Assembly: GCF_000424305.1 (NCBI RefSeq)
Contig: NZ_AUJQ01000003.1
Location: 248,001 to 312,000 of the forward strand
DNA from: Pseudobutyrivibrio ruminis AD2017
GTDB lineage: Bacteria; Bacillota; Clostridia; Lachnospirales; Lachnospiraceae
Reading direction: 5' to 3'
DNA length: 64,000 bases
Part shown: piece after piece, positions 1-64,000 of the stretch
Position numbering within the stretch: the stretch's first letter is position 1
How the letters are laid out: the number at the start of each line of letters is the position of its first letter
Made by a program: the position numbers and the translations under genes
The notes under the pieces: generated by a model
Seen by the model: the letters and a program-made list of their open reading frames with translations, nothing else
What the model was told of the DNA's origin: nothing
Databases searched by the model: none

Positions 1-221
1 TGTATGGCGGCGTTCCACCTTACGGTGAAACATTAAGCTATGTGGAAAACGTAAAAGCGATAATGCAAAGAGGTGCAAATGTACCTTATACTAACTACAT
101 TTCGCGTAACGCTTCCAAAGCAGAAATCGAAGCTGATTTGAAACTGCTGCTTAAGGATTTGCCTGATACAGAAGAGTATGCTGAACTTAGAAACACACTA
201 GCGGAGATTAATTATTTATGA
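1..221 (+). CDS. C-terminal end of a lytic transglycosylase-like protein (start outside window)
   Basis: The reading frame is open from base 3 to a TGA at 219-221, giving about 72 residues. The fragment begins YGGVPPYGETLSYVENV, which matches the end of the SLT/lysozyme-like fold of soluble lytic transglycosylases (the usual pattern is YGGIPPYxETxxYV). These enzymes cleave peptidoglycan glycan strands. The last 50 residues are a charged tail outside that fold. The stop overlaps the lysA start (ATGA), so the two genes are probably translated together. The catalytic glutamate lies outside the window, so the family call rests on this one motif. Confidence 0.6.
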   Translation, partial: YGGVPPYGETLSYVENVKAIMQRGANVPYTNYISRNASKAEIEADLKLLLKDLPDTEEYAELRNTLAEINYL

Positions 222-1486
222 AAACCCCATTTGTTACAAAGAATCAAATCGAAGAAATTACAAAAACTATCCCAACTCCATTTAACATTTATGATGAGAA
301 GGGAATCAGAGAAAACGCAAGGGCTGTAAACAAGGCTTTCAGCTGGAACAAAGGATTCAAGGAATATTTTGCAGTAAAAGCTAATCCTAATCCCTTCTTA
401 CTTAAAATCTTACAGGAAGAGGGCTGTGGTGTTGACTGCGCTTCTTATGTAGAGCTTGCATTATCAGACGAGCTTGGGTTCAAGAAGGATGACATCATGT
501 TCTCATCTAATGACACACCTGCAAGCGAATTCAAATATGCAGATGATTTAGGTGTAATCGTAAATCTAGATGATTTCACACATATTGATTTTTATGAAAA
601 GGCTGTAGGACATTTCCCTAAAAAGATGTGCTGTCGCTTTAACCCAGGTGGAGTATATGAGCTTTCAAACGGAATCATGGACAATCCTGGAGACAGCAAA
701 TACGGTATGACTAAGGACCAGCTTTTTGAGGCATATCAGGTTCTTAAAAGCAAGGGCGTGGAGGAATTCGGAATCCATGCATTCCTAGTTTCAAACACAG
801 TTACTAACGACTATTATCCAACACTTGCAAAGACATTGTTTGAGCTCATTGTAGAGCTGAAGGAAAAGACTGGAATTGCTATTTCATTCGTTAATCTTTC
901 GGGTGGTGTTGGTATTGCATATCGCCCTGATCAGAAGGCTAACGATATCGCTGTTATTGGCGAAGGAGTTCATAAGGCATTCGATGAAATCTTAGTTCCA
1001 GCAGGACTTGGTGATGTTGCTATCCTTACAGAAATGGGCCGCTTTATGACTGGCCCTTACGGTGGACTTGTTACAACAGCCATCCACGAAAAGCACACCT
1101 ACAAGGAATACATCGGTGTTGACGCCTGCGCTGTTGATTTGATGCGTCCAGCTGTATATGGTTCATATCATCACGTTACAGTTTTAGGCAAGGAAGGGGC
1201 ACCTGAAGACCACGTATATGATGTGGTAGGTTCTCTTTGCGAAAACTGCGATAAGTTCGCCGTAGACAGACAGCTTCCTAAGATAGAAGATGGTGATATC
1301 CTGTTTATCCACGACACCGGTGCTCACGGATATTCAATGGGCTACAACTACAACGGCAAGCTTAAAAGCGCCGAGGTTTTACTTAAGGAAGACGGCTCAT
1401 TTAAGCTAATCAGACGTCCAGAAACAATCAAGGATTATCTTGCTACTTTTGATAATTTAGGTATCGTCGACGGACTGTTAAAATAA
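218..1486 (+). CDS. lysA: Diaminopimelate decarboxylase
   Basis: A 422-residue PLP enzyme that decarboxylates meso-diaminopimelate to L-lysine, the last step of lysine synthesis. The fold-III PLP barrel starts with FAVKANPNP, where K54 is the expected Schiff-base lysine, followed by GCGVDCASYVEL. The glycine-rich loop LSGGVGIAY and the C-terminal LCENCD and HDTGAHGYSMGYNYNG segments fit the substrate and PLP-phosphate sites. Length is normal for the family. The start overlaps the upstream stop by ATGA. The gene ends 73 bases before tRNA-Leu. A carboxynorspermidine decarboxylase is the main alternative, but the C-terminal motifs favour LysA. Confidence 0.9.
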   Translation: MKTPFVTKNQIEEITKTIPTPFNIYDEKGIRENARAVNKAFSWNKGFKEYFAVKANPNPFLLKILQEEGCGVDCASYVELALSDELGFKKDDIMFSSNDTPASEFKYADDLGVIVNLDDFTHIDFYEKAVGHFPKKMCCRFNPGGVYELSNGIMDNPGDSKYGMTKDQLFEAYQVLKSKGVEEFGIHAFLVSNTVTNDYYPTLAKTLFELIVELKEKTGIAISFVNLSGGVGIAYRPDQKANDIAVIGEGVHKAFDEILVPAGLGDVAILTEMGRFMTGPYGGLVTTAIHEKHTYKEYIGVDACAVDLMRPAVYGSYHHVTVLGKEGAPEDHVYDVVGSLCENCDKFAVDRQLPKIEDGDILFIHDTGAHGYSMGYNYNGKLKSAEVLLKEDGSFKLIRRPETIKDYLATFDNLGIVDGLLK

Positions 1487-1519
1487 ATAATTTTTTGGGA
1501 AAAATAATCCCAAATCGTA

Positions 1520-1549
1520 TTGAAAACGCAGACAAGATTTAGTATACTA
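1520..1549 (+). promoter_or_regulatory. Promoter of tRNA-Leu
   Basis: A TTGAAA -35-like box and a TATACT -10 box lie directly upstream of the mature tRNA start at 1560, at the distance expected for a short leader. Confidence 0.6.
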
Positions 1550-1559
1550 GTCTGCGGAC

Positions 1560-1643
1560 GCCGGCTTGTCGGAATTGGCAGACGAGGCAGACTCAAAATC
1601 TGTTGGTGGCAACATCGTGCGGGTTCAAGTCCCGCAGCCGGCA
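1560..1643 (+). tRNA. tRNA-Leu (anticodon CAA)
   Basis: The acceptor stem GCCGGCT/AGCCGGC closes the molecule, with discriminator A at 1643 and no encoded CCA. The anticodon arm has loop CTCAAAA, giving anticodon CAA. A long variable arm (GTTGGTGGCAAC region) marks a class II tRNA, and the T arm is CGGGTTCAAGTCCCG. Bases 1622-1643 are part of a 29-bp repeat found again at 8864-8892, so this gene is the attachment site of the following island. Confidence 0.95.
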
Positions 1644-1650
1644 TAATAAT
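1622..1650 (+). repeat. Left attachment site (tRNA-Leu 3' end, direct repeat copy 1)
   Basis: 29 bases running from the T arm through the tRNA end and into ATAATAAT are identical to 8864-8892. Duplication of a tRNA 3' end at both ends of a segment is the usual scar of site-specific integration by a tyrosine recombinase. The intact tRNA is on this side. Confidence 0.85.
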
Positions 1651-1680
1651 ACCTCTAGCATGAGCTAGAGGTATTTCCTT
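1649..1680 (+). terminator. Terminator after tRNA-Leu
   Basis: Perfect 11-bp stem ATACCTCTAGC/GCTAGAGGTAT with loop ATGA, followed by a T-rich stretch. If the element supplied this side, this terminator came with it and the original one is at 8906-8940. Confidence 0.8.
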
Positions 1681-1685
1681 TTATT

Positions 1686-1714
1686 TTGACATTTTCACAT
1701 AAACATGTTAATCT
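1686..1714 (+). promoter_or_regulatory. Promoter of the putative antitoxin RNA
   Basis: TTGACA (1686-1691), a 17-bp spacer and TAATCT (1709-1714). No protein-coding gene follows on this strand before the terminator at 1760-1795, so it should make a short RNA starting near 1721. Confidence 0.65.
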
Positions 1715-1720
1715 ATAACC

Positions 1721-1795
1721 AGCTAGAAAAGTGATTATTTTCAAGTTGTACAAAAACAAAACCCTAGGGAGTTGCCGCTCTCTAGGGTTTTTTCT
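1721..1795 (+). ncRNA. Putative type I antitoxin RNA (RNA II-like)
   Basis: A transcript of about 75 nt is predicted from a good promoter to the hairpin terminator. It contains TAGAAAAGTGATTATT (1724-1739) and TTGTACA (1746-1752). The same strings occur in the same order at 1896-1911 and 1921-1927, inside the 5' coding part and translation start of the small convergent gene at 1824-1919. Because that gene is read from the other strand, these repeats make the two RNAs complementary. This is the geometry of the enterococcal par RNA I/RNA II locus. Function is inferred from layout only. Confidence 0.55.
1760..1795. terminator. Shared bidirectional terminator of the toxin-antitoxin pair
   Basis: A 12-bp stem AACCCTAGGGAG/CTCTCTAGGGTT (one G-T pair) with a 6-base loop. 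Six Ts follow on the plus strand and a TTTTGTTTTTG run follows on the minus strand, so it can stop both converging transcripts. Confidence 0.8.
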
Positions 1796-1823
1796 CGTTT
1801 TAAACGGTTGAGCATCCGCTAGG

Positions 1824-1919
1824 CTAATTGTCGCTACCATCTCCATCTAGCCATTTGCAAATGTAGTAGCCGACTACAGATGCTGCGACAGAGATTAGAA
1901 AAGTGATTATTATGTCCAA
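1824..1919 (-). CDS. Small membrane peptide, putative Fst/par-like type I toxin
   Basis: A 31-codon frame that starts with TTG eight bases after a perfect GGAGG. It begins MDIIITFLISVAASVVGYYI, a single hydrophobic segment of about 20 residues, followed by CKWLDG and an acidic end. This build (one membrane span plus a short polar tail) is that of Fst-type and related membrane toxins. A TATAAT-type -10 box lies at 1970-1975. The gene ends before the shared terminator and faces a putative antisense RNA that carries copies of its start region. It sits just inside the island end, where a stabilising module would be expected. A plain small membrane protein remains possible. Confidence 0.6.
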   Translation of the reverse strand: MDIIITFLISVAASVVGYYICKWLDGDGSDN

Positions 1920-2029
1920 ATTGTACACCTCCTTTCTGCTGTCAGAATGGAGTTGCGACAACGTCAGCGATTATATCATCAATCTTACAAATTCTCTATA
2001 ACTATTCTCTATTCGCTTGATAAATACAA

Positions 2030-2080
2030 TTCACATCAACTTACATTCATTTCACAACAAAAAAACTGCGTTTCACGCAA
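2030..2080 (+). promoter_or_regulatory. Triple LytTR-type direct repeat upstream of the regulator operon
   Basis: Three 9-mers, TTCACATCA (2030-2038), TTCACAACA (2051-2059) and TTCACGCAA (2072-2080), repeat every 21 bp, i.e. two helical turns. LytTR-domain regulators such as AgrA bind paired 9-bp repeats separated by 12 bp. A TATAAT box follows at 2111-2116. Together this suggests autoregulation by the LytTR protein encoded next. Confidence 0.65.
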
Positions 2081-2141
2081 TAGGCAAGGTATATATATCG
2101 TAAAATCAGTTATAATATTCGTATATACGGTGGGGGTGGAA

Positions 2142-2858
2142 ATGAAAATTGCAATATGTGATGATGAAAAATATATAAGAGATTTCATAGCAAAAAGCAT
2201 TTCTGATGAGATTACAGATGCCATTGTTAAATGCTATGAATCTGCTGAGGACTTATTGGAAGCAGCATATAATCCTGACATTCTGTTTCTAGATATACAG
2301 ATGCCTGGAATTGATGGCATGGAGCTTGCTAAGCAAGTCCGCGCTAATGGAAGTGATGCAGTGATTATCTTTGTTACTGCTTTGGAGGAATATGTTTTTA
2401 ATGCCTTCGATGTGAGAGCTTTTAATTATCTTGTTAAACCCATTGATAAAAATAAGTTAAACGAGGTGTTGCATGCAGCCGTTGAAGAAATAAAACATAG
2501 ACAAACTAGAGTAACGCCAGTAGTGCCTGATAATAAGTCATTTATAATCAAAGCCAATGGATTAAGCCGAAGTGTTTCTATATCAGAAATTGCATTTGCT
2601 GAGGTATTTAACCGTAGAATTGTGCTTCACATGAGGGATAATGATGAGATTGAATACTATGGACGAATGACAGATTTAGAGAATACTGTTGGAAATGATT
2701 TTTTTAGGGTTCATCGGGCATATCTGATTAATCTTTCAGCAATTCAATCTTATAATTCCAAAATCGTAAAAGTGGCTGGCGAAGAAATCCCTGTTGCCCG
2801 AGGCAAGTATCAAGATTTGGTAAGAGCTTATTTATCATTTAATACAAGAGGATTGTGA
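2142..2858 (+). CDS. LytTR-family response regulator (AgrA-like)
   Basis: 238 residues from the ATG at 2142, which has a GGGGTGG ribosome site. The longer open frame upstream runs through the promoter and the repeats. The receiver domain shows CDDE near residue 6, the phospho-acceptor D51 in FLDIQMPGIDG, and the conserved Thr and Lys in FVTA and VKPI. From about residue 125 a LytTR DNA-binding domain follows (FIIKANG, FFRVHRAYLINL). Its stop overlaps the kinase start. It is expected to bind the 21-bp-phased repeats at 2030-2080 and 4298-4327. Partner and target assignments are inference from position. Confidence 0.9.
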   Translation: MKIAICDDEKYIRDFIAKSISDEITDAIVKCYESAEDLLEAAYNPDILFLDIQMPGIDGMELAKQVRANGSDAVIIFVTALEEYVFNAFDVRAFNYLVKPIDKNKLNEVLHAAVEEIKHRQTRVTPVVPDNKSFIIKANGLSRSVSISEIAFAEVFNRRIVLHMRDNDEIEYYGRMTDLENTVGNDFFRVHRAYLINLSAIQSYNSKIVKVAGEEIPVARGKYQDLVRAYLSFNTRGL

Positions 2859-4246
2859 TGATGGTGTCTGATGCATTCTTTAATTATTTTATGAATACTG
2901 TAATTGAGATATATTGCATAATTACTTCTGTGTTATTTATATATTGGCTCAGGCCGTTTGTAAAAAATATGAAGTCAGTTTATTATGCAGTAGTTTTCGA
3001 ATGGACTACAGACTGTATACTAAGGCATGTTGATGTCCAAAATGGAATAAGACTGACAATCTCGATTTTTTCATTGTTTTTTGTTGGCGTGATTCTTTTC
3101 TATTTAGATGAAAAAAGAAATCTTATGCAGAAAATATTTCTATGTGTTAGCTTTTTTATCATTAGATGGTTAAGCTTGGAAATATTCACTGAGCTTGGTT
3201 TTTATGAAAGGGATTTTGTTTTTAACTTTAAATTATTTAGAGAAAGCATCCCTGCAATTGTAGCTGAATATGTTGTATCAACGATTGTCGAGTATGGATT
3301 AGCTTTATTGCTACTCTTCTTCTCTATCAAGCTGCTTCTAAAAACATATAAAAATAAGCAAGAAGACCTATCTTGGAAGGAACTGATTATGTTATTAATT
3401 CCATGTATAAGCATCTTCCTTGCTACACGAATTATTTATTCGTACTATATGCTATGGTTTGATGGCATTGAAAACGGAAGCATCAAGGCTAATATTCCAG
3501 GCAATATGTATCGCATACTGTTTTGCATAATGGCTTATTTGACGCTTTGTGTTACACTTTACTTTTATCAGAGCATAAAGGCTAACAAGGAAATAGAATA
3601 TGCTAATCGTGTGTTGGCTAAACAGATCGAAGATAGCAAAAAGTATGTAGGTCAAATTGAGACTGTATATCAACAGATGAGAGCCTTACGTCATGATACA
3701 GGCAATCATATGGCTGTAATGAAAGGTCTTTTGGAGACAGAAAAGTATCAGGAACTAAGGGATTATCTTGGTAATTGGGAAGAGACATATAAGAATATAG
3801 TTCCATCAGCTAAAACTGGAAATGCCGTAACTGATATTGCAATATCAGAGTTTGTAGATAGGTTTGCTGATAATGGCATAACACTAAAGACATCCTTAAA
3901 ATATCCAAGTAATGTAGCCGTTAATCCATTTGAAATGTGTGTGGTTCTTACAAATGCCATACAAAATGCCTATGAAGCCTCACTTAGTGTTAATGAGCCA
4001 TATGTAGAGATAACATCTGTTGAACGAGAAAATGTTTACATTATTAGCATTAAGAATAAGTCTGATAAAAAGGCTCAGATTGATGAAGAAGGTATTCCTA
4101 TTTCAATAAAGAATGACGATGGCCATGGATTTGGTGTACGTAACATAAGGGAGATCGCCAGAAAATACAATGGTGATATTGAAATTAAGCAATTCAGTGA
4201 AAATGATGGGTTATGGTTTGTGCTCAACATAATGTTTGTTGGATAA
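2858..4246 (+). CDS. GHKL sensor histidine kinase (AgrC-like)
   Basis: 462 residues from the ATG that overlaps the regulator stop by one base (TGATG). A GTG three bases earlier is possible. The N-terminal 230 residues hold about six to seven hydrophobic membrane spans. A linker then carries the phospho-acceptor box RALRHDTGNHMAVMKG, followed by an HATPase domain with N-box VVLTNAIQNAYEAS and G-box GHGFGVRNIREIARKYNG. This is the layout of AgrC-type quorum-sensing kinases. No agrB- or agrD-like gene is seen nearby, so the signal is unknown and may be made elsewhere or by the host. Confidence 0.88.
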   Translation: MMVSDAFFNYFMNTVIEIYCIITSVLFIYWLRPFVKNMKSVYYAVVFEWTTDCILRHVDVQNGIRLTISIFSLFFVGVILFYLDEKRNLMQKIFLCVSFFIIRWLSLEIFTELGFYERDFVFNFKLFRESIPAIVAEYVVSTIVEYGLALLLLFFSIKLLLKTYKNKQEDLSWKELIMLLIPCISIFLATRIIYSYYMLWFDGIENGSIKANIPGNMYRILFCIMAYLTLCVTLYFYQSIKANKEIEYANRVLAKQIEDSKKYVGQIETVYQQMRALRHDTGNHMAVMKGLLETEKYQELRDYLGNWEETYKNIVPSAKTGNAVTDIAISEFVDRFADNGITLKTSLKYPSNVAVNPFEMCVVLTNAIQNAYEASLSVNEPYVEITSVERENVYIISIKNKSDKKAQIDEEGIPISIKNDDGHGFGVRNIREIARKYNGDIEIKQFSENDGLWFVLNIMFVG

Positions 4247-4260
4247 GAATATAGAATGGT

Positions 4261-4290
4261 GCCTGCTGCAGAAATGCAGCAGGCTTTTTT
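4261..4290 (+). terminator. Terminator after the two-component operon
   Basis: GCCTGCTGCA/TGCAGCAGGC stem with a short loop followed by TTTTTT. Confidence 0.85.
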
Positions 4291-4297
4291 AGTGCTA

Positions 4298-4368
4298 TTC
4301 ACATCATATTAGATGCAGTCCACATCAAATGGGTTTAGATTGAAAAATTCATAGTCGATAGCGATTAT
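4298..4368 (+). promoter_or_regulatory. LytTR-type operator and promoter of the four-gene operon
   Basis: TTCACATCA (4298-4306) and TCCACATCA (4319-4327) repeat at 21-bp spacing, matching the repeats before the regulator genes. TTGAAA (4340-4345) and GATTAT (4363-4368) with a 17-bp spacer follow, so the repeats sit just upstream of the -35 box, the usual place for an activator of this class. Confidence 0.65.
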
Positions 4369-4434
4369 AGAAAGCTATAAGTATCAGTTTTTATAAGAAA
4401 AGGATTTCGAATCTATACCAAGGAGGGTTAACGT

Positions 4435-5190
4435 ATGGGGACAGTTTCTATGAATATCAATATGAATAGTATAAGTGAACTACATAAATCCAGAACAACA
4501 TTTCAGATAAACCAGAATCAACAGATGGATTCATATAGTAAAAGCCTTCAAGAGCAGATAAATAATGCCAATGAACAGCTTCAATCTCTTGGCGATGATA
4601 AAGAAATGTCCATAGATGAAAAAATGAAAAAACGTCAAGAAATTCAAAAGCAAATAACTGATTTGCAAAATCAATTACGCCAACATCAAATTGAACAGAA
4701 GAAAGAAAACAGACAGAGCAAAGGTTCGTCTATGGAGGATATGCTTGGAGGCAAACAAACAGCTAAATCATCTAAAGCAGCAAAAGGAATTTCTACAGCT
4801 AGTATGAAAGCTCTTATATCAGCAGATAGTGCTATAAATCAAGTTGAAGCAGGTGGCGCTGTTAAGGCCAATCTGAAAGGCGAAGCAGGCATTCTTGAAA
4901 CAGAAATCAAACTAGATTCTGCCAGAGGCAAAGATGTAGAAAAGAAACAGGAACAACTTGTTGATATTGAATCTAGAAATAGGGATGTAGAATCAGCTCA
5001 GCTGGAAGTATTAAATCGAGCAGATAAAGAATTAGATAAGGCTGCTGAAAATAATAATGATGAAATTGCAGATAAATCAACTAATTCAAATAAAGAACAG
5101 CCTGAAGCTACTGTAGACAACTCAATTCCAGAGGGAGTTGAGATTAATCCAGATAACCCTGTTGGTAATAATATTGATGAGTTGTTGTAA
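4435..5190 (+). CDS. FlxA-like coiled-coil protein
   Basis: 251 residues, no signal peptide and no membrane span, with a strong AAGGAGG site. Residues 30-90 form a Gln/Lys/Glu-rich coiled coil with the phrase DKEMSIDEKMKKRQEIQKQ, typical of the FlxA-like family. Residues 90-200 are alanine- and lysine-rich helix, and the tail is acidic and low in complexity. FlxA is a flagellum-coregulated protein of unknown role in E. coli. First of four co-directional genes behind a LytTR operator. No enzymatic motif is visible. The family call is from the coiled-coil motif only. Confidence 0.6.
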   Translation: MGTVSMNINMNSISELHKSRTTFQINQNQQMDSYSKSLQEQINNANEQLQSLGDDKEMSIDEKMKKRQEIQKQITDLQNQLRQHQIEQKKENRQSKGSSMEDMLGGKQTAKSSKAAKGISTASMKALISADSAINQVEAGGAVKANLKGEAGILETEIKLDSARGKDVEKKQEQLVDIESRNRDVESAQLEVLNRADKELDKAAENNNDEIADKSTNSNKEQPEATVDNSIPEGVEINPDNPVGNNIDELL

Positions 5191-5212
5191 ATCATTCTAG
5201 GAGGATTTGCCT

Positions 5213-5788
5213 ATGAATATAAAGTTACAGGGCATAGATTTATTAGGTAATCTTGGATTAAAAAGTACGCAAGATAGATTAAATAGACAAGCAGAGAGGG
5301 ACAATAAAATAGCATTCTTTGAGCAGCAAAAAGAAAATCTGAAAAATATGAAAGCGGACACAATTGATGAAATCGCCAAAAAGCTTGCTATGTTTCATGG
5401 ATATGAGGATCAGATTGCGGCAGCAAAAATGGAATACAACAATGCTCAAATGTTTCATGTATTTGATGAGGCTCAGGAACTCGCAGAAAAGATTGCTGAG
5501 GCTGCTGAAAAGAATGAACCTAAGACTCCTGAAGAGCGTCGTGAAGATATGATTGAAGAAGCAACTGGCGTTGAGAATGACGGATTGCTTGACGAATTAA
5601 TGGATAATCTTACAGATGCAGTTGAAGAAGTTACTGAGGAAATGGTTGAAGACTTACAGCAATCATCAGAAGAGATACTATCCGAGGATGAGTTGAATCA
5701 GATGATGCTGACTGAAGAAGAGTTAGAAAAACTTGAACAGGAAAAGAGGATTCCTGTGAATTATATACCATTTGATTATCGTATTTAA
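5213..5788 (+). CDS. Acidic helical protein of unknown function, second gene of the LytTR-controlled operon
   Basis: 191 residues from the ATG at 5213, eight bases after AGGAGG. A TTG two codons earlier is too close to the site. It is soluble and almost wholly helical. Residues 25-60 are a charged coiled coil, followed by IAKKLAMFHGYEDQIAAAKMEY. The second half is very acidic (EEVTEEMVEDLQ, EEELEKLEQEK) and ends NYIPFDYRI. No known domain is recognised. It lies 22 bases after the FlxA-like gene, so the two are co-transcribed. The acidity could suit a chaperone or scaffold, but that is speculation. Confidence 0.6.
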   Translation: MNIKLQGIDLLGNLGLKSTQDRLNRQAERDNKIAFFEQQKENLKNMKADTIDEIAKKLAMFHGYEDQIAAAKMEYNNAQMFHVFDEAQELAEKIAEAAEKNEPKTPEERREDMIEEATGVENDGLLDELMDNLTDAVEEVTEEMVEDLQQSSEEILSEDELNQMMLTEEELEKLEQEKRIPVNYIPFDYRI

Positions 5789-5822
5789 AAGGATTGGGTT
5801 ATAGACAAGGAGGTCGATTATT

Positions 5823-6599
5823 ATGGCAAGGATTAGCGACTATGTATCAAATCACAAGTATTTCGACGAGAACTACAACGTGAACAATCAAAACTATTCA
5901 AATGATTTCTTAGATGGGTTAAGTGCATCAGCACCTAAAGTTTCCAGTGGATCATTTAGTCTATCCGACTATTCACTCATCAAAAGTGGAACTTACGGAA
6001 AGCTAATGAAGGCTTATTATGCACAGGACAAAGCCCAGAAAGCCAATGCCGGAAAAGACTCTTCGGCTAAGTTAACAGCAATGGCTGAAGCAGCAAGTGC
6101 TTTATCCAAATCTTCTGAAAGGCTCATGAGTGCATCCTTATGGGAACAAAAAACAATTACAGAAAAAGATGAATTAACAGGAGAAGAAAAAGCTAAATCA
6201 GATTATAACTGGTCGGATATTGAGAAGGCTTTAAATGCATTTATTGAAGACTATAACAGTACTGTTGAAGCTGCAGGTAATTCCAACACTAAAAGCGTTT
6301 TACGAAATGGTGCGTGGATGACAAAAACAACTTCCGCACATCAGAAAACTCTTAACAAAGTAGGAATATATATTGGAAAGGGAAATAAGCTTTCGTTAGA
6401 TGTGGACCAGTTAAAAAAGGCTGATATAGGAGCCCTTAAATCGCTATTCACTGGCCATAATTCATATGCTTCGCAGTTAATGAATAAGGGAAATTCAATT
6501 GCGAATGCTGCTGGTGTAAGAAGCTCTTATAACAAACAAGGACGCTATTCTAATTCTCTAAATGACTTAGTAAAAAGTAAGTATGACTTCAAAGAATAG
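5823..6599 (+). CDS. Flagellar-cap (FliD C-terminal)-like protein of unknown function
   Basis: 258 residues behind an AAGGAGG site, no signal peptide. The first 60 residues are Asn/Ser/Tyr-rich. Residues 110-240 contain ALNAFIEDYNSTVEAAG, then VLRNGAWMTKT, KVGIYIGKGNKLSLDVD and SLFTGHNSYASQLMNKG. This order resembles the C-terminal region of flagellar hook-associated protein 2, where YN..., the 'leading to k/v gi' strand and a helical end occur. It lacks the rest of FliD. Together with the FlxA-like partner this hints at a filament or flagellum-derived structure. Similarity is by eye and moderate. Confidence 0.5.
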   Translation: MARISDYVSNHKYFDENYNVNNQNYSNDFLDGLSASAPKVSSGSFSLSDYSLIKSGTYGKLMKAYYAQDKAQKANAGKDSSAKLTAMAEAASALSKSSERLMSASLWEQKTITEKDELTGEEKAKSDYNWSDIEKALNAFIEDYNSTVEAAGNSNTKSVLRNGAWMTKTTSAHQKTLNKVGIYIGKGNKLSLDVDQLKKADIGALKSLFTGHNSYASQLMNKGNSIANAAGVRSSYNKQGRYSNSLNDLVKSKYDFKE

Positions 6600-6620
6600 T
6601 TTTGTATGGAGGTATTTATT

Positions 6621-7292
6621 ATGGGTATAGATATAAATGGAATTTCGAATGTAACACCTACAGCTTTAACTTCAAATGAACCTAGTAATATTGAGAATAC
6701 AGAAACACCAGTAAGAATAAACAGTATAAATAAAAAATCGAATGATGAAGGGGTTACATACGAAAAGGGTGATAAAACTGAAACGGGTTCATACAAAATC
6801 AATAAGATGAGCAAAGAGGACCGCGCTGCCCTAGTACAACAATTAAAGGATAATATGGAAAAGCAGAAGCAGCAGATGCTTGAATTAGTTAATAAGACTA
6901 TTTCAGGACAAGTTGGAACATTTGGAAAAGCAAATGATGACAGCTTTTGGCGAATGTTAGCTGGCGGCAATTTCAAAGTTGATGCTGCCACAAAGGCCAA
7001 AGCTCAGGCTGATATTGGAGAAGATGGTTATTGGGGCGTAAAACAAACGTCACAGAGACTTTTTGATTTTGCTAGCGCATTAGCTGGTGATGATGTAGAA
7101 AAAATGCATGAAATGCAAAAGGCAATGCATAAAGGATTTGGTTTAGCAGGTAAGTCTTGGGGAAGAAAACTACCTTCTATTTGCCAACAAACCATGGATG
7201 CTGCGGATTCGCTCTTTGATAATTATTTTAAGGCGAAGGAAAGCGAATCTAAGGAAGTGATTAATGAGAATACAGTATATGTCAGCAAGTAA
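6621..7292 (+). CDS. Conserved helical protein of unknown function, last gene of the LytTR-controlled operon
   Basis: 223 residues from the ATG at 6621, eight bases after GGAGG. An earlier ATG overlaps that site. A disordered, Asn/Thr-rich head of about 60 residues is followed by a charged helix (DRAALVQQLKDNMEKQKQQM). Next comes a compact helical region with DSFWRMLAGGNFKVDAATKA, DIGEDGYWGVKQTSQRL and KGFGLAGKSWGRKLP. I recognise the FW-x-LAGGNF...DIGEDGYWGV pattern as recurring in Lachnospiraceae proteins of unknown role, but no function is known to me. A terminator follows at 7306. Confidence 0.6.
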   Translation: MGIDINGISNVTPTALTSNEPSNIENTETPVRINSINKKSNDEGVTYEKGDKTETGSYKINKMSKEDRAALVQQLKDNMEKQKQQMLELVNKTISGQVGTFGKANDDSFWRMLAGGNFKVDAATKAKAQADIGEDGYWGVKQTSQRLFDFASALAGDDVEKMHEMQKAMHKGFGLAGKSWGRKLPSICQQTMDAADSLFDNYFKAKESESKEVINENTVYVSK

Positions 7293-7305
7293 ACTGATAA
7301 TAAAA

Positions 7306-7350
7306 TAACAACGGTTTGTTCAGTATCAAAGCTGCACAAACCGTTGTTTT
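7306..7350 (+). terminator. Terminator of the four-gene operon
   Basis: Long stem AACAACGGTTTGT/ACAAACCGTTGTT around a short loop, followed by TTTT. Confidence 0.8.
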
Positions 7351-7465
7351 ATGTTAGGCAAACATCAATTGATTTCAAAAATACATAATTACAAGTAATT
7401 AATTCTGTCGTACATTTCTTTCCAGTTATCGGGGAGTCATTTTTGGTATTGTATTTCTATGTTAA

Positions 7466-8680
7466 TCATTTATCCTTTTGTTGCCTCTGCTTATATTCTT
7501 CTTCAGCTATTTCTATCTGCTGCTGTATTTGTTCAGTTGTAGGCAAGTGTTCCTGTATCTCTTTAATTTTGACATTCTCATATGTAGCAACACCCATTGG
7601 AGTAGTTATACCTTGAAATGCTAATTGTACCTCAGTTTTATCCATATCTTTACAGATTAAAAGGCCAATTGTAGGATTATCACTATCTTTTCGTATAAAT
7701 TCATTCACCGCATTTACGTAAAAGTTCAATTTGCCTGCATGTTCTGGGTCAAAAGAAGTAACTTTTAATTCTATAACTACATAACAACGTAGGTATATAT
7801 GATAGAAAAGCAAATCAATTTTTCGTGTTTTCCCGGCTATAATTATTTCTTTTTGCCTTCCTATGAAGGCCCAGCCTTCTCCAAGTTCCAGCAGGAAACG
7901 TGTCATGCGTGCTTCTATAACATTTTCTAAATCAGTTTCATCATAGCCCTCTGGTAATGTAACAAAACCTAAATCATAATTGCTTTTAAGAATCTCCTGA
8001 GCGATTTTTCCTTGAGCATCAGGAAGCTTCTCTGAGAAATTTGTAAGAGCCGCACCTGAAGTATGAAATAAATCTGCTCTAATGCAATCATCCAGCGCCG
8101 ATCGGCTAAGACCACGCTCTATAGTTCGTTTTATGTAGAATAAAGCTTCATCTACATCCTTACATTTAGTTATGATTTCGATGTGATGTCCCCAAGGAAC
8201 AAAACTAAAAACAGTTGGAAACTCAATTTCTGCAACAGCCTGTTGCAGTTTTGCAGATGAACAGGTCTCGTGTATTTCTGCAGCAACTTGTTGCAGTTTT
8301 TGATTATTATCAAGAATTGAATCTAACTGTCTGATTGTAGATTCAAAAGAATCATTTGTGGAATAGAAAGTGTACCATTTTTTCATATTCCATAAGTTGC
8401 GGGCAGAAAAACCTTTTACATTTGGAAACTCTGCTTGCAAATCTAAACTGATTTGCTCAACGATACCTGTGCCCCACTTTTCCTCAGCTTTTCTTATAAC
8501 TAAATCTCTGCCAAGCTGCCAATTAAAGAGTAATTGCTCTGAATTTACTTTAACAGCAGCTTTAACCTGAGAGTTACGATATCGTTGTTTAAGATCAATT
8601 ATCCATTCTGTATAATCTTTATCAAGAGTAAGATCATGTGATTTCACAACCCTTGGTTTATTCATATTGTTATCGGTCAT
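7466..8680 (-). CDS. DUF1016 (YhcG) family PD-(D/E)XK nuclease
   Basis: 404 residues with an AGGAGG site. The N-terminal DUF1016 domain (about 15-185) shows NWQLGRDLV, WGTGIVEQIS and FSARNLWNMKKWY. The C-terminal nuclease domain shows the PD-(D/E)XK core: KIDLLFYH gives the aspartate and VVIELK gives the ExK. Members are putative DNases common on mobile islands and beside restriction systems; the exact substrate is unknown. Odd: residues 130-165 contain a near repeat (KLQQVAAEI then KLQQAVAEI) suggesting a small internal duplication. It is the last gene of the island and is convergent with the LytTR-controlled operon. Confidence 0.85.
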   Translation of the reverse strand: MTDNNMNKPRVVKSHDLTLDKDYTEWIIDLKQRYRNSQVKAAVKVNSEQLLFNWQLGRDLVIRKAEEKWGTGIVEQISLDLQAEFPNVKGFSARNLWNMKKWYTFYSTNDSFESTIRQLDSILDNNQKLQQVAAEIHETCSSAKLQQAVAEIEFPTVFSFVPWGHHIEIITKCKDVDEALFYIKRTIERGLSRSALDDCIRADLFHTSGAALTNFSEKLPDAQGKIAQEILKSNYDLGFVTLPEGYDETDLENVIEARMTRFLLELGEGWAFIGRQKEIIIAGKTRKIDLLFYHIYLRCYVVIELKVTSFDPEHAGKLNFYVNAVNEFIRKDSDNPTIGLLICKDMDKTEVQLAFQGITTPMGVATYENVKIKEIQEHLPTTEQIQQQIEIAEEEYKQRQQKDK

Positions 8681-8863
8681 TAAAAATGCCTCCTAAATTC
8701 TTATAGCATAAATTTTATATCAGGCCTTAGCCATTGGCAAATAGATTATTTTTCATATTTTCATGAGCTTCATATGAATATAAAAAAGGGCAACCAAAAG
8801 GGCAACGAGACTTCCGACATGCTTTTCCTCCTTGATTTTATAGTATTTGTGAACCCTGTTTAA
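8681..8863. other. Right end of the island, non-coding
   Basis: Apart from the start region of the DUF1016 gene I see no normal gene. On the minus strand a perfect AAGGAGG precedes a 16-codon frame (8820 down to 8770, MSEVSLPFWLPFFIFI). This could be the cut-off start of a lost gene or a chance frame. GGGCAAC occurs twice at 8789-8805. Confidence 0.4.
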
Positions 8864-8892
8864 GGTTCAAGTCCCGCAGCCGGCATAATAAT
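8864..8892 (+). repeat. Right attachment site (tRNA-Leu 3' end, direct repeat copy 2)
   Basis: 29 bases identical to 1622-1650, i.e. the 3' strand of the tRNA-Leu T arm and acceptor stem without the rest of the tRNA. It marks the right boundary of the 7.2 kb island. Confidence 0.85.
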
Positions 8893-8905
8893 TTTTAATG
8901 ATTAG

Positions 8906-8940
8906 AGCTTGAGAATGTTGAATTCTCAAGCTTTTTTCTT
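8906..8940 (+). terminator. Terminator, probably the original one of tRNA-Leu
   Basis: Stem AGCTTGAGAAT/ATTCTCAAGCT with a 5-base loop, then TTTTTTCTTTTTTT. It lies directly behind the partial tRNA copy. Confidence 0.8.
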
Positions 8941-9430
8941 TTTTTAATTTTACAGAGTAGAAAAATTGGGACAACCTAGGATTATTTTATGTATTTAAAA
9001 GGTCTCTAATTTATCTCAATGAAGAGTTTTGATCTATTTTCTAGGAATTTATTTTTGAGGTATGCATCCCATTTGGCAAAAAAGGTCATTTGGGATGCAT
9101 GATTTTTATGAAAATTAGTGTATTGTAAGCGAATCTTTGCTGAAGCCTTAAGTGAAATATTAATTTGTAGGAGATATGCAACAACATAGCGTATCGGCGG
9201 CGTAGTTACGCCACAGTATAAAAATTTAATCATCCCATATCCTGTTTTTTAAGATAGGGATGCATAGCTCAAAAAATGCAATCATCCCATATTCAAATTA
9301 TATTAGATAGGGATGTATTAACGAACATTTAGTGTAGGAATTCTCAAAAAATTGTGAATATTCTAAAACTTCACATATTTTTAACCGATAGTCCATAAAA
9401 TGAAGTTAACCCGTTGTTTTAAAGGGAAAG
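8941..9430. other. Non-coding stretch with small hairpin repeats
   Basis: No convincing gene. A 75-codon minus-strand frame (9006-9233) has no ribosome site and an unconvincing composition. An inverted repeat ATGCATCCCA/TGGGATGCAT spans about 9062-9100, and two similar hairpin units follow at 9230-9313. Confidence 0.5.
9230..9313. repeat. Two tandem hairpin units (CATCCCATAT...GATAGGGATG)
   Basis: Unit 1 (9232-9263) and unit 2 (9282-9311) each start AATCATCCCATAT and end GATAGGGATG, with different loops. Arms CATCCC and GGGATG plus TATC/GATA pair with one bulged base. The related arms at 9062-9100 make this a local repeat family. Confidence 0.6.
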
Positions 9431-9436
9431 TGGTAA

Positions 9437-9502
9437 ATGTTTATGGGTGATTTAATTAAAAATGTAATAGTGATTTTAGAGCTCATAGGGCTGGCAAATT
9501 AG
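9437..9502 (+). CDS. Possible 21-codon leader peptide before the pilus operon
   Basis: ATG at 9437 with a weak purine-rich site (GGGAAAG) opens a 21-codon frame beginning MFMGDLIKNVIVILELIGL. Its TAG stop falls in the apical loop of the terminator hairpin at 9480-9528. A translating ribosome could therefore disturb the hairpin. A similar layout occurs at 13643-13753. Too short to be sure. Confidence 0.3.
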   Translation: MFMGDLIKNVIVILELIGLAN

Positions 9503-9530
9503 TCGGCTCTATGGGCTTTTCGATTTTTTT
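9480..9530 (+). terminator. Terminator/attenuator hairpin before the pilus operon
   Basis: Stem AGCTCATAG/CTATGGGCT (one G-T pair) followed by TTTTCGATTTTTTT, ending 18 bases before the first pilus gene. There is no upstream gene to terminate except the short leader frame, so an attenuator is plausible. Confidence 0.6.
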
Positions 9531-9547
9531 AGGGGAAGGAGGGCAAT

Positions 9548-10147
9548 ATGAGGTCAAAAATAGCACTTTTAGTTATTGTTTTTGCTATCGAAAAAACTTG
9601 TACATTGTCCTTAGCTGCTGGGGTGGAAGGAAATTTAGAACAGGATGATTTAGGTGGAATAATTGACCAGGAAGAAATTGTGGATGAGACAGAAACAACT
9701 CCGAATCCTATAGATGAAAATACTTTAGACACAAATACAAATCTACCTATAGAAAACACGATTAATGAAACCAATACAAAAACACAGCCTGAGCTTGAAA
9801 GAGAAGCGCAGACTCCATCAGATAATAAATCATCAACAGAATTGAACGTAGATGATAAGTTACAAAATGAAGAAGATTTGCTGCAAGAAAAGGAATTAAA
9901 GGAATTAGCGAATGCTAATGATGTCACCGACAAGACAGATGGCGCTGATGATATAGACGCTATAGATGAAGAAGAGACAGACGAAGAGTTGGCAGAAGAA
10001 GAAACCAATGAAGAGCTGGAGGAAGAGTTGAAGGACACTGTTCCTACAGGAATAGAAGTAGTAGTGGTGCCGTTTGTTATTCTTATTATTTTATGCATAG
10101 GACTTGCCTTTGTTTTTCATAATAAACAGGTAGAGGAAGATGAATAA
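9548..10147 (+). CDS. Acidic surface protein with VPTG sorting signal
   Basis: 199 residues behind AAGGAGGG. An N-terminal hydrophobic segment acts as signal peptide, then residues 25-160 are very acidic and low in complexity (EEETDEELAEEETNEEL). The C-terminus has VPTG followed by a hydrophobic span (VVVVPFVILIILCIGLAFVF) and a basic/polar tail, a cell-wall sorting signal. VPTG is the motif used by class B pilin-polymerising sortases of streptococcal FCT pili. It overlaps the next gene by 8 bases and heads a tight operon with a sortase. Likely an ancillary or spacer subunit; role inferred. Confidence 0.7.
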   Translation: MRSKIALLVIVFAIEKTCTLSLAAGVEGNLEQDDLGGIIDQEEIVDETETTPNPIDENTLDTNTNLPIENTINETNTKTQPELEREAQTPSDNKSSTELNVDDKLQNEEDLLQEKELKELANANDVTDKTDGADDIDAIDEEETDEELAEEETNEELEEELKDTVPTGIEVVVVPFVILIILCIGLAFVFHNKQVEEDE

Positions 10148-10721
10148 GAGTGTTGCATATCAAACAGACAAAGTTAATAAAGTGCCTGAGCCAACTCTTA
10201 AGACTATTAGAAGGATAAGAGCTCGTATTAGAAACATTCATGAGGTGAAAATATTTTTGGCTCGATTATTAGTGCTGATAGGCTTCATCGTATTGGTTTT
10301 TTATGGTTTGTTTGGGGTATATGCAGTTTCAAATGATGAAATGACACCAAGAATTAGCCCTGGAGATTTGCTGTTGATATTCAGGCCAGGAAACATATTC
10401 ATTGCTGACGACATTATAATCTACCAGGTTGAAGGAGAAAAACACGTAGGGCGTGTTGTGGCAAAGGAAGGGGATTCAGTAGAGATAAAGCCCGATGGCG
10501 GATTATATATAAATGATAATTATAAAATAGAGAAGGAAATCTATTCTAAGACGTATTCGTACGAGGATTGTGTGGAATATCCAGTGAAGTTAGAGGAAGG
10601 ACAATATTTCGTATTAGGAGATAATAGAGAAAATGCCTTAGATAGCAGATATTATGGGCCAGTTTCCGGTAACCAGATAGTTGGAAAGGCGATTTCTCTC
10701 ATAAGGAGGGGAAAGCTATGA
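10140..10721 (+). CDS. Signal peptidase I homologue lacking both catalytic residues (SipA-like)
   Basis: 193 residues: a basic cytosolic head, one membrane span (39-62) and an S26 peptidase fold. Active signal peptidases have SMxP; here the matching segment is DEMTP, so E67 replaces the serine. The catalytic lysine in KRxxxxxGD is also missing: the segment is GRVVAKEGD, with G104. Structural boxes GDNRENALDSRYYG (160-173) are kept. The SipA protein of Streptococcus pyogenes pilus loci lacks the same dyad and acts in pilus assembly without proteolysis. Genes overlap on both sides (8 and 4 bases). A role as pilus assembly factor is inference from this parallel. Confidence 0.8.
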   Translation: MNKSVAYQTDKVNKVPEPTLKTIRRIRARIRNIHEVKIFLARLLVLIGFIVLVFYGLFGVYAVSNDEMTPRISPGDLLLIFRPGNIFIADDIIIYQVEGEKHVGRVVAKEGDSVEIKPDGGLYINDNYKIEKEIYSKTYSYEDCVEYPVKLEEGQYFVLGDNRENALDSRYYGPVSGNQIVGKAISLIRRGKL

Positions 10722-11038
10722 AGGTAGAAAATAACATTCCTACCACAATGGAAGATATATCCGACATCCTAAAAGACATGAAGTTCAAGCATGTGCTTGT
10801 AGGTGGAGTGGATGATGCAGATGTGTGGAAGCAAATTGAAAAATTAGATGAAGCGTACAGGACGATACTGGCCTTTCAACAGGATGAATGCAATCGGCAG
10901 TGTGCCATACTTGAACAGAAAAACACGATTTTGACTAGTAAACTAATCCGACTTGGAAAAAATTATAACTGGGCATACAAACAATTGGAAAAATTAAAGG
11001 AAGAATTAGAACAGATGAAAGGAGGCGAGAAATCATGA
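10718..11038 (+). CDS. Small coiled-coil protein of the pilus operon
   Basis: 106 residues, no signal peptide. FKHVLVGGVDDADVWKQIEKL is followed by a long coiled coil (residues 45-100) ending in Lys/Glu heptads. The start recalls the lipid-binding head of DivIVA-type proteins (F...GG/Y-D..DV...), which also lead into a coiled coil, but the match is weak. It overlaps the neighbours by 4 bases on each side, so it is made together with the pseudo-signal peptidase and the pilin. It could place the assembly machinery at the membrane; this is speculation. Confidence 0.6.
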   Translation: MKVENNIPTTMEDISDILKDMKFKHVLVGGVDDADVWKQIEKLDEAYRTILAFQQDECNRQCAILEQKNTILTSKLIRLGKNYNWAYKQLEKLKEELEQMKGGEKS

Positions 11039-12312
11039 AGGTCTCGAAGCTCATAATTTCAATGATATTAACCTGCGGACTGGTAGTAGGACTTATTACT
11101 ATAGGTGTGTTGGTTAAGCCTATAAAGGTTGAGGCAGAGGATGCATCTACCATAACAGATAACAGTTTCTCGGCTACTGGTGAAACATTTAATGCAATCA
11201 ATATTCCTGCCAAATTAGAGGTTAACAATATTACAAAACCAGAAAATGGTGAAAGCGCTCACATTCCTGCTTTTGATGCATATATTGTGGCTAAACCACT
11301 GACTGATGCAAGTGATCGATATCATCCTTATGATTTTGCAACGGGCGATTTCCCAGGAGGTGGAAAATGGATTAGTGGTAATTTTAAATTGACGGATTCA
11401 TCAGACAAATTTGATTCGGATAAAATATATGAATTTAATTCTGCATCCTTTGGATATTATGATAGCTGGTTTAATGGGAAAACTGGAATGTACCGATATC
11501 AGATATTCCTTTACGATGACACTGACAATTCCTTTGGTGGAATGTTTACATTACCAGATATGACTCAGGATTCTAACAAGATTTTCCTGGATTTTTATGT
11601 GGATAATGGGGCAGTTAATGGCGTTGTTCTTGTAGATAAAGATAATAATAAATTGGTTAGCAATAATACCAGTCTTGATAGTACCATAACATCTACTAGT
11701 ACAAAGCCAACTATCGGAGCGGGTACTACCATTAAATACAACGTCGCCGATGTGACTATATCTAACTCTATAATAGATAGGAATGGAAGAAACTCACCAT
11801 TCCATTATACGGCAACCTTTGAAAATAATTTGGTTGGCGGAGCAACAGCCTTTGATACTATTAATTTTTCAAATGGAACTGCCACATATAAATATGAAAA
11901 CAACACAAGGCAATATGCGATAGATGAAAAGTATGGTGATTTTGATTGCACTATTTTGAACTGTCCTGTAGGGCTTAACCTTACAGTAACACAGATTAGT
12001 CCTCCTGATGCAGCAGGAAAATTGCTTGTGTACGTAGCGCCTAAGCTAAAGATTGAAGTTGGTGGTTATAATAAATCAACCTGGGATGCAAATGAGGCCA
12101 GTGCACAGGGATATGAACATGCTTCAAGTCAGGTGATTACCGTAGCTGCTACAGATTCCAACACAACAAATAAAGTGAGCTTTATAAACGTTGCAGTGGT
12201 AGATTTACCACCAACAGGAATCAACCTCACAGTCTTACCATTCATCATATTGATGGGACTTGCTCTTTTATTGTTAGCTATTTTCAGCAATAGAAAATAC
12301 AAAGAAGTGTAG
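11035..12312 (+). CDS. Pilin-like surface protein with LPPTG sorting signal
   Basis: 425 residues. A signal peptide (about 1-34, cleavage near KVEAED) precedes a Ser/Thr/Asn-rich beta-sandwich region. Residues around 235-370 (FHYTATFENNL, FDTINFSNGTATYKY, GLNLTVTQISPP) look like the FctA-type pilin domain, where the core phrase is a beta-strand protein with spontaneous isopeptide bonds. The C-terminus has VDLPPTG, a hydrophobic span and NRKYKEV, a complete sorting signal. The class B sortase gene follows 3 bases later. Likely the major shaft subunit. Isopeptide residues cannot be assigned by eye. Confidence 0.75.
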   Translation: MKVSKLIISMILTCGLVVGLITIGVLVKPIKVEAEDASTITDNSFSATGETFNAINIPAKLEVNNITKPENGESAHIPAFDAYIVAKPLTDASDRYHPYDFATGDFPGGGKWISGNFKLTDSSDKFDSDKIYEFNSASFGYYDSWFNGKTGMYRYQIFLYDDTDNSFGGMFTLPDMTQDSNKIFLDFYVDNGAVNGVVLVDKDNNKLVSNNTSLDSTITSTSTKPTIGAGTTIKYNVADVTISNSIIDRNGRNSPFHYTATFENNLVGGATAFDTINFSNGTATYKYENNTRQYAIDEKYGDFDCTILNCPVGLNLTVTQISPPDAAGKLLVYVAPKLKIEVGGYNKSTWDANEASAQGYEHASSQVITVAATDSNTTNKVSFINVAVVDLPPTGINLTVLPFIILMGLALLLLAIFSNRKYKEV

Positions 12313-12315
12313 CCT

Positions 12316-13524
12316 ATGAGTAGCGTAGCAAAGGAAATCGAAAAAGATGATAGGGCTGGGTATGTAATCCCAGGTAAAATGGCTAGGGGCGCAAATGCTG
12401 CCCTTAGCCTTATTGCGTTCTTTATTGTTATAGTGATTTTTGTCTACTCTATTTATTCTCTTTTGTATACATACCAGATATACAACGATTCTTATTTGGA
12501 TTCTGAGATAATTGATTTGCATCCCACATTTTCTGGGGGCGATACTGATAACAGACTAACCTTTAGGGAGCTTTTAGCAATAAATGAAGATACTACTTCC
12601 TGGATTACAATTGATGGAACTAAAATAGATTACCCTGTCATGCAGGGAGAAGACGATTATGAATATGTAAATAAGAATGTTTACGGAGATTTTGAACTTT
12701 CAGGCTCAATCTTTCTTTCTGCCAGAAACGCCAAGGATTATAGCGACCCATACAATCTGTTATTTGGCCATCACATTTATAACGGTGGAATGTTTGGGGA
12801 CGTTATGAAATATAAGGATGCAGATTTTTTCAAAAATAATACTTCGGGAATACTTTATCTGCCTGATGCTACCTATTCTATTAAGCTATACGCTTGTGTT
12901 GAATGCAGCGCATATGATGAAAATATATTTTACGCTGCAAAAGAGATGGAAGAGATGGGGGACTTTCAAAAATGGGTAAGGGAAAATGCAACCAATTATA
13001 GAGATATTGGTATTACTGCAGATGATAAGATAATCGCTTTAACAACCTGCGAGAATGCAACGACAGATGGCAGGTGTGCTGTTGTTGGAAGATTAGACAG
13101 GATTGCGATGGTGGAACAAGGCTTTGAGGAAGATATAGATGAAAGCAATAAAGATAATGTAGAAGAATCTGTCAAAACAGATAGGGATGAGATATCATGG
13201 AAATATTTTTTTAGGAAACCAGATAATTATTACTATCTAATCATTATATTTGTTTTTCTTTTATCCCTACTTACAATCGGGCTGATGCAAAAGGATGAGG
13301 CCTTGAATTTTGATATAACCGACGAGGATAAGCAGGCAGCAGAGGATAAAGCAGCGAAAAAGAGAAGGAAAATGCACAGGATTTTGTGTACAGTCAGCAT
13401 AGTTGTGGGAGCAGGCTGTGTATATTTGGGACAAAGTATTTATGAAGAGGTATGCGCTATAGTATCTATTTCAACGATATCATTTCTTGGATTAGCGGAG
13501 TATATAAGACAAAAGAAAAGCTAG
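12316..13524 (+). CDS. Class B sortase with C-terminal membrane extension
   Basis: 402 residues. A membrane span at about 30-55 is followed by the catalytic fold: SWITIDGTKIDYPVMQG is typical of class B, the histidine is in LLFGHHIYNGGMF, the cysteine in IALTTCENATTDG, and the arginine in GRCAVVGRL. Unusual for class B: about 130 extra C-terminal residues carry two or three further hydrophobic spans (YYLIIIFVFLLSLLTIGL and around CTVSIVVGAG), as in class C pilin polymerases. With the VPTG and LPPTG proteins and the dead signal peptidase it fits a pilus polymerase. Last gene of the operon. Confidence 0.85.
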   Translation: MSSVAKEIEKDDRAGYVIPGKMARGANAALSLIAFFIVIVIFVYSIYSLLYTYQIYNDSYLDSEIIDLHPTFSGGDTDNRLTFRELLAINEDTTSWITIDGTKIDYPVMQGEDDYEYVNKNVYGDFELSGSIFLSARNAKDYSDPYNLLFGHHIYNGGMFGDVMKYKDADFFKNNTSGILYLPDATYSIKLYACVECSAYDENIFYAAKEMEEMGDFQKWVRENATNYRDIGITADDKIIALTTCENATTDGRCAVVGRLDRIAMVEQGFEEDIDESNKDNVEESVKTDRDEISWKYFFRKPDNYYYLIIIFVFLLSLLTIGLMQKDEALNFDITDEDKQAAEDKAAKKRRKMHRILCTVSIVVGAGCVYLGQSIYEEVCAIVSISTISFLGLAEYIRQKKS

Positions 13525-13642
13525 CAACTACACAAAATTTCAATAATTAAATCATAGATTAGTCACAAAGTAACGTTACAAACATGATATGATATTAAAA
13601 ATGCAAGCCATTTATAACGTAACGCGAAAAGGAGATGCGTCT

Positions 13643-13753
13643 ATGGTTAGAATTCCCCCAACTCGAATTACAAAAATAACTGGCGGTACACAGGGGGAAT
13701 TTGGGATTTTTTTAATAGCAATAAATAAGCTCAGATGTGTAACTTTGGATTAG
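13643..13753 (+). CDS. Possible 36-codon leader peptide before the giant surface protein
   Basis: ATG at 13643 follows AAAAGGAG at good spacing. The 36-codon frame begins MVRIPPTRITKITGGTQGEF and ends at a TAG that lies in the apical loop (GATTAGT) of the terminator hairpin at 13727-13777. It also contains a hairpin AATTCCCCC/GGGGGAATT (13651-13701) with seven Ts behind it. This may be a translated attenuator. No similarity to a known leader is recognised. Confidence 0.35.
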   Translation: MVRIPPTRITKITGGTQGEFGIFLIAINKLRCVTLD

Positions 13754-13778
13754 TCAAAGTTGAACATTTGAGCTTTTT
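13727..13778 (+). terminator. Terminator/attenuator hairpin before the giant surface protein
   Basis: Outer stem AAGCTCA/TGAGCTT and inner stem ACTTTG/CAAAGT (13742-13760), followed by TTTTTT, 55 bases before the ATG of the next gene. The preceding stretch 13525-13642 has a GTAACGTTAC palindrome and a TATAACGTAACGCG string, possible regulator sites. Confidence 0.6.
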
Positions 13779-13832
13779 TATTTATATAGATTTAGAGGTT
13801 TAAAAGGGTATAAAAAATCAGGGGTATTAATT

Positions 13833-16800
13833 ATGAAGGGTGAGACAATTTTTTTAAAAAACAATTTAGTAAAGAGAACATTGGCGCTTGCTATAACATC
13901 TTCAATGTCATTAACAATGTGTTTCAATCCTGCCATTGCATATGCTGAAGAAATTACTACAGATGGCGCATCAGCTATTACTTCAATTACTGCAATTGAT
14001 GATAACGTAGCTGTTCAGTACATGGAACTTGGTTCAAAGGAAGAAGATATTATTTTCCCAGATTCCTTTACTGCTACAGTTGAAACAACTAAAGAAGTCA
14101 TCATAGAAGAGCAGGTGCCAGTAGAAGAAGAAACAGTTGAAGAAGAGCCAGTTGAAGCTACAGAAACTGAACCAGCTGAAATGCCTGAAGAAGAGCCAGC
14201 TACTGAACCAACAGAAGATTTGGAAATTCCTGCACCAGAGGTTGTAGAAGAACTAATAGAAGAACCAACAGAAGCACCAACAGAGCCATCTACTCCAGCT
14301 GAGACTGAACCTACATCAGAAGAAACACCAGTAGAAACACCAGTAGAAGCACCAGTTGAAACACCAGTGGAGATTCCAGCAGAAACTCCAGTAACAGAAG
14401 CACCAGCAACAGATGTTCCAGCGGATCCTGTAGCATTTATTATAGATAAAATATTCCCAGCAATGGTTGTAAAAGCTGCTGAGGAAACAATTATAGAAGA
14501 ACCAGAAGAGCCTGTTATGCAGACTGTACAGCGCATAGAGACAATCACATCAACTTCAGAGATTACACTTACAGGTGTGACCTGGACAATCGATGCTTTA
14601 AATAGCACTAATCCTACATTTGATTCTAGTATTGAGGGCGCAAGCTATGTGTATGTAGCAAACATTCCTACTTCCTATATAATATCTGCACCTGTTCCAA
14701 CAATTAAAGTTATCATTGGAACAAATGGTACATCTGCAAGCTTTAGACAGAGCGTAGTTGTTGACGGTGTTGTAATTACAGTTAAGGCAGATGAAGGAGT
14801 ATTTCCTGAGGGAGCACTTCTCACAGCAAGAGCAGCAACAGCTGAGGAGACAGAAGTCGCAGAGGTAGCTGTAGAGGCAGAGCGTGAGTCAGCAAACGTT
14901 GCTTCTTCTTATACATTTGATATTAAGGTACTTAATTCAGATGGTGTGGAAATTCAGCCAGACACAACTAAAGGAACAGTTAAGGTAGAGTTTGCCATGG
15001 AGGAAGCAAGGGCTGAGTACCTTGAGGCAGATATCTATCATATTAGTGATGCAAATCCAGCTGCACCAGTAGCTGAGAAGCTTGAAACTGAAAATACAGA
15101 TAATATTGTAGAAGCTGAGACAACAGGCTTTTCATTCTATACAGTAGAATTCACATACAACGGTTTGCAGTATGTAATGAAGGGCGGAACTATTGTTTTA
15201 CTTTCTGAAATTCTTGATTACATAGGAATAGAAGGAAATGTAGTATCAGCAGAAAGCTCTGATGAAAGTTTATTCTACGCAAAAAGATTTGTTAAACAGG
15301 AAGAAAACCAGGGCGCAGGTATTGGTGGCTTCGTAGAAAGTGAAGCAGGGGACTGGTACATAGTTTCACTTAAGGCATTTACCTCGGAAGAATCATTAGT
15401 TGTAACTATGGATAATGGCACAAGTTTTGATATTGTAGTTACAGATGACCCAGGCCTTGTAGGTGCACACAGTGATACTAATAGTAAAGGTGATGTATTC
15501 CTTGGTGGTAATTATATTGAAGTAGGTGTTGCAAAGACTGGTTCCTTTGGTACAGCAGGTGAACCATCTGCAGAAAATAAAAGCAAGTTCCATCCAATAG
15601 AAAGAACTACCCTTGGTCTTAGTGTAGATGGTGACGGCTTTGAAAATGGAAATACATCTACTACAGGTGATTTCTTCTTACCAGGTAACCCTGCAGAGCA
15701 ATATATTTTAGGTTATAAGATTGATGGAAAAGCAGTAAGTAATAACAATGCTGAAAGATGTGATGGTTCGTGGGAATCTCCAAAGGTAGCTCCAACAACT
15801 GTTGATAAATCCAATGTTGCAGCAGGATTGCTTAAATCTGTTACAACAGGTACAACTAAAGATGGTGTTGATATGGAAATGACTATATCATTCAATGAGA
15901 ATGATATGTTTTTTATCACAGATGTAGTAATTACAAATAATACAGGAAAAGATATTACTGATGTTAGATGGGTTAGAGCATTTGACCCTGACCAGGATGC
16001 AGATCTTAATGGTAGATATGACACATATAATAAGGTGATTAGTAATCCAAACAGCAAAATAGCTTATACTCCAGATCAATGTGCAATGGTAGTTGCAAAA
16101 GGTGGTGAAACACAGGAAGGCTTCTTCTTTGCAGCATTTGATGAGCGCGCAAGAGCAGCAATTATTAATGATCTTGCAGTAAGTAGTGCTTACGATGAAT
16201 CATTATGGATGGATTCTGACAGTATCCCAACAGTACCAGTGGAAGCTTCATACTCAGGTATTGATGGATTTAACAAGCGTGACACAGGTATCGCCATTAC
16301 ATTTGCCTGCGGCACTCTTAAGGCAGGAGAGTCAACAACTTTATCATATTACTCAAGTCTTGATCCTGACGTAAGCAGAACATTCTCACAGCTTTCAGGA
16401 AAGGTTAACTATGCAAAGGAAGTAATCGAAGGCTTTGAACCAGATACAACTTACGATGTAACTATCGAGGGTGATGAGACAAGCACAGTTTACAAGGTTA
16501 AGGCAAATAGCGAAGGCCAAATTAAGTTCGAAGGAAAAGATACATCTGATAAAGAATATAGCTTATTAGGAAAGACTGTGCACATTTCTTTGACTGAAGA
16601 AGATGTAACCAGCACAACGGATATAGATGTTAATGACAGACCTACACCAACAGAAATTGATTCTACAGGTACTCTTGATGATGGTGATGCATCAAAGCCA
16701 GAGGAAGTAGGTAAGGATTTGATCGTTACTACAGATGATTCTATTACAATCACTGCTGGTACAAACGGCCAGGAATACGGTATAGCAGGTGAAGATAGTA

Positions 16801-18530
16801 ATGTAGATGAATGGATTGGCTTGAACGAAAACCAGAGCCACACATTTGATGGCTTGGACGCAGGCGATTACACTTTGAAGACTCGTGTTAAGGCTACAAA
16901 CAAAGCCCCAGCATCATTGCCTTCAAAGGGAATTACTGTTACATTGAAGCCTACAGCTACAGTAAAGCCTCATGAAAATACAGTTGTAGATTATGACGGC
17001 GCAGCAAAGGAAACAGCAGTTGAGTCAGATGATGATGGTGTAAAGATTACATATAGTACAAGCCCTGATATGCCATACTCTGCTACAGAGCCAAAATTCA
17101 CAGATGCCGGAACATACACAGTATATTACAAGGCTATAAAGGATGGCTGCAGAACTACCTATGGTTCTTATACAGTTACTATAAATAAGCAGAAGAGAAA
17201 CTATGTTGAGCTTGAGCAAAATTATAATATCCCAGCTGAGTCTACAAAAGAAGGCGTAATTGATATTCCTGAGCTTTGCAAGGATCCTGAATTAATTAGG
17301 TATGAAGCTTTAGGTGATATAAAGAACTATATTAATGATGTAAAAATTATTGATGGAAAGGTTGCATACGATATTTCAGAGAGTAAGTCAGGTACTACAG
17401 GTGTATTGCGCTTATACGTGCAGGGCAAAAATGATGAACCATATTGGATAGCAATTCCTATTACAACAAAGGCTGCACCAGCACCATCATTTGTTAACTT
17501 CACAACAGAAGAAACAACAAAAACAACAAAAGCAGCAGCTTTAGAGCTTTTGGAAGTTGATACACAGACAGAGGAAAGAGAGCTTGAGCTTCCTAATGCC
17601 GTACAGAAGCTTGTTACAGGTGATTTAGAGTCAGAAAAAATAGAGGAAACAATTGATAAAGGAAATATCATTGATCGCGGAGATATCTGGGGTGAAATGA
17701 CAGATGATTCTAAGCGTAAGCTTTTAGATAAGCTTAATGAAACAGGTGGCGAAATTGTTAAGTTGGCAGATGAAGCCATGTTAAGTGGTGAGACATCAGA
17801 AACTGATGCAGAAGATAATGAAAAGGTTCCTGTAAAGGAAAAACCAATAGCACTTGTTATGGGTGAAGGTGCTATAGTTGTCAAATTGGAGACACCTGTA
17901 GATTCAAGAAATACTGCAGGTCTTGCAGATGCAAAGGCAGTTGCAAAATCTATCCTTACAGAGGAACAGTATGCAATGGTTGCATCAGGAAGCATTCTTG
18001 AAATTAAGGTTGAGGTTATTCCTCTTGATGATGAGACAATCCCTGAATTTGACAAGCAGGTTATCACTGATGGTGTAGCAGCGCTTGTAGAAGAAAAGCC
18101 AAATCTTGCAATGGCAGATTATATAGATATCAGTATGTTTATGAGAATAGATGATAGCGATTGGAATCAGATTACTGATACAGACCCTATTGATATTATT
18201 GTAGATATTCCAGAAAACTATAAGGGCTTATCGGATACATATTACATCATGCGTGCACACGAAGGTGTAAGCACATTACTTGAAGATTTGGATGATGACG
18301 ATGATACTATCACAATTTCAACAGGTCAGTTCTCTACCTATGCATTGATGTTTGATGATGTTAGTGAAGTGCCAGTAGCTGTAAATGTTAATCTTACAGT
18401 TCCAGAAAAGTGCCAGTTATGTCATCTGTGCCCTACATTATTTGGTATTTGTTATTTCGTATGGATTATAATCCTCACAATTGCAGCAGCTAGCATTATG
18501 CTGTATGTGACACTCAGAAAAAAGAATTAA
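13833..18530 (+). CDS. Giant surface protein with Cys-rich C-terminal anchor
   Basis: 1565 residues. A signal peptide ends near AYA-EE (residue 38). Residues 70-220 are a Pro/Glu/Thr-rich wall-spanning stretch. A beta-rich region follows, with VRWVRAFDPDQDADLNGRYD around 710-730 and Ig-like or bacterial-repeat modules (VDYDGAAKETAV...TDAGTYTVYYKA) near 1050-1120. The C-terminus is KCQLCHLCPTLFGICYF, a hydrophobic span and a LRKKN tail. It is placed like a sorting signal but has a CxxCHxCPT motif instead of LPxTG or PTG. Probably an adhesin displayed with the neighbouring sortase pilus. Own promoter region. Ligand unknown. Confidence 0.75.
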   Translation: MKGETIFLKNNLVKRTLALAITSSMSLTMCFNPAIAYAEEITTDGASAITSITAIDDNVAVQYMELGSKEEDIIFPDSFTATVETTKEVIIEEQVPVEEETVEEEPVEATETEPAEMPEEEPATEPTEDLEIPAPEVVEELIEEPTEAPTEPSTPAETEPTSEETPVETPVEAPVETPVEIPAETPVTEAPATDVPADPVAFIIDKIFPAMVVKAAEETIIEEPEEPVMQTVQRIETITSTSEITLTGVTWTIDALNSTNPTFDSSIEGASYVYVANIPTSYIISAPVPTIKVIIGTNGTSASFRQSVVVDGVVITVKADEGVFPEGALLTARAATAEETEVAEVAVEAERESANVASSYTFDIKVLNSDGVEIQPDTTKGTVKVEFAMEEARAEYLEADIYHISDANPAAPVAEKLETENTDNIVEAETTGFSFYTVEFTYNGLQYVMKGGTIVLLSEILDYIGIEGNVVSAESSDESLFYAKRFVKQEENQGAGIGGFVESEAGDWYIVSLKAFTSEESLVVTMDNGTSFDIVVTDDPGLVGAHSDTNSKGDVFLGGNYIEVGVAKTGSFGTAGEPSAENKSKFHPIERTTLGLSVDGDGFENGNTSTTGDFFLPGNPAEQYILGYKIDGKAVSNNNAERCDGSWESPKVAPTTVDKSNVAAGLLKSVTTGTTKDGVDMEMTISFNENDMFFITDVVITNNTGKDITDVRWVRAFDPDQDADLNGRYDTYNKVISNPNSKIAYTPDQCAMVVAKGGETQEGFFFAAFDERARAAIINDLAVSSAYDESLWMDSDSIPTVPVEASYSGIDGFNKRDTGIAITFACGTLKAGESTTLSYYSSLDPDVSRTFSQLSGKVNYAKEVIEGFEPDTTYDVTIEGDETSTVYKVKANSEGQIKFEGKDTSDKEYSLLGKTVHISLTEEDVTSTTDIDVNDRPTPTEIDSTGTLDDGDASKPEEVGKDLIVTTDDSITITAGTNGQEYGIAGEDSNVDEWIGLNENQSHTFDGLDAGDYTLKTRVKATNKAPASLPSKGITVTLKPTATVKPHENTVVDYDGAAKETAVESDDDGVKITYSTSPDMPYSATEPKFTDAGTYTVYYKAIKDGCRTTYGSYTVTINKQKRNYVELEQNYNIPAESTKEGVIDIPELCKDPELIRYEALGDIKNYINDVKIIDGKVAYDISESKSGTTGVLRLYVQGKNDEPYWIAIPITTKAAPAPSFVNFTTEETTKTTKAAALELLEVDTQTEERELELPNAVQKLVTGDLESEKIEETIDKGNIIDRGDIWGEMTDDSKRKLLDKLNETGGEIVKLADEAMLSGETSETDAEDNEKVPVKEKPIALVMGEGAIVVKLETPVDSRNTAGLADAKAVAKSILTEEQYAMVASGSILEIKVEVIPLDDETIPEFDKQVITDGVAALVEEKPNLAMADYIDISMFMRIDDSDWNQITDTDPIDIIVDIPENYKGLSDTYYIMRAHEGVSTLLEDLDDDDDTITISTGQFSTYALMFDDVSEVPVAVNVNLTVPEKCQLCHLCPTLFGICYFVWIIILTIAAASIMLYVTLRKKN

Positions 18531-18549
18531 TTCCCTTTTAATCCCCATA

Positions 18550-18576
18550 ATAATTGCCCTCCCAGAAGGGAGGGCA
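18550..18576. terminator. Terminator between the surface protein and rubrerythrin genes
   Basis: Perfect stem GCCCTCCC/GGGAGGGC with loop AGAA between two convergent genes. The T run is weak on the plus strand. Confidence 0.65.
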
Positions 18577-18596
18577 GTTCTTTATGACTTTTTATT

Positions 18597-19184
18597 TTAC
18601 TTAAAGTAACGGTTTAAAAGACCTTCAAGGGCCTTGCCATGTCTTGCTTCGTCACGAGCCATCTCATGAACTGTATCATGGATTGCATCAAGGTTGTTCT
18701 TCTTAGCGCAAGCAGCAAGGTCGAACTTACCTGCTGTAGCACCGTATTCGCAATCAACACGCCATGCAAGATTCTTCTTTGTAGAATCTGTCATGTTAAC
18801 TTCAAGCTCTGAGCCTAAAAGCTCTGCAAACTTAGCAGCGTGCTCAGCCTCTTCAAAAGCGGCCTTCTCCCAATATAAGCCAATTTCAGGATAGCCCTCT
18901 CTGTGAGCTACACGTGCCATGCAAAGGTACATACCAACCTCTGAGCACTCGCCAGTAAAGTTAGACTTTAACTGATCTAATATATATTTCTTATCTTCAT
19001 CTGTGATATCTGGATTGTTCTTAACTGTCTTTGCATAGATGCCAAATTCATGCTCTGCAGCAAGCTTAAGTTCGCCCTCTACCTCTTTGAATTTGTCAGC
19101 GTCTGCGTGACATACAGGACATTCTTCTGGAGGATTGTCCCCCTCATAAACGTAACCACATACTGAACATACATACTTTGCCAT
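18597..19184 (-). CDS. Reverse rubrerythrin (NADH peroxidase component)
   Basis: 195 residues. The rubredoxin domain comes first (C6, C9, C22, C25 in [10 protein letters not shown] and [10 protein letters not shown]). The diiron four-helix domain follows, with ExxH-type ligands in [10 protein letters not shown] and [13 protein letters not shown]. This order is the reverse of classical rubrerythrin and defines the oxygen-inducible revRbr of clostridia, which reduces H2O2 to water using electrons from NADH via a rubredoxin reductase. It follows perR by 52 bases, and a PerR-type operator lies in that gap. Complete; no oddities. Confidence 0.9.
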
Positions 19185-19211
19185 AACTAGACTCCTTTCA
19201 TTGTGTAAAAT

Positions 19212-19227
19212 ATAATAATCATTACTG
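19212..19227 (-). promoter_or_regulatory. PerR-type operator upstream of reverse rubrerythrin
   Basis: AATAATCATTACT, an imperfect 6-1-6 palindrome close to the PerR box core TAATnATTA, overlaps the probable promoter of the rubrerythrin gene. A near identical copy lies at 19704-19716. Confidence 0.6.
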
Positions 19228-19236
19228 ATTTCACTA

Positions 19237-19626
19237 TTAATTATTATCCTGCTCTAAAATACAGTCTTTGCACACGCCAGTGAATAGCAAGCTTGCCATT
19301 TCAACTGTGCCAAGACCCGCAGAAGAAGCAGAAAGAATCTGGTCAACACTAGGTGTAACCTCCAAATCCATTACCCTGTGACAGCATCTACAATAGTAGT
19401 GACTATGAGCTGATGTATCTGCATCATAATGCTCTGTTCCGTCACCAGTGGAAATCTTTCTAACCTCCCCTAAATCAACGAGAAGAGTGAGATTTCTGTA
19501 GACTGTGCCCAGGCTGATTTTAGGGTAATTCTCCTTAACATGCTGATATATAACATCGGCCGTAGGATGCTCCTGGGTTGACATTAAATATTCTTTTATT
19601 GATTCACGTTGCCTACTATAATTCAT
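19237..19626 (-). CDS. perR: Fur-family peroxide repressor PerR
   Basis: 129 residues. Winged-helix DNA-binding domain (1-75, recognition helix region [12 protein letters not shown]) and a dimerisation domain. Structural zinc site CRCC (79-82) and CKDC (119-122). Regulatory-site residues H29, D68 or D70, H74, H76 and D87 fit PerR; the aspartate at the last position rather than glutamate separates PerR from Fur. It controls peroxide defence genes through metal-catalysed histidine oxidation. PerR-type boxes occur before itself and before the reverse rubrerythrin gene, so the pair is a peroxide-response unit. Confidence 0.85.
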
Positions 19627-19666
19627 ATAACACCGCCAATCCGAAAAATTAATAGTGACTATATTT

Positions 19667-19716
19667 ATAATAGCAGAGATGAATGAAAAGTCAATAGTAA
19701 AATAGTAATCATTACT
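19667..19716 (-). promoter_or_regulatory. perR promoter with PerR-type operator
   Basis: Minus-strand TTGACT (19689-19694) and TATTAT (19667-19672) with a 16-bp spacer. Just upstream is the perfect 13-bp palindrome AGTAATCATTACT (19704-19716), nearly the same as at 19214-19226. This suggests autoregulation. Confidence 0.65.
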
Positions 19717-19779
19717 GATTTACCCAAAAAGCTTTATGAAAAGATTAGCTACTTTACTATAGAATAATGAAGAACAGAT

Positions 19780-19812
19780 TAAACGTCAGTCCGAAAGGGC
19801 TGGCGTTTTTTT
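19780..19812 (+). terminator. Orphan terminator, possibly of a small RNA
   Basis: Stem ACGTCAGTCC/GGGCTGGCGT with loop GAAA and TTTTTTT. No gene precedes it on this strand. TATAGAAT at about 19757 may be a -10 box of a very short transcript. Otherwise 19717-19890 holds nothing I recognise. Confidence 0.5.
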
Positions 19813-19912
19813 ATTGAATGATTTTGATAAAAAAAGTTCATTTTCGATATAAAACTAGTATTAAATTTTTTATCATAACCATATCATTTCTAAAATGAAA
19901 GGAGAATGTGTA

Positions 19913-22900
19913 ATGAAATTGGGACGCGGAAAGTGCGTACTGGCTTTGGGGATGGCCAGTATGATGGCTGCTACAGCTTTTCCTGTGCAAGCCAAAGAGA
20001 CCAGTGCGGATGGTCTTGAGGATAAGTATTCAGATGAAGGCTACAGCCTGGTATGGAACGATGAATTTGATGGGGATAGCTTGAATTTAAAGGACTGGAA
20101 TGTTGAAAAGCATGAGCCAGGCTGGGTTAATTCGGAGCTTCAAAGATATACAGGTATAGATGAAGGAAACATCGAGGTAAAAAATGGCAAGATGGTCATC
20201 AAGCCTCATGTGGAAGAAAAAGAAACTGAAGGGGAAGAGAAAACTGCAGAAGAAAAGATTACAAATGTAAGCTTTGATTTCACAGTAGGGGATGATAAAA
20301 AAACATCTGATACAATTGCTCTTCAGGTTAATTTTGGAAAGATAGATGATTCGGAAGCTGGAAATGCAAAGGCTACAGTAAAGCTTTCAAATGTATCTTT
20401 AATCGATACAACAGAGGATAAGGAGCTTGTAAGAAACGGAAGCTTTTCAAACGGAGATGATTGGTACTGCGGTATCACATCGCCAGCTGCAGGCTCATAT
20501 AAATACGAAGATGGCAAGGCAGTTCTTACCATAGATAATTCGGGAGATGCTAACTGGAATTACCAGTTGCAGCAAAACGGTCTTAAGCTTGAAAGTGGTC
20601 ATTCATATAAGTTTTCCATGGATGCATCAGCAAGCGCAGACAGAATGGTAGAAATCAGTTTGCTTGATCCTGATAACGGCTACAACTGGTATGCCGGAAC
20701 AAAATCTACTATCGAAAAAACTGAAATGGCCGGCCAGTCAGGAAGCAATGGAAAAAGAGAAATAACATCAGGCCGTATTACAACACAGGGCTTACATGAT
20801 TTCACCTATGGTAGATTCGAAGCCAGAGCAAAGGTGCCTGAGGGTAAGGGATATCTTCCAGCATTCTGGCTGATGGCTACAGACGAAGGTCTTTACGGAC
20901 AGTGGCCTAAGTGTGGCGAGATAGACATCATGGAGGTTATGGGACAGGACGTTTCAAAGTCATATCACACCATTCACTATGGCTACAGTGCAGGAAATGG
21001 TCATAAGGAAAATCAGGGAAGCAAGGTACTTTCAGATGGAAGCTTTGCTGATGAATATCATACCTACAGAGTAGACTGGGAGCCAGGACTTATCACATGG
21101 TATGTAGATGATGAAAAGGTGTTTAGCACAAACGATTGGTACACAGGAAGTGATGACAACAGTCAGGTTACATATCCAGCACCATTCGACCAGGATTTTT
21201 ACATCATACTAAATCTTGCTGTTGGTGGAAGCTGGGTTGGCTATCCAGATGACAGTGTTTATGAGCACATGAATGATGATTCCTTTGCAGTGGATTACGT
21301 AAGAGTTTATCAGAAATCTGCAGAAGAATATGAAAAGGAAGAATCAAAGGTAAAGCGTCCTGAAAAGGAGCCAGTAAAGTTTAGAGAAGCAGATGAAGAT
21401 GGTAACTACGTTATCAACGGAGACTTCAGCAAGGACATTGCATTTGAAGGTGCTGAGAATGCTGATGATAATAATTGGAAGCTTCATTTGGAAAGCGATG
21501 CTAAGGGAACTGATTATAAGGTAGATGATAACAAAATTAAAATTAACCCATCTGCAGTAGGTTCACAGCCACACAGTGTGCAGCTTAAACAGCAGAACAT
21601 CCCAATGTATAAGGGGTGGGAATATGAGCTGACATTTGATGCAGTGGCAGATGAAGATAGAGATATCATTATAGATGTTGAAGGTCCAGACAGAGGCTGG
21701 ATGAGATATTTGAAGGACACATCAGTGCCGGTTACAACTGAAAAGCAGTCTTACAAATATACATTTACAATGGATGAAAAAACTGATCCAAACGGATCAC
21801 TTGAATTTAATTTAGGTAAACAGGATTCGACAGCAGCAGTTACAATTTCGAATGTAAAGCTTGTTCACAAATCAGGAGATGAAGTTGTTGAGGACGATGC
21901 GAAGACAATTCGTCCAGATGGTAACTATATTTACAATGGAGGGTTTGATCAAGGTGAAAATCGACTGGGCTATTGGGATTGCAATAATAAAAAGGCAGTT
22001 TCTGTTACTAATAAGAAAAACTTACGAGTACTTAAAGTGGTAGCGCCTGAGGGTACATCGAAGGCTAATCCTGTTGTTGTTTCACAGAAAGAGCTTTCAC
22101 CACTTAATGCTGGTCAGTACGAAATCAGCTTCAATGGATACGCTAATGTAAAGGATGGTCTTACTGTTAATGTTGCAGATAAGACTTTTACCCCAGAGCT
22201 TTCAGATAAGAATGCAAGCTACGCTCATAAGTTTGTGTTAGATAAGAATGTTGAGCGTAAGGATTCAAATGTTGAATTTGTATTTACGAAGCCAGGTGAG
22301 TATTACATTGATAATGCATTTTTGGCTGAGGCAGCATTGCTTAAGAATGGTTCATTTAATGCTGGACTTGCTGGGTTTAATCCTTACATCTACGATTCAG
22401 TAAAGGCAAACTATGTCATCGACAACATGAATGGAAATGATAATGCTTTTGCAATTACAATAGATGACACAGTTGCAGATACAGATGACAACTGCTGGTA
22501 CATTCAGCTAAACCAGGATGGAATCAAGCTTGAAAAGGGCAAGAAATATAGAGTTTCATTTAAGGCTAAGTCTTCTATTGATAGAATAATCAAATATTCA
22601 CTTCAGGAGTTTGAAGGCAATTGGACGAACTACAGTGGTACAGGCTCTGTTGAAATTGGAAATGAGTGGAAGACATTTACTCATGATTTTGTAATGGAAA
22701 GTGAGACGGACCCTAACACAAGATTCAACATCACAATGGGTTCTGTTGATGGTATCAGAATTACAGATAAGCATGACATCTACATTGATGATATCAGCTT
22801 AATCGAGCTTACTGATGAACAGCAGCCAAAGGCTGAGCCAGCTAAGTCACAGCCATCACAGTCGCAACCATCACAGTCACAGCCATCACAGTCACAGCCA

Positions 22901-23251
22901 GCTCCAAAAAAGATAGCTAATAATAATACACCATTAGCAGGAAATGTGGCTGTTGTAAATAATAATACAAAGACAGATAATACTGTTAACGAGAAGCATC
23001 AGGCTAAAGCTGATTCAACAAAAAATCAGACTAAGTTCACAGAAGAAATAACAACAGAAGTAGAAGAGACAAAAGAATCAGAAAAAGAGGAGTCAGTAGA
23101 TTCCAACAAGGCCTCAGAAGAAAAGATAGAAAAGATAGAAGAGCCAGAACCAGCTAAAGTAGCTGATAAGAAGGAGCAGGTAGGCTTCTTTGGTGCAATA
23201 ATCAATTTCTTCAAGGCAATCATTGAATTCTTTAAATCGCTTTTCTCGTAA
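19913..23251 (+). CDS. Secreted GH16 beta-glucanase with multiple carbohydrate-binding modules
   Basis: 1112 residues from the ATG at 19913 (GGAG eight bases before; the earlier ATG overlaps that site). Signal peptide to about residue 30. The GH16 fold is split: its first strands (SLVWNDEFDGDSLNLKDWN) are followed by an inserted CBM4/9-like module (about 105-255), then ITTQGLHDFTYGRFEARAKVP and the catalytic motif GEIDIMEVMG. Three further CBM4/9-like modules follow, then a QPSQS linker and a Lys/Glu-rich stretch. The end is a Phe-rich amphipathic segment (GFFGAIINFFKAIIEFFKSL). Substrate is probably beta-1,3- or mixed-linkage glucan. First gene of an operon with GH3 and GH94. Confidence 0.85.
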   Translation: MKLGRGKCVLALGMASMMAATAFPVQAKETSADGLEDKYSDEGYSLVWNDEFDGDSLNLKDWNVEKHEPGWVNSELQRYTGIDEGNIEVKNGKMVIKPHVEEKETEGEEKTAEEKITNVSFDFTVGDDKKTSDTIALQVNFGKIDDSEAGNAKATVKLSNVSLIDTTEDKELVRNGSFSNGDDWYCGITSPAAGSYKYEDGKAVLTIDNSGDANWNYQLQQNGLKLESGHSYKFSMDASASADRMVEISLLDPDNGYNWYAGTKSTIEKTEMAGQSGSNGKREITSGRITTQGLHDFTYGRFEARAKVPEGKGYLPAFWLMATDEGLYGQWPKCGEIDIMEVMGQDVSKSYHTIHYGYSAGNGHKENQGSKVLSDGSFADEYHTYRVDWEPGLITWYVDDEKVFSTNDWYTGSDDNSQVTYPAPFDQDFYIILNLAVGGSWVGYPDDSVYEHMNDDSFAVDYVRVYQKSAEEYEKEESKVKRPEKEPVKFREADEDGNYVINGDFSKDIAFEGAENADDNNWKLHLESDAKGTDYKVDDNKIKINPSAVGSQPHSVQLKQQNIPMYKGWEYELTFDAVADEDRDIIIDVEGPDRGWMRYLKDTSVPVTTEKQSYKYTFTMDEKTDPNGSLEFNLGKQDSTAAVTISNVKLVHKSGDEVVEDDAKTIRPDGNYIYNGGFDQGENRLGYWDCNNKKAVSVTNKKNLRVLKVVAPEGTSKANPVVVSQKELSPLNAGQYEISFNGYANVKDGLTVNVADKTFTPELSDKNASYAHKFVLDKNVERKDSNVEFVFTKPGEYYIDNAFLAEAALLKNGSFNAGLAGFNPYIYDSVKANYVIDNMNGNDNAFAITIDDTVADTDDNCWYIQLNQDGIKLEKGKKYRVSFKAKSSIDRIIKYSLQEFEGNWTNYSGTGSVEIGNEWKTFTHDFVMESETDPNTRFNITMGSVDGIRITDKHDIYIDDISLIELTDEQQPKAEPAKSQPSQSQPSQSQPSQSQPAPKKIANNNTPLAGNVAVVNNNTKTDNTVNEKHQAKADSTKNQTKFTEEITTEVEETKESEKEESVDSNKASEEKIEKIEEPEPAKVADKKEQVGFFGAIINFFKAIIEFFKSLFS

Positions 23252-23281
23252 TTCTTAGAAAAGAGAGGAACAAAGAGCATT

Positions 23282-26089
23282 ATGGCAAACAAGATTTTCG
23301 ATATTACAGAGTTTGCTAAGGTAGCAAGACAGGCAGTTGCAGAAGGCGTTGTATTACTCAAAAACGATGCCAAGGTATTACCACTTAAGGAAGGCACAAG
23401 GGTTGCAATCTTTGGAAGAAGTCAGTTTAACTACTACAAGAGTGGAACTGGTTCTGGTGGAATGGTAAACACAAGATATGTGGTTGGAGTTTATGAAGCC
23501 ATAGAACAGGATGGCACCCTGGAAATTAATAGCAACTTAAGAAATACCTACGAAGACTGGGTAAAGGATAACCCATTTGATGCAGGTGCTGGTTGGGCTG
23601 CAGAGCCTTGGTTCCAAAAGGAAATGCCAGTAACAAAGGAATTGGCACTTGAAGCAAGAGAAGATTCAGATGTTGCTATTGTTCTGATTGGACGTACAGC
23701 AGGTGAAGATCAGGATAATAGCAACGCTAAGGGTAGCTATTTACTTACAGATGATGAACAGCAGATGCTTGAGAACGTAACAAAGGCATTTGAGAAAACC
23801 ATCGTATTGTTAAACGTTGGAAATATTATCGATATGAAGTGGGTGGATAAATACAATCCATCTGCAGTAGCTTATATCTGGCAGGGTGGCCAGGAGGGCG
23901 GAAACGGTGTTTTAGATGTACTAAAGGGCGCAGTTTCACCTTCGGGAAGATTGACAGATACAATCGCATACAACATAGAGGACTACCCATCTACAAATAA
24001 TTTTGGTGATAGCAAGCGTAATATCCAGCAGGAGGATATTTATGTAGGCTATAGATATTTTGAAACCTTTGCAAAGGACAAGGTTATGTATCCATTTGGA
24101 TATGGCTTGTCTTATACATCCTTTGACATTTTTTCTAACGGATTTATTGTTGATGATGGCCAGGTAAAGGTTTCAGTTACAGTAACAAACATTGGCGACT
24201 ACAAGGGCAAGCAGGTGGTTCAGGCTTATGTATCAAAACCCCAAGGTAAGCTTGGAAAACCAGCTCTTGAGCTTGTAGGCTTTGCCAAAACAAAAGAGCT
24301 TAAGGCTGACGAAAGCGAAATAGTTGATATCGTATTTACGAATTATCAGATGGCAAGCTTCGACGATAGCGGAGTAACCGGCCATAAGAACGCATACGTA
24401 TTAGAGGAAGGCACCTATGTCTTTTATGTAGGTGAAAACATAAGAAATCTTACAAGAATCGGTACATATAATGTGGGAAGAACTAAGGTGGTAGAGCAGT
24501 TGACAGAAGCTCTTGCGCCACAGATTGATTTCACACGTATTAAGCCAGAGGCTTGTGAGGACGGCTTTAGCATTTCATACGAGGATGTGCCAAAGGCCAC
24601 TGTGGATGCTACTGATATTAGAAAAGCTAATATTAAGGCACCTATAGCTAAAACAGATTCAGACTTTAAGCTTGTTGATGTTTTAGATAACAACTGCACA
24701 TTGGATGAATTTATAGGACAGCTTAGCGAAGAGGAGCTTTGCGCCATTGTCAGAGGAGAGGGCATGAGCTCTCCTAAGGTAACACCAGGCTGTGGTGGAG
24801 CTTTTGCAGGCGTTACAGATTCCCTTGTTGCAAAAGGAATTCCTACATGCTGTTGTACAGATGGACCTTCTGGTATCAGAATGGATTCCGGCAAGAAGGC
24901 ATTTGCTATGCCTAACGGCACATTGCTTGCATGTATGTGGAATTTGGATTTAACAGAAAAGCTCTATAATTACGAGGGCTTAGAGCTTAGAAAGAATAAG
25001 ATTGATGTTTTGCTTGGACCTGGTATGAACCTTCACAGAAATCCTCTTAATGGACGTAACTTTGAGTATTTCAGTGAGGACCCATTTGTTACAGGAAAGA
25101 ATGCGGCAGCTCAGCTTAAGGGCATGCATAAGATGGGTGTGACAGGAACAATCAAGCATTTTGCCATGAATACACAGGAGGCATATCGCCACACTGTAGA
25201 ACATGTAGCCAGTGAGCGTGCCATCAGAGAGCTATATCTTAAGGGCTTTGAAATAGCTGTTAAGGAAGCAGGGGCAACTGCTGTAATGACAACATACGGT
25301 TCAATAAATGGCTATTACACATCTTCAAGCTACGATTTGGTTACAAGAATTCTTAGAAACGAATGGGGCTTCGAAGGTATTGTAATGACTGACTGGTGGG
25401 CAAAAGGTGGAAAAGCTGAGTGTGGCGATTCTACTGATATGGCAGCCATCGTTAGAGCACAAAATGATTTATACATGGTTACACAAAGTGCGAAAGATAA
25501 CACAAACAAGGATAATCTTGTGGATGCACTTTCAGATGGAAGCTTAGATATAAGTGAGCTTCAAACTTGTGCTAAAAACATCTGTCAGTTTGTATTACAC
25601 ACACCTACATTTGCAAGATTCATTGAAAGAAACAATGAATTAGATATAGACCTTGCAAATGAGGCAGAGGATGATGAGACAGAATTTGACAATATTATAG
25701 ATTGCAGAATCGATGAAAGCGGTAGTGCACATATTTCTACTGATTTGATTGAGACTGCAAGAAACAGCAGTAACACAGTTTCTGTTTCCTTCAAGGAAAG
25801 AGGAGATTACAAGCTTTCAATGCGTGTGCGCTCTAATGCCACAAGCGATTTGGCGCAGATACCACTTAGTATCTTCAGAGATAAGGAGCTTGTAAAGATG
25901 GTTACTTTAACAGGTGCTGACAAGGATTGGCAGAATGTTGAAGTTGTATTTGAAAACTGCGCTATGACATTCTTTATGAGATTATATTTCGCTCAGGATG
26001 GAATGGAAATAGATGATATAACCATTTCTTTGGCAAAGTCAAAGGAAGAAGAATTTAGATTAATGTTTGCCAGAATGGGTGAGCAGTAA
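23282..26089 (+). CDS. GH3 beta-glucosidase with swapped domain order
   Basis: 935 residues, no signal peptide, so intracellular. The usual C-terminal GH3 (alpha/beta)6 domain comes first (GVVLLKNDAKVLPL, VAIFGRSQ), followed by a fibronectin-III-like domain (VTVTNIGDYKGKQVVQAYV). The TIM-barrel domain comes last (GPGMNLHRNPLNGRNFEYFSEDP, TIKHFAMN). The nucleophile is D704 in GIVMTDWW. A final C-terminal part resembles a small beta module. Butyrivibrio beta-glucosidase BglA is known for the same inversion. It should hydrolyse beta-glucosides released by the GH16 enzyme. Its start is 30 bases after that gene. Confidence 0.88.
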   Translation: MANKIFDITEFAKVARQAVAEGVVLLKNDAKVLPLKEGTRVAIFGRSQFNYYKSGTGSGGMVNTRYVVGVYEAIEQDGTLEINSNLRNTYEDWVKDNPFDAGAGWAAEPWFQKEMPVTKELALEAREDSDVAIVLIGRTAGEDQDNSNAKGSYLLTDDEQQMLENVTKAFEKTIVLLNVGNIIDMKWVDKYNPSAVAYIWQGGQEGGNGVLDVLKGAVSPSGRLTDTIAYNIEDYPSTNNFGDSKRNIQQEDIYVGYRYFETFAKDKVMYPFGYGLSYTSFDIFSNGFIVDDGQVKVSVTVTNIGDYKGKQVVQAYVSKPQGKLGKPALELVGFAKTKELKADESEIVDIVFTNYQMASFDDSGVTGHKNAYVLEEGTYVFYVGENIRNLTRIGTYNVGRTKVVEQLTEALAPQIDFTRIKPEACEDGFSISYEDVPKATVDATDIRKANIKAPIAKTDSDFKLVDVLDNNCTLDEFIGQLSEEELCAIVRGEGMSSPKVTPGCGGAFAGVTDSLVAKGIPTCCCTDGPSGIRMDSGKKAFAMPNGTLLACMWNLDLTEKLYNYEGLELRKNKIDVLLGPGMNLHRNPLNGRNFEYFSEDPFVTGKNAAAQLKGMHKMGVTGTIKHFAMNTQEAYRHTVEHVASERAIRELYLKGFEIAVKEAGATAVMTTYGSINGYYTSSSYDLVTRILRNEWGFEGIVMTDWWAKGGKAECGDSTDMAAIVRAQNDLYMVTQSAKDNTNKDNLVDALSDGSLDISELQTCAKNICQFVLHTPTFARFIERNNELDIDLANEAEDDETEFDNIIDCRIDESGSAHISTDLIETARNSSNTVSVSFKERGDYKLSMRVRSNATSDLAQIPLSIFRDKELVKMVTLTGADKDWQNVEVVFENCAMTFFMRLYFAQDGMEIDDITISLAKSKEEEFRLMFARMGEQ

Positions 26090-26101
26090 GGAGTACTTGA
26101 G

Positions 26102-28792
26102 TTGATAGAGTTTATTGATAAAAATGGAAGCTTCAGGGTTCAAAAGGCCGAAGATACAAGTTATTTATATTTTCCAATTGCTGGAGAGAAGGGACTAAAA
26201 GCATCTGTTGCACCAAATCTTGCTGGAGATGCAATGGTGGACCAGGAAACATTTTTGTTAGAACCTGTCAGCGTGGAAAACTTACATAATAACAAAAACG
26301 GAAGAAATTTCTGGGTTTATATGGATAATGGTAAGGTCTGGTCGGCAGTGGGAAATTCTGCAGATCAGGAAAGTAAAAAGTTTACATTGGCCCAGGATGA
26401 AAGCTCTGTAACAGCTGGATTTATGTGGCACAAGGTTAACCGCTACAGCAATGAATACAAGATTAGCTCAGAAATCACATCCTTCATCCCAGTGGATGCA
26501 AATGTGGAAATAATGTCGGTTCGAATCAAAAACGAAGGTGACGAGCCAAAGACAATCACAAATATTGCAGCGGTTCCTATCTACGGCAGATCAGCAGATA
26601 ATCTTAGGGACCACCGAAATGTAACATCTATGCTGCACCGCATCAAAACAGTAGAGGATGGAGTACTGGTTACACCTACAATGTCCTTTGATGAAAAGGG
26701 ACATAGAATGAATCACAAGACTTATTACGTAGTAGGCGTTAGTGATTGTGGAAACAAGCCAGAGGGATTTTTCCCAACTGTGGAAAGCTATATTGGGGAA
26801 GGCGGAAGCTTTGCAAAGCCTAGAAGCGTTTATCGTCAGGAAAGCGGTGTGACAGCAGGATTTTCTGTAGCTGGTATGGAGGCTGTTGGTGGCCTTAGAT
26901 TCCCAGAGGTTTCCCTTGGCGCTGGAGAAAGTATCGCATATACGATAATCCTTGGCGTCACAGAGGACGAGTCAGAAATAGATGGTATTGTAAAAAGATT
27001 CAATACATCTGAGGCCGTTTCAAAGGAGCTTGAGGCTACAAAGAAATACTGGCTTGATAAAGTAAATGTCAGCTTTAAAACAGGCGACAAAGCCTTTGAT
27101 GAATATATGCGCTGGATTGCATTCCAGCCATTCCTTAGAAGAGTTTATGGCTGCTCCTTCCTTCCATATCACGATTATGGAAGAGGTGGCAGAGGCTGGA
27201 GAGATTTGTGGCAGGATTGCCTTTCACTTCTTTTTATGGAGCCAGCAAATGTGCGCCAGATGATAGTGGCAAATTTTGGTGGTGTGCGAATGGATGGAAG
27301 TAACGCCACAATAATAGGCGACGGCCTTGGCAACTTTATTGCTGATAGAAATGGTATTGCCAGAGTTTGGATGGATCATGCCTATTGGCCACTTAAGACA
27401 TTGCTTTTATACATTAATCAGTCAGGTGATTACGATATTTTAAAGGAACAGGTTCCATACTTTAAGGATTCCATCGTTCATCGTGGAGCCATTGTTGATA
27501 AAAAATACGAAAACAAAGAAAACAAGCAGCTTACAGCTGATAAAGAGGTGTACTTAGGTTCAATTATCGAGCATTTATTGGTGCAAAACTTAGCAGCATT
27601 CTACGAGGTAGGGGAGCATGGCGTGCTTAGACTTCGCGGTGCTGATTGGAACGATGCCCTTGATATGGCAGAGGCAAATGGTGAATCTTGTGCATTCTCT
27701 TACGCCTATGTTGGAAACCTAAAGGAATTAGCAAAGCTTATTTCAGATTATGCTAAGGAACAGGGAATAGATACTATATCAATCGCTGAAGAACTTGTGA
27801 CACTTGTTAATTCGTATATACGAAGCGATAAGACTATCCCAGCTAAGAAAGAAATTCTGGAAAACTATCTGAAGCTTGTGGATGGAAACATCTCTGGAAA
27901 GCAGAGCATCATTACTGTCACAAGCCTGGTTGATACTATAAATGAAATGGCTGAGGACTTTGCTGCCCAGCTAAATGCAAATGAATGGATTGACGGCAAG
28001 GACGGCGAGGGCTGGTTTAACAGCTATTATGATAACAGTAAAGAAAAAGTAGAATTCTTTGATGAAATAGATGAAAAAACTAGAATGATGCTTACAGGTC
28101 AGGTGTTTGCAATCATGGGTAATGTGGCAGACGATGCCCGTATCCAAAAGATTGTAAGGGCTGCTGATAGATATTTATACAGAGGTGAAATTGGTGGTTA
28201 CAGATTAAACACTGATTTTGGTGAAGTAAAATCTGATCTTGGTAGAATGTTTGGATTTGCATACGGTGAAAAGGAGAATGGAGCAGTATTTTCTCACATG
28301 TCTGTAATGTATGCAAACGCATTGTATCAAAGAGGCTTCGCTAAAGCAGGCTACAAATCCCTTAAATCACTTTTTGATGCATCAATGAATTTCAAGGTAA
28401 GCCGAATTTATCCTGGCATACCTGAATATTTTGCAGCAGACGGAAGAGGCAAATACCCATATCTTACAGGGGCAGCTTCATGGTATCTACTTACACTGAT
28501 AACAGAGGTGTTTGGTGTTAGAGGAAACAGAGGAAATCTGGAAATCGCACCAGCCCTTTTGAAGGAACAGTTTGATGACAATAATACTGCAGCAATTGAA
28601 CTTAATTTTGCAGATAAGAGATTTGAAATCATCATAGAAAATCCTGAAAGAAAGGATTTTGGTTCATATAAAATAAAGGCAGCTCAGTTAAATGGTAACG
28701 AGCTACCTGTTAATCAATCACAGCTAATAATTAATCGAGATGTTATTGAGAGGCTTGAAAATAACAATAAGATTCTCGTGTTATTAGGATAA
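26102..28792 (+). CDS. GH94 beta-glucan/cellobiose-type phosphorylase
   Basis: 896 residues starting at TTG, eight bases after GGAG; no in-frame ATG is better placed. The N-terminal beta-sandwich (1-290), a helical linker and the (alpha/alpha)6 barrel are present. Catalytic acid motif LRGADWNDALDMAE is clear, and GRGGRGWRDLWQDCL fits the substrate/phosphate region. GH94 enzymes phosphorolyse cello- or laminari-oligosaccharides to glucose-1-phosphate, saving ATP. No signal peptide, so it acts on imported sugars. The operon context (GH16, GH3) favours beta-1,3-glucan or mixed-linkage fragments; exact linkage cannot be read. It overlaps the 3' end of the convergent AraC gene by 9 bases. Confidence 0.85.
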   Translation: MIEFIDKNGSFRVQKAEDTSYLYFPIAGEKGLKASVAPNLAGDAMVDQETFLLEPVSVENLHNNKNGRNFWVYMDNGKVWSAVGNSADQESKKFTLAQDESSVTAGFMWHKVNRYSNEYKISSEITSFIPVDANVEIMSVRIKNEGDEPKTITNIAAVPIYGRSADNLRDHRNVTSMLHRIKTVEDGVLVTPTMSFDEKGHRMNHKTYYVVGVSDCGNKPEGFFPTVESYIGEGGSFAKPRSVYRQESGVTAGFSVAGMEAVGGLRFPEVSLGAGESIAYTIILGVTEDESEIDGIVKRFNTSEAVSKELEATKKYWLDKVNVSFKTGDKAFDEYMRWIAFQPFLRRVYGCSFLPYHDYGRGGRGWRDLWQDCLSLLFMEPANVRQMIVANFGGVRMDGSNATIIGDGLGNFIADRNGIARVWMDHAYWPLKTLLLYINQSGDYDILKEQVPYFKDSIVHRGAIVDKKYENKENKQLTADKEVYLGSIIEHLLVQNLAAFYEVGEHGVLRLRGADWNDALDMAEANGESCAFSYAYVGNLKELAKLISDYAKEQGIDTISIAEELVTLVNSYIRSDKTIPAKKEILENYLKLVDGNISGKQSIITVTSLVDTINEMAEDFAAQLNANEWIDGKDGEGWFNSYYDNSKEKVEFFDEIDEKTRMMLTGQVFAIMGNVADDARIQKIVRAADRYLYRGEIGGYRLNTDFGEVKSDLGRMFGFAYGEKENGAVFSHMSVMYANALYQRGFAKAGYKSLKSLFDASMNFKVSRIYPGIPEYFAADGRGKYPYLTGAASWYLLTLITEVFGVRGNRGNLEIAPALLKEQFDDNNTAAIELNFADKRFEIIIENPERKDFGSYKIKAAQLNGNELPVNQSQLIINRDVIERLENNNKILVLLG

Positions 28793-29581
28793 ATTTTCTT
28801 CATTCTGGGACCCATCGGTATAAGACATTATATCGTTTGCGGTCCCCTTCCATTGTGTACCGTAGTATTTCTCACGGTACTTTTTTGGTGTCAGACCAGT
28901 TTCTTTTAAAAACAGCTGGCTGAAATGACTCTGGGAAGTAAATGAATAATAGTTTGCAATGTCTGCAAGACTATAATCGCTAAATCTAAGCAGATTCTTA
29001 GATGCCTCAAGCTTGGCACTTCTAATATAATCACTAGTGGAAACGCCCAATTCTTCTTTGAAAAGTCTGGAAATGTAGCTGGCTGAGTTGCTGGTGTATT
29101 CAGCCAAATCCTTTACAGTGATTCTTTCTTTAAGATGAGAATAGATAAAGTTCATGCATTCTGTCATAGGACGGGACAATCCTGCATTCTGGCGGATTAC
29201 ACGCATTTTTTCAGTGTAATCCAGTACCATCTTGTCATGAATCTTTTCCATATCTGTTATTGAATTAATATTATCAAGCTCTTGGATGTAATGGTCGCTA
29301 AGGCGATAGGATTTTTCCATCTCCATACCGTTATCAACACAAAGACGAGAGATGATGGCTACGGAAACGACAAAATGATATTTAAGATTTTGAACAGGAT
29401 CCTTAGAAAGGGTTCCAACACCTGCTTGGTTGAGAAACTCATGATTTTGGCAGTTGTTTTTGATGGCCTCTACATCCCCCTTTGCTACCTGTTGATAAAA
29501 TAAAAATTCTGTATTTTGATGACGATGTACAACGTCCTTATCTTCGTCTGTTAAATTGATTTTTGTGTCTAGTGATTGCAT
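28784..29581 (-). CDS. AraC-family transcriptional regulator
   Basis: 265 residues. The N-terminal 160 residues are helical with no recognisable cupin. The C-terminal 100 residues hold two helix-turn-helix units (VKDLAEYTSNSASYISRLFKEEL and LADIANYYSFTSQSHFSQLF) and the family signature TGLTPKKYREKY. It is convergent with the GH94 gene, overlapping by 9 bases, which makes the beta-glucan operon a likely but unproven target. Confidence 0.85.
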   Translation of the reverse strand: MQSLDTKINLTDEDKDVVHRHQNTEFLFYQQVAKGDVEAIKNNCQNHEFLNQAGVGTLSKDPVQNLKYHFVVSVAIISRLCVDNGMEMEKSYRLSDHYIQELDNINSITDMEKIHDKMVLDYTEKMRVIRQNAGLSRPMTECMNFIYSHLKERITVKDLAEYTSNSASYISRLFKEELGVSTSDYIRSAKLEASKNLLRFSDYSLADIANYYSFTSQSHFSQLFLKETGLTPKKYREKYYGTQWKGTANDIMSYTDGSQNEENLS

Positions 29582-29614
29582 TGTTTGCCTCTTTTTGAAA
29601 TTTTGATTTAGTGT

Positions 29615-30415
29615 TTAGGCATTAAGTCTATCGTATATACGAAGGTCATAATGCTTGTTGTACATATCATCCAAGCTATCTATTTCGATGGAATTACTGA
29701 TTAGTATTTTATCAAATGAATAGTTGAAATGATTGCTGAGGAAATCCTTGTAGCTCATGTAAGCGAAGGTCTCCATAATAGAGGCATTGGCCTTGTATAT
29801 GTTATCAATAGCAATTATATCACGGTTTGTAAGATAAACCCTGTTATTTATTGAATAAAAGCGCACTGATATTATTGGATTGTCAGTGGTGCTGCTAGGG
29901 TGGAAGGTGGCAGCGATTTTGATGGCACCTTCAGTTCCACCAGAAATAACGCAGCTGCCTAACTCTTCGTTAGTGCTAGGCTGAGTTTTAACGTCGAATG
30001 TATTGTAGTCATCAAAGGATTTGATGACGTGAGTGGCGGTAGTGTCAGTTGCTGGGGAATCAGCTACAAAAGCCTCCATAGCACTGACAATCTTTTGAAG
30101 CTCACTGAATAGAGCCATATTGCCAATGGTGATGGCAGTATGTTTTGCGTAATCAGTAAGGTCGATGAAGTTGTATTCTTTATCAGGTTCAAAGTTAGAT
30201 GGCTTAACAGCCTCTAAGCTGGAATCTACAAAGTTAAAATCTGGATTTTTATTTTTTTCGAATAAAAGAGCCTTGGAAAACTCCTTAAAATCACACTTTT
30301 TAAGGTTAATGGACATAATATCCCTGTCAGGGATGTTGGTGTCATCACTGTCAGTTTTAGCCACATTAATGTGATAATTCAAATGTGAGCTGAATAAAAA
30401 ATCAGTTCTATACAT
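29615..30415 (-). CDS. Protein of unknown function
   Basis: 266 residues with no signal peptide, membrane span or recognised domain. It is a mixed alpha/beta protein rich in Asp, Asn and Thr, with NFIDLTDYAKHTAITIGNMALFSEL in the middle and a beta-rich second half (SVRFYSINNRVYLTNRDII). It follows the AraC gene's upstream region by 33 bases on the same strand and may share a transcript with it. I do not recognise it. Confidence 0.55.
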   Translation of the reverse strand: MYRTDFLFSSHLNYHINVAKTDSDDTNIPDRDIMSINLKKCDFKEFSKALLFEKNKNPDFNFVDSSLEAVKPSNFEPDKEYNFIDLTDYAKHTAITIGNMALFSELQKIVSAMEAFVADSPATDTTATHVIKSFDDYNTFDVKTQPSTNEELGSCVISGGTEGAIKIAATFHPSSTTDNPIISVRFYSINNRVYLTNRDIIAIDNIYKANASIMETFAYMSYKDFLSNHFNYSFDKILISNSIEIDSLDDMYNKHYDLRIYDRLNA

Positions 30416-30576
30416 TATTTAATCCTCCACTTATACCTATAATAGCACATATAGTGGTATTCGCACAATAATATTACTACATTTTGTGATTGTACTCTGT
30501 GAATTTTTTCGAAATTTGTTGTTTAGCTGGCGTTTTGCTGATAAAATAGACAAGAATAACTTAATAGGGGGTATAA

Positions 30577-31782
30577 ATGAAGGACCTAAAACATTTATAT
30601 TATTTCGAAAAACTTCTTGAGGATAGCTACAACGACCTTGCAAGAGTAGCAAAGGACGAGGGAAGACATGCTATTGGCCATGTTTGTTTTCAAATTCCTG
30701 AGCCTTTACTTAATTTGCCGGGTTGTTTTTCTGTCAGACTCCGTGCACCTCGTACCGGTTCAATTGAAATGGGAACATATTATATGAGCTCCACTTTGTG
30801 TGAGGCTTGCCGTGCATTTTTGGAAAGAGCTTTAGAGGGGGGCTTTAATTTCCTGGATTGCATTATCGCACCAGATGCCTGTGCACAGATGAATCGCTGC
30901 GTGGAAAATATCGAGCATCTTAAAACTAATCCAAACCCGGATTTCTTTGTTACATATTCAGATGTTCCTATGAAATCTGATGAGACAGCACTTAAGCATT
31001 ATGTTAAGCAGATGCGCATTCATGTGCTTGAACCGCTTCATGAAAAGCTTGGAGTAGATATCTCAGATGAGGCACTTCGTGCAGCTGTAGAGCAGCAAAA
31101 TAAAGTAAGTGAGCTTCTTACTGCTATTGGAGATTATCGTAAATGCGATAATCCTGTTATCACCGGATACGAGTTTGCGGTGCTATGTCTGGCCAGCTAC
31201 TGTAGTCCAAAGGATATGATTATTGATAAATTACAGGACACCTTAGAGGAGCTTAAAACAAGAGAGCCTGATGAGAAGAATAAATATCGCATCAGGGTTG
31301 TGATGGTTGGCTCTGAGATAGATGATCCAGAGTTTATCCGTCTTGCAGAAGAATGTGGTGCCCTTGTTGTGGCAGATAGATACTGCTTTGGCTCACTTCC
31401 TGGCAGACAGGTGATTGAGCTTAACGATGATGAGGATGTGCTTACACAGATTTGCCGTACTTATTTGCAGTGGGGCAAATGTCCACGCTTCTTCAATCAG
31501 GAAAAGATAATGGAGCGCAGGGAGTACGTGGATTATCTTGCAAAGGAATACAAGGCTGACGGACTTATCTATGAGCAGATTAAGTTCTGTGATTACTGGG
31601 GCTACGAGCGTGCAGCAGCCTTCCATATTATGGAAGAGGAATACGGCTATCCTGTTCTTTCAGTAGACAGGCCATATTCTGTCAGATCATCAGGCCAGCT
31701 GCGTACCAGAATACAGGCTTTTGTTGAGCGAGTAGAGCATAAACAGCTTATAAATAATCGAAACGAAGGAGGGGCGAATTAA
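30577..31782 (+). CDS. 2-hydroxyacyl-CoA dehydratase-family protein, subunit 1
   Basis: 401 residues behind AGGGGGT. The fold of the HgdB/BcrC/FldC group is indicated by conserved cysteines in STLCEACRAF, DCIIAPDACAQMNRC and EQIKFCDYWGYE, which in the family bind a [4Fe-4S] cluster. The C-terminal VLSVDRPYSVRSSGQLRTRIQAFVE is typical. True dehydratases need an ATP-dependent activator (HgdC type); none is encoded in this window. Its stop overlaps the next start (TAATG), so both form a complex. The substrate is unknown. A double-cubane reductase role is an alternative. Confidence 0.75.
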   Translation: MKDLKHLYYFEKLLEDSYNDLARVAKDEGRHAIGHVCFQIPEPLLNLPGCFSVRLRAPRTGSIEMGTYYMSSTLCEACRAFLERALEGGFNFLDCIIAPDACAQMNRCVENIEHLKTNPNPDFFVTYSDVPMKSDETALKHYVKQMRIHVLEPLHEKLGVDISDEALRAAVEQQNKVSELLTAIGDYRKCDNPVITGYEFAVLCLASYCSPKDMIIDKLQDTLEELKTREPDEKNKYRIRVVMVGSEIDDPEFIRLAEECGALVVADRYCFGSLPGRQVIELNDDEDVLTQICRTYLQWGKCPRFFNQEKIMERREYVDYLAKEYKADGLIYEQIKFCDYWGYERAAAFHIMEEEYGYPVLSVDRPYSVRSSGQLRTRIQAFVERVEHKQLINNRNEGGAN

Positions 31783-33323
31783 TGGGAAAAGCATTAGGAA
31801 GTGAGCCTCTTGGTAAGGTACTATATTCAGGCAGACGCCCACGTCGCCGCAGGGAATGGCGCGGCCTTAAGGACACCTGGTACGATTACACCAGATGGCT
31901 ATATTATTTATTTACACTCGGCAAATTTATGATGAAGCCTAACAATTTCAAAGGCTTCTTTAGATATCGCTGGATGAGCAATTATCTGGCAGTCCCAGAT
32001 TTCATGGACAGACATACAGAAGGCTTACGCGGCACAGCCCTTCGTCTTGCCCACGAGGGAATTGGCCTGATTGTCATCGATATGACAGAATCTTTGACTG
32101 ACATGTTCAAGGCAGACCCTGAAATTGGAAATGATGTTGAGCTTTCCAAAAAGATGGTTATCTTTGATGAAAACATGATGAGCACACTAATGGGTGGCTT
32201 CCCTAATCTTAAATGGGTAAGCTACGAGGTGCCAGCCATCTATTCCAGCTCCTTCATGTGCCAAAACGGTGTAATGCATTACATCGATAAGACACATGAA
32301 TACGGCGTGCCTACCGATGTATGTCCTATGCCTGCAGCAGAATTTGGCGCAGCCTTAGAGGATGATTTTCCAATGATTGGTGCCTGCGCCGTTCAGTGCA
32401 ACACAACCTGTGACGGTAGTCTTATGGGTGGCGGCCTTATGGCTCGTTCCATGGGCATTCCTACATTCCAGCTGGCAGCACCTATCCGTCATCGTCAGGA
32501 GAGCGTACAGGAATATGCAGGCGAGGAAGTATTAAACGCTATCAAATTTATCGAAGAGCATACAGGAGAAAAGTTCGACTGGGATTATCTGTTCAGCAAC
32601 ATGGCCCGCTTTAACGAAGAAACAAAGGAGTTTCTAGAGTGGCTTGAAATTAACAAGACACCATATCCACAGCTTCTTGGTGCAACACTTGGTTTCTATC
32701 GTTACGGTGTTTACATGGCAGCAGGTGGCCGAAGCCAGCTATTCTTAGACACAGATAAAAAGATTACAGCCCTTGCCACAAAGGCATACCAGAATAAGGA
32801 AATGGCCTGCAAGGAATACAGACATCGTGCCATCCTTTGGGGCGTGCAGGCTGCATATTATACAGCCTTCCCTAACTGGCTGATGAACTGCTGGGGAATC
32901 CTACCTATCAACGATATGCTTTGCTGCGTTTCCACAGAAATGGTTAGCACCACCGATAAGCATCAGGCACTTTTAGATCTTGGGCATCTATATGAAAACA
33001 TGATTATGAGAAACCGCTCTAACGGAGGTTACGAAACAGGCGTTGAAGACCTGTTCAGACTCTGCGAGCAAATGAATGTAGACATGGTAATCATGTATGT
33101 CCACATTGGCTGCAAAGCCATGTCCGGCTACCACGGTCTCTTTGAAGCCGAAGCCAGAAAGCGTGGCATCCACTGGATTTGGGTAAACCACAATCTTATG
33201 GTTCCTTTAGATGGCACTAGACGTGACATGCGTACCGAAGTCAACCGCTACATGCGCACAATCCTTAAGGAAGAGCCTGTAGACGCCAGCCTTGAGGAGT
33301 TTGATGATTCACTGAGTTGGTAA
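31782..33323 (+). CDS. 2-hydroxyacyl-CoA dehydratase-family protein, subunit 2
   Basis: 513 residues, translationally coupled to the previous gene. The first 100 residues are basic and aromatic (GRRPRRRREWRGLKDTWYDY). The HgdB-like core has CPMPAAEFG, GACAVQCNTTCDGSLMGGG with three cysteines, and MYVHIGCKAMSGYHG, the usual last cysteine region. It is about 100 residues longer than HgdA/FldB because of the N-terminal extension. Conservation of the cysteines suggests a cluster-bearing partner. No neighbouring CoA-transferase or activator points to a substrate. Confidence 0.72.
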   Translation: MGKALGSEPLGKVLYSGRRPRRRREWRGLKDTWYDYTRWLYYLFTLGKFMMKPNNFKGFFRYRWMSNYLAVPDFMDRHTEGLRGTALRLAHEGIGLIVIDMTESLTDMFKADPEIGNDVELSKKMVIFDENMMSTLMGGFPNLKWVSYEVPAIYSSSFMCQNGVMHYIDKTHEYGVPTDVCPMPAAEFGAALEDDFPMIGACAVQCNTTCDGSLMGGGLMARSMGIPTFQLAAPIRHRQESVQEYAGEEVLNAIKFIEEHTGEKFDWDYLFSNMARFNEETKEFLEWLEINKTPYPQLLGATLGFYRYGVYMAAGGRSQLFLDTDKKITALATKAYQNKEMACKEYRHRAILWGVQAAYYTAFPNWLMNCWGILPINDMLCCVSTEMVSTTDKHQALLDLGHLYENMIMRNRSNGGYETGVEDLFRLCEQMNVDMVIMYVHIGCKAMSGYHGLFEAEARKRGIHWIWVNHNLMVPLDGTRRDMRTEVNRYMRTILKEEPVDASLEEFDDSLSW

Positions 33324-33368
33324 AAAGTCAGATAATTTATTAACAAAATATAAAATAATTATAAATTA

Positions 33369-33395
33369 TTAGCACTCGTACTTGACGAGTGCTAA
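33369..33395 (+). promoter_or_regulatory. CIRCE operator of hsp20
   Basis: Perfect CIRCE element: TTAGCACTC, nine bases, GAGTGCTAA. It is the binding site of the heat-shock repressor HrcA. The preceding ATAATTATAAATTA is shared with the clpB promoter. Confidence 0.95.
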
Positions 33396-33507
33396 TTTTA
33401 GGTATATAACATAATCAACAAGAGGGGAACAAAAGAAATCCTCACTTGGAACTAATTCACAATCCACTAGACCGAGAGCCTAGCGTCAATAAAAGGAGGT
33501 AAGTATT

Positions 33508-33951
33508 ATGTTAATGCCTAGTATTTTATCAAATGATTTTATGGATGATTTCTTCTCAGTACCACGTGTAACAGGTTTTGGTGGTTCCAGATTCGATCGT
33601 GATTTTTCACGAATGATGACAACAGATGTAAAAGAAACTGATAATGCATATCAGCTAGATATGAACCTTCCAGGATTTGCTAAGGAAGATATCAAAGCAG
33701 AGCTTAAGGATGGATATCTTACAATCCATGCTGAGTCAAACAGCAGCAATGATGAGCAGGATGATGATGGCAACTTCATCAGACGTGAACGCTACACAGG
33801 TTCATGCTCTAGAAGCTTCTATGTAGGAGATGGAGTAACACAGGATGATATCCACGCAGCCTTCAAGGATGGCGTTCTTACCCTTACAGTTCCTAAGAAG
33901 GAAGCAATCCCTGAAAAAGAAGAAACAAAATATATAGCTATTGAAGGATAA
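33508..33951 (+). CDS. Hsp20 small heat-shock protein
   Basis: 147 residues behind AAGGAGG. A short N-terminal arm is followed by the alpha-crystallin domain (about 38-135: VKETDNAYQLDMNLPGFAKEDI, FKDGVLTLTVPKKE). A C-terminal I-x-I-like motif is in KYIAIEG. Holdase chaperone for unfolded proteins in the cytosol. The long leader carries a CIRCE operator, so HrcA should control it. A terminator follows at 33966. Confidence 0.93.
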   Translation: MLMPSILSNDFMDDFFSVPRVTGFGGSRFDRDFSRMMTTDVKETDNAYQLDMNLPGFAKEDIKAELKDGYLTIHAESNSSNDEQDDDGNFIRRERYTGSCSRSFYVGDGVTQDDIHAAFKDGVLTLTVPKKEAIPEKEETKYIAIEG

Positions 33952-33965
33952 CTTGAAAATCACAG

Positions 33966-33995
33966 GTCCCATGGCAAGCGCCATGGGACTTTTTA
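33966..33995 (+). terminator. Terminator of hsp20
   Basis: Stem GTCCCATGGC/GCCATGGGAC with a short loop followed by TTTTTA. Confidence 0.85.
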
Positions 33996-34067
33996 TTTAC
34001 GATTTCCATTTACTACAAAAACACAAAAACTACTTTCCTGCATACCCCATGTCTTGTCTTAAAATTG

Positions 34068-34431
34068 TTAAGTGAATTTATACTCTTTTAGAATTCCACT
34101 TAAAACTTGGAAATTGAGTTAAGTGAGAAAAACAAAAAAATAATTCCACTTAACTTTACATAAATTTTTTGAGCTAAAGTTAAGTTTCATATCGAATTCA
34201 ATTTTTTCACTTATGTTTATGTTAAGTGATTTTAAAACATATCCGTTTCACACTTAACTCCCATAATAATTAATACCAAATGAAGCAAAAAAATTAAGTG
34301 AAAAAAATTTTTTCACTATAAAACTTAACAGGAAAGTGTGATTTTAAGTGAAAATATGTTTTTCTCATTTTCACTTAACTCCAGCAGAATTTTTTGTTAA
34401 GTGAAAAAGCTTTTTTAGAATATTCACTTAC
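34068..34431. repeat. Array A of 14 alternating TTAAGTG/CACTTAA half-sites
   Basis: Half-sites start at 34068, 34097, 34119, 34147, 34180, 34208, 34222, 34251, 34294, 34322, 34344, 34372, 34397 and 34425, alternating in orientation, so they form seven inverted pairs (28-29 bp between starts). Ten are perfect 7-mers and four have one to two changes. Pair-to-pair steps of 51, 61, 42, 72, 50 and 53 bp are near whole helical turns. The same array in inverse orientation lies at 63156-63519 with identical spacing. The surrounding 33996-34535 is otherwise non-coding. Confidence 0.85.
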
Positions 34432-34541
34432 TTCTTTAGCACATACATCTAAATGACAATTTAAACAGTGATACTACATGTTTACTGAAAGCTAAAATAT
34501 GTACTATACTGTTAAAAAATGTTAGAGAGAAGGAAATGCTT

Positions 34542-35399
34542 ATGAAAAAAGGCCTAGTTATGGAAGGTGGTGCCATGAGAGGCATGTTTACCTGCGGTGT
34601 AATTGATGTTCTCATGGAAAATGGAATTGAATTTGATAGTGCGGTGGGAGTATCTGCCGGCGCCACTTTTGGTTTGAATTATAAATCAAAGCAGATTGGT
34701 AGACCACTTAGATACAACAAAAAATATTGCAAGGATAAAAGATATGCCAGCATGGAGTCACTGATAAAAACTGGTGATATCTACAATGTGCCATTTTGCT
34801 ACGGCACACTTCCTTATGAATTAGATATATGGGACGTGGATACATTTTATAGCAATCCTATGGATTTCTATTGTGTAGCAACAGATATTAAAACGGGCCA
34901 GGCAGTGTATCACAAATGTGATAATTACGATGCCACTCCGGAAGGAGCTGATATCAGCTGGATTAGAGCATCAGCATCTATGCCTGTGGTTTCACGCCCA
35001 GTGGAGATTGACGGTGGAGTATATCTTGATGGTGGTATGTCAGATTCCATTCCGCTTAAGTTTATGGAGTCTCAGGGATGCGACAAGATACTTGTAATAG
35101 AAACTCAGCCTGCGGACTATGTGAAAAAGCCTCAGAAATACATGGGATTGATTAAGCTTATGCTAAGCAAATATCCTAAGATGATAGCTACAATGGCTGG
35201 CCGCCATGACATGTACAACAGCCAAAAGTCATATATTAAATCAAAGGAAGCCACAGGTGATGTCTTTGTCATCCGCCCAGATGCTCCACTTCACATCGGA
35301 GCCACTGAAAAGAACCCTGATGAGCTTCAAAGAGTGTATGACGTGGGCAGACGCATAGCAATTGAAAACCTGGATGAATTAAAAAAGTACTTGGCATAG
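34542..35399 (+). CDS. Patatin-like phospholipase
   Basis: 285 residues from the ATG at 34542; the ATG two codons earlier is too close to the AAGG site. Oxyanion-hole motif EGGAMRGMF, nucleophile elbow GVSAG and catalytic aspartate motif DGGMSD are all present, so the Ser-Asp dyad is complete. This is the compact bacterial patatin type (YjjU/RssA-like), a cytosolic acyl hydrolase acting on lipids. It stands alone between the hairpin-site array and a set of four stacked hairpins. Physiological substrate unknown. Confidence 0.88.
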   Translation: MKKGLVMEGGAMRGMFTCGVIDVLMENGIEFDSAVGVSAGATFGLNYKSKQIGRPLRYNKKYCKDKRYASMESLIKTGDIYNVPFCYGTLPYELDIWDVDTFYSNPMDFYCVATDIKTGQAVYHKCDNYDATPEGADISWIRASASMPVVSRPVEIDGGVYLDGGMSDSIPLKFMESQGCDKILVIETQPADYVKKPQKYMGLIKLMLSKYPKMIATMAGRHDMYNSQKSYIKSKEATGDVFVIRPDAPLHIGATEKNPDELQRVYDVGRRIAIENLDELKKYLA

Positions 35400-35441
35400 T
35401 GCTCATATCGCCGTTGTAAAAAATAGGGGAAAATTCATGAC

Positions 35442-35559
35442 TTCTTGTGGGCTACTTAAGGAAAAAGCCCACAAGAACTTGGCTTCGCCAAGCAATATTT
35501 TCTTTCAGAAAATATTGGTCTATGTCCGGTTCTTGTTTTTCTGATGAAAAACAAAAACC
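35442..35559. other. Four contiguous hairpins, candidate structured RNA
   Basis: TTCTTGTGGGCT/AGCCCACAAGAA (35442-35477, 12 bp), CTTGGC/GCCAAG (35478-35492, loop TTC), CAATATTTTCT/AGAAAATATTG (35493-35517, loop TTC) and GGTTCTTGTTTTTC/GAAAAACAAAAACC (35528-35559, one mismatch). The first three abut with no unpaired base between them. No simple terminator T run follows the first three. Could be a 3' UTR element of the patatin gene or a separate small RNA. Confidence 0.6.
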
Positions 35560-35672
35560 TATACTAAATGTGTAAATTTACTACTGTCCAGTTGGTTGCA
35601 AAATATATTGTTGGTGCTAAAATAGGCAGTGCAAAACTTATGGACATAATTATAGTAAAGAGGTAAATGTTT

Positions 35673-36500
35673 ATGAAAAAGTTATTAGTAGTTTTATGTG
35701 CACTTGCGCTTACTGCAACAGCTTGCGGAAACAAGGAAGAGGCTGTAAATAATGCAGAAGCTACAACACAAGAGGCAACAGAAAACCAGGCAGTTGAAAA
35801 GTCTGATGATGCCACTGAAAGCGCAATCAACTTAGATGAATACATAGGCGATTACGTAAACGAAGAAACAGGCGAGGTTACTATCAACAAAGATGGCGAC
35901 AGCTACGCTATGAGCGTAACTATTTACGGCCTTGCAAATATGGATGAAGGACAGGTAATGCCATTTGAAAATGGAGTAGCTTTTTACACAATCGACCCAA
36001 GCGGCAGCCCTATGACACTTTCATTTTGCAAGGCAGATGATGAATCATATACTCTTAAGGTAGAATCAAGCTCATGGGCTAATTTGGAAAATGGTACAGA
36101 ATACGAAGACTTCCACAAGGATAATGCTGATGCTGCAGTTCAGGGTACTTCAGATTTAGAAGATGGCGTGTACTACACAACATTAAGCAATGAGCCAGCT
36201 GAATATGCTGAAGAATATGCAACAAGCTTTATGCTAGAGTCTGATCATGTAGCTGTAGATGCATCTTTTAGCAAAATCGCTGATGATGGTATTACAGAGC
36301 TTGATAAATTTGAGAAGAAGGTTTACAACATCGCCATCGATGGTAACACAAAGTTCTTAGCAGGTGGCGGCGAAGGCGAGCCACAGTACATGAGCGCTAC
36401 AGAGTTCAACGACTACATTGAGCAGTGCATGGGCTCAGGACTTGGTTTAAATATCATTATTAAAAATGGTGTAGCTGAAGAAATTGGAATTTGGTCTTAA
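35673..36500 (+). CDS. Putative lipoprotein of unknown function
   Basis: 275 residues from the ATG AAA AAG at 35673, eight bases after AGAGG. A lipoprotein signal peptide (KKLLVVLCALALTATAC) places the lipid-modified cysteine at about residue 18. An acidic, Ala/Glu/Thr-rich linker follows. Then two beta-rich domains (about 50-145 and 155-275) with NLDEYIGDYVNEETGEV and DGVYYTTLSNEPAEY. No enzymatic motif. Expected on the outer face of the membrane. It is followed by the clpB promoter. Confidence 0.7.
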   Translation: MKKLLVVLCALALTATACGNKEEAVNNAEATTQEATENQAVEKSDDATESAINLDEYIGDYVNEETGEVTINKDGDSYAMSVTIYGLANMDEGQVMPFENGVAFYTIDPSGSPMTLSFCKADDESYTLKVESSSWANLENGTEYEDFHKDNADAAVQGTSDLEDGVYYTTLSNEPAEYAEEYATSFMLESDHVAVDASFSKIADDGITELDKFEKKVYNIAIDGNTKFLAGGGEGEPQYMSATEFNDYIEQCMGSGLGLNIIIKNGVAEEIGIWS

Positions 36501-36524
36501 TTAATATTAAATAATTATAAATTA

Positions 36525-36551
36525 TTAGCACTCACACTTGTCGAGTGCTAA
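36525..36551 (+). promoter_or_regulatory. CIRCE operator of clpB
   Basis: Perfect CIRCE element TTAGCACTC-N9-GAGTGCTAA. The upstream 14 bases (ATAATTATAAATTA) equal those before the hsp20 CIRCE, so both promoters are built alike. Confidence 0.95.
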
Positions 36552-36599
36552 TTTTTGTGTTAAAACATAATTACAGACAAAAGGGTGGAGGTGAGATTT

Positions 36600-39182
36600 A
36601 TGAACATCCAGAAATTTACACAGAAATCAATTGAAGCAATCAATTCCTGTGAGAAGATAGCTATGGATTATGGCAATCAGGAGATAGAGCAGGAGCATTT
36701 GTTGATGGCACTGCTTCGTCAGGAAAACGGATTGATTCCTTCATTGATTAGCAAGATGAATATAGATGTGGCTCAGTTCACAAATGCTGTAGATGCAGCG
36801 CTGCAGGCTAGAGTCAAGGTTCAGGGAGGTGATCTTAGAATAGGGCAGCATTTAAATTATGTGCTTACCTATGCTGAGGATGAGGCCAAGGCAATGCGAG
36901 ATAGCTACGTTTCAGTAGAACATCTGATGCTTGCCATGATTAAAAAGCCTAGCACTCCTGTTAAGAACATTTTCAAGAGCTTTGGCATTACAAGAGACGC
37001 ATTCCTTGCAGTGCTTGCAACAGTTAGAGGTAACCAAACCGTAAATACGGATAATCCAGAGGCTACCTACGACACACTTGAAAAATATGGTTACGACCTG
37101 GTTGAAAGAGCTAGAGAAAACAAGCTTGACCCAGTTATTGGCCGTGATGAGGAAATCAGAAATGTAATCAGAATCCTTAGCCGTAAGACTAAGAACAACC
37201 CAGTGCTTATTGGTGAACCAGGTGTTGGTAAAACAGCGGTAGTAGAGGGATTGGCACAGCGTATCGTACGAGGAGATGTGCCAGATGCACTTAAGAATAA
37301 AAAGGTATTCTCACTTGAGATTGGTTCTATGATAGCAGGTGCCAAATATCAGGGTGAATTTGAGGAAAGATTAAAAGCAGTCCTTGATGAAATTAAAAAT
37401 TCTGACGGTGAAATCATCCTATTCATCGATGAGCTTCACACCATTATCGGCGCTGGTAAGAATGGCAACGGTGGACTTGATGCAGGCAATATGCTTAAGC
37501 CAATGCTTGCACGTGGTGAGCTTCACTGTATCGGTGCAACAACACTTGATGAATATAGAGAATACATCGAAAAAGATGCAGCATTAGAGAGACGTTTCCA
37601 GCCTGTTATGGTAGACGAGCCAACAGTTGAAGATACTATCTCTATTCTACGTGGACTTAAGGAACGCTACGAAGTATTCCATGGCGTAAAGATTACAGAT
37701 GGCGCTTTAGTATCAGCTGCCACTCTTTCAAATAGATACATCTCAGACAGATTCCTTCCAGATAAGGCCATCGACCTTGTGGATGAAGCATGTGCACTGA
37801 TTAAGACAGAGCTTGATTCAATGCCAGCAGAGCTAGATGAGATGAACAGACGAGTAATGCAGCTAGAGATTGAAGAGGCTGCTCTTAAGAAGGAAACTGA
37901 TAAGCTTTCAAAGGATAGACTTGCAGACCTTCAGAAAGAACTGTCTGAATTAAGAGATGAGTACAACACCAAAAAGGCTGCTTGGGATAATGAAAAGAAG
38001 CTAGTTGAAGATGTTGCAAAGGTCAAGGAAGAGCTTGATGATGTTCAGGGTCAGATAAAGATTGCACAGCAAAAGTATGACCTTGAGGAAGCAGCAAAGC
38101 TTCAATACGGTAGACTTCCAGAGCTTCAAAGCAAGCTTGCAGCAGCAGAAGAAAAGCTGAAGGCAAGGGATGCAAACCTTGTTCATGAAAATGTATCAGA
38201 GGATGAAATCGCAAGAATCATTTCAAGATGGACAGGCATTCCTGTTGCAAAGCTTAACGAAAGCGAACGCAGCAAGACACTTCATTTGGACGAGGAATTA
38301 CACAAGCGTGTAATGGGACAGGATGATGCAGTAAAGCTTGTATCAGAAGCTATCATCCGTTCAAAGGCAGGCATCAAGGACCCTACAAAGCCAATTGGTT
38401 CATTCCTATTCTTAGGACCAACTGGTGTAGGTAAGACAGAGCTTGCTAAGACACTTGCGCAGGCACTTTTCGATGATGAAAATGCAATGGTTCGTCTTGA
38501 TATGTCCGAGTACATGGAAAAGTTTAGCGTGTCTAGACTTATCGGAGCGCCTCCAGGATATGTAGGATATGACGAGGGCGGTCAGCTTACAGAGGCAGTA
38601 AGACGTAAGCCATATTCGGTAGTACTTTTTGATGAGGTTGAAAAGGCTCATCCAGATGTATTTAACGTACTGCTTCAGGTTCTTGATGATGGACGAATCA
38701 CCGATTCTCAGGGACGTACAGTGGATTTCAAAAACACAATTATAATCATGACAAGTAACTTGGGTTCTCAGTATTTGCTAGAAGGTATTGATGAGAACAC
38801 AGGCGAAATCACTCACGCGACAAATGAGCTAGTCATGACTGAGCTAAGAAATTCCTTCCGCCCAGAGTTCTTAAACAGACTAGATGAAATCATTATGTTC
38901 AAGCCTCTTACAAAGGCTAACATAGGTGGAATCGTAGATTTGATTATGAAGGAATTAAACGACAGACTTGCTGATAGACAGCTCCACATCGAGCTTACTC
39001 CTGCAGCAAAGCAGTTTGTAATCGACCAGGGCTATGACCCAGTTTACGGTGCCCGTCCACTTAGAAGATATATTCAAAAGAATGTTGAAACCATGGCTGC
39101 CAAAATCATACTTGGTGGTGATATCCATGAGGGTTCAACAATTACAATAGACAGTGATGGCATAAGCCTCATTTCAAAATAG
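36600..39182 (+). CDS. clpB: ATP-dependent disaggregase ClpB
   Basis: 860 residues from the ATG at 36600 (GGAGGTGAG site; upstream GTG overlaps it). Clp N-domain (1-145), first AAA+ module with Walker A GEPGVGKT and Walker B LFIDELHT, the M-domain coiled coil (about 400-525) that separates ClpB from ClpA/ClpC, and a second AAA+ module with GPTGVGKT and [13 protein letters not shown]. It dissolves protein aggregates together with DnaK. The M domain holds the usual helices rich in Glu and Lys. A CIRCE operator 49 bases upstream indicates HrcA control. Confidence 0.96.
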
Positions 39183-39201
39183 CATAGCATGCGCAAAATC
39201 A

Positions 39202-39238
39202 ATGCCACAAATATCCTAAGATGTTTGTGGCATTTTTG
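39202..39238 (+). terminator. Terminator of clpB
   Basis: Stem AATGCCACAAA/TTTGTGGCATT with loop around TATCCTAAGATG, followed by TTTTTG. Confidence 0.8.
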
Positions 39239-39389
39239 TGCATTATGCAACAAATTTGTAATTATATTGAAATATAGCAAGAATTCGTATCTAAATAGCA
39301 AGATTTAGCAATTGCGTTAAGTAAAATTAAGTTAAAATAATTTTGGCTTGAGGGGAGATGAGTTAAATCATTTTAAGGGAGAAATGAAG

Positions 39390-41446
39390 ATGAAAAAGAA
39401 ATTTTTAAAGAGCTTGATGAGCAAGCTCTTGGTAGTTGCATGCGCTGTAACAATGTGCGTATCAACACCATCAATCAATGCCCAGGCGGCAGAAACAACT
39501 CTTCTGAATACATATGGTTCTACATATGGTTATTCAGGAACATGTATCAATTTGTATCAGCTTCGTGATGCAAATCAGCTAGCATTTTTAAAGAAGCATT
39601 ACAACAGTATCACTCTCGAAAATGAGATGAAGCCAGATGCTTTGTTGGGAGGTTCGGCTAGACTTATCTCAACAGACCAGGCTAAGCGTCAGGGATACTA
39701 TATTCCTGATAATTATCGTGAGCCTTATGTTCCACAGATCAACTTCAGCACAGTAGATGAAGTTATGAAAATCTGCTACAACAATGGTCTTAAGATGAGA
39801 GCGCATACTTTAGTATGGCACTCACAGACACCTTCATGGTTCTTCAGAAGTAACTATGCTGGATACGGTGGCTTTGTAAATCCACAGGTTATGGATGCTC
39901 GTCTTGAAATGTATGTAAAGACAGTAATGAACCACGTATACACAAACCAGTATGGTAGTGTTGTATATGCATGGGATGTAGCAAACGAAGTACTTCATGC
40001 ACAGAATTCTGGCTGGGAAGCAGTTTATGGAAACAACAAGGTAAACGCTTCTTATGTAAAAAAAGCTTTCAACTATGCTTACGATACACTTGAGTATTTC
40101 AAGCTTACAAATTCTGTAAAGCTTTTCTACAACGACTTCAACACATACATGGAAGTTAACGATGTAATTAAGCTTGTTAATTACATCAACCAGGGAAGAA
40201 AGGTTTGCGCAGGTGTTGGTATGCAGTCACACCTTGGAACAGGCTTCCCTTCAGTTGATTATTATACAAATGCACTTAACTCATTCTTAAGAGCAGGCTT
40301 TGAAGTTCAGATTACTGAGATGGATATTTCTAACAAGGGTGATTATGACATGGCTAATTATGCATATAATCTCTTCAAGAATATCAACAAGGCTAAGAAG
40401 AATGGCGGTAAGATTACAAGCATTACATGGTGGGGACTTTCAGACAAAACAACATGGATTAGAAATCAGGCTCCATTACTGTTCTCTGCTCCAGGTTCAC
40501 CAAAGCAGTCTTACAACAAGGTAATTCAGGCTTACACAGAGGTTATTGGTCAGCCAGGTTCAAACCCAGCTCCACAGCCACAACCACAGCCTTCAAATCC
40601 ACAGCCTACACAGCCAAGTGGACAGAATGTAAACACAAATTCCACAGCAAACATTGCTAATGGTTGGTACTACCTTAAGAATACAAATTCTCAGAAGTAC
40701 CTTACAGTTGAAGGCAACAAGGCTGCAGCAGCTACAAATGTATGCATCAGCACAGGTACAGGTGTAGATGGTCAGAAGTGGTATGTTGAAAACTTAGGAA
40801 ATGGATACATTTCACTTAAGTCAGGTCTTGGCAACTTCATGCTTGATGTTGCAAATGGTAAGGATGAGGATGGAGCAAACATTCACATCTACAATGCTTA
40901 TGCACATGATCCACAGCAGTTTATCGTAAAGAACACAAAGAAGAGCGGTGTATACACAATCGCTACAAAGGTTTCTAAGGAAGTTAGATATATCGATGTA
41001 TATGAGCACAAGAAGACTGATGGCACAAACGTATGCCAGTGGTTATACTACGGCAATCCAAATCAGGAGTGGATTTTCGAGCCTGTACAGAATCAGTCAC
41101 AGCCTTCTGCACAGCCATCTAACCCACAGCCATCTAACCCAGCTCCACAGCCATCAACTACAGGCTTAAAGGCTACAGCTACAATCAACAGCTGGGGAAG
41201 TGGATACACAGCTAACATCAAGATTTCTAACAACACAGGAAAGAATGTAAATGGTTGGACACTTAAGCTTAAGAAGAGCGAAGTAAAGATGGATTCAAGC
41301 TGGAATGTAAACGTTAAGGAGTCAGGTGACTACTACGTAATCACACCAGTAGATTGGAACTCATCAATCAATAACGGTGGAAGCGTTGAGTTTGGATTTA
41401 ATGGTTCAGGCAGCGTTTCAAGCAACCTTTACATGGATGTTCAGTA
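39390..41446 (+). CDS. Secreted GH10 endo-xylanase with ricin-type lectin and CBM2 modules
   Basis: 685 residues from the ATG at 39390, eight bases after AAGGGAG. Signal peptide (cleavage near AQA-AE), then the GH10 barrel (about 35-385) with HTLVWHSQTPSWF, the acid/base E200 in DVANEVLHA and the nucleophile E310 in QITEMDIS. A Pro/Gln/Ser linker leads to a ricin-type beta-trefoil (CBM13-like, about 415-560, QEW/QKW repeats). A second linker leads to a C-terminal CBM2 (WGSGYTANIKISNNTGKNVNGWTL). It cuts the xylan backbone. The last 840 bases are nearly the same as in the next gene. Confidence 0.93.
40600..41446 (+). repeat. Lectin-linker-CBM2 module, copy 1
   Basis: Long near-identical direct repeat of 43021-43892. 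Protein differences are few, and the linker differs in the number of NPQPS units. A recent duplication or gene conversion is likely. Confidence 0.85.
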
Positions 41447-41534
41447 ATAGGTATGTCAGGTAACTAGTAACTAATAACTTTTAACTTCCAACCCCTCAAG
41501 CCATGTTGCTAAAACAAGAATAAGAGGGATTTTT

Positions 41535-43892
41535 ATGAATAAATTTATTAAGAGAATACTCGGACTAGCTTTGTCAGCAGCTATGTTTGCAGGAATGACA
41601 CAGGATGTGTTTGCTGCAACAGTTATCAATGGAAGCTACGTTAAGGGCGATAATGAAAACAATCCGTTAGTTACACAAAGCTATGGCGCTGACCCAGGTG
41701 TCATGGTATACAATGATACAGTTTATATTTACACTACAAACGATAGTGAAGAATTCGCTGGAAACAACGAAAATACATATGGAAAGATTAATCAGCTTAA
41801 CTGCTATTCATCAAAGGATATGGTTAACTGGACTGACCATGGTGCATTCAACATTGCAGGCAGAAATGGTGCAGCAAAGTGGGCTAGCAACTCATGGGCA
41901 CCAACAGTTTGCTGGAAGAGAATTAATGGCAAGGATAAATTCTTCCTTTATTTTGCAAACAATGCAAGCTCAATCGGAGTATTAACAGCTGATAGCCCAA
42001 CAGGTCCATGGCGTGACCCAATTGGCAGAGCTTTCATTACAAAATCAACACCAAACTGTAATGTAGAATGGCTTTTTGATCCAGCTGTCCTTGTAGATAA
42101 TGATGGAACAGGCTATCTTTACTTTGGTGGTGGTGTGCCAAGAGGACAGGATGCGCATCCAAGAACAGCCAGAGTTATCAAGCTTGGTAACGACATGATA
42201 AGCACTTCTGGTACAGCAGCTATGATTGATGCTCCTTACCTTTTTGAGGATTCAGGAATCAATAAGATTGGTAACACATATTACTATTCATACTGCTCTA
42301 ACTGGAACTGCCGCGATGGCTTCAGAAATGCAACAATCCAGGTGATGACAAGCCGTAATCCAATGGGACCTTTCACATACCAGGGTGAGATTATGGGAAA
42401 CCCAGCTCAATTCTTCAATGGTTCTGGTGGTAACAATCATCATCAGATTTTTGAGTTCAAGGGTCAGTACTATATGGCATATCATACTCACACAGTTGAG
42501 ACACAGGTAGTTAGAAGAAACCTTGGATACAGAACAACTCACATTGACAGAGTTAATGTTTCAAATGGAAGAATCAATGCAATCAAGCAGACATTAAATG
42601 GTGTTCCTATGAACCCATCTGTTAATCCATACGATTGGGTACAGGCAGAGACAATGTTTACTCAGGCTGGTATCCAGGTTCGCGGTAACAGTGATGGAAG
42701 TGCGTGGGTATCTGATATTAACAATGGCGACTTCACAAAGACTAAGGGCGTTAAGTTTACAAAGGGCGTATCAGCAATCACTGCAACAGTTCAGAGTAAC
42801 GGAAATGGAAGCATTGAAGTAAGAGAAGGTTCTCAGAATGGAACACTTCTTGGAACAATAGGTATCTCTGCAACAAATGGTTCATTCAAGGATTTCACAG
42901 GAAATGTAAAGAACGTTTCAGGAACAAAGGACATCTGCCTCGTATTCCGCGGAAACTTTGCATTTGATAGATGGAAGGCAACAGATGCTAATGGAAGCAC
43001 TGTAAATCCAGAGCCACAGCCACAGCCTACACAGCCAAGTGGACAGAATGTAAACACAAATTCTACAGCAAACATTGCTAACGGTTGGTACTACCTCAAG
43101 AATACAAATTCTCAGAAGTACCTTACAGTTGAAGGCAACAAGGCTGCAGCAGCTACAAATGTAATTATCAGCACAGGCACAGGTGTAGATGGCCAGAAGT
43201 GGTATGTTGAAAACTTAGGAAATGGCTACATTTCACTTAAGTCAGGTCTTGGAAACTACATGCTTGATGTTGCAGAAGGCAAGGGTGACGATGGAATCAA
43301 CATCCAGATTTACAATGCTTATGCACATGACCCACAGCAGTTTGTTGTAAAGAACACAAAGACAAATGGTGTTTATACAATCGCAACAAAGGCTTCTAAG
43401 GAAGTTAGATATATTGATGTATATCAGCACAAGAAGACTGATGGCACAAACGTATGCCAGTGGTTATACTATGGCAATCCAAACCAGGAGTGGATCTTCG
43501 AGCCTGTACAGAATCAGTCACAGCCAAGCAATCCACAGCCTTCAAACCCACAGCCTTCAAACCCACAGCCATCAAATCCACAGCCTACACAGCCAACAGC
43601 TGAAAGCGGTCTTACAGCTAAGGCTACTATCAACAGCTGGGGCAGCGGTTACACAGCAAACATCAAGGTATCCAACAACACTGGTAAGAACGTAAACGGT
43701 TGGACACTTAAGCTCAAGAAGAGCGAAGTAAAGATGGACTCAAGCTGGAATGTAAACGTAAAGGAATCAGGCGATTACTATGTAATTACACCAGTAGATT
43801 GGAATTCATCAATTGCAAATGGTGGAAGCGTAGAATTCGGATTCAACGGTTCAGGAAATGTTTCTACAAATCTTTACATTGATGTTCAGTAA
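41535..43892 (+). CDS. Secreted GH43 arabinofuranosidase (XynD-like) with CBM6, lectin and CBM2 modules
   Basis: 785 residues. Signal peptide to about residue 27 (VFA-AT). Five-bladed GH43 domain (about 35-360) with catalytic acids expected in YGADPGVMVYNDT, FDPAVLVDNDG and YMAYHTHTVE. A CBM6-like module (DWVQAETMFTQAGI ... DRWKAT, about 360-490) follows, as in arabinoxylan arabinofuranohydrolases of the XynD type. Next are a ricin-type beta-trefoil, an SNPQP-repeat linker and a CBM2. It should remove arabinose side chains from arabinoxylan and so help the GH10 enzyme encoded just upstream. The released arabinose fits the ara operon further on. Confidence 0.88.
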   Translation: MNKFIKRILGLALSAAMFAGMTQDVFAATVINGSYVKGDNENNPLVTQSYGADPGVMVYNDTVYIYTTNDSEEFAGNNENTYGKINQLNCYSSKDMVNWTDHGAFNIAGRNGAAKWASNSWAPTVCWKRINGKDKFFLYFANNASSIGVLTADSPTGPWRDPIGRAFITKSTPNCNVEWLFDPAVLVDNDGTGYLYFGGGVPRGQDAHPRTARVIKLGNDMISTSGTAAMIDAPYLFEDSGINKIGNTYYYSYCSNWNCRDGFRNATIQVMTSRNPMGPFTYQGEIMGNPAQFFNGSGGNNHHQIFEFKGQYYMAYHTHTVETQVVRRNLGYRTTHIDRVNVSNGRINAIKQTLNGVPMNPSVNPYDWVQAETMFTQAGIQVRGNSDGSAWVSDINNGDFTKTKGVKFTKGVSAITATVQSNGNGSIEVREGSQNGTLLGTIGISATNGSFKDFTGNVKNVSGTKDICLVFRGNFAFDRWKATDANGSTVNPEPQPQPTQPSGQNVNTNSTANIANGWYYLKNTNSQKYLTVEGNKAAAATNVIISTGTGVDGQKWYVENLGNGYISLKSGLGNYMLDVAEGKGDDGINIQIYNAYAHDPQQFVVKNTKTNGVYTIATKASKEVRYIDVYQHKKTDGTNVCQWLYYGNPNQEWIFEPVQNQSQPSNPQPSNPQPSNPQPSNPQPTQPTAESGLTAKATINSWGSGYTANIKVSNNTGKNVNGWTLKLKKSEVKMDSSWNVNVKESGDYYVITPVDWNSSIANGGSVEFGFNGSGNVSTNLYIDVQ
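43021..43892 (+). repeat. Lectin-linker-CBM2 module, copy 2
   Basis: Counterpart of 40600-41446 with a longer SNPQP linker. The two copies could recombine and delete or fuse the two genes. Confidence 0.85.
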
Positions 43893-43908
43893 ATAAGATA
43901 TTCATTGG

Positions 43909-43940
43909 TCACTCTGCGATTTGCAGAGTGACTTTTTTAT
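43909..43940 (+). terminator. Terminator of the xylan gene pair
   Basis: Stem GTCACTCTGC/GCAGAGTGAC with loop GATTT, followed by TTTTTTA. Confidence 0.85.
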
Positions 43941-44039
43941 CTGGAAATAGAACTCTAATATAAAATTCCTAAAAAAAACACAAAAATAATTATAATTAGT
44001 ATAAAATGGATTAATAAAAATATGTTGAAAGGAATCTAA

Positions 44040-44924
44040 ATGACCGATTTCGATAAGTTTATAGCAGGAGAGGTTGAAAAGTATAAGGATAATGCGTTCC
44101 CACTAAAGGCAAGTTTATTGGAGCGTGCTTTGGTTCGTAGAGTTAGCTACAAAAAGCTTCATCCAAATCCAGAGGATGAATTTTGTATGCCATCTGTAGG
44201 ACCTAGCTATCGAATTATAAATGAATATGTACAGCGGATGGTTGAGGATAAATTTGATGGAATGTATTCTGGACTAGAGGATAAATCCATTACTGTAGAA
44301 AAAATGTATCCTGACGGATATATGATTCTCAATGGTCATCATCGTTGGGCTGCATATATGAGGGTTGGAAAAAAGAGGGTTCCGGTTCATATTATCAATC
44401 TTACAAATAGCCATGATATTTTCCAGATGTTAAATAATTCTAAATACGATAAGCGCGTAACTATCAATCTGGATGAGGTGATGTTTAAAAAGCTGGGAAA
44501 TGAGAGTGTGGAGAAGGAACTAAGCTTCCCATTTAAGAAGGTTTACAAAGAGCATTTGATAAAGGGCCTTCCAGCAGTGTGCAACCATCTTGCAAATGAT
44601 GGTTACGATATTTGGGTTTACACTACAGGCTTATATTCAAGAGAATACATTCAGCGCCTGTTAAAGCTTTACCATATTAACACCGGCTTTATTGTTACTG
44701 GTGCCACAAGATTTGATACCACAGATTCAAAAGAAAAAAAGCAGTTAGCAGAATTGTTTGCTAAAAAATATGATGTCACAATTCATATTTATGGCGAGGC
44801 TCTTTTATATGTAAAACGTAGTGCGAAGAAATCACTACAGTACGAACTTCATAAGGAATCCTGGTCAGGTGATGCTATTGAAATACTTGATGGGATACAT
44901 AAAAGAGAAACAGCTTCTGAGTAA
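44040..44924 (+). CDS. ParB-like domain fused to a degenerate HAD-like domain
   Basis: 294 residues behind AAAGGAA. The first half carries a ParB/sulfiredoxin-type signature: LHPNPEDEFCMP, ITVEKMYPDGYMILNGHHRWAAYMRVGKKRVPVHII, close to the GERR/HHR motif of ParB nuclease-like domains. The second half looks like a HAD-fold: VTINLDEVMF where the first Asp of DxD is Asn, IKGLPAVCNHLANDGYDIWVYTTG with the motif II Thr, and an alpha/beta end. It may be a kinase or phosphatase relative. The last residues ETASE are encoded by a palindrome shared with the convergent LacI gene. Function unknown. Confidence 0.6.
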   Translation: MTDFDKFIAGEVEKYKDNAFPLKASLLERALVRRVSYKKLHPNPEDEFCMPSVGPSYRIINEYVQRMVEDKFDGMYSGLEDKSITVEKMYPDGYMILNGHHRWAAYMRVGKKRVPVHIINLTNSHDIFQMLNNSKYDKRVTINLDEVMFKKLGNESVEKELSFPFKKVYKEHLIKGLPAVCNHLANDGYDIWVYTTGLYSREYIQRLLKLYHINTGFIVTGATRFDTTDSKEKKQLAELFAKKYDVTIHIYGEALLYVKRSAKKSLQYELHKESWSGDAIEILDGIHKRETASE

Positions 44925-44940
44925 TTACTCAGAAGCTGTT
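44909..44940. terminator. Perfect 32-bp palindrome shared by two convergent stop codons
   Basis: The arms AACAGCTTCTGAGTAA and TTACTCAGAAGCTGTT are exact complements with no loop. The plus-strand stop (44922-44924) and the minus-strand stop (44925-44927) meet at its centre. It can act as a bidirectional terminator while coding the last residues of both proteins. Confidence 0.7.
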
Positions 44941-45980
44941 GATTCTCTATAGATAATATCTGTTTCGATATAAGTTCTTTTATATGGCATGGCAGGATTT
45001 GCAATTCGTGCAAGAAGTAAATCTGCAGCTATATAGCCCATAGAGCTTGAATGGATTTTGATGGTGGTGAGGCTTGGTTCCATTAGGCTTGCCTCAGGGG
45101 CATCATCGAATCCGCATATACGAATATCTTTTGGGACTTTCTTCCCTAGCGATTTCAAAGCTTTGATAGTAGACATAGCTAAAAAGTCATTTGCACAGAA
45201 AAACAAATCTGGCAGCTGTTTGAGAGATGCTATCTGTTCACTTAGCCAGTTTGTATCTGAGTAAGGATTGCTGTCGTCTGCGAGAATGCAACCTTCCATA
45301 TCTACGGTCATGCCTCTATCAGTAAGGACTGATACATAAGCTTGCCATCTTTCATAGAATGACTGGCAGTGGAATCGGTCACCGATAAAGGAAATATTTT
45401 TACATCCCTTATCAATCATTGTATCCAACATCTGATGAACGCTTGAAAGATTTTCCATGTATATAACATCTGCATTGAGAGGGCATCTTTGACTAAGTGG
45501 AGTATCCACAAATAGTAGTGGAATGTTCTGCTTGCACAGAAATTCACAGTAGCTTTCCGAAAAGAGCTCCATACAAAGGATGGCGGCAACATTTTCAATA
45601 TCGATATTTGTAGGAAAGCACATGTTGTTGATTTCGTAATCACGAATGATGTTTATAGAAAGCTTGTAGCCCAGTGCATCTATCTTGTGCTGGAAGGCAT
45701 CTAAAATCTTGTTGCCAGAGTGGGAGCTACCAGGAAAGGCCTGTGTAAATAAAGCGATTTCTGTTTTATTAAGTGGTGCAGGTGCATCTGATGATATTGC
45801 AGCAGGCTGAGTGAACCCTGCCATATTAAACTGCTTGTAGCCCATGGACATGGCTGTCTGGCATATTTTATTTCTAGTCTCTGCAGAGACATTTCCTGTG
45901 TTGTTAAGTGCTCTTGAAACAGTGTTTCTAGAGAGTCCTAAGGCATCTGCAATTTCTTGTAAAGTAACTCTATTTCCCAT
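44925..45980 (-). CDS. LacI-family transcriptional regulator
   Basis: 351 residues. N-terminal LacI helix-turn-helix (VTLQEIADALGLSRNTVSRALNNTGNVS), hinge, and a periplasmic-binding-protein-like sugar domain (60-345) with FFCANDFLAMSTIKALKSLG and ICGFDDAPEASLMEPSLTTIKI. It is divergent from the GH32-like lipoprotein gene. The intergenic region has two copies of the 4-1-4 palindrome AAATGTAACAT (46037, 46140) and two GTGCAAATGCA boxes, likely operators. A third AAATGTAACAT lies before the ABC-transporter binding-protein gene (56602), so it may control that too. Effector unknown. Confidence 0.88.
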   Translation of the reverse strand: MGNRVTLQEIADALGLSRNTVSRALNNTGNVSAETRNKICQTAMSMGYKQFNMAGFTQPAAISSDAPAPLNKTEIALFTQAFPGSSHSGNKILDAFQHKIDALGYKLSINIIRDYEINNMCFPTNIDIENVAAILCMELFSESYCEFLCKQNIPLLFVDTPLSQRCPLNADVIYMENLSSVHQMLDTMIDKGCKNISFIGDRFHCQSFYERWQAYVSVLTDRGMTVDMEGCILADDSNPYSDTNWLSEQIASLKQLPDLFFCANDFLAMSTIKALKSLGKKVPKDIRICGFDDAPEASLMEPSLTTIKIHSSSMGYIAADLLLARIANPAMPYKRTYIETDIIYRESTASE

Positions 45981-46036
45981 GTTATTCTCCTGCGTAAAAT
46001 CTAATAATAATGATACTGAAAATCGGTCAATGTGTC

Positions 46037-46190
46037 AAATGTAACATTATTCGAAAATGTTAATTTTCACCAAAAGGAAACCCTTGAATAATCGCATATT
46101 TCACAAAAATATTGTGCAAATGCATATGAATATTGCTTTAAATGTAACATGAATGTACACTATATGTAACAACAAGTAGTGCAAATGCAC
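46037..46190. promoter_or_regulatory. Putative operators between the LacI and GH32-like genes
   Basis: AAATGTAACAT occurs at 46037-46047 and 46140-46150. GTGCAAATGCAT (46114-46125) and GTGCAAATGCAC (46179-46190) are 5-2-5 inverted repeats. Both types are plausible sites for the divergent LacI-family protein. Confidence 0.5.
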
Positions 46191-46205
46191 CTTACAGGAG
46201 GGAAT

Positions 46206-47708
46206 ATGAAGAAGGTTGTTTTGATGCTTCTACTAGCTGCCATGTGCGTAAATGCGGTAGGCTGTGGCACAGGTTCTAATGTAGAAGACACGGATGAAGA
46301 AAAGTACATAGGAGAGGAGTGGAGCAATTACGTGTTTTACCCAGCTTCAATTGAAGGATTTGTTGGTGACACAATGCCCTTTTACGATGATGGAAAATTC
46401 AATGTTTTCTATTTGGCTGACCAGAGAAATGGTAAGCAGGGATATCATCCTTGGGGCCTAATTCAGACAGAAAATTTTTCTAGTTTTGATGATAAGGGAG
46501 TTGTAATAAATTACGGTGATACAGTAGAAAGTCAAGATATTGCCCTTGGTACAGGAAGCGTAATCAAGGATAAAAATGGAATATATCATGCATTCTATAC
46601 AGGACATAATGATACTTACTCACCAAAGGAAGCAGTGATGCATGCAGTTAGTAAGGATATGGAGAATTGGGATAAGATTCCTGAGGATACATTTACCAGC
46701 AATGGAAATTATTCACAGGACGATTTCAGAGATCCATATGTAATGTATTCAAAGGAAGATAAATGTTATTTCATGTTTATCACAACAAGAGCTAACAACA
46801 ATGGTGTAATAGCAAAGTATTCTTCTAATGATTTAAAGACATGGAAGGATGAGGGAATCTTCTTTGAAAACGATATGGGTAACGATTCTAACATGGAATG
46901 TCCTACAGTTTTACAGTATAAGGATAAGTGGTATCTTTCATTCTCTGATCAGTGGCCAAACAGACAGGTTCATTATCGTATATCCGATAGTTTAAATGGA
47001 ACCTTTCAAAAGCCAGCTAATGATGTGTTTGACTGCAACGGATTCTACGCAGGTCGTCTTGAGACAGATGGAGATAATCTTTACGTTGTAGGCTGGTGTG
47101 GAACAAAGAAGAATCACCAGGATGGTGATGAGTATGACTGGGGTGGAAACATGGTTACTCATCTTCTTAAGCAAAACAGTGATGGAACTCTTAACCCAGT
47201 ACTTAATCCAAGCATCGCAGATACAATGACAAATGAATGTCCACTTGCACCAGCGAAGATGACAGAATCTGTTAAACAGAAGGACAATAGCTACACATTC
47301 AGCGGAAGCGATTATGAGATGGTTGGCTTCAAGAACATCATGGGTAGCTATTTATTCGAAACTACTATTTCAGATTATGACAAAAATGGTATGTTTGGAA
47401 TTTGCTTCAATACAAATACAGAAAGTGTTGGCAATTTAAATATCGTATTTAATGCAGCAACAAACAAGATTGAGTTTTACAACAACAGCGACATCATGCA
47501 GGTAGCAGCGCAGTCTAGTTTAGACTACGATTTATCTAAGGCAGGGGAGCTTAACATAAAGGTTGTTATTGCTGATGGAGTTGTTGTTATGTATGTAAAT
47601 GATGAGGTTGCGTTTACAACAAGAATGTATCTTTCACAGGGTATGGATTGGGGATTATTCAGTATCAAATCACCTGTGACATTCAAGGATACAAAGCTTT
47701 ATAAATAG
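46206..47708 (+). CDS. GH32-like secreted lipoprotein
   Basis: 500 residues from the ATG at 46206, which follows AGGAGGG. The signal peptide ends in NAVGC, with the lipidated Cys at about residue 20. A five-bladed beta-propeller of clan GH-J type follows: FYDDGKFNVFYLADQR, the RDP motif in DDFRDPYVMY and the EC-type motif in MECPTVLQY, the usual GH32 catalytic triad regions. The C-terminal beta-sandwich (about 350-500) is as in GH32. It could cleave fructans, but the N-terminal WMNDPNG motif is not obvious, so the substrate may differ. It precedes the repeat protein by 21 bases and is divergent from a LacI-type gene. Confidence 0.7.
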   Translation: MKKVVLMLLLAAMCVNAVGCGTGSNVEDTDEEKYIGEEWSNYVFYPASIEGFVGDTMPFYDDGKFNVFYLADQRNGKQGYHPWGLIQTENFSSFDDKGVVINYGDTVESQDIALGTGSVIKDKNGIYHAFYTGHNDTYSPKEAVMHAVSKDMENWDKIPEDTFTSNGNYSQDDFRDPYVMYSKEDKCYFMFITTRANNNGVIAKYSSNDLKTWKDEGIFFENDMGNDSNMECPTVLQYKDKWYLSFSDQWPNRQVHYRISDSLNGTFQKPANDVFDCNGFYAGRLETDGDNLYVVGWCGTKKNHQDGDEYDWGGNMVTHLLKQNSDGTLNPVLNPSIADTMTNECPLAPAKMTESVKQKDNSYTFSGSDYEMVGFKNIMGSYLFETTISDYDKNGMFGICFNTNTESVGNLNIVFNAATNKIEFYNNSDIMQVAAQSSLDYDLSKAGELNIKVVIADGVVVMYVNDEVAFTTRMYLSQGMDWGLFSIKSPVTFKDTKLYK

Positions 47709-47729
47709 TAGTTGCAGAGGAGGGAGATT

Positions 47730-50700
47730 ATGTTTAAGAAATTTATGGCAGCAAGCCGTAAAGTTAAACTACTTACCGCTGGCGGTGTGGGAGTTGTCGC
47801 TGCAGCGGGAGTTGCAGGTGCCATTGCCTTAGCATCTGGTAATGGTGAGATAACAATCGACAAAGAAATCGTAGCTTTAGCGGGAGGCTGGCCTCAGTCT
47901 TTTATGGCGGATGATTATGTTGAGCCAGAATTTGTAGATGACAAAAATCGTACAAACAATGCTTTCAATGTGGCTGACTTTGGAGAGCAGGGACATAATG
48001 GTTGGTTCTATAGATATGGCACCGCTACAAATCCTGCAGCATCAAAAAGAATGGAAAATTTTGATGGAGAAAAGTATTTCCAGCTTGGTAAGACAGGAAT
48101 GGAAATTAAATCAAACTTCATTCACACCGCAGAAGGTACAGCGCCAATCCTTGAATGGCGAGCTGCCAAAAAGGGCGACATAAATGTAAAACTTACTTAT
48201 GTAAAGAATGTAAACATGGATAAGAATCCTTCATATCCAGATGGTGTCACAATATATGTATACAAGGGTGACGAGGCCATCGGCAGATATGAGGTGGATG
48301 TTAAAACAGATGGAGAAACTGTTGTTGAAAAGGAACTAAGCAACTTATCAGTAGATGAGCTTGAAAGCCTTTACTTCATCGTTGATCCAAACATGAACAA
48401 TGCATATGATGGCGGTTCATTGTATGTAGCAATAAATGATGTAGATGCTAAGGGCCCATCAGCAATCAATGATGTGGCAAGAACTAATAACAATGCTAAT
48501 TCAATTGAGGACTTTGGTGCTCAGGGACAGAACGGTTGGACCTACAGATTTGGAAAAACAGGTAAGGATTCAAAGCTTGTTTCTACAGAAAACAATGGCG
48601 AATTCATGAATGTGACTTCTCCAAACCTTGTCCTTAGCCATTATTTCATTCATCCAGCTATCAATGATAATGCAATCCTTGCTTGGAAGCCAGCGGTTGA
48701 TGGCACTATTGAAATAAGAGGAAAGTACAAGAAGTTCGAGCAAAATGATGGAAATCCAGATTGGCCAGATGGTGTTATCGTATCTGTTTACAAGAACGAT
48801 GAAAAGCTGTTTAGCAAGAAGGTGGCAGCACCAAGAAAAGGCGAAAACGAAATTTCCTTCAGAGAGAAGAATTTGGCAGTAACAACAGCAGACGATTTAT
48901 ATTTTGTTGTTGATGCAGGTGGTAATTCATCTTACGATGGTGGCTGCTTTGATATTGATATTGTTGATAGAACAGGAGCTCAGACAGAGGCTGATGTTGC
49001 TATCGATGAGACAGAGACAAGACAGAATTTTGCAGATACAAAATACGATTTCGGAGAGCAGGGTAAGAATGGTTGGTTCTATCAGGATGGATTCGCAAGC
49101 GAAGCTACTAATTCTTACAACATTATGAACTTCGAAAAGGAAGAGGAGAGATATTTCGATCCTAGCTACTTAGAAATTAAGAGAGATTTCGTTAATCCGG
49201 GTAAGGGCAAATCCGCAGTTATAAAATGGAAGGTTGCTCAGGACGGCAAGGTTAAGGTTGATGCAGCTTACACAAAGCTCAAAAACGAGGACAAGAATCC
49301 TAGCTGGCCAGATGGAACAACAGTTACAATCTTCCATAACGATGAACCCCTTGTAACTGAGGATTTTGCTCCAGACAGATTAAGGGAAATTACAAAGCGA
49401 CTTGATGTTGCATCAGTAGACGTTAAGAAGGGTGACTTCATTACAATGGTTGTAGATCCTAAGTCTAACAATGCATACGATGCAGGAAAGTATGAATTCT
49501 CTATCAAGGGAATCACACCAATGGTTGGAAAGACCGAAAAGGACGTTACCTACACTGGTGGCCAGCGTACAAACAATGCATCGGTTCAAGATGATTTTGG
49601 TAAGCAGGGTAATGGCGGCTATTGCTATCAGTCAGGCTACTATCTTGATCCAAACTTTGCAGTTAACCTTGAAACATATAAAAAGGACGATAAGTATACA
49701 ACAATCGACGGTGTAGAAGTTAAGCGCGATTACATCATGCCAGGTAACAAAGGCCGTTCAGCTATTGTTAAATGGGTTGCCAACAGGGAAGGTTCTGTAG
49801 ATGTTTTGGCTGATTACACTAAGCACAAGAACGAGGACAAGAATCCTAGCTGGCCAGATGGAGTAGATGTTTACATCTTCAAGAATGATAAGCAGATTAA
49901 GAAGGAAAGCTTCGCTCCAGTAGTAGGCCGGGAGGTTACTAAGGATTTATCTGTTAATGGACTTATGGTTAAGCCGGGCGATTGCATCACACTTATGGTA
50001 GATGGCAAGGAAAACACAGCATACGATGGTGGTAATTTCAAATTCGTAGTTGAGGATGCTGAGCTTAAGACTGAGCCAATGGTAAACAGAAGCGGTAAGA
50101 ATTATGCAAACCTTGCACTTGATTTTGGTGCACAGGGAAGCAATGGATGGTATTACTGCGAAGGCCGTAGCGTTAACAAATATGAAATGCTACAGAATAA
50201 GACCGAAGACGGTAATGGATATATTTCAAGAAAGCAAAAGAATCTTGAGATTAAGAAGGATTTTGTTCAGCCTAGACTTAATGCTAATGCAATGTACAAA
50301 TGGGTAGTTGCAGCAAATGGTCAGATTGATATTACTGGAGATTACACAAAGTTTGGTCATGAGGATCCAAATGCCAGCTGGCCAGATGGTACAAGATTCG
50401 GCATCTACATAAATGGACACAATCTTATCGATGAAACTATTTCTTGCCCAAGAGGCGAAGATAGACATAACACAAAAGAGATTAACATTCAGAAGTTAAA
50501 TGTTAGTGCTGGAGATGTCCTTACATTCGAAGTAAATTGTAACAAGAATAATGCTTGGGACGGCGGACGTTTCAATATTGATATTGCAGATTCAAATGAA
50601 ATTAAGGTTGTTGTAGGTGATGAAGAGCGTACAAATAATACAGTCCTTGGTGCACTTACATCAATGGCTCAGGGCACAGACGGATGGTGGTTCTTAGATG

Positions 50701-52298
50701 GTAAGACACCAGCAGATGCTAAGGTTCTTACATATCTTAACGCTGATGGAACAGCTTACATGTCTACTAAGAATGAAGGCCTTGAAATGAAGAAGGACTA
50801 CGTTCATCCAGGCAAGGACAAGGCTGCGATATATCAGTGGGTAGCATACGAAGATGGCAAGATTGATATAATCGCTGACTATGTTAAGTTTGGTCAGAAT
50901 GACCCTAACCCAAATCTTCCAGATGGAGTAAAGGTTAGCGTTTACAAGAATAACGACGTTTTGTTAGAGCAGGATGTTGAGGCATTTAGAGGCGATGGCA
51001 ATGACAACAAGCTTGAAATCATGCTTACAAAGCTAGAGGTTGCAAGAGGCGACAAGATTTCATTTGTTATCGACGCAAAAGCTAACAATGCCTGGGATGC
51101 AGGTCGACTTTCTGCAAGCATTTATGCGGTAAAGGATAAGTCACCAGAGGAAGAAGCAAGAGAAAACAACACAAATCTATTCAATGCATTTGGCGAGCAG
51201 GGTTCTGACGGTTGGTACTATGGAATGTGCGACTGGGATGGCAAGAACTTCGAAAGACTTACATTTGATGCGGAAATGGGTAGATATTACAACAACGGTA
51301 AGCCAGAGCTTAAGGCTGATTTTGTAGAGCCAGGCAATGGCAGAAATGCAGCATACCAGTGGGTTGTTGCAAAGACTGGACGAATCAATGTAAAGGGAAG
51401 CTATACCAAGTTTGCTAACAATGCAGACCCAGCAGCAAACGGCGTATGTATGCGTATCTTTATCAATGGCGAAGAAAAGAAGTGGATTGGTGGAGATATC
51501 CAGGGCAACTTTGCAGCAGATGTTGTAAAGGGATTTGACGAGACATATCTTGTTCACGAAGGTGATGTAGTAATGTTTGCTATCGATTCTGACGGTAACG
51601 ACAGCTACGATGGCGGTAAGCTTGATGTTACAATCAAGGACGCTGACGAGGAAATTGAGACACCTGAAGAACCTGTAGTAGATGAAGACAGAACTAACGA
51701 TACATCACTTGCAGGCGGTTTCGGTAAGCAAGGTGAAAACGGTTGGTTCTACGGCGTATGCGATTGGGACGGCAAGAATTTTGAAAAGCTTCCATTTGAC
51801 GCTGAGAACAATAGATACTTCAATGGTGGTAAGCCAGAACTTAAGTCAGATTTCGTAGAGCCAGGCAATGGCAGAAATGCAGCTTATAAATGGGTAGTTG
51901 CAGAAGATGGCCGCATCCGAGTTCAGGGAAGCTACACTAAGTTTGCTAATAGTGCAGACCCAAATGCAAACGGAACCTGCATGAGAATCTTCTTAAATGG
52001 AGTTGAAAAGAAGTGGCTTGGTGGAGTTACACAAGGCAACTTCTCAGATGAAAGAACAGTCACATTTGACGAACACTATGATGTTAAGAAGAACGACGAA
52101 ATCACATTCGCCATCGACCCAGACGGAAACGATGCTTGGGACGGCGGTAGATTAGAGGTTAACATTTCGGATGAGTCTGAGGATGAAGATGACGACGATT
52201 CTGATGAGACTGAGCCTGAGGAGGACGAGTCAGAGGATGCTAAGACTGATGAAGCTGAAGGCGAGGAAGTAACAGATAATAAAGAAACTGAAAACTAA
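47730..52298 (+). CDS. Large surface protein of eight tandem beta-rich repeats
   Basis: 1522 residues from the ATG at 47730 (GAGGAGGGA site). One N-terminal membrane span (LTAGGVGVVAAAGVAGAIAL) may be a signal anchor. Eight repeats of about 170-190 residues follow. Each begins RTNN...DFGxQGxNGWxY, has a middle NPSWPDGVxVxIFKND and ends D...N.AYDGG or AWDGGRL. The last two are closest to each other (GVCDWDGKNFEKLPFDAE). The tail is an acidic run of Asp/Glu. The pattern resembles a carbohydrate-binding beta-sandwich, but I do not recognise the family. It shares an operon with the GH32-like lipoprotein, suggesting polysaccharide binding. Confidence 0.7.
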   Translation: MFKKFMAASRKVKLLTAGGVGVVAAAGVAGAIALASGNGEITIDKEIVALAGGWPQSFMADDYVEPEFVDDKNRTNNAFNVADFGEQGHNGWFYRYGTATNPAASKRMENFDGEKYFQLGKTGMEIKSNFIHTAEGTAPILEWRAAKKGDINVKLTYVKNVNMDKNPSYPDGVTIYVYKGDEAIGRYEVDVKTDGETVVEKELSNLSVDELESLYFIVDPNMNNAYDGGSLYVAINDVDAKGPSAINDVARTNNNANSIEDFGAQGQNGWTYRFGKTGKDSKLVSTENNGEFMNVTSPNLVLSHYFIHPAINDNAILAWKPAVDGTIEIRGKYKKFEQNDGNPDWPDGVIVSVYKNDEKLFSKKVAAPRKGENEISFREKNLAVTTADDLYFVVDAGGNSSYDGGCFDIDIVDRTGAQTEADVAIDETETRQNFADTKYDFGEQGKNGWFYQDGFASEATNSYNIMNFEKEEERYFDPSYLEIKRDFVNPGKGKSAVIKWKVAQDGKVKVDAAYTKLKNEDKNPSWPDGTTVTIFHNDEPLVTEDFAPDRLREITKRLDVASVDVKKGDFITMVVDPKSNNAYDAGKYEFSIKGITPMVGKTEKDVTYTGGQRTNNASVQDDFGKQGNGGYCYQSGYYLDPNFAVNLETYKKDDKYTTIDGVEVKRDYIMPGNKGRSAIVKWVANREGSVDVLADYTKHKNEDKNPSWPDGVDVYIFKNDKQIKKESFAPVVGREVTKDLSVNGLMVKPGDCITLMVDGKENTAYDGGNFKFVVEDAELKTEPMVNRSGKNYANLALDFGAQGSNGWYYCEGRSVNKYEMLQNKTEDGNGYISRKQKNLEIKKDFVQPRLNANAMYKWVVAANGQIDITGDYTKFGHEDPNASWPDGTRFGIYINGHNLIDETISCPRGEDRHNTKEINIQKLNVSAGDVLTFEVNCNKNNAWDGGRFNIDIADSNEIKVVVGDEERTNNTVLGALTSMAQGTDGWWFLDGKTPADAKVLTYLNADGTAYMSTKNEGLEMKKDYVHPGKDKAAIYQWVAYEDGKIDIIADYVKFGQNDPNPNLPDGVKVSVYKNNDVLLEQDVEAFRGDGNDNKLEIMLTKLEVARGDKISFVIDAKANNAWDAGRLSASIYAVKDKSPEEEARENNTNLFNAFGEQGSDGWYYGMCDWDGKNFERLTFDAEMGRYYNNGKPELKADFVEPGNGRNAAYQWVVAKTGRINVKGSYTKFANNADPAANGVCMRIFINGEEKKWIGGDIQGNFAADVVKGFDETYLVHEGDVVMFAIDSDGNDSYDGGKLDVTIKDADEEIETPEEPVVDEDRTNDTSLAGGFGKQGENGWFYGVCDWDGKNFEKLPFDAENNRYFNGGKPELKSDFVEPGNGRNAAYKWVVAEDGRIRVQGSYTKFANSADPNANGTCMRIFLNGVEKKWLGGVTQGNFSDERTVTFDEHYDVKKNDEITFAIDPDGNDAWDGGRLEVNISDESEDEDDDDSDETEPEEDESEDAKTDEAEGEEVTDNKETEN

Positions 52299-52302
52299 AA
52301 AA

Positions 52303-52420
52303 GCCTTCCCCTTTTTTAAGGGGGAAGGTGGCTGCGCAGCAGACGGATGAGGGTTTTATAAAGGTGACCCTCATCAGTCACCTGCGGTGACAGCTTCTCC
52401 CTTAAAAGGGAGAAGCCTTT
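52303..52420. repeat. Intergenic multi-hairpin repeat (MITE-like)
   Basis: Three hairpins: CCTTCCCCTT/AAGGGGGAAGG, GATGAGGG/CCCTCATC and CTTCTCCC/GGGAGAAG, with GCTGCGCAGC and CACCTGCGGTG between them. I know similar composite palindromes as dispersed repeats in Firmicutes genomes. It also separates and probably terminates two convergent genes. Confidence 0.7.
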
Positions 52421-53395
52421 TTATTTATATTCTGGTGTAATTGTATTAATGGTACCATCGGTATTGTAGGTAAGTTCACAATACTTTACGTTTCTTCGGT
52501 GGTTAATTCCGCCAGAAATCTCACAGTCATGATAGAACAAATATGTCTTGCCATGATATTCCACGATAGAGTGGTGTGTTGTCCAACCAAGTACTGGCTC
52601 AAGGATGCGGCCCTGATATGTGAAAGGTCCGTAAGGACTATCTGATACCGCATATACGATATAGTGTGTTGTACCTGTTGAGTAAGAGAAGTAGTACTTG
52701 CCGTTGTGCTTGTGCATCCAAGGGTCCTCGAAGTATCTTCTGTCCTCATCGCCAGCGAGAAGCTCGTTGCCGTTTTCATCAAGGATTACTACATCTGAAG
52801 GAGCCTTAGCAAATTCTGACATGTCATCCTTCATAGGAGCAACCTTTGGCCATACAGCGTGCTCATTCTTTTCTGGCTCTGTGCCGTTTGGATCAAATGT
52901 GCCTGTGCGGTACTTTTCAAGCTGACCGCCCCAAAGGCCTCCGAAGTAGATGTAAACCTGTCCGTCATCATCGATGAAAGAGCAAGGGTCAATACTGAAA
53001 CTTCCTTTGATGTAGTCAGGTCTTGGAGTAAATGGTCCGTATGGCTTTTTGCCATCAGCGATACCTAGTCTGAAGATTCCATCTTTGTCTCTTGCTGGGA
53101 ATACTAAGTGGTATGTGTCGTTTTTGAAGACACAGTCTGGAGCCCACATCTGTGTGCTAACCCATGGAACATCATCCTGATGTAATACCATGCCGTGGTC
53201 TGTAACCTCTTCGCTGTTTTCATCCATAGAGAAGATGTGATAATCCTCCATCTGGTATTCATCACCGTTGTCGTTGTCCTCTCCGTTGTGAGGAATGTCG
53301 TGTGAAGGATAGATGTAAATCTTGTCCTCGTACACGTGAGCAGAAGGATCTGCTGTGAATAATTCGGTGATAAGGGGTTTGTTTTGTGCTTTCAT
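52421..53395 (-). CDS. Intracellular GH43 beta-xylosidase/arabinofuranosidase
   Basis: 324 residues without signal peptide. Five-bladed GH43 propeller: catalytic base in FTADPSAHVYEDKIYIYPSHD, the middle aspartate in FSIDPCSFIDDDGQVYIYFGG and the acid in RRYFEDPWMHKHNGKYY. Single domain. It should remove xylose or arabinose from imported short oligosaccharides; which sugar cannot be read from the sequence. It is the last gene of the ABC-transporter operon, 32 bases after the second permease gene, consistent with processing what the importer brings in. Confidence 0.85.
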   Translation of the reverse strand: MKAQNKPLITELFTADPSAHVYEDKIYIYPSHDIPHNGEDNDNGDEYQMEDYHIFSMDENSEEVTDHGMVLHQDDVPWVSTQMWAPDCVFKNDTYHLVFPARDKDGIFRLGIADGKKPYGPFTPRPDYIKGSFSIDPCSFIDDDGQVYIYFGGLWGGQLEKYRTGTFDPNGTEPEKNEHAVWPKVAPMKDDMSEFAKAPSDVVILDENGNELLAGDEDRRYFEDPWMHKHNGKYYFSYSTGTTHYIVYAVSDSPYGPFTYQGRILEPVLGWTTHHSIVEYHGKTYLFYHDCEISGGINHRRNVKYCELTYNTDGTINTITPEYK

Positions 53396-53427
53396 TGTTA
53401 GTAAAATCTCCTGTTTTAAAATAAATT

Positions 53428-54255
53428 TTAGCCTTTCACAGCGCCTGCTGTAAGACCATCTACAATCTGATTTGAGAATGCGCAGTATACCACGATTGTT
53501 GGTATAATTGCGATGATGATGGCTGCAAACATCTGTGAGTAGTTTGTATTATAAGGTCCAACGAATTTTGAAAGAGAAACAGGAAGTGTTTTCTTCATAT
53601 CGTCAGATATAAATACCATTGCAAGTAATAGCTCGTTCCAGTTGCCTACGAATGTCATAAGGCCTGTAACGAAAAGTCCTGTCTTTCCAAGTGGAAGACA
53701 TACCTTAAAGAAAATCTGGTAAATTGATGCGCCGTCGATGCAGGCACTTTCAATAAGTTCGTTTGGCATTCCCTCGAAGAAACCAACCATGATGAAGATT
53801 GTGATTGGAAGAGAGAAGGTCAAATATGGAAGAATCAAACCTGTAAGGCTGTTTGATAAGCCGATCTTTGCAAAGCGTGTAAAAAGTGGAATCAATACGC
53901 AGTGTACAGGAATCATCATTCCGGTGAGGAAATAAACAAGTGCTGCATGTGAAAACTTCCAGCGTAATCTAGCGATGCCGAAGGCTGCCATGGAGCCGAT
54001 AATCATGCTGAGGATAAGTGTTATAACGCAGACAATGAATGAGTTAAGTGTTGCGATGCCAAGCTTTCCGGCTGTCCAGGCAAAGGTGAAGTTTTCAAAG
54101 GTTGGATTCTGTGGTAAAGCAAATGGAGCTGTGAAAATCTCCTTGTTTGTTTTGAATGCCACGTTAAAAGTCCAAAGTAGTGGCGCTAAATATAGCACTG
54201 CCATAAGCACCAAAAAGATATAAATAATAATTTTCCAAACTGATACTTTTTTCAT
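53428..54255 (-). CDS. Sugar ABC transporter permease (MalG type)
   Basis: 275 residues with six membrane spans and the EAA loop ELIESACIDGASIYQIFFKVCLPLG that contacts the ATPase. It forms the CUT1 channel with the MalF-type partner encoded 12 bases upstream. No ATPase gene is in the operon, as is common when one shared MsmK-type ATPase serves several importers. The cargo is inferred to be xylo- or arabino-oligosaccharides from the adjacent GH43 and nearby ara genes. Confidence 0.9.
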   Translation of the reverse strand: MKKVSVWKIIIYIFLVLMAVLYLAPLLWTFNVAFKTNKEIFTAPFALPQNPTFENFTFAWTAGKLGIATLNSFIVCVITLILSMIIGSMAAFGIARLRWKFSHAALVYFLTGMMIPVHCVLIPLFTRFAKIGLSNSLTGLILPYLTFSLPITIFIMVGFFEGMPNELIESACIDGASIYQIFFKVCLPLGKTGLFVTGLMTFVGNWNELLLAMVFISDDMKKTLPVSLSKFVGPYNTNYSQMFAAIIIAIIPTIVVYCAFSNQIVDGLTAGAVKG

Positions 54256-54267
54256 TTTTATGCCCTC

Positions 54268-55152
54268 CTACATTTCGTATTGCTCGGTTTTTACAACCTT
54301 ATTGATGAATAGTGTAACGAGGAGGCAAAGTATCAATAGAAGTACACCAATTGCACTGGCGTAGCCATATTTGAAATACTTAAAGCCCTGCTGATAAAGG
54401 TGTGTTGCAAGAACCTCTGTCTTGTGGTTTGGACCACCTTCGGTCATGTTGAAAATCATATCGAAGAACTTTAGTGAACCGATTGCGTTAAGTGACATTG
54501 CTGTTGCAACCATAGGGCGAACAAGTGGAAGAGTGATGTATCTAAAGCTCTTTGCCTTGCTGCAGCCATCGATGTAGCTTGCTTCGTATAATGATTTGCT
54601 GATACCTGATATCTGAGCCATGTAAAGCATCATTGACTGACCAACATATTGCCACAAAGCAACAAAGGCGATTACCCACATTGGAAGGATGATTGTGCCT
54701 TTTGTATCCATCAACCATAATGGGCCTTCAATTCCAAACTTCTGTAAAAGCTGGTTGATACCAAGCTTTGGACTGAAGATGAACATCCATAGCAAACCAA
54801 GTGCTGCTGATGAAAGTACGCATGGTAGATAGATGATGTTTTTGAAAAGGTTTCTTCCTTTATCTATATTGGTTAGAAGGGCTGCTAAAAACAGACCCAT
54901 AATAAGCTGAGTTACGCAGGAATAAATAAGAAAGAATACTGAGTTCTTTAATGCGATTTTCAGTGTCTTATCCTGAATCAATCCCTGATAATTTTTCAAT
55001 CCAACGAATTTTGCAGGAGTCAGTGCATTGTAGTCACAGAACGAATAATACACAGACTGACAAATTGGAATGAATAGAATAAAAGTAAATAATATAAATG
55101 CTGGAGCCATAAAGATGAATATGGCTTTTTTATTTCGTAATAATTTATCCAT
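54268..55152 (-). CDS. Sugar ABC transporter permease (MalF type)
   Basis: 294 residues, six membrane spans, with the EAA loop SKSLYEASYIDGCSKAKSFRYITLPLVRP. The N-terminus (LLRNKKAIFIFMAPAFILF) is typical of MalF/UgpA relatives. It lies between the binding-protein gene (97 bases upstream) and the MalG-type gene (12 bases downstream) on the minus strand. Confidence 0.9.
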   Translation of the reverse strand: MDKLLRNKKAIFIFMAPAFILFTFILFIPICQSVYYSFCDYNALTPAKFVGLKNYQGLIQDKTLKIALKNSVFFLIYSCVTQLIMGLFLAALLTNIDKGRNLFKNIIYLPCVLSSAALGLLWMFIFSPKLGINQLLQKFGIEGPLWLMDTKGTIILPMWVIAFVALWQYVGQSMMLYMAQISGISKSLYEASYIDGCSKAKSFRYITLPLVRPMVATAMSLNAIGSLKFFDMIFNMTEGGPNHKTEVLATHLYQQGFKYFKYGYASAIGVLLLILCLLVTLFINKVVKTEQYEM

Positions 55153-55190
55153 AACTAATCTTCCTTAAAAGCTGTGATTTTAGTAATAAG

Positions 55191-55240
55191 ATAGGGGCGC
55201 AGGCAAGTGCGCCCCTTTAAACAATAAAGGTATTAAAAGA
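55191..55240 (-). other. Intergenic hairpin between binding-protein and permease genes
   Basis: The run GGGGCGCAGGCAAGTGCGCCCC (22 bases, so only its arms are given: GGGGCGC and GCGCCCC) forms a strong hairpin between the binding-protein gene and the permease genes. Such hairpins often protect the upstream mRNA part and let the binding protein be made in excess. Confidence 0.5.
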
Positions 55241-55249
55241 AAAAGAAAG

Positions 55250-56539
55250 TTATCTGCAATTTGCGTTGTAGAATTCTTCCATATCGGTAGCAGCCTCAGC
55301 TGGTGTCATATCACCAAGGAATACTGATACCATTGTGTCATCGAAGTGTGAGCCTGTCTCTGTTGTAGGCATTGACTCGTTGTAGAATCCGAATGTACCC
55401 TTTGCGTTCTCAAAGATGTCCATAACGTAAGCAAGCTGTGCAGGAGCTTTTGAAGCATCGTACTCAACCTTTGTTACAGGAATCTTTCCACCAACCTCTG
55501 CTGTGTACTTCTGAGCTGTGTCATCTGTAAAGTACTTCATGAAAGCTGCGCAAGCCTCTGGGCACTTTGTAGAAGAGCTCATGCAAAGTGAATCTGACTT
55601 AGCGATAAGTCTTTCACAACCTGGGAACTGGAATACACCACATTTAGATTCGAAATCTGGGTTTTCACCGTTAATCTGGCCGATTGCCCATGAACCCTGG
55701 ATAAGGATAGCAGCTTCTTCGTTGTAGAAGTTTGCTGTAGCTACATCGTTTGTGTCACCAGCTGCTGTTGGCTGGAAGTATTTTGAAAGCTCAAGGAGCT
55801 TGTCAGCTGCTGCTTCAAGCTTTCCATCTTCCCAAGAAGCGCTTCCATCTGCAAGCTTAGCAAGGTCAACGCCTTCTTCCTCACAAAGGTAACCAGCTAC
55901 CATTGATAAGCACCAAGCTGTACCAGCTGAAATTGTGATTGGTGTGTAACCAGCCTTCTGAAGCTTGTCGCAAGCTGTAAGCATTTCATCCCAGTTTGTA
56001 GGAACGTCAACGCCTGCATCTTCAAACATCTCTGTGTTGTAGAAGCAGCAAGCTGCAGCTGTGTTAAGAGGTACTGCATAAATCTTGCCATCGTATGTTT
56101 GCTGTGTGAATACTGCATCACTTGTAAATGTATCTTTCCATCCGTCTGCATCAAGATAATCATCAAGTGGAGCAGCAATGCCAGGAGCTACATAATCTGT
56201 AAGCTGTGGTCCTGGGCTGACAATAAATACATCAGGTGTTTCCCCAGCAGCAACTAATGCATTTAACTTGTCGTAGTACTCTTCAAGGTTTGTAGTAACA
56301 ACATTTACGTGATACTTACCTTCGTAATCTTTGTTGAATCTTTCTACGTTCTCCTTGTAACCAAGAGAGATAAGATCCTGTGTTGCATCCAGGTCATCCC
56401 AGAACATCCATGTGATTTCCTGAACCCCATCGCCGCCTGAAGAAGCTGAGTCTCCAGAACCGCTAGCGCCACCGCATCCAGTGAATAAAGATGCAGCCAT
56501 GATTGTTGACAGAAGTGTTGCTAAAATCTTTTTTTTCAT
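55250..56539 (-). CDS. Sugar ABC transporter substrate-binding lipoprotein
   Basis: 429 residues from the ATG whose first base is 56539, eight bases after AAGGAG; a TTG further upstream overlaps that site. A lipoprotein signal peptide (KKKILATLLSTIMAASLFTGC) puts the lipidated cysteine at about residue 22. It is followed by a Gly/Ser linker and a CUT1-type binding protein fold (EITWMFWDD, AAGETPDVFIV, GSWAIGQI). It captures the sugar outside the cell for the two permeases encoded downstream. AAATGTAACAT at 56602 is shared with the LacI-GH32 region. The AraC gene is divergent. Confidence 0.9.
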   Translation of the reverse strand: MKKKILATLLSTIMAASLFTGCGGASGSGDSASSGGDGVQEITWMFWDDLDATQDLISLGYKENVERFNKDYEGKYHVNVVTTNLEEYYDKLNALVAAGETPDVFIVSPGPQLTDYVAPGIAAPLDDYLDADGWKDTFTSDAVFTQQTYDGKIYAVPLNTAAACCFYNTEMFEDAGVDVPTNWDEMLTACDKLQKAGYTPITISAGTAWCLSMVAGYLCEEEGVDLAKLADGSASWEDGKLEAAADKLLELSKYFQPTAAGDTNDVATANFYNEEAAILIQGSWAIGQINGENPDFESKCGVFQFPGCERLIAKSDSLCMSSSTKCPEACAAFMKYFTDDTAQKYTAEVGGKIPVTKVEYDASKAPAQLAYVMDIFENAKGTFGFYNESMPTTETGSHFDDTMVSVFLGDMTPAEAATDMEEFYNANCR

Positions 56540-56855
56540 TCCCGTTCTCCTTTGCAAATAGATTTGATGAACCCCAATCCATCATGAATTTCTTATGGTT
56601 TAAATGTAACATAGGAAATGTGGTGGTTCTTTTAAATTGTTGTTTTTTGATTATCAATTCTTGCTGCGAAAAACTGTTGCAAAATTGGCATGTTGTTTAA
56701 CATAACCTAAAATAAAAGCCAAAAATAGTGCAATGTTAATAAATTAGTAAAGGAGAGATAACTTAAATCTAAAATAAATCTTGCAATTTTTTGGAATAAG
56801 AGCAACAATTAATAAAAGCAATAATTGCTATTTTTTGCTGAGAAGGGATAATGTT
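56540..56855. promoter_or_regulatory. Divergent control region of the ABC importer and AraC gene
   Basis: AT-rich region between two divergent starts. AAATGTAACAT (56602-56612) matches the two palindromes near the LacI gene. No clear AraC half-site repeat could be assigned by eye, and no gene is seen. Confidence 0.45.
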
Positions 56856-57740
56856 ATGATAGAATCACTTGATGGTATTTTCGAGACCGTAAATTATAAA
56901 AAAAGTACGAATCTTAAGCTTTATGACAACGTTCAATATGAGGATTATCCGATGCATTGGCATCCAGCTTTGGAGATAATTATGCCAGTACAGAACGGTT
57001 ATGTTATGAAGTTTTCTAACTCCACTGTGGAGCTTAGGGAAAAGGATATTTGCATTATCTGCCCAGGCTGCATTCACGGAATCAGCGCCCCAACTACTGG
57101 TCGACGTATTATTTTCCAACCTAACACTACGTATTTACGATATATGAAAGAGGTAGAGGTTCTTATATCCTTGCTTTCGCCTTATACGGTTATCACGCCT
57201 GAGGAATATCCTGAGATTCATAGCACATTGGTGGAGACATTAATTGAAATCAGAGAAGAATACTTACTTGGTAATTCTTATGCAGAGGTGGATATTTACA
57301 GCAAGTTTTTGAATATGCTTGTTTTGATAGGTAAAAATTACACAGCTCCAAGCAATAAGGTAAATGACATAGGGGCTGGCACAAGAGAGGATTACGCATC
57401 TAAGTTTTTGCAGATTTGCGATTACGTTAACGCACATTGCACAGAGGATTTGAAGCTTAATGATGTGGCTGACATGAGCGGCTTCAGCAAGTTCTATTTT
57501 GAAAGATTGTTTAAACAGTTCACAGGAATAAGCTTTTATAAATATGTTAATCAAAAAAGAATTGCAAGGGCGCAGGAGCTTTTGATAGAGCCTGGCAACT
57601 CAGTAACAGATGTTGCTCTTAACTGCGGCTTCATGTCCATATCTTCATTTATTAGAATGTTCAAGCTACAAACAGGTTGTACACCAACTGAGTATAAAAA
57701 CATGTATTGGAGCACTGAACAAAAGACGATGATTAGATAA
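56856..57740 (+). CDS. AraC-family regulator with cupin sensor domain
   Basis: 294 residues from the ATG at 56856 (GAAGGGA site); the frame is open further upstream but without a ribosome site. The N-terminal cupin has YPMHWHPALEIIMPVQNGYVMKF and KDICIICPGCIHGI, typical of sugar-sensing AraC proteins. The C-terminal region has two helix-turn-helix units (LNDVADMSGFSKFYFERLFKQF and VTDVALNCGFMSISSFIRMFK) and TGCTPTEYKNMY. It is divergent from the ABC importer and upstream of araA, so it may activate both. Confidence 0.88.
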   Translation: MIESLDGIFETVNYKKSTNLKLYDNVQYEDYPMHWHPALEIIMPVQNGYVMKFSNSTVELREKDICIICPGCIHGISAPTTGRRIIFQPNTTYLRYMKEVEVLISLLSPYTVITPEEYPEIHSTLVETLIEIREEYLLGNSYAEVDIYSKFLNMLVLIGKNYTAPSNKVNDIGAGTREDYASKFLQICDYVNAHCTEDLKLNDVADMSGFSKFYFERLFKQFTGISFYKYVNQKRIARAQELLIEPGNSVTDVALNCGFMSISSFIRMFKLQTGCTPTEYKNMYWSTEQKTMIR

Positions 57741-57819
57741 TCACGCAAACTTGTACACCTCGAAACATACATGTACACACTACTTAAAACCGCAACAAAA
57801 CTGAATATAAGCTTTTATA

Positions 57820-57862
57820 AATACAACTTGTGCATATTAGTGAACAAGTTGTATTTTTATTG
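57820..57862 (+). terminator. Terminator or attenuator between araC-type gene and araA
   Basis: Perfect 12-bp arms AATACAACTTGT and ACAAGTTGTATT with a 12-base loop, followed by TTTTATTG. Upstream, TGTACAC occurs twice 20 bp apart (57752-57779), possible operator half-sites. Confidence 0.65.
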
Positions 57863-57897
57863 TAACAGTTAAGTTTTTCAAAGCGGAGGGTAATAGA

Positions 57898-59397
57898 ATG
57901 AAGACACAGTTAAACTACAAGTTTTGGTTCTGTACTGGTTCTCAGGACCTGTACGGTGACGAGTGCTTAGAGCACGTTGCAGCACATTCAAAGGAAATCG
58001 TTGATTGCCTTAACAAGTCAGGCAGACTTCCTTTTGAAGTTGTTTGGAAGCCAACAATGATTACAAACGAAGTAATCAGACGCACATTTAACGAGGCAAA
58101 CAATGACCCAACTTGTGCTGGTGTAATCACATGGATGCACACATTCTCACCAGCAAAGTCATGGATTTTAGGACATCAGGAGTACAGAAAGCCACTTTGC
58201 CATCTTCACACACAGTACAACCGTGAAATTCCATACGAGACAATGGACATGGATTTCATGAATGAAAATCAGGCAGCACACGGCGACAGAGAATACGCTC
58301 ACATCCTTTCACGAATGGGTATCGAGAGAAAGACAATCGTAGGCTACTGGCAGGATGCTGAGGTTCAGGAGAAGCTTGCATCTTGGATGCGTACAGCAGT
58401 AGGTGTTGTAGAATCCAGCCACATTCGCGTTATGCGTGTAGCTGATAACATGAGAAACGTTGCAGTTACAGAAGGTGATAAGGTAGAGGCTCAGCTTAAG
58501 TTCGGTTGGGAAGTAGATGCTTACCCAGTAAATGAAATCGCACAGGCTGTTGAGGCTGTATCTCAGTCAGATGTAAATGTACTTGTTGATGAGTACTATG
58601 ATAAATATGATATCTGCCTTGAGGGTAGAGATCCAGAAGAGTTCAAGAAGCATGTTGCGGTTCAGGCACAGATCGAGCTTGGATTTGAGAGATTCTTAGA
58701 GGAGAAGAATTATCAGGCAATTGTTACACACTTTGGTGACCTTGGTTCACTTAAGCAGCTTCCAGGTCTTGCAATCCAAAGATTAATGGAAAAGGGCTAT
58801 GGCTTCGGTGCTGAAGGTGACTGGAAGGTTGCAGCTATGGTTCGCCTCATGAAGATTATGACAACAGGCATCAAGGATGCTAAGGGCACATCAATGCTTG
58901 AGGATTACACATACAACCTTGTAAAGGGTAAGGAAGGTATTATCCAGGCTCACATGCTTGAGGTTTGTCCTTCACTTGCAGCAGAAAAGCCTCAGATTAA
59001 GGTTCAGCCACTTTCAATGGGTGATAGAGAAGATCCAGCTCGTCTTGTATTCCAGTCAAAGGAAGGCAAGGGTATTGCAACATCCCTCATCGATCTTGGC
59101 GACAGATTCCGTCTCATCATTCAGGATGTAGATTGCAAGAAGGTAGAAAAGCCACTTCCAAAGCTTCCTACAGCAATCAACTTCTGGACACCACAGCCAG
59201 ATTTCTACACAGGAACAGAGGCATGGCTCCTTGCAGGTGGCGCACATCATACAGCATTCTCTTATGACCTTACTGCAGAGCAGATGGGTGATTGGGCAGC
59301 TGCTATGGGCATCGAGGCTGTATTTATTGATAAGGATACAAAGATTCGTGATTTCAAGCGTGACCTTGCACTTGGAAATCTTGTATACAGAAAGTAA
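57898..59397 (+). CDS. araA: L-arabinose isomerase
   Basis: 499 residues, the normal length. FWFCTGSQDLYGDE at the start, WMHTFSPAKSWI, HLHTQYNREIPY and FGAEGDWKVAAMVR are family hallmarks. Metal-binding residues are expected in the last motif (Glu) and in GGAHHTAFS near the C-terminus (His). It converts L-arabinose to L-ribulose in the cytosol. First gene of an operon with a transaldolase-like gene, araB and araD. Good GGAGGG site. Confidence 0.96.
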   Translation: MKTQLNYKFWFCTGSQDLYGDECLEHVAAHSKEIVDCLNKSGRLPFEVVWKPTMITNEVIRRTFNEANNDPTCAGVITWMHTFSPAKSWILGHQEYRKPLCHLHTQYNREIPYETMDMDFMNENQAAHGDREYAHILSRMGIERKTIVGYWQDAEVQEKLASWMRTAVGVVESSHIRVMRVADNMRNVAVTEGDKVEAQLKFGWEVDAYPVNEIAQAVEAVSQSDVNVLVDEYYDKYDICLEGRDPEEFKKHVAVQAQIELGFERFLEEKNYQAIVTHFGDLGSLKQLPGLAIQRLMEKGYGFGAEGDWKVAAMVRLMKIMTTGIKDAKGTSMLEDYTYNLVKGKEGIIQAHMLEVCPSLAAEKPQIKVQPLSMGDREDPARLVFQSKEGKGIATSLIDLGDRFRLIIQDVDCKKVEKPLPKLPTAINFWTPQPDFYTGTEAWLLAGGAHHTAFSYDLTAEQMGDWAAAMGIEAVFIDKDTKIRDFKRDLALGNLVYRK

Positions 59398-59560
59398 TCC
59401 TGCTGGTCGTTGAGTTATTGAAGTAAAAATTGTGCCATTACAAAGTCATTTATTTGATTGAAGCCACAAAGCAAAACATATACACTTTAATTAGTGTGAA
59501 GCAGTAACGCTTTCATGAGTAATTAATGTATTGGCATGGCCAAAGAAAGAAGGAGAAAAA

Positions 59561-60217
59561 ATGAAGTTATTCGTTGATACTGGAAAAATCGAGGACATTA
59601 GAAAGGCAAATGAATTAGGAGTTATCTGTGGTGTTACAACAAACCCATCTCTTATTGCAAAAGAGGGTGGACGTAGCCAGGAAGAAATCCTTAAGGAAAT
59701 TGCTTCTATCGTAGATGGCCCTATCTCAGGTGAGGTTAAGGCTACAACAGTTGATGCTGAGGGCATGATTAAGGAAGGCCGTGAAATCGCAGCTCTTCAT
59801 CCAAACATGATTGTAAAGATTCCTATGACACTTGAAGGTCTTAAGGCTGTTAAGGTTCTTTCAGCTGAGGGAATTAAGACAAACGTAACACTTATCTTTT
59901 CAGCAAACCAGGCTATTCTTGCTGCAAATGCTGGTGCTACATACGTTTCGCCATTCCTTGGACGTCTTGATGATATCAACCAGCCAGGTATCGAGCTTAT
60001 CCGCGATATCGCTGACATCTTCGACATCTACGGATACGAGACAGAAATCATCGCTGCATCAATCCGCAACCCAATCCACGTTCACGATTGTGCACTTGCA
60101 GGCGCTGATATTGCAACTGTACCATACAAGGTAATCGAGCAGATGGCTGTTCATCCACTTACAACAGCTGGTATCGAAAAGTTCCAGAAGGACTACATCG
60201 CCGTATTTGGTGAGTAA
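59561..60217 (+). CDS. Transaldolase-like / fructose-6-phosphate aldolase
   Basis: 218 residues from the ATG at 59561 after AAGGAG. Small single-barrel transaldolase: [33 protein letters not shown], the Schiff-base lysine in MIVKIPMT, and [15 protein letters not shown]. This short type covers both transaldolase and fructose-6-phosphate aldolase; in Firmicutes it usually serves the non-oxidative pentose phosphate pathway. Placed between araA and araB, it would help convert xylulose-5-phosphate made by AraD. A structured RNA element follows its stop. Confidence 0.9.
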
Positions 60218-60225
60218 TCGTTTTA

Positions 60226-60495
60226 GCGCGACCTCGTAGTTTTTCATGCTCCCGGAAGCCATCTCCCATTGGAAAGCAACAGAAACTCCCCGCCGGCGTG
60301 GGTCCCCTCTGTTGCTTTCCATGGGGCCCTCTTCCTCGCGCTTGCCAAGGTTATGTGGTCGCGCATTTATAATTATACGAAGTATAAATAGCCTGTAGCT
60401 ATCAAGCTCTGAGAGTTTCCGTAGGAGACATGTAGTCGACGAAGGAAATACTCAGGCTTGAGAGCGTAACAGGCGAGAGAATACCTAGGGGGAAT
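60226..60495 (+). ncRNA. Two-domain structured RNA element upstream of araB (copy X)
   Basis: Domain 1 is closed by GCGCGACC/GGTCGCGC (60226-60364), has TGCTCCCG and CGCGCTTGCCAAGGTT, and holds a 14-bp hairpin TGGAAAGCAACAGA/TCTGTTGCTTTCCA. Domain 2 is closed by GCCTGT/ACAGGC (60391-60474) with inner helices CAAGC/GCTTG, a third helix and an apical GAC-ATGTA-GTC hairpin. The same order is found before araD with compensatory changes. The element ends at the araB ribosome site, which suggests control of translation or mRNA processing. Confidence 0.75.
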
Positions 60496-60501
60496 TTGCG
60501 A

Positions 60502-62097
60502 ATGAATATAAATGAGATGATTGCTGAGGGCAAGAAAACTGCCCTTGGTATTGAGTTCGGATCAACACGTATTAAGGCGGTTTTGGTTGATGCGGAGAAT
60601 AAGGTGCTTGCTCAGGGAGACCATGAGTGGGAGAACCATTTAGATAATGGCATCTGGACATATCCTCTTGAAGAGGTATGGGCTGGCGTGCAGGATTGCT
60701 ACGCAAAGCTTAAGAAGGATGTTAATGACAAATATGATGTGAAGCTTACAAAGATTGGTGCCATCGGATTTTCAGCAATGATGCATGGATATCTTGCATT
60801 CGATAAGGATGATAATCTTTTGGTTCCATTTAGAACATGGAGAAATACAATCACAGGTGAGGCTGCAGCTGAGCTTTCTAAGGAGCTTAACTTTAACATG
60901 CCTCAGCGCTGGAGTATTTCACATTACTACCAGTGCATCTTAAACAATGAGCCACATGTTAAAAATGTAGCTTACTTTATGACACTTGCAGTATATGTTC
61001 ACTACAAGATGACAGGCCGCAAGGTTGCAGGCGTTGGTGAAGCATCAGGTATGTTCCCAATTGATTCAAAGACTTGCCAGTACGATAAGGCAATGCTTGA
61101 AAAGTTCAATAAGCTTGCAAATGCTCACGGCATTACTACAAAGGTAGAGGATTTACTACCAGAGGTACTTGTAGCAGGTGATGATGCAGGTACTCTTACA
61201 GCTGAGGGCGCAAAGCTTCTTGATCCAACAGGCGAACTTGAGCCAGGCTGCCCACTTGCTCCACCAGAAGGTGATGCAGGTACAGGTATGGTTGCTACAA
61301 ACGCTGTTTCGGCAGGAACAGGTAATGTATCAGCTGGTACATCGGTATTCTCAATGGTTGTACTTGATAAGCCACTTTCTAAGCCATACGAAGAAATCGA
61401 TATGGTTACAACACCAACAGGTGAGGCTGTTGCAATGGTTCACTGCAACAACTGTACATCAGACCTTAATTCTTGGATTGGAATTTTCAAGGAGTTTGCA
61501 GATGCATTCGGCGTAGATATTTCTATGAATGATATCTATGGAACACTTTACCGCAAGGCTCTTACAGAGGATGCTAACTGTGGCGGCGTTGTTTCATTTA
61601 ACTACTTCGGTGGTGAGCCAGTAGTTGGCGTAAACGAAGGACGCCCAATGGTTGTTCGTAAGCCAGATGCAAAGTTTACACTTGCAAACTTTATGCGTTC
61701 AAATCTTTACGGAGCACTCGGTGTTCTAAAGATTGGTAACGATATCCTTCTTAAGGAAGAGAAGGTTTCTATCAAGTCTATTACAGGACACGGCGGATTC
61801 TTTAAGACAAAGGGCGTAGGCCAGTCTGTACTTGCAGCTGCACTTAATGCACCAATCACTGTAATGGCAACAGCTGGCGAAGGCGGCGCTTGGGGTATGG
61901 CAGTACTTGCAAACTACTGCATCCGCGACGACAAGAGCCAGAAGCTTCAGTCATACCTTGATGAAAAGGTATTCGCAGGACAGGAATCTACAACAATGGA
62001 ACCAGACCCAGAAATGGTTAAGGGCTACGACGAGTGGATTGCAGAATACAAGAAGGCGCTTAAAGCCGAGGCATGCGCCGTAGCGGAATGGCGATAG
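60502..62097 (+). CDS. araB: FGGY-family ribulokinase/xylulokinase-like sugar kinase
   Basis: 531 residues from the ATG at 60502, nine bases after AGGGGG; a TTG two codons earlier is too close. FGGY fold with phosphate-1 motif LGIEFGSTRIKAVLVD, FSAMMHGYLAFD, adenosine-site region SAGTGNVSAGTSVFSM and C-terminal GHGGFFKTKGVGQSVLAAAL. It phosphorylates L-ribulose to L-ribulose-5-phosphate. It belongs to the shorter, XylB-related AraB type, so specificity rests on its place between araA and araD. It follows the transaldolase gene after a 284-base gap filled by a structured RNA element. Confidence 0.88.
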   Translation: MNINEMIAEGKKTALGIEFGSTRIKAVLVDAENKVLAQGDHEWENHLDNGIWTYPLEEVWAGVQDCYAKLKKDVNDKYDVKLTKIGAIGFSAMMHGYLAFDKDDNLLVPFRTWRNTITGEAAAELSKELNFNMPQRWSISHYYQCILNNEPHVKNVAYFMTLAVYVHYKMTGRKVAGVGEASGMFPIDSKTCQYDKAMLEKFNKLANAHGITTKVEDLLPEVLVAGDDAGTLTAEGAKLLDPTGELEPGCPLAPPEGDAGTGMVATNAVSAGTGNVSAGTSVFSMVVLDKPLSKPYEEIDMVTTPTGEAVAMVHCNNCTSDLNSWIGIFKEFADAFGVDISMNDIYGTLYRKALTEDANCGGVVSFNYFGGEPVVGVNEGRPMVVRKPDAKFTLANFMRSNLYGALGVLKIGNDILLKEEKVSIKSITGHGGFFKTKGVGQSVLAAALNAPITVMATAGEGGAWGMAVLANYCIRDDKSQKLQSYLDEKVFAGQESTTMEPDPEMVKGYDEWIAEYKKALKAEACAVAEWR

Positions 62098-62112
62098 TGT
62101 ACTAATTGCTAC

Positions 62113-62345
62113 GCGGCACTGAAGAACTCCGTGCTCCCGCAGGGCACCCCTCGTACTCGAGCTAGGCAACTTTCCGCTTCGCGGCTCCCTCCTAGCTCGG
62201 CACGATACTTCCCTGCTCGCGCTCGCCAAGGTTGAGTTGCCGCTCAGATATTAGATGAGTCCGTAGGTAACAAGCTATTATATTTCTCAAGAGAGGCGTG
62301 TTGCCGAACGGAGAAATATAATGCTTGTGACCGTAACGGACGGAC
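62113..62345 (+). ncRNA. Two-domain structured RNA element upstream of araD (copy Y)
   Basis: Domain 1 is closed by GCGGCA/TGCCGC (62113-62243), with GTGCTCCCG and CTCGCGCTCGCCAAGGTT and an inner hairpin GAGCTAGG/CCTAGCTC. Domain 2 is closed by GTCCGT/ACGGAC (62259-62341), then CAAGC/GCTTG, a 12-bp ATTATATTTCTC/GAGAAATATAAT helix and apical GGC-GTGTT-GCC. Compared with copy X, helices are kept while bases change in pairs. It ends at the araD ribosome site. Confidence 0.75.
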
Positions 62346-62358
62346 TAGGAGAGATAAG

Positions 62359-63054
62359 ATGTTAGAAGAGTTGAAGAAGCAGGTTTACGAGGCCAACATG
62401 GAGCTTCCAAAGCGTGGTCTTGTAACCTATACATGGGGCAATGTTTCCGGAATCGATAGAGAATCTGGAATCTTTGCTATTAAGCCATCTGGTGTAGAAT
62501 ATGAGGATTTGAAGCCAGAGGATATGGTACTTGTAAATCTTGATGGTGAAGTTGTTGAGGGCAAGTATAGACCAAGCTCTGATACAGCTACACACTTAGA
62601 GCTTTACAAAAAGTATGATAATATTGGTGGCGTTGTCCACACTCATTCTACTTATGCAGTAGCATGGGCTCAGGCAGGCCGCGATATTCCTTTATATGGA
62701 ACAACACATGCAGATTATTTCTGCGGAACAATTCCATGTACAAGAAACCTTACTGAAAAGGAAATCGATGAGGCATACGAGGTAAACACTGGTAAAGTAA
62801 TCATCGAAACCTTCGAAGACAGAGGAATCAACTCAAAGTATGTGCCAGGTGTTATCTGCAAGAACCACGGCCCATTCACATGGGGCAAGGATGCAGACCA
62901 GGCAGTGTACAATGCAGTTGTACTTGAAGAGGTTGCTAAGATGGCACTCTTCACCGAGCAGGTTAACCCACAGGTTAAGCCAGCTCCAGATTGTATCCGT
63001 GATAAGCATTTCAACCGTAAGCACGGCGCAAACGCTTACTACGGACAGAACTAA
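62359..63054 (+). CDS. araD: L-ribulose-5-phosphate 4-epimerase
   Basis: 231 residues, class II aldolase fold. Substrate-phosphate loop [10 protein letters not shown] and [10 protein letters not shown], catalytic acid region [11 protein letters not shown], and zinc ligands in [13 protein letters not shown] plus a histidine near GTTHADYF. C-terminal KNHGPFTWG is conserved. It converts L-ribulose-5-phosphate to D-xylulose-5-phosphate, completing the route started by AraA and AraB. A terminator follows at 63108. The upstream 261 bases hold a structured RNA. Confidence 0.95.
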
Positions 63055-63107
63055 TCCATATATATGAGCAAAAACTAACATAAAATCTATAAAGAAACTA
63101 ACATGCG

Positions 63108-63138
63108 TGGGCGGTTCTACAGGAACCGCCCTTTTTAG
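63108..63138 (+). terminator. Terminator of the ara operon
   Basis: Stem GGGCGGTTC/GAACCGCCC around CTACAG-type loop bases, followed by TTTTTA. Confidence 0.85.
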
Positions 63139-63155
63139 CGCGTGTTAAATGCATG

Positions 63156-63519
63156 TTAAGTGTATGTTTGAAAATCTATTTTTCACTTAACAAAAAATCG
63201 GGCAAAAGTTAAGTGAAAATAGGAAATTAGATTTTACACTTAAAATTGCAAAATCCTGTTAAGTTTTCTGAGAAGAAAAATTTTTTCACTTAACTTTTGG
63301 GGATGATTTTGGGCTGCTGTTAGGATTATTTAAGTGTGTATTAGGTGTTTTTGATTTTCACTTAACAGGTAGTTAAGTGTGAAATGCTATCTTGTGAATA
63401 AACTTAACTATACTTCAAACTATTTAATCAAAGCTAAGTGAAAAAATTTTTTTCTTTCTCCCACTTAACCCGCTTTTCAATTTTTAAGTGGTAAATGGAA
63501 AATGGCGAAATTCACTTAA
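63156..63519. repeat. Array B of 14 alternating TTAAGTG/CACTTAA half-sites (inverted copy of array A)
   Basis: Half-sites start at 63156, 63184, 63209, 63237, 63259, 63287, 63330, 63359, 63373, 63401, 63434, 63462, 63484 and 63513. Read on the minus strand the offsets are 0, 29, 51, 79, 112, 140, 154, 183, 226, 254, 276, 304, 329 and 357, exactly those of array A. The two 364-bp units align without a gap, although many bases between sites differ. Array B ends 10 bases before the csoR promoter. Confidence 0.85.
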
Positions 63520-63529
63520 TAAATAGGAT

Positions 63530-63588
63530 TTGACAAATACCCTGTGGGGGTATATTATCAGGGTGTAAGAGATACCCCTATGGGGTAT
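63530..63588 (+). promoter_or_regulatory. csoR promoter with two CsoR-type operators
   Basis: TTGACA (63530-63535) and TATTAT (63553-63558) with a 17-bp spacer. ATACCCTGTGGGGGTAT (63537-63553) fills the spacer, and ATACCCCTATGGGGTAT (63572-63588) lies near the transcript start. Both are G/C-tract palindromes of the CsoR type, so the copper repressor should block its own promoter. Confidence 0.8.
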
Positions 63589-63613
63589 GTGAATTGAAAT
63601 AGGAGTTCTATTT

Positions 63614-63955
63614 ATGGAAAATACAGAAGATATCAAGGAAGAAGTTACTGTAGAAGCATGGGAATGCTGCTGTTCAGGTAAGCACAAAAGCCGTGATGAC
63701 AAGGAATATAAGGATTTAATGAATCGTCTTAAGCGTATCGAGGGCCAGGTGAGGGGCGTTGAGAATATGCTTGAAAAGGATGCATATTGTACTGATATTC
63801 TGATGCAGGTTTCTGCTATAACATCAGCACTTAACAGCTTTAACAAGGTGCTTCTGGCGAATCATGTAAAGACCTGCGTTGCTGATAATATCCGCGAAGG
63901 TAACGAGGATGTGGTGGATGAGCTTGTAGGTGTTTTACAGAAGCTGATGAAGTAA
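63614..63955 (+). CDS. csoR: CsoR-family copper-sensing repressor
   Basis: 113 residues. All-helical CsoR fold: LMNRLKRIEGQVRGVENMLEKDAYCTDILMQV, then ALNSFNKVLLANHVKTCV. The cysteine of the first helix (AYC) and the His and Cys of the second (NHVKTC) make the C-H-C copper(I) site. A short N-terminal extension adds a CCC cluster (ECCCSG). It represses copper export genes until Cu(I) binds. The next gene, cut by the window end, begins like a copper P-type ATPase. Confidence 0.9.
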   Translation: MENTEDIKEEVTVEAWECCCSGKHKSRDDKEYKDLMNRLKRIEGQVRGVENMLEKDAYCTDILMQVSAITSALNSFNKVLLANHVKTCVADNIREGNEDVVDELVGVLQKLMK

Positions 63956-63976
63956 TCCGGTTAGAAAGGATATATT

Positions 63977-64000
63977 ATGGAACAATATAATGTTACAGGA
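63977..64000 (+). CDS. Start of the next gene, probably a copper-transporting P-type ATPase
   Basis: ATG at 63977 after AAAGGA gives MEQYNVTG before the window ends. This matches the start of a heavy-metal-associated domain (usually followed by MxCxxC), as expected for CopA behind csoR. Only eight residues are visible, so the call is mainly from context. Confidence 0.45.

Follow-up and report, generated by a model that had tools for sequence, protein, structure and literature searches.

Why should two stretches of intergenic DNA keep the same internal spacing to the base while the sequence between the spaced elements drifts? The question is posed by the window, a stretch of 64,000 nucleotides of the genome of Pseudobutyrivibrio ruminis AD2017 (contig NZ_AUJQ01000003.1, positions 248,001 to 312,000), in which two arrays, A and B, are each built of dyads of the half-site TTAAGTG (Table 1). 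The consensus of the half-site is about wGTTAAGTkwAwww.

Two arrays of common spacing and their relatives

The initial annotation described B as an inverted, gap-free copy of A whose spacing is identical and whose geometry is under selection. The half-sites start at 0, 29, 51, 79, 112, 140, 154, 183, 226, 254, 276, 304, 329 and 357 in both arrays, counted from 34068 on the plus strand in A and from 63519 on the minus strand in B, and the degenerate TTAAGTT sites at 112 and 254 match up as claimed. Gaplessness stands only in half-site register, where 247 of 364 positions are identical, because a gap-tolerant aligner prefers two 1-base gaps. B is inverted relative to A, but because the core layout reads as a palindrome, little should be made of its orientation. 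Among other 364-base stretches of the window the best ungapped score after the A/B pair is 168/364, off-register and overlapping array B. Substitutions avoid the half-sites, as the proposal required, with 3 changes in 98 half-site bases against 114 in 266 spacer bases (Fisher p ~9e-16). The common layout of A and B is partly a matter of descent; geometry therefore needed testing on other copies, and this was done.

Table 1. Arrays, their parts and associated genes. Positions are those of the window except where a contig is named.
Feature	Position	Strand	Description
HSP20 gene	33508-33951		flanks array A
Array A	34068-34431	+	7 dyads = 14 half-sites; gaps 22, 33, 14, 43, 22, 25
Outer dyad pair of array A	34068-34153	+	conserved 22-bp gap; mirror image of 34294-34378
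Central dyad of array A	34222-34257	+	one helical turn off the commoner layout
Right part of array A, dyads 5-7	34294-34431	+	gaps 22 and 25
Patatin-like gene	34536-35399		flanks array A
Aldolase-II-family (araD-like) gene	62359-63054		flanks array B
Array B	63156-63519	-	14 offsets identical to those of array A
Dyad pair of array B	63209-63293	-	22-bp gap; counterpart of 34294-34378
CsoR-like gene	63614-63955		flanks array B
Partner gene	contig C6, 126300-127091		264 aa, PD-(D/E)XK-like core, next to uvrB, outside the window

In the genome to which the window belongs (G000; 2.91 Mb, 21 contigs) 13 such arrays were identified: contig C2 carries five, C5, C6 and C13 have two apiece, and C3 and C4 a single one. 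Exact dyads of the form TTAAGTG-N18..24-CACTTAA number 30 over the 2.9 Mb, a reversed-pattern control giving one, and all 30 fall inside the 13 arrays. BLAST gives weak partial matches elsewhere in the genome, and the two such places that were fetched (L057, L058) hold no array. The arrays are placed in intergenic DNA beside unrelated genes. We rejected a regulon: around the 13 arrays there are eight pairs of similar proteins, none of them between immediate neighbours, and the 30 flanking proteins are unrelated in Pfam content. A phage or plasmid origin was also rejected; a strict pattern of four half-sites matched no viral contig, and blastn with array A found nothing in plasmids or phages. 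Judged by eye only, array orientation shows no clear bias with respect to replication.

The fullest array of G000, with eight dyads on C5, has gaps of 24, 22, 33, 24, 33, 22 and 24 and is thus palindromic in layout. In A, B and an array at C2:48.7 kb the central dyad is shifted by ~10 bp (14+29+43 as against 24+28/29+33), the sum being kept within 1 bp. The last dyad of the right part of array A is absent from some other arrays. The 257 gaps between dyads fall at 12-14 (18), 20 (1), 22-25 (158), 33-35 (69), 43 (8) and 74-85 bp (3), the last three being probably missed dyads. The main clusters (12-14, 22-25, 33-35 and 43) are separated by 10-bp steps, so that successive dyads are about 4, 5, 6 or 7 helical turns apart from centre to centre. 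These counts are not independent, because many arrays are related by descent, and the family-wide test of period given below is better. In the gap count and later analyses dyads were taken at 28/29 by construction; a wider selection accepting 27-30 gave one true 30, in array A10, while the 27s were overlaps inside 33-bp gaps. By eye, an A/T-rich palindrome like TAAAATATTTTA can be made out in many of the 33-bp gaps of TTAAGTG arrays; it may be a further element that is bound or bent.

Are the half-sites read in DNA or in RNA? The dyads could form stems, as in a structured RNA or a series of terminator hairpins. Yet the arrays match none of the Rfam covariance models, and the interior arm positions of the dyads pair no more than composition predicts. 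Where both TTAAGT cores are intact and followed by G or T (275 dyads) the seventh bases are GG in 122, GT in 64, TG in 62 and TT in 27, as expected if independent. Since the half-sites vary independently they look to be read one by one in double-stranded DNA and not as an RNA hairpin, and we give the RNA reading virtually no credence.

How widely are the arrays distributed? In a scan of one genome per species (84,980 species), from which records near that of the window were possibly left out, the strict pattern matched 32 stretches, all in records titled Pseudobutyrivibrio. Among 397 Lachnospiraceae genomes, a sample with a single further Pseudobutyrivibrio genome, it was found in G000 only. 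A relaxed pattern matched 13 of 29 genomes of the genus, including G000, two of them (G018 and G026) by a single match; the other 16, some of them incomplete, gave no match. Outside the genus there were 6 matches in 60 genomes against 9 in the control.

The partner gene and its family

The array upstream of uvrB in G000 lies ~54 bp from a divergent gene encoding a protein of 264 aa, and just upstream of that gene. The partner protein and the family members tested have no Pfam or NCBIfam name. Orthologs of the gene (45-97% identity to that of G000) are present in G000, G024, G023, G005, G010, G002, G013, G026, G017 and G003. In nine of these the ortholog adjoins uvrB, and the contig of G010 ends too early to tell. 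All ten have array matches, though G026 barely so, with one pattern match and three degenerate dyads at uvrB. In the 16 genomes where the relaxed pattern found nothing, the family is represented solely by paralogs no more than 42% identical or, in G014, not at all. This co-occurrence is weak on its own, because the array-bearing genomes are mostly of one clade.

The family is multicopy, being found in 28 of 29 genomes of the genus with up to 11 matches each, in 89 of 299 Lachnospiraceae genomes sampled (E<=1e-30) and in 13 of 196 genomes of the class (E<=1e-15). Most of the paralogs examined have an upstream array of their own with a different half-site, such as GGATGCA, CATCCCA, GGTACCA, GCAGTAC, CCACGTA, TACGGAA, GAATACA, AGGCTAA and more; the types GGATGCA and ATGCATC overlap. 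In a first set of family loci an array exceeding shuffled sequence lies upstream of the gene in 40 of 51 and downstream in 2 of 51; in loci fetched afterwards the numbers are 19 of 24 and 5 of 24, with 22 of 24 upstream under other shuffles. The first set comprises 51 of 60 loci, corresponding to 50 distinct genes (L193 and L203 are one gene), many of them orthologous. It left out a duplicate (L216) and eight incomplete loci (L169, L181, L182, L183, L189, L205, L209 and L210). Arrays are nevertheless present at two of the eight, L169 and L210, and L182 gives 4 versus 3. Some of the 40 barely exceed the shuffles (e.g. L175, L208, L215 and L229), and the counts shift with the shuffles used. No array is present at 11 of the 51 loci, including all six of G551 and G588. 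Three of 27 loci were lost from the second set for having fewer than 250 bases upstream, and L249 repeats a gene of the first set.

These cis arrays share a rule of spacing. Taking as the leading period a distance of 40-90 bp between half-sites of the same orientation that recurs in at least three equal spacings, a period could be measured at 30 of the 40 flagged loci of the first set (one of them at 83 bp) and 15 of 22 in the second. The 45 periods are 50-53 (27), 61-64 (11), 73-75 (6) and 83 bp (1), so that 44 of 45 correspond to 5, 6 or 7 helical turns. With one period per half-site type, phasing at 10.5 bp gives R = 0.87 for 21 types in the first set and 0.93 for 15 types in the second (both p ~5e-5 versus uniform spacing). 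The periods are alike across half-site types, and different systems therefore keep the whole-turn rule while half-site and inner spacing differ.

Some loci of the family and its array types depart from the common arrangement. At L206 (G207) one half-site forms long arrays on either side of the family gene, as ACGGACG upstream and CACGGAC downstream. The CACTGTA type is also dispersed, in three stretches of G028 where the 3-7 kb fetched contain no family gene; at L244 of the same genome (C1:1150 kb) a family gene split into two reading frames lies beside CACTGTA half-sites, with other CACTGTA arrays elsewhere. A further dyad type, TACAGTGGTAA...TTACCACTGTA, occurs at L245 (G000 C10:23.5 kb) with no family gene in the 4 kb fetched, and also in G005, G006, G007, G010, G017, G024 and G026. 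An unannotated gut phage contig (MT839528.1:380-883) has a 33% match over 62% of the partner protein.

What kind of protein is this? An AF2 model of the OR37 ortholog, made from six sequences (pLDDT 82.9, pTM 0.76), predicts an N-terminal helix, a three-stranded sheet (residues 34-60), a long helix (62-92) and a C-terminal PD-(D/E)XK-like core, and E162, D192, E207 and H208 are invariant in all 26 aligned members. The predicted core fold and the conserved acidic residues place the family in the PD-(D/E)XK superfamily; nuclease activity is inferred. The PADLOC PDDEXK profile matches the family with a best E of 1.1e-6, and the nuclease-like domain resembles the C-terminus of PADLOC PDC-S68 in 26 of 26 members and HEAT_CxxC_PDDEXK in 17 of 26. 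A Foldseek search of the PDB gave no match at E<=1e-3; the highest probability was 0.84, for Card1, followed by R2 and restriction-type folds. Against viral models there were two matches at E<=1e-3, both uncharacterised, with phage homing endonucleases next. Weak PHROG and PADLOC matches of family members are to endonucleases or nuclease domains, and the N-terminal half of one paralog weakly matches a phage integrase profile (E 9e-4). Pfam lists 17 families for 26 members, the best at E 0.0055, and none is a transposase.

The half-site goes with the predicted sheet. Among 29 proteins, identity over residues 30-60 correlates with half-site similarity (Spearman 0.28; 0.30 as a partial correlation on the nuclease region, permutation p 0.001). 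Three other N-terminal regions do so more weakly (partial r 0.14-0.15, p 0.008-0.025), and the nuclease region gives 0.02. These are 29 of 30 hand-picked loci, orthologs included, no protein having been recovered for L226.

Within a divergent species, RUI201, the bases of cis and trans half-sites agree. Its seventh base is T in 15 of 18 cis half-sites and in 27 of 36 in two trans arrays, the latter against 44 of 152 in the trans arrays of G000 (p 6e-7). For cis arrays alone the comparison of 15/18 in G017 with 6/12 in G000 gives p 0.10. RUI201 was equated with G017 because their array sequence is identical.

Persistence and turnover of the arrays

Arrays occupy orthologous places in different species. 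Array B has counterparts at L067 (OR37) and at 97 kb in G003, and the uvrB array of G000 is orthologous to seven other loci. Over 20 pairs at orthologous places, changes affect 111 of 1945 half-site positions as against 900 of 4223 spacer positions; no p-value is attached because the pairs share sequences, and one pair (A2-G3_254) was aligned over only 85 columns. Array A6 and its G003 ortholog are 363 and 364 in length despite spacer divergence of 48%. Selection on geometry is thus supported by the constraint at orthologous places, the 10-bp steps of the gaps and the helical-turn periods of other half-site types, though length is not inviolate. Alignment is gap-free in just 8 of the 20 pairs. 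The others have 41 gaps between them, 29 of one base; A4 and G3_97 differ by six gaps of 1-7 bases, and A1 and L077 by one of 9.

The positions also turn over. The array at C2:48.7 kb in G000 separates two genes of an ABC-transporter operon, and an array of this type does so in G023 and G024 as well. The same gap holds other or mixed arrays in G005, G010 and G013. Of 21 other genomes with both genes, 20 have the matched gene ends within ~80 bases of one another (150 in G028, where the match to the first gene stops short), and G017 has a long stretch without dyads. The arrays in the operon gap of G005, G010 and G013 (L141-L143) include a second class, TTAAGTGTTATTT, with partner half-sites like GATAAGTGG. 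In G010 and G013 it stands in tandem with the first class, and it resembles the cis arrays of G003, G013 and G026.

In G003 two arrays at 927 and 928 kb, 1.1 kb apart, are identical in 363 of 407 aligned columns, while G002 has a single array at that place. The similarity stops ~14 and ~11 bases beyond the array, giving a copied unit of ~390 bp. The genes between and after this pair were considered as binders and set aside, their translations showing nothing DNA-binding by eye. A discrete unit of this kind, with inverted terminal half-sites, could be explained by a classical miniature inverted-repeat transposable element that belongs to an ordinary insertion sequence, as could the array that lies within the operon of three genomes. 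We consider that very improbable: no gene is common to the immediate neighbours of the 13 arrays of G000, the 30 flanking proteins scanned include no transposase by Pfam, no target-site duplication was seen by eye, the half-sites are under strong internal constraint, and arrays pair with a PD-(D/E)XK-like gene.

Might the arrays serve the chromosome? The family could be DNA-organising proteins with an idle nuclease fold, whose dispersed arrays tether or bridge the chromosome or act in regulation; the cis array would autoregulate the gene, and arrays spread by rare recombination would be kept by host selection. Orthologous positions held across species while spacers drift would be expected of such sites, as would their intergenic situation beside unrelated genes and the cis arrays directly upstream of the gene. 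None of the eight relaxed-pattern arrays of G003 is more than 925 kb from dnaA, on a contig of 2.70 Mb. That bias, sought at the suggestion of the initial annotation and mapped in G003 only, is suggestive for the eight arrays (KS p 0.039) but loses significance when close pairs are merged (p 0.38 for the six that remain). Moreover only 4 of the 8 G003 arrays have an ortholog in G000, 16 of the 29 genus genomes (some incomplete) have no match at all, and the proteins and their specificities diverge fast; nor would an idle fold be expected to keep the four invariant residues. We regard such an architectural or regulatory role as unlikely overall, while recognising architecture useful to the host as the main rival to mobilisation of arrays in trans.

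A putative array-reading protein and its satellites

We consider it probable that A and B are satellites in trans, copies of a platform for binding the PD-(D/E)XK-like protein encoded on C6, and that they spread in a REPIN/RAYT-like manner although this protein is unrelated to RAYT. The geometry and phasing of the arrays, the constraint on their half-sites, the pairing of gene with upstream array, the link between half-site and beta region, the dispersed copies and the presence or absence of the array in the operon can all be read from the sequences; binding, cleavage and copying are inferred. That the array is a platform for protein is highly probable, though nothing biochemical is known. Each dyad TTAAGTG-N21/22-CACTTAA would be a rigid site for one dimer, its half-sites read by the N-terminal three-stranded sheet. 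The dyads being whole helical turns apart, the dimers would sit on one face of the DNA, where they may bind cooperatively and wrap or bridge it. The C-terminal nuclease-like domain may act at or near the array and, at a low rate, let whole arrays copy into new intergenic places. This mobilisation in trans is an inference that we hold only tentatively, at rather less than even chances.

Some genomes do not fit easily. G007 (99% complete) keeps arrays but lacks the partner gene; the half-sites of its array at uvrB are mutated, and the 1.5 kb read upstream of uvrB shows no such gene. G015 (81% complete) also has arrays without an ortholog, as does G018 if its single match is real. G003 has a cis array with the core TAAGYG, to which its TTAAGTK satellites do not correspond. 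The protein of G003 is closer to those of G013 and G026 (55-56%) than to that of G002 (48%), and since G002, a near relative, has the matching protein type we suggest that the allele of G003 has been replaced, in which case these satellites would be orphans.

The persistence of arrays where the gene is missing could also be accommodated by an addiction or defence module, in which the array is a DNA decoy holding a toxic nuclease that is freed by loss of the array or by foreign DNA, and the satellites are extra decoys. Orthogonal half-sites and rapid divergence are in keeping with this, as is the resemblance of the nuclease-like domain to the candidate defence proteins PDC-S68 and HEAT_CxxC_PDDEXK. 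But the PADLOC match is confined to the shared nuclease domain, and a decoy needs no satellites far from its gene; we judge such a module rather improbable.

Returning to a platform with trans satellites, how does it compare with known systems? Among viral models the structural neighbours of the protein include phage Vsr-like/PD-(D/E)XK homing endonucleases, that of Bacillus phage Bobb at E 1.5e-3 and that of Enterococcus phage 113 at E 4.1e-3, but the matches are weak (TM ~0.3), and the array-linked gene is stand-alone and chromosomal and has its own array. In sequence the C-terminal domain is like the nuclease domains of AAA ATPase/RecD-like helicase proteins and of PADLOC PDC-S68; unlike these, the protein is stand-alone at ~264 aa and has an N-terminal region that tracks the half-site, together with an array. 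The sites of parS/ParB, Noc and RacA are single short palindromes dispersed in intergenic DNA and read by one protein per genome. The arrays resemble clusters of these in being dispersed intergenic chromosomal sites that are putatively protein-bound, and differ from them in consisting of 5-9 dyads in phase and in being paired with numerous paralogs whose sites differ.

The closest comparison is with REPIN/RAYT systems (PMC3116915, PMC8049555). There the protein gene is flanked by its own type of palindromic repeat, which differs for each protein, non-autonomous copies are dispersed in intergenic space, inheritance is vertical, and E. coli has 69-235 REPINs. Two of the defining features recur, cognate repeats that adjoin the gene and are of a different type for each gene, and dispersed non-autonomous copies, of which there are 12 trans arrays in G000 besides the CACTGTA arrays of G028. 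In other respects the systems differ. The protein is PD-(D/E)XK-like and not an HUH (Y1) tyrosine transposase such as RAYT. The unit is an array of phased dyads of 250-450 bp, and with no covariation of half-sites or arms it fails as a hairpin. In the two genomes counted the arrays are also fewer than the REPINs of E. coli, with 13 in G000 and 8 in G003.

We found no description of pairs of phased array and PD-(D/E)XK-like protein in the open-access literature. On balance, and with a little less assurance than for the reading of A and B, we think that this is an undescribed class of element, in which a PD-(D/E)XK-like protein reads its own phased-dyad array, several such pairs occur in one genome, and trans arrays spread and persist at fixed chromosomal places. 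If so, the system would be a common one, given the frequency of the family in Lachnospiraceae, and would offer a large natural set of proteins and half-sites with geometric rules from which to learn how a DNA-reading domain sets its specificity. It would also become possible to test directly whether REPIN/RAYT-like populations of commensal repeats arose in bacteria a second time, independently.

The window has other features of note. Two palindromes at 33347-33415 and 36503-36571 (TTAGCACTC...GAGTGCTAA), which we take to be CIRCE-like, are 87% similar, and one of them lies upstream of the HSP20 gene that precedes array A. A match to the Rfam model of the Streptococcus sRNA SpF66 at 1750-1954 (minus strand), adjoining a tRNA, is barely above threshold and odd for the lineage. 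The neighbouring large genes 39348-41447 and 41535-43892 share near-copies of 300 and 276 bp and 15-bp repeats (40574-43892), and a gene of 1528 aa (47712-52298) contains diverged internal repeats of ~530 bp.
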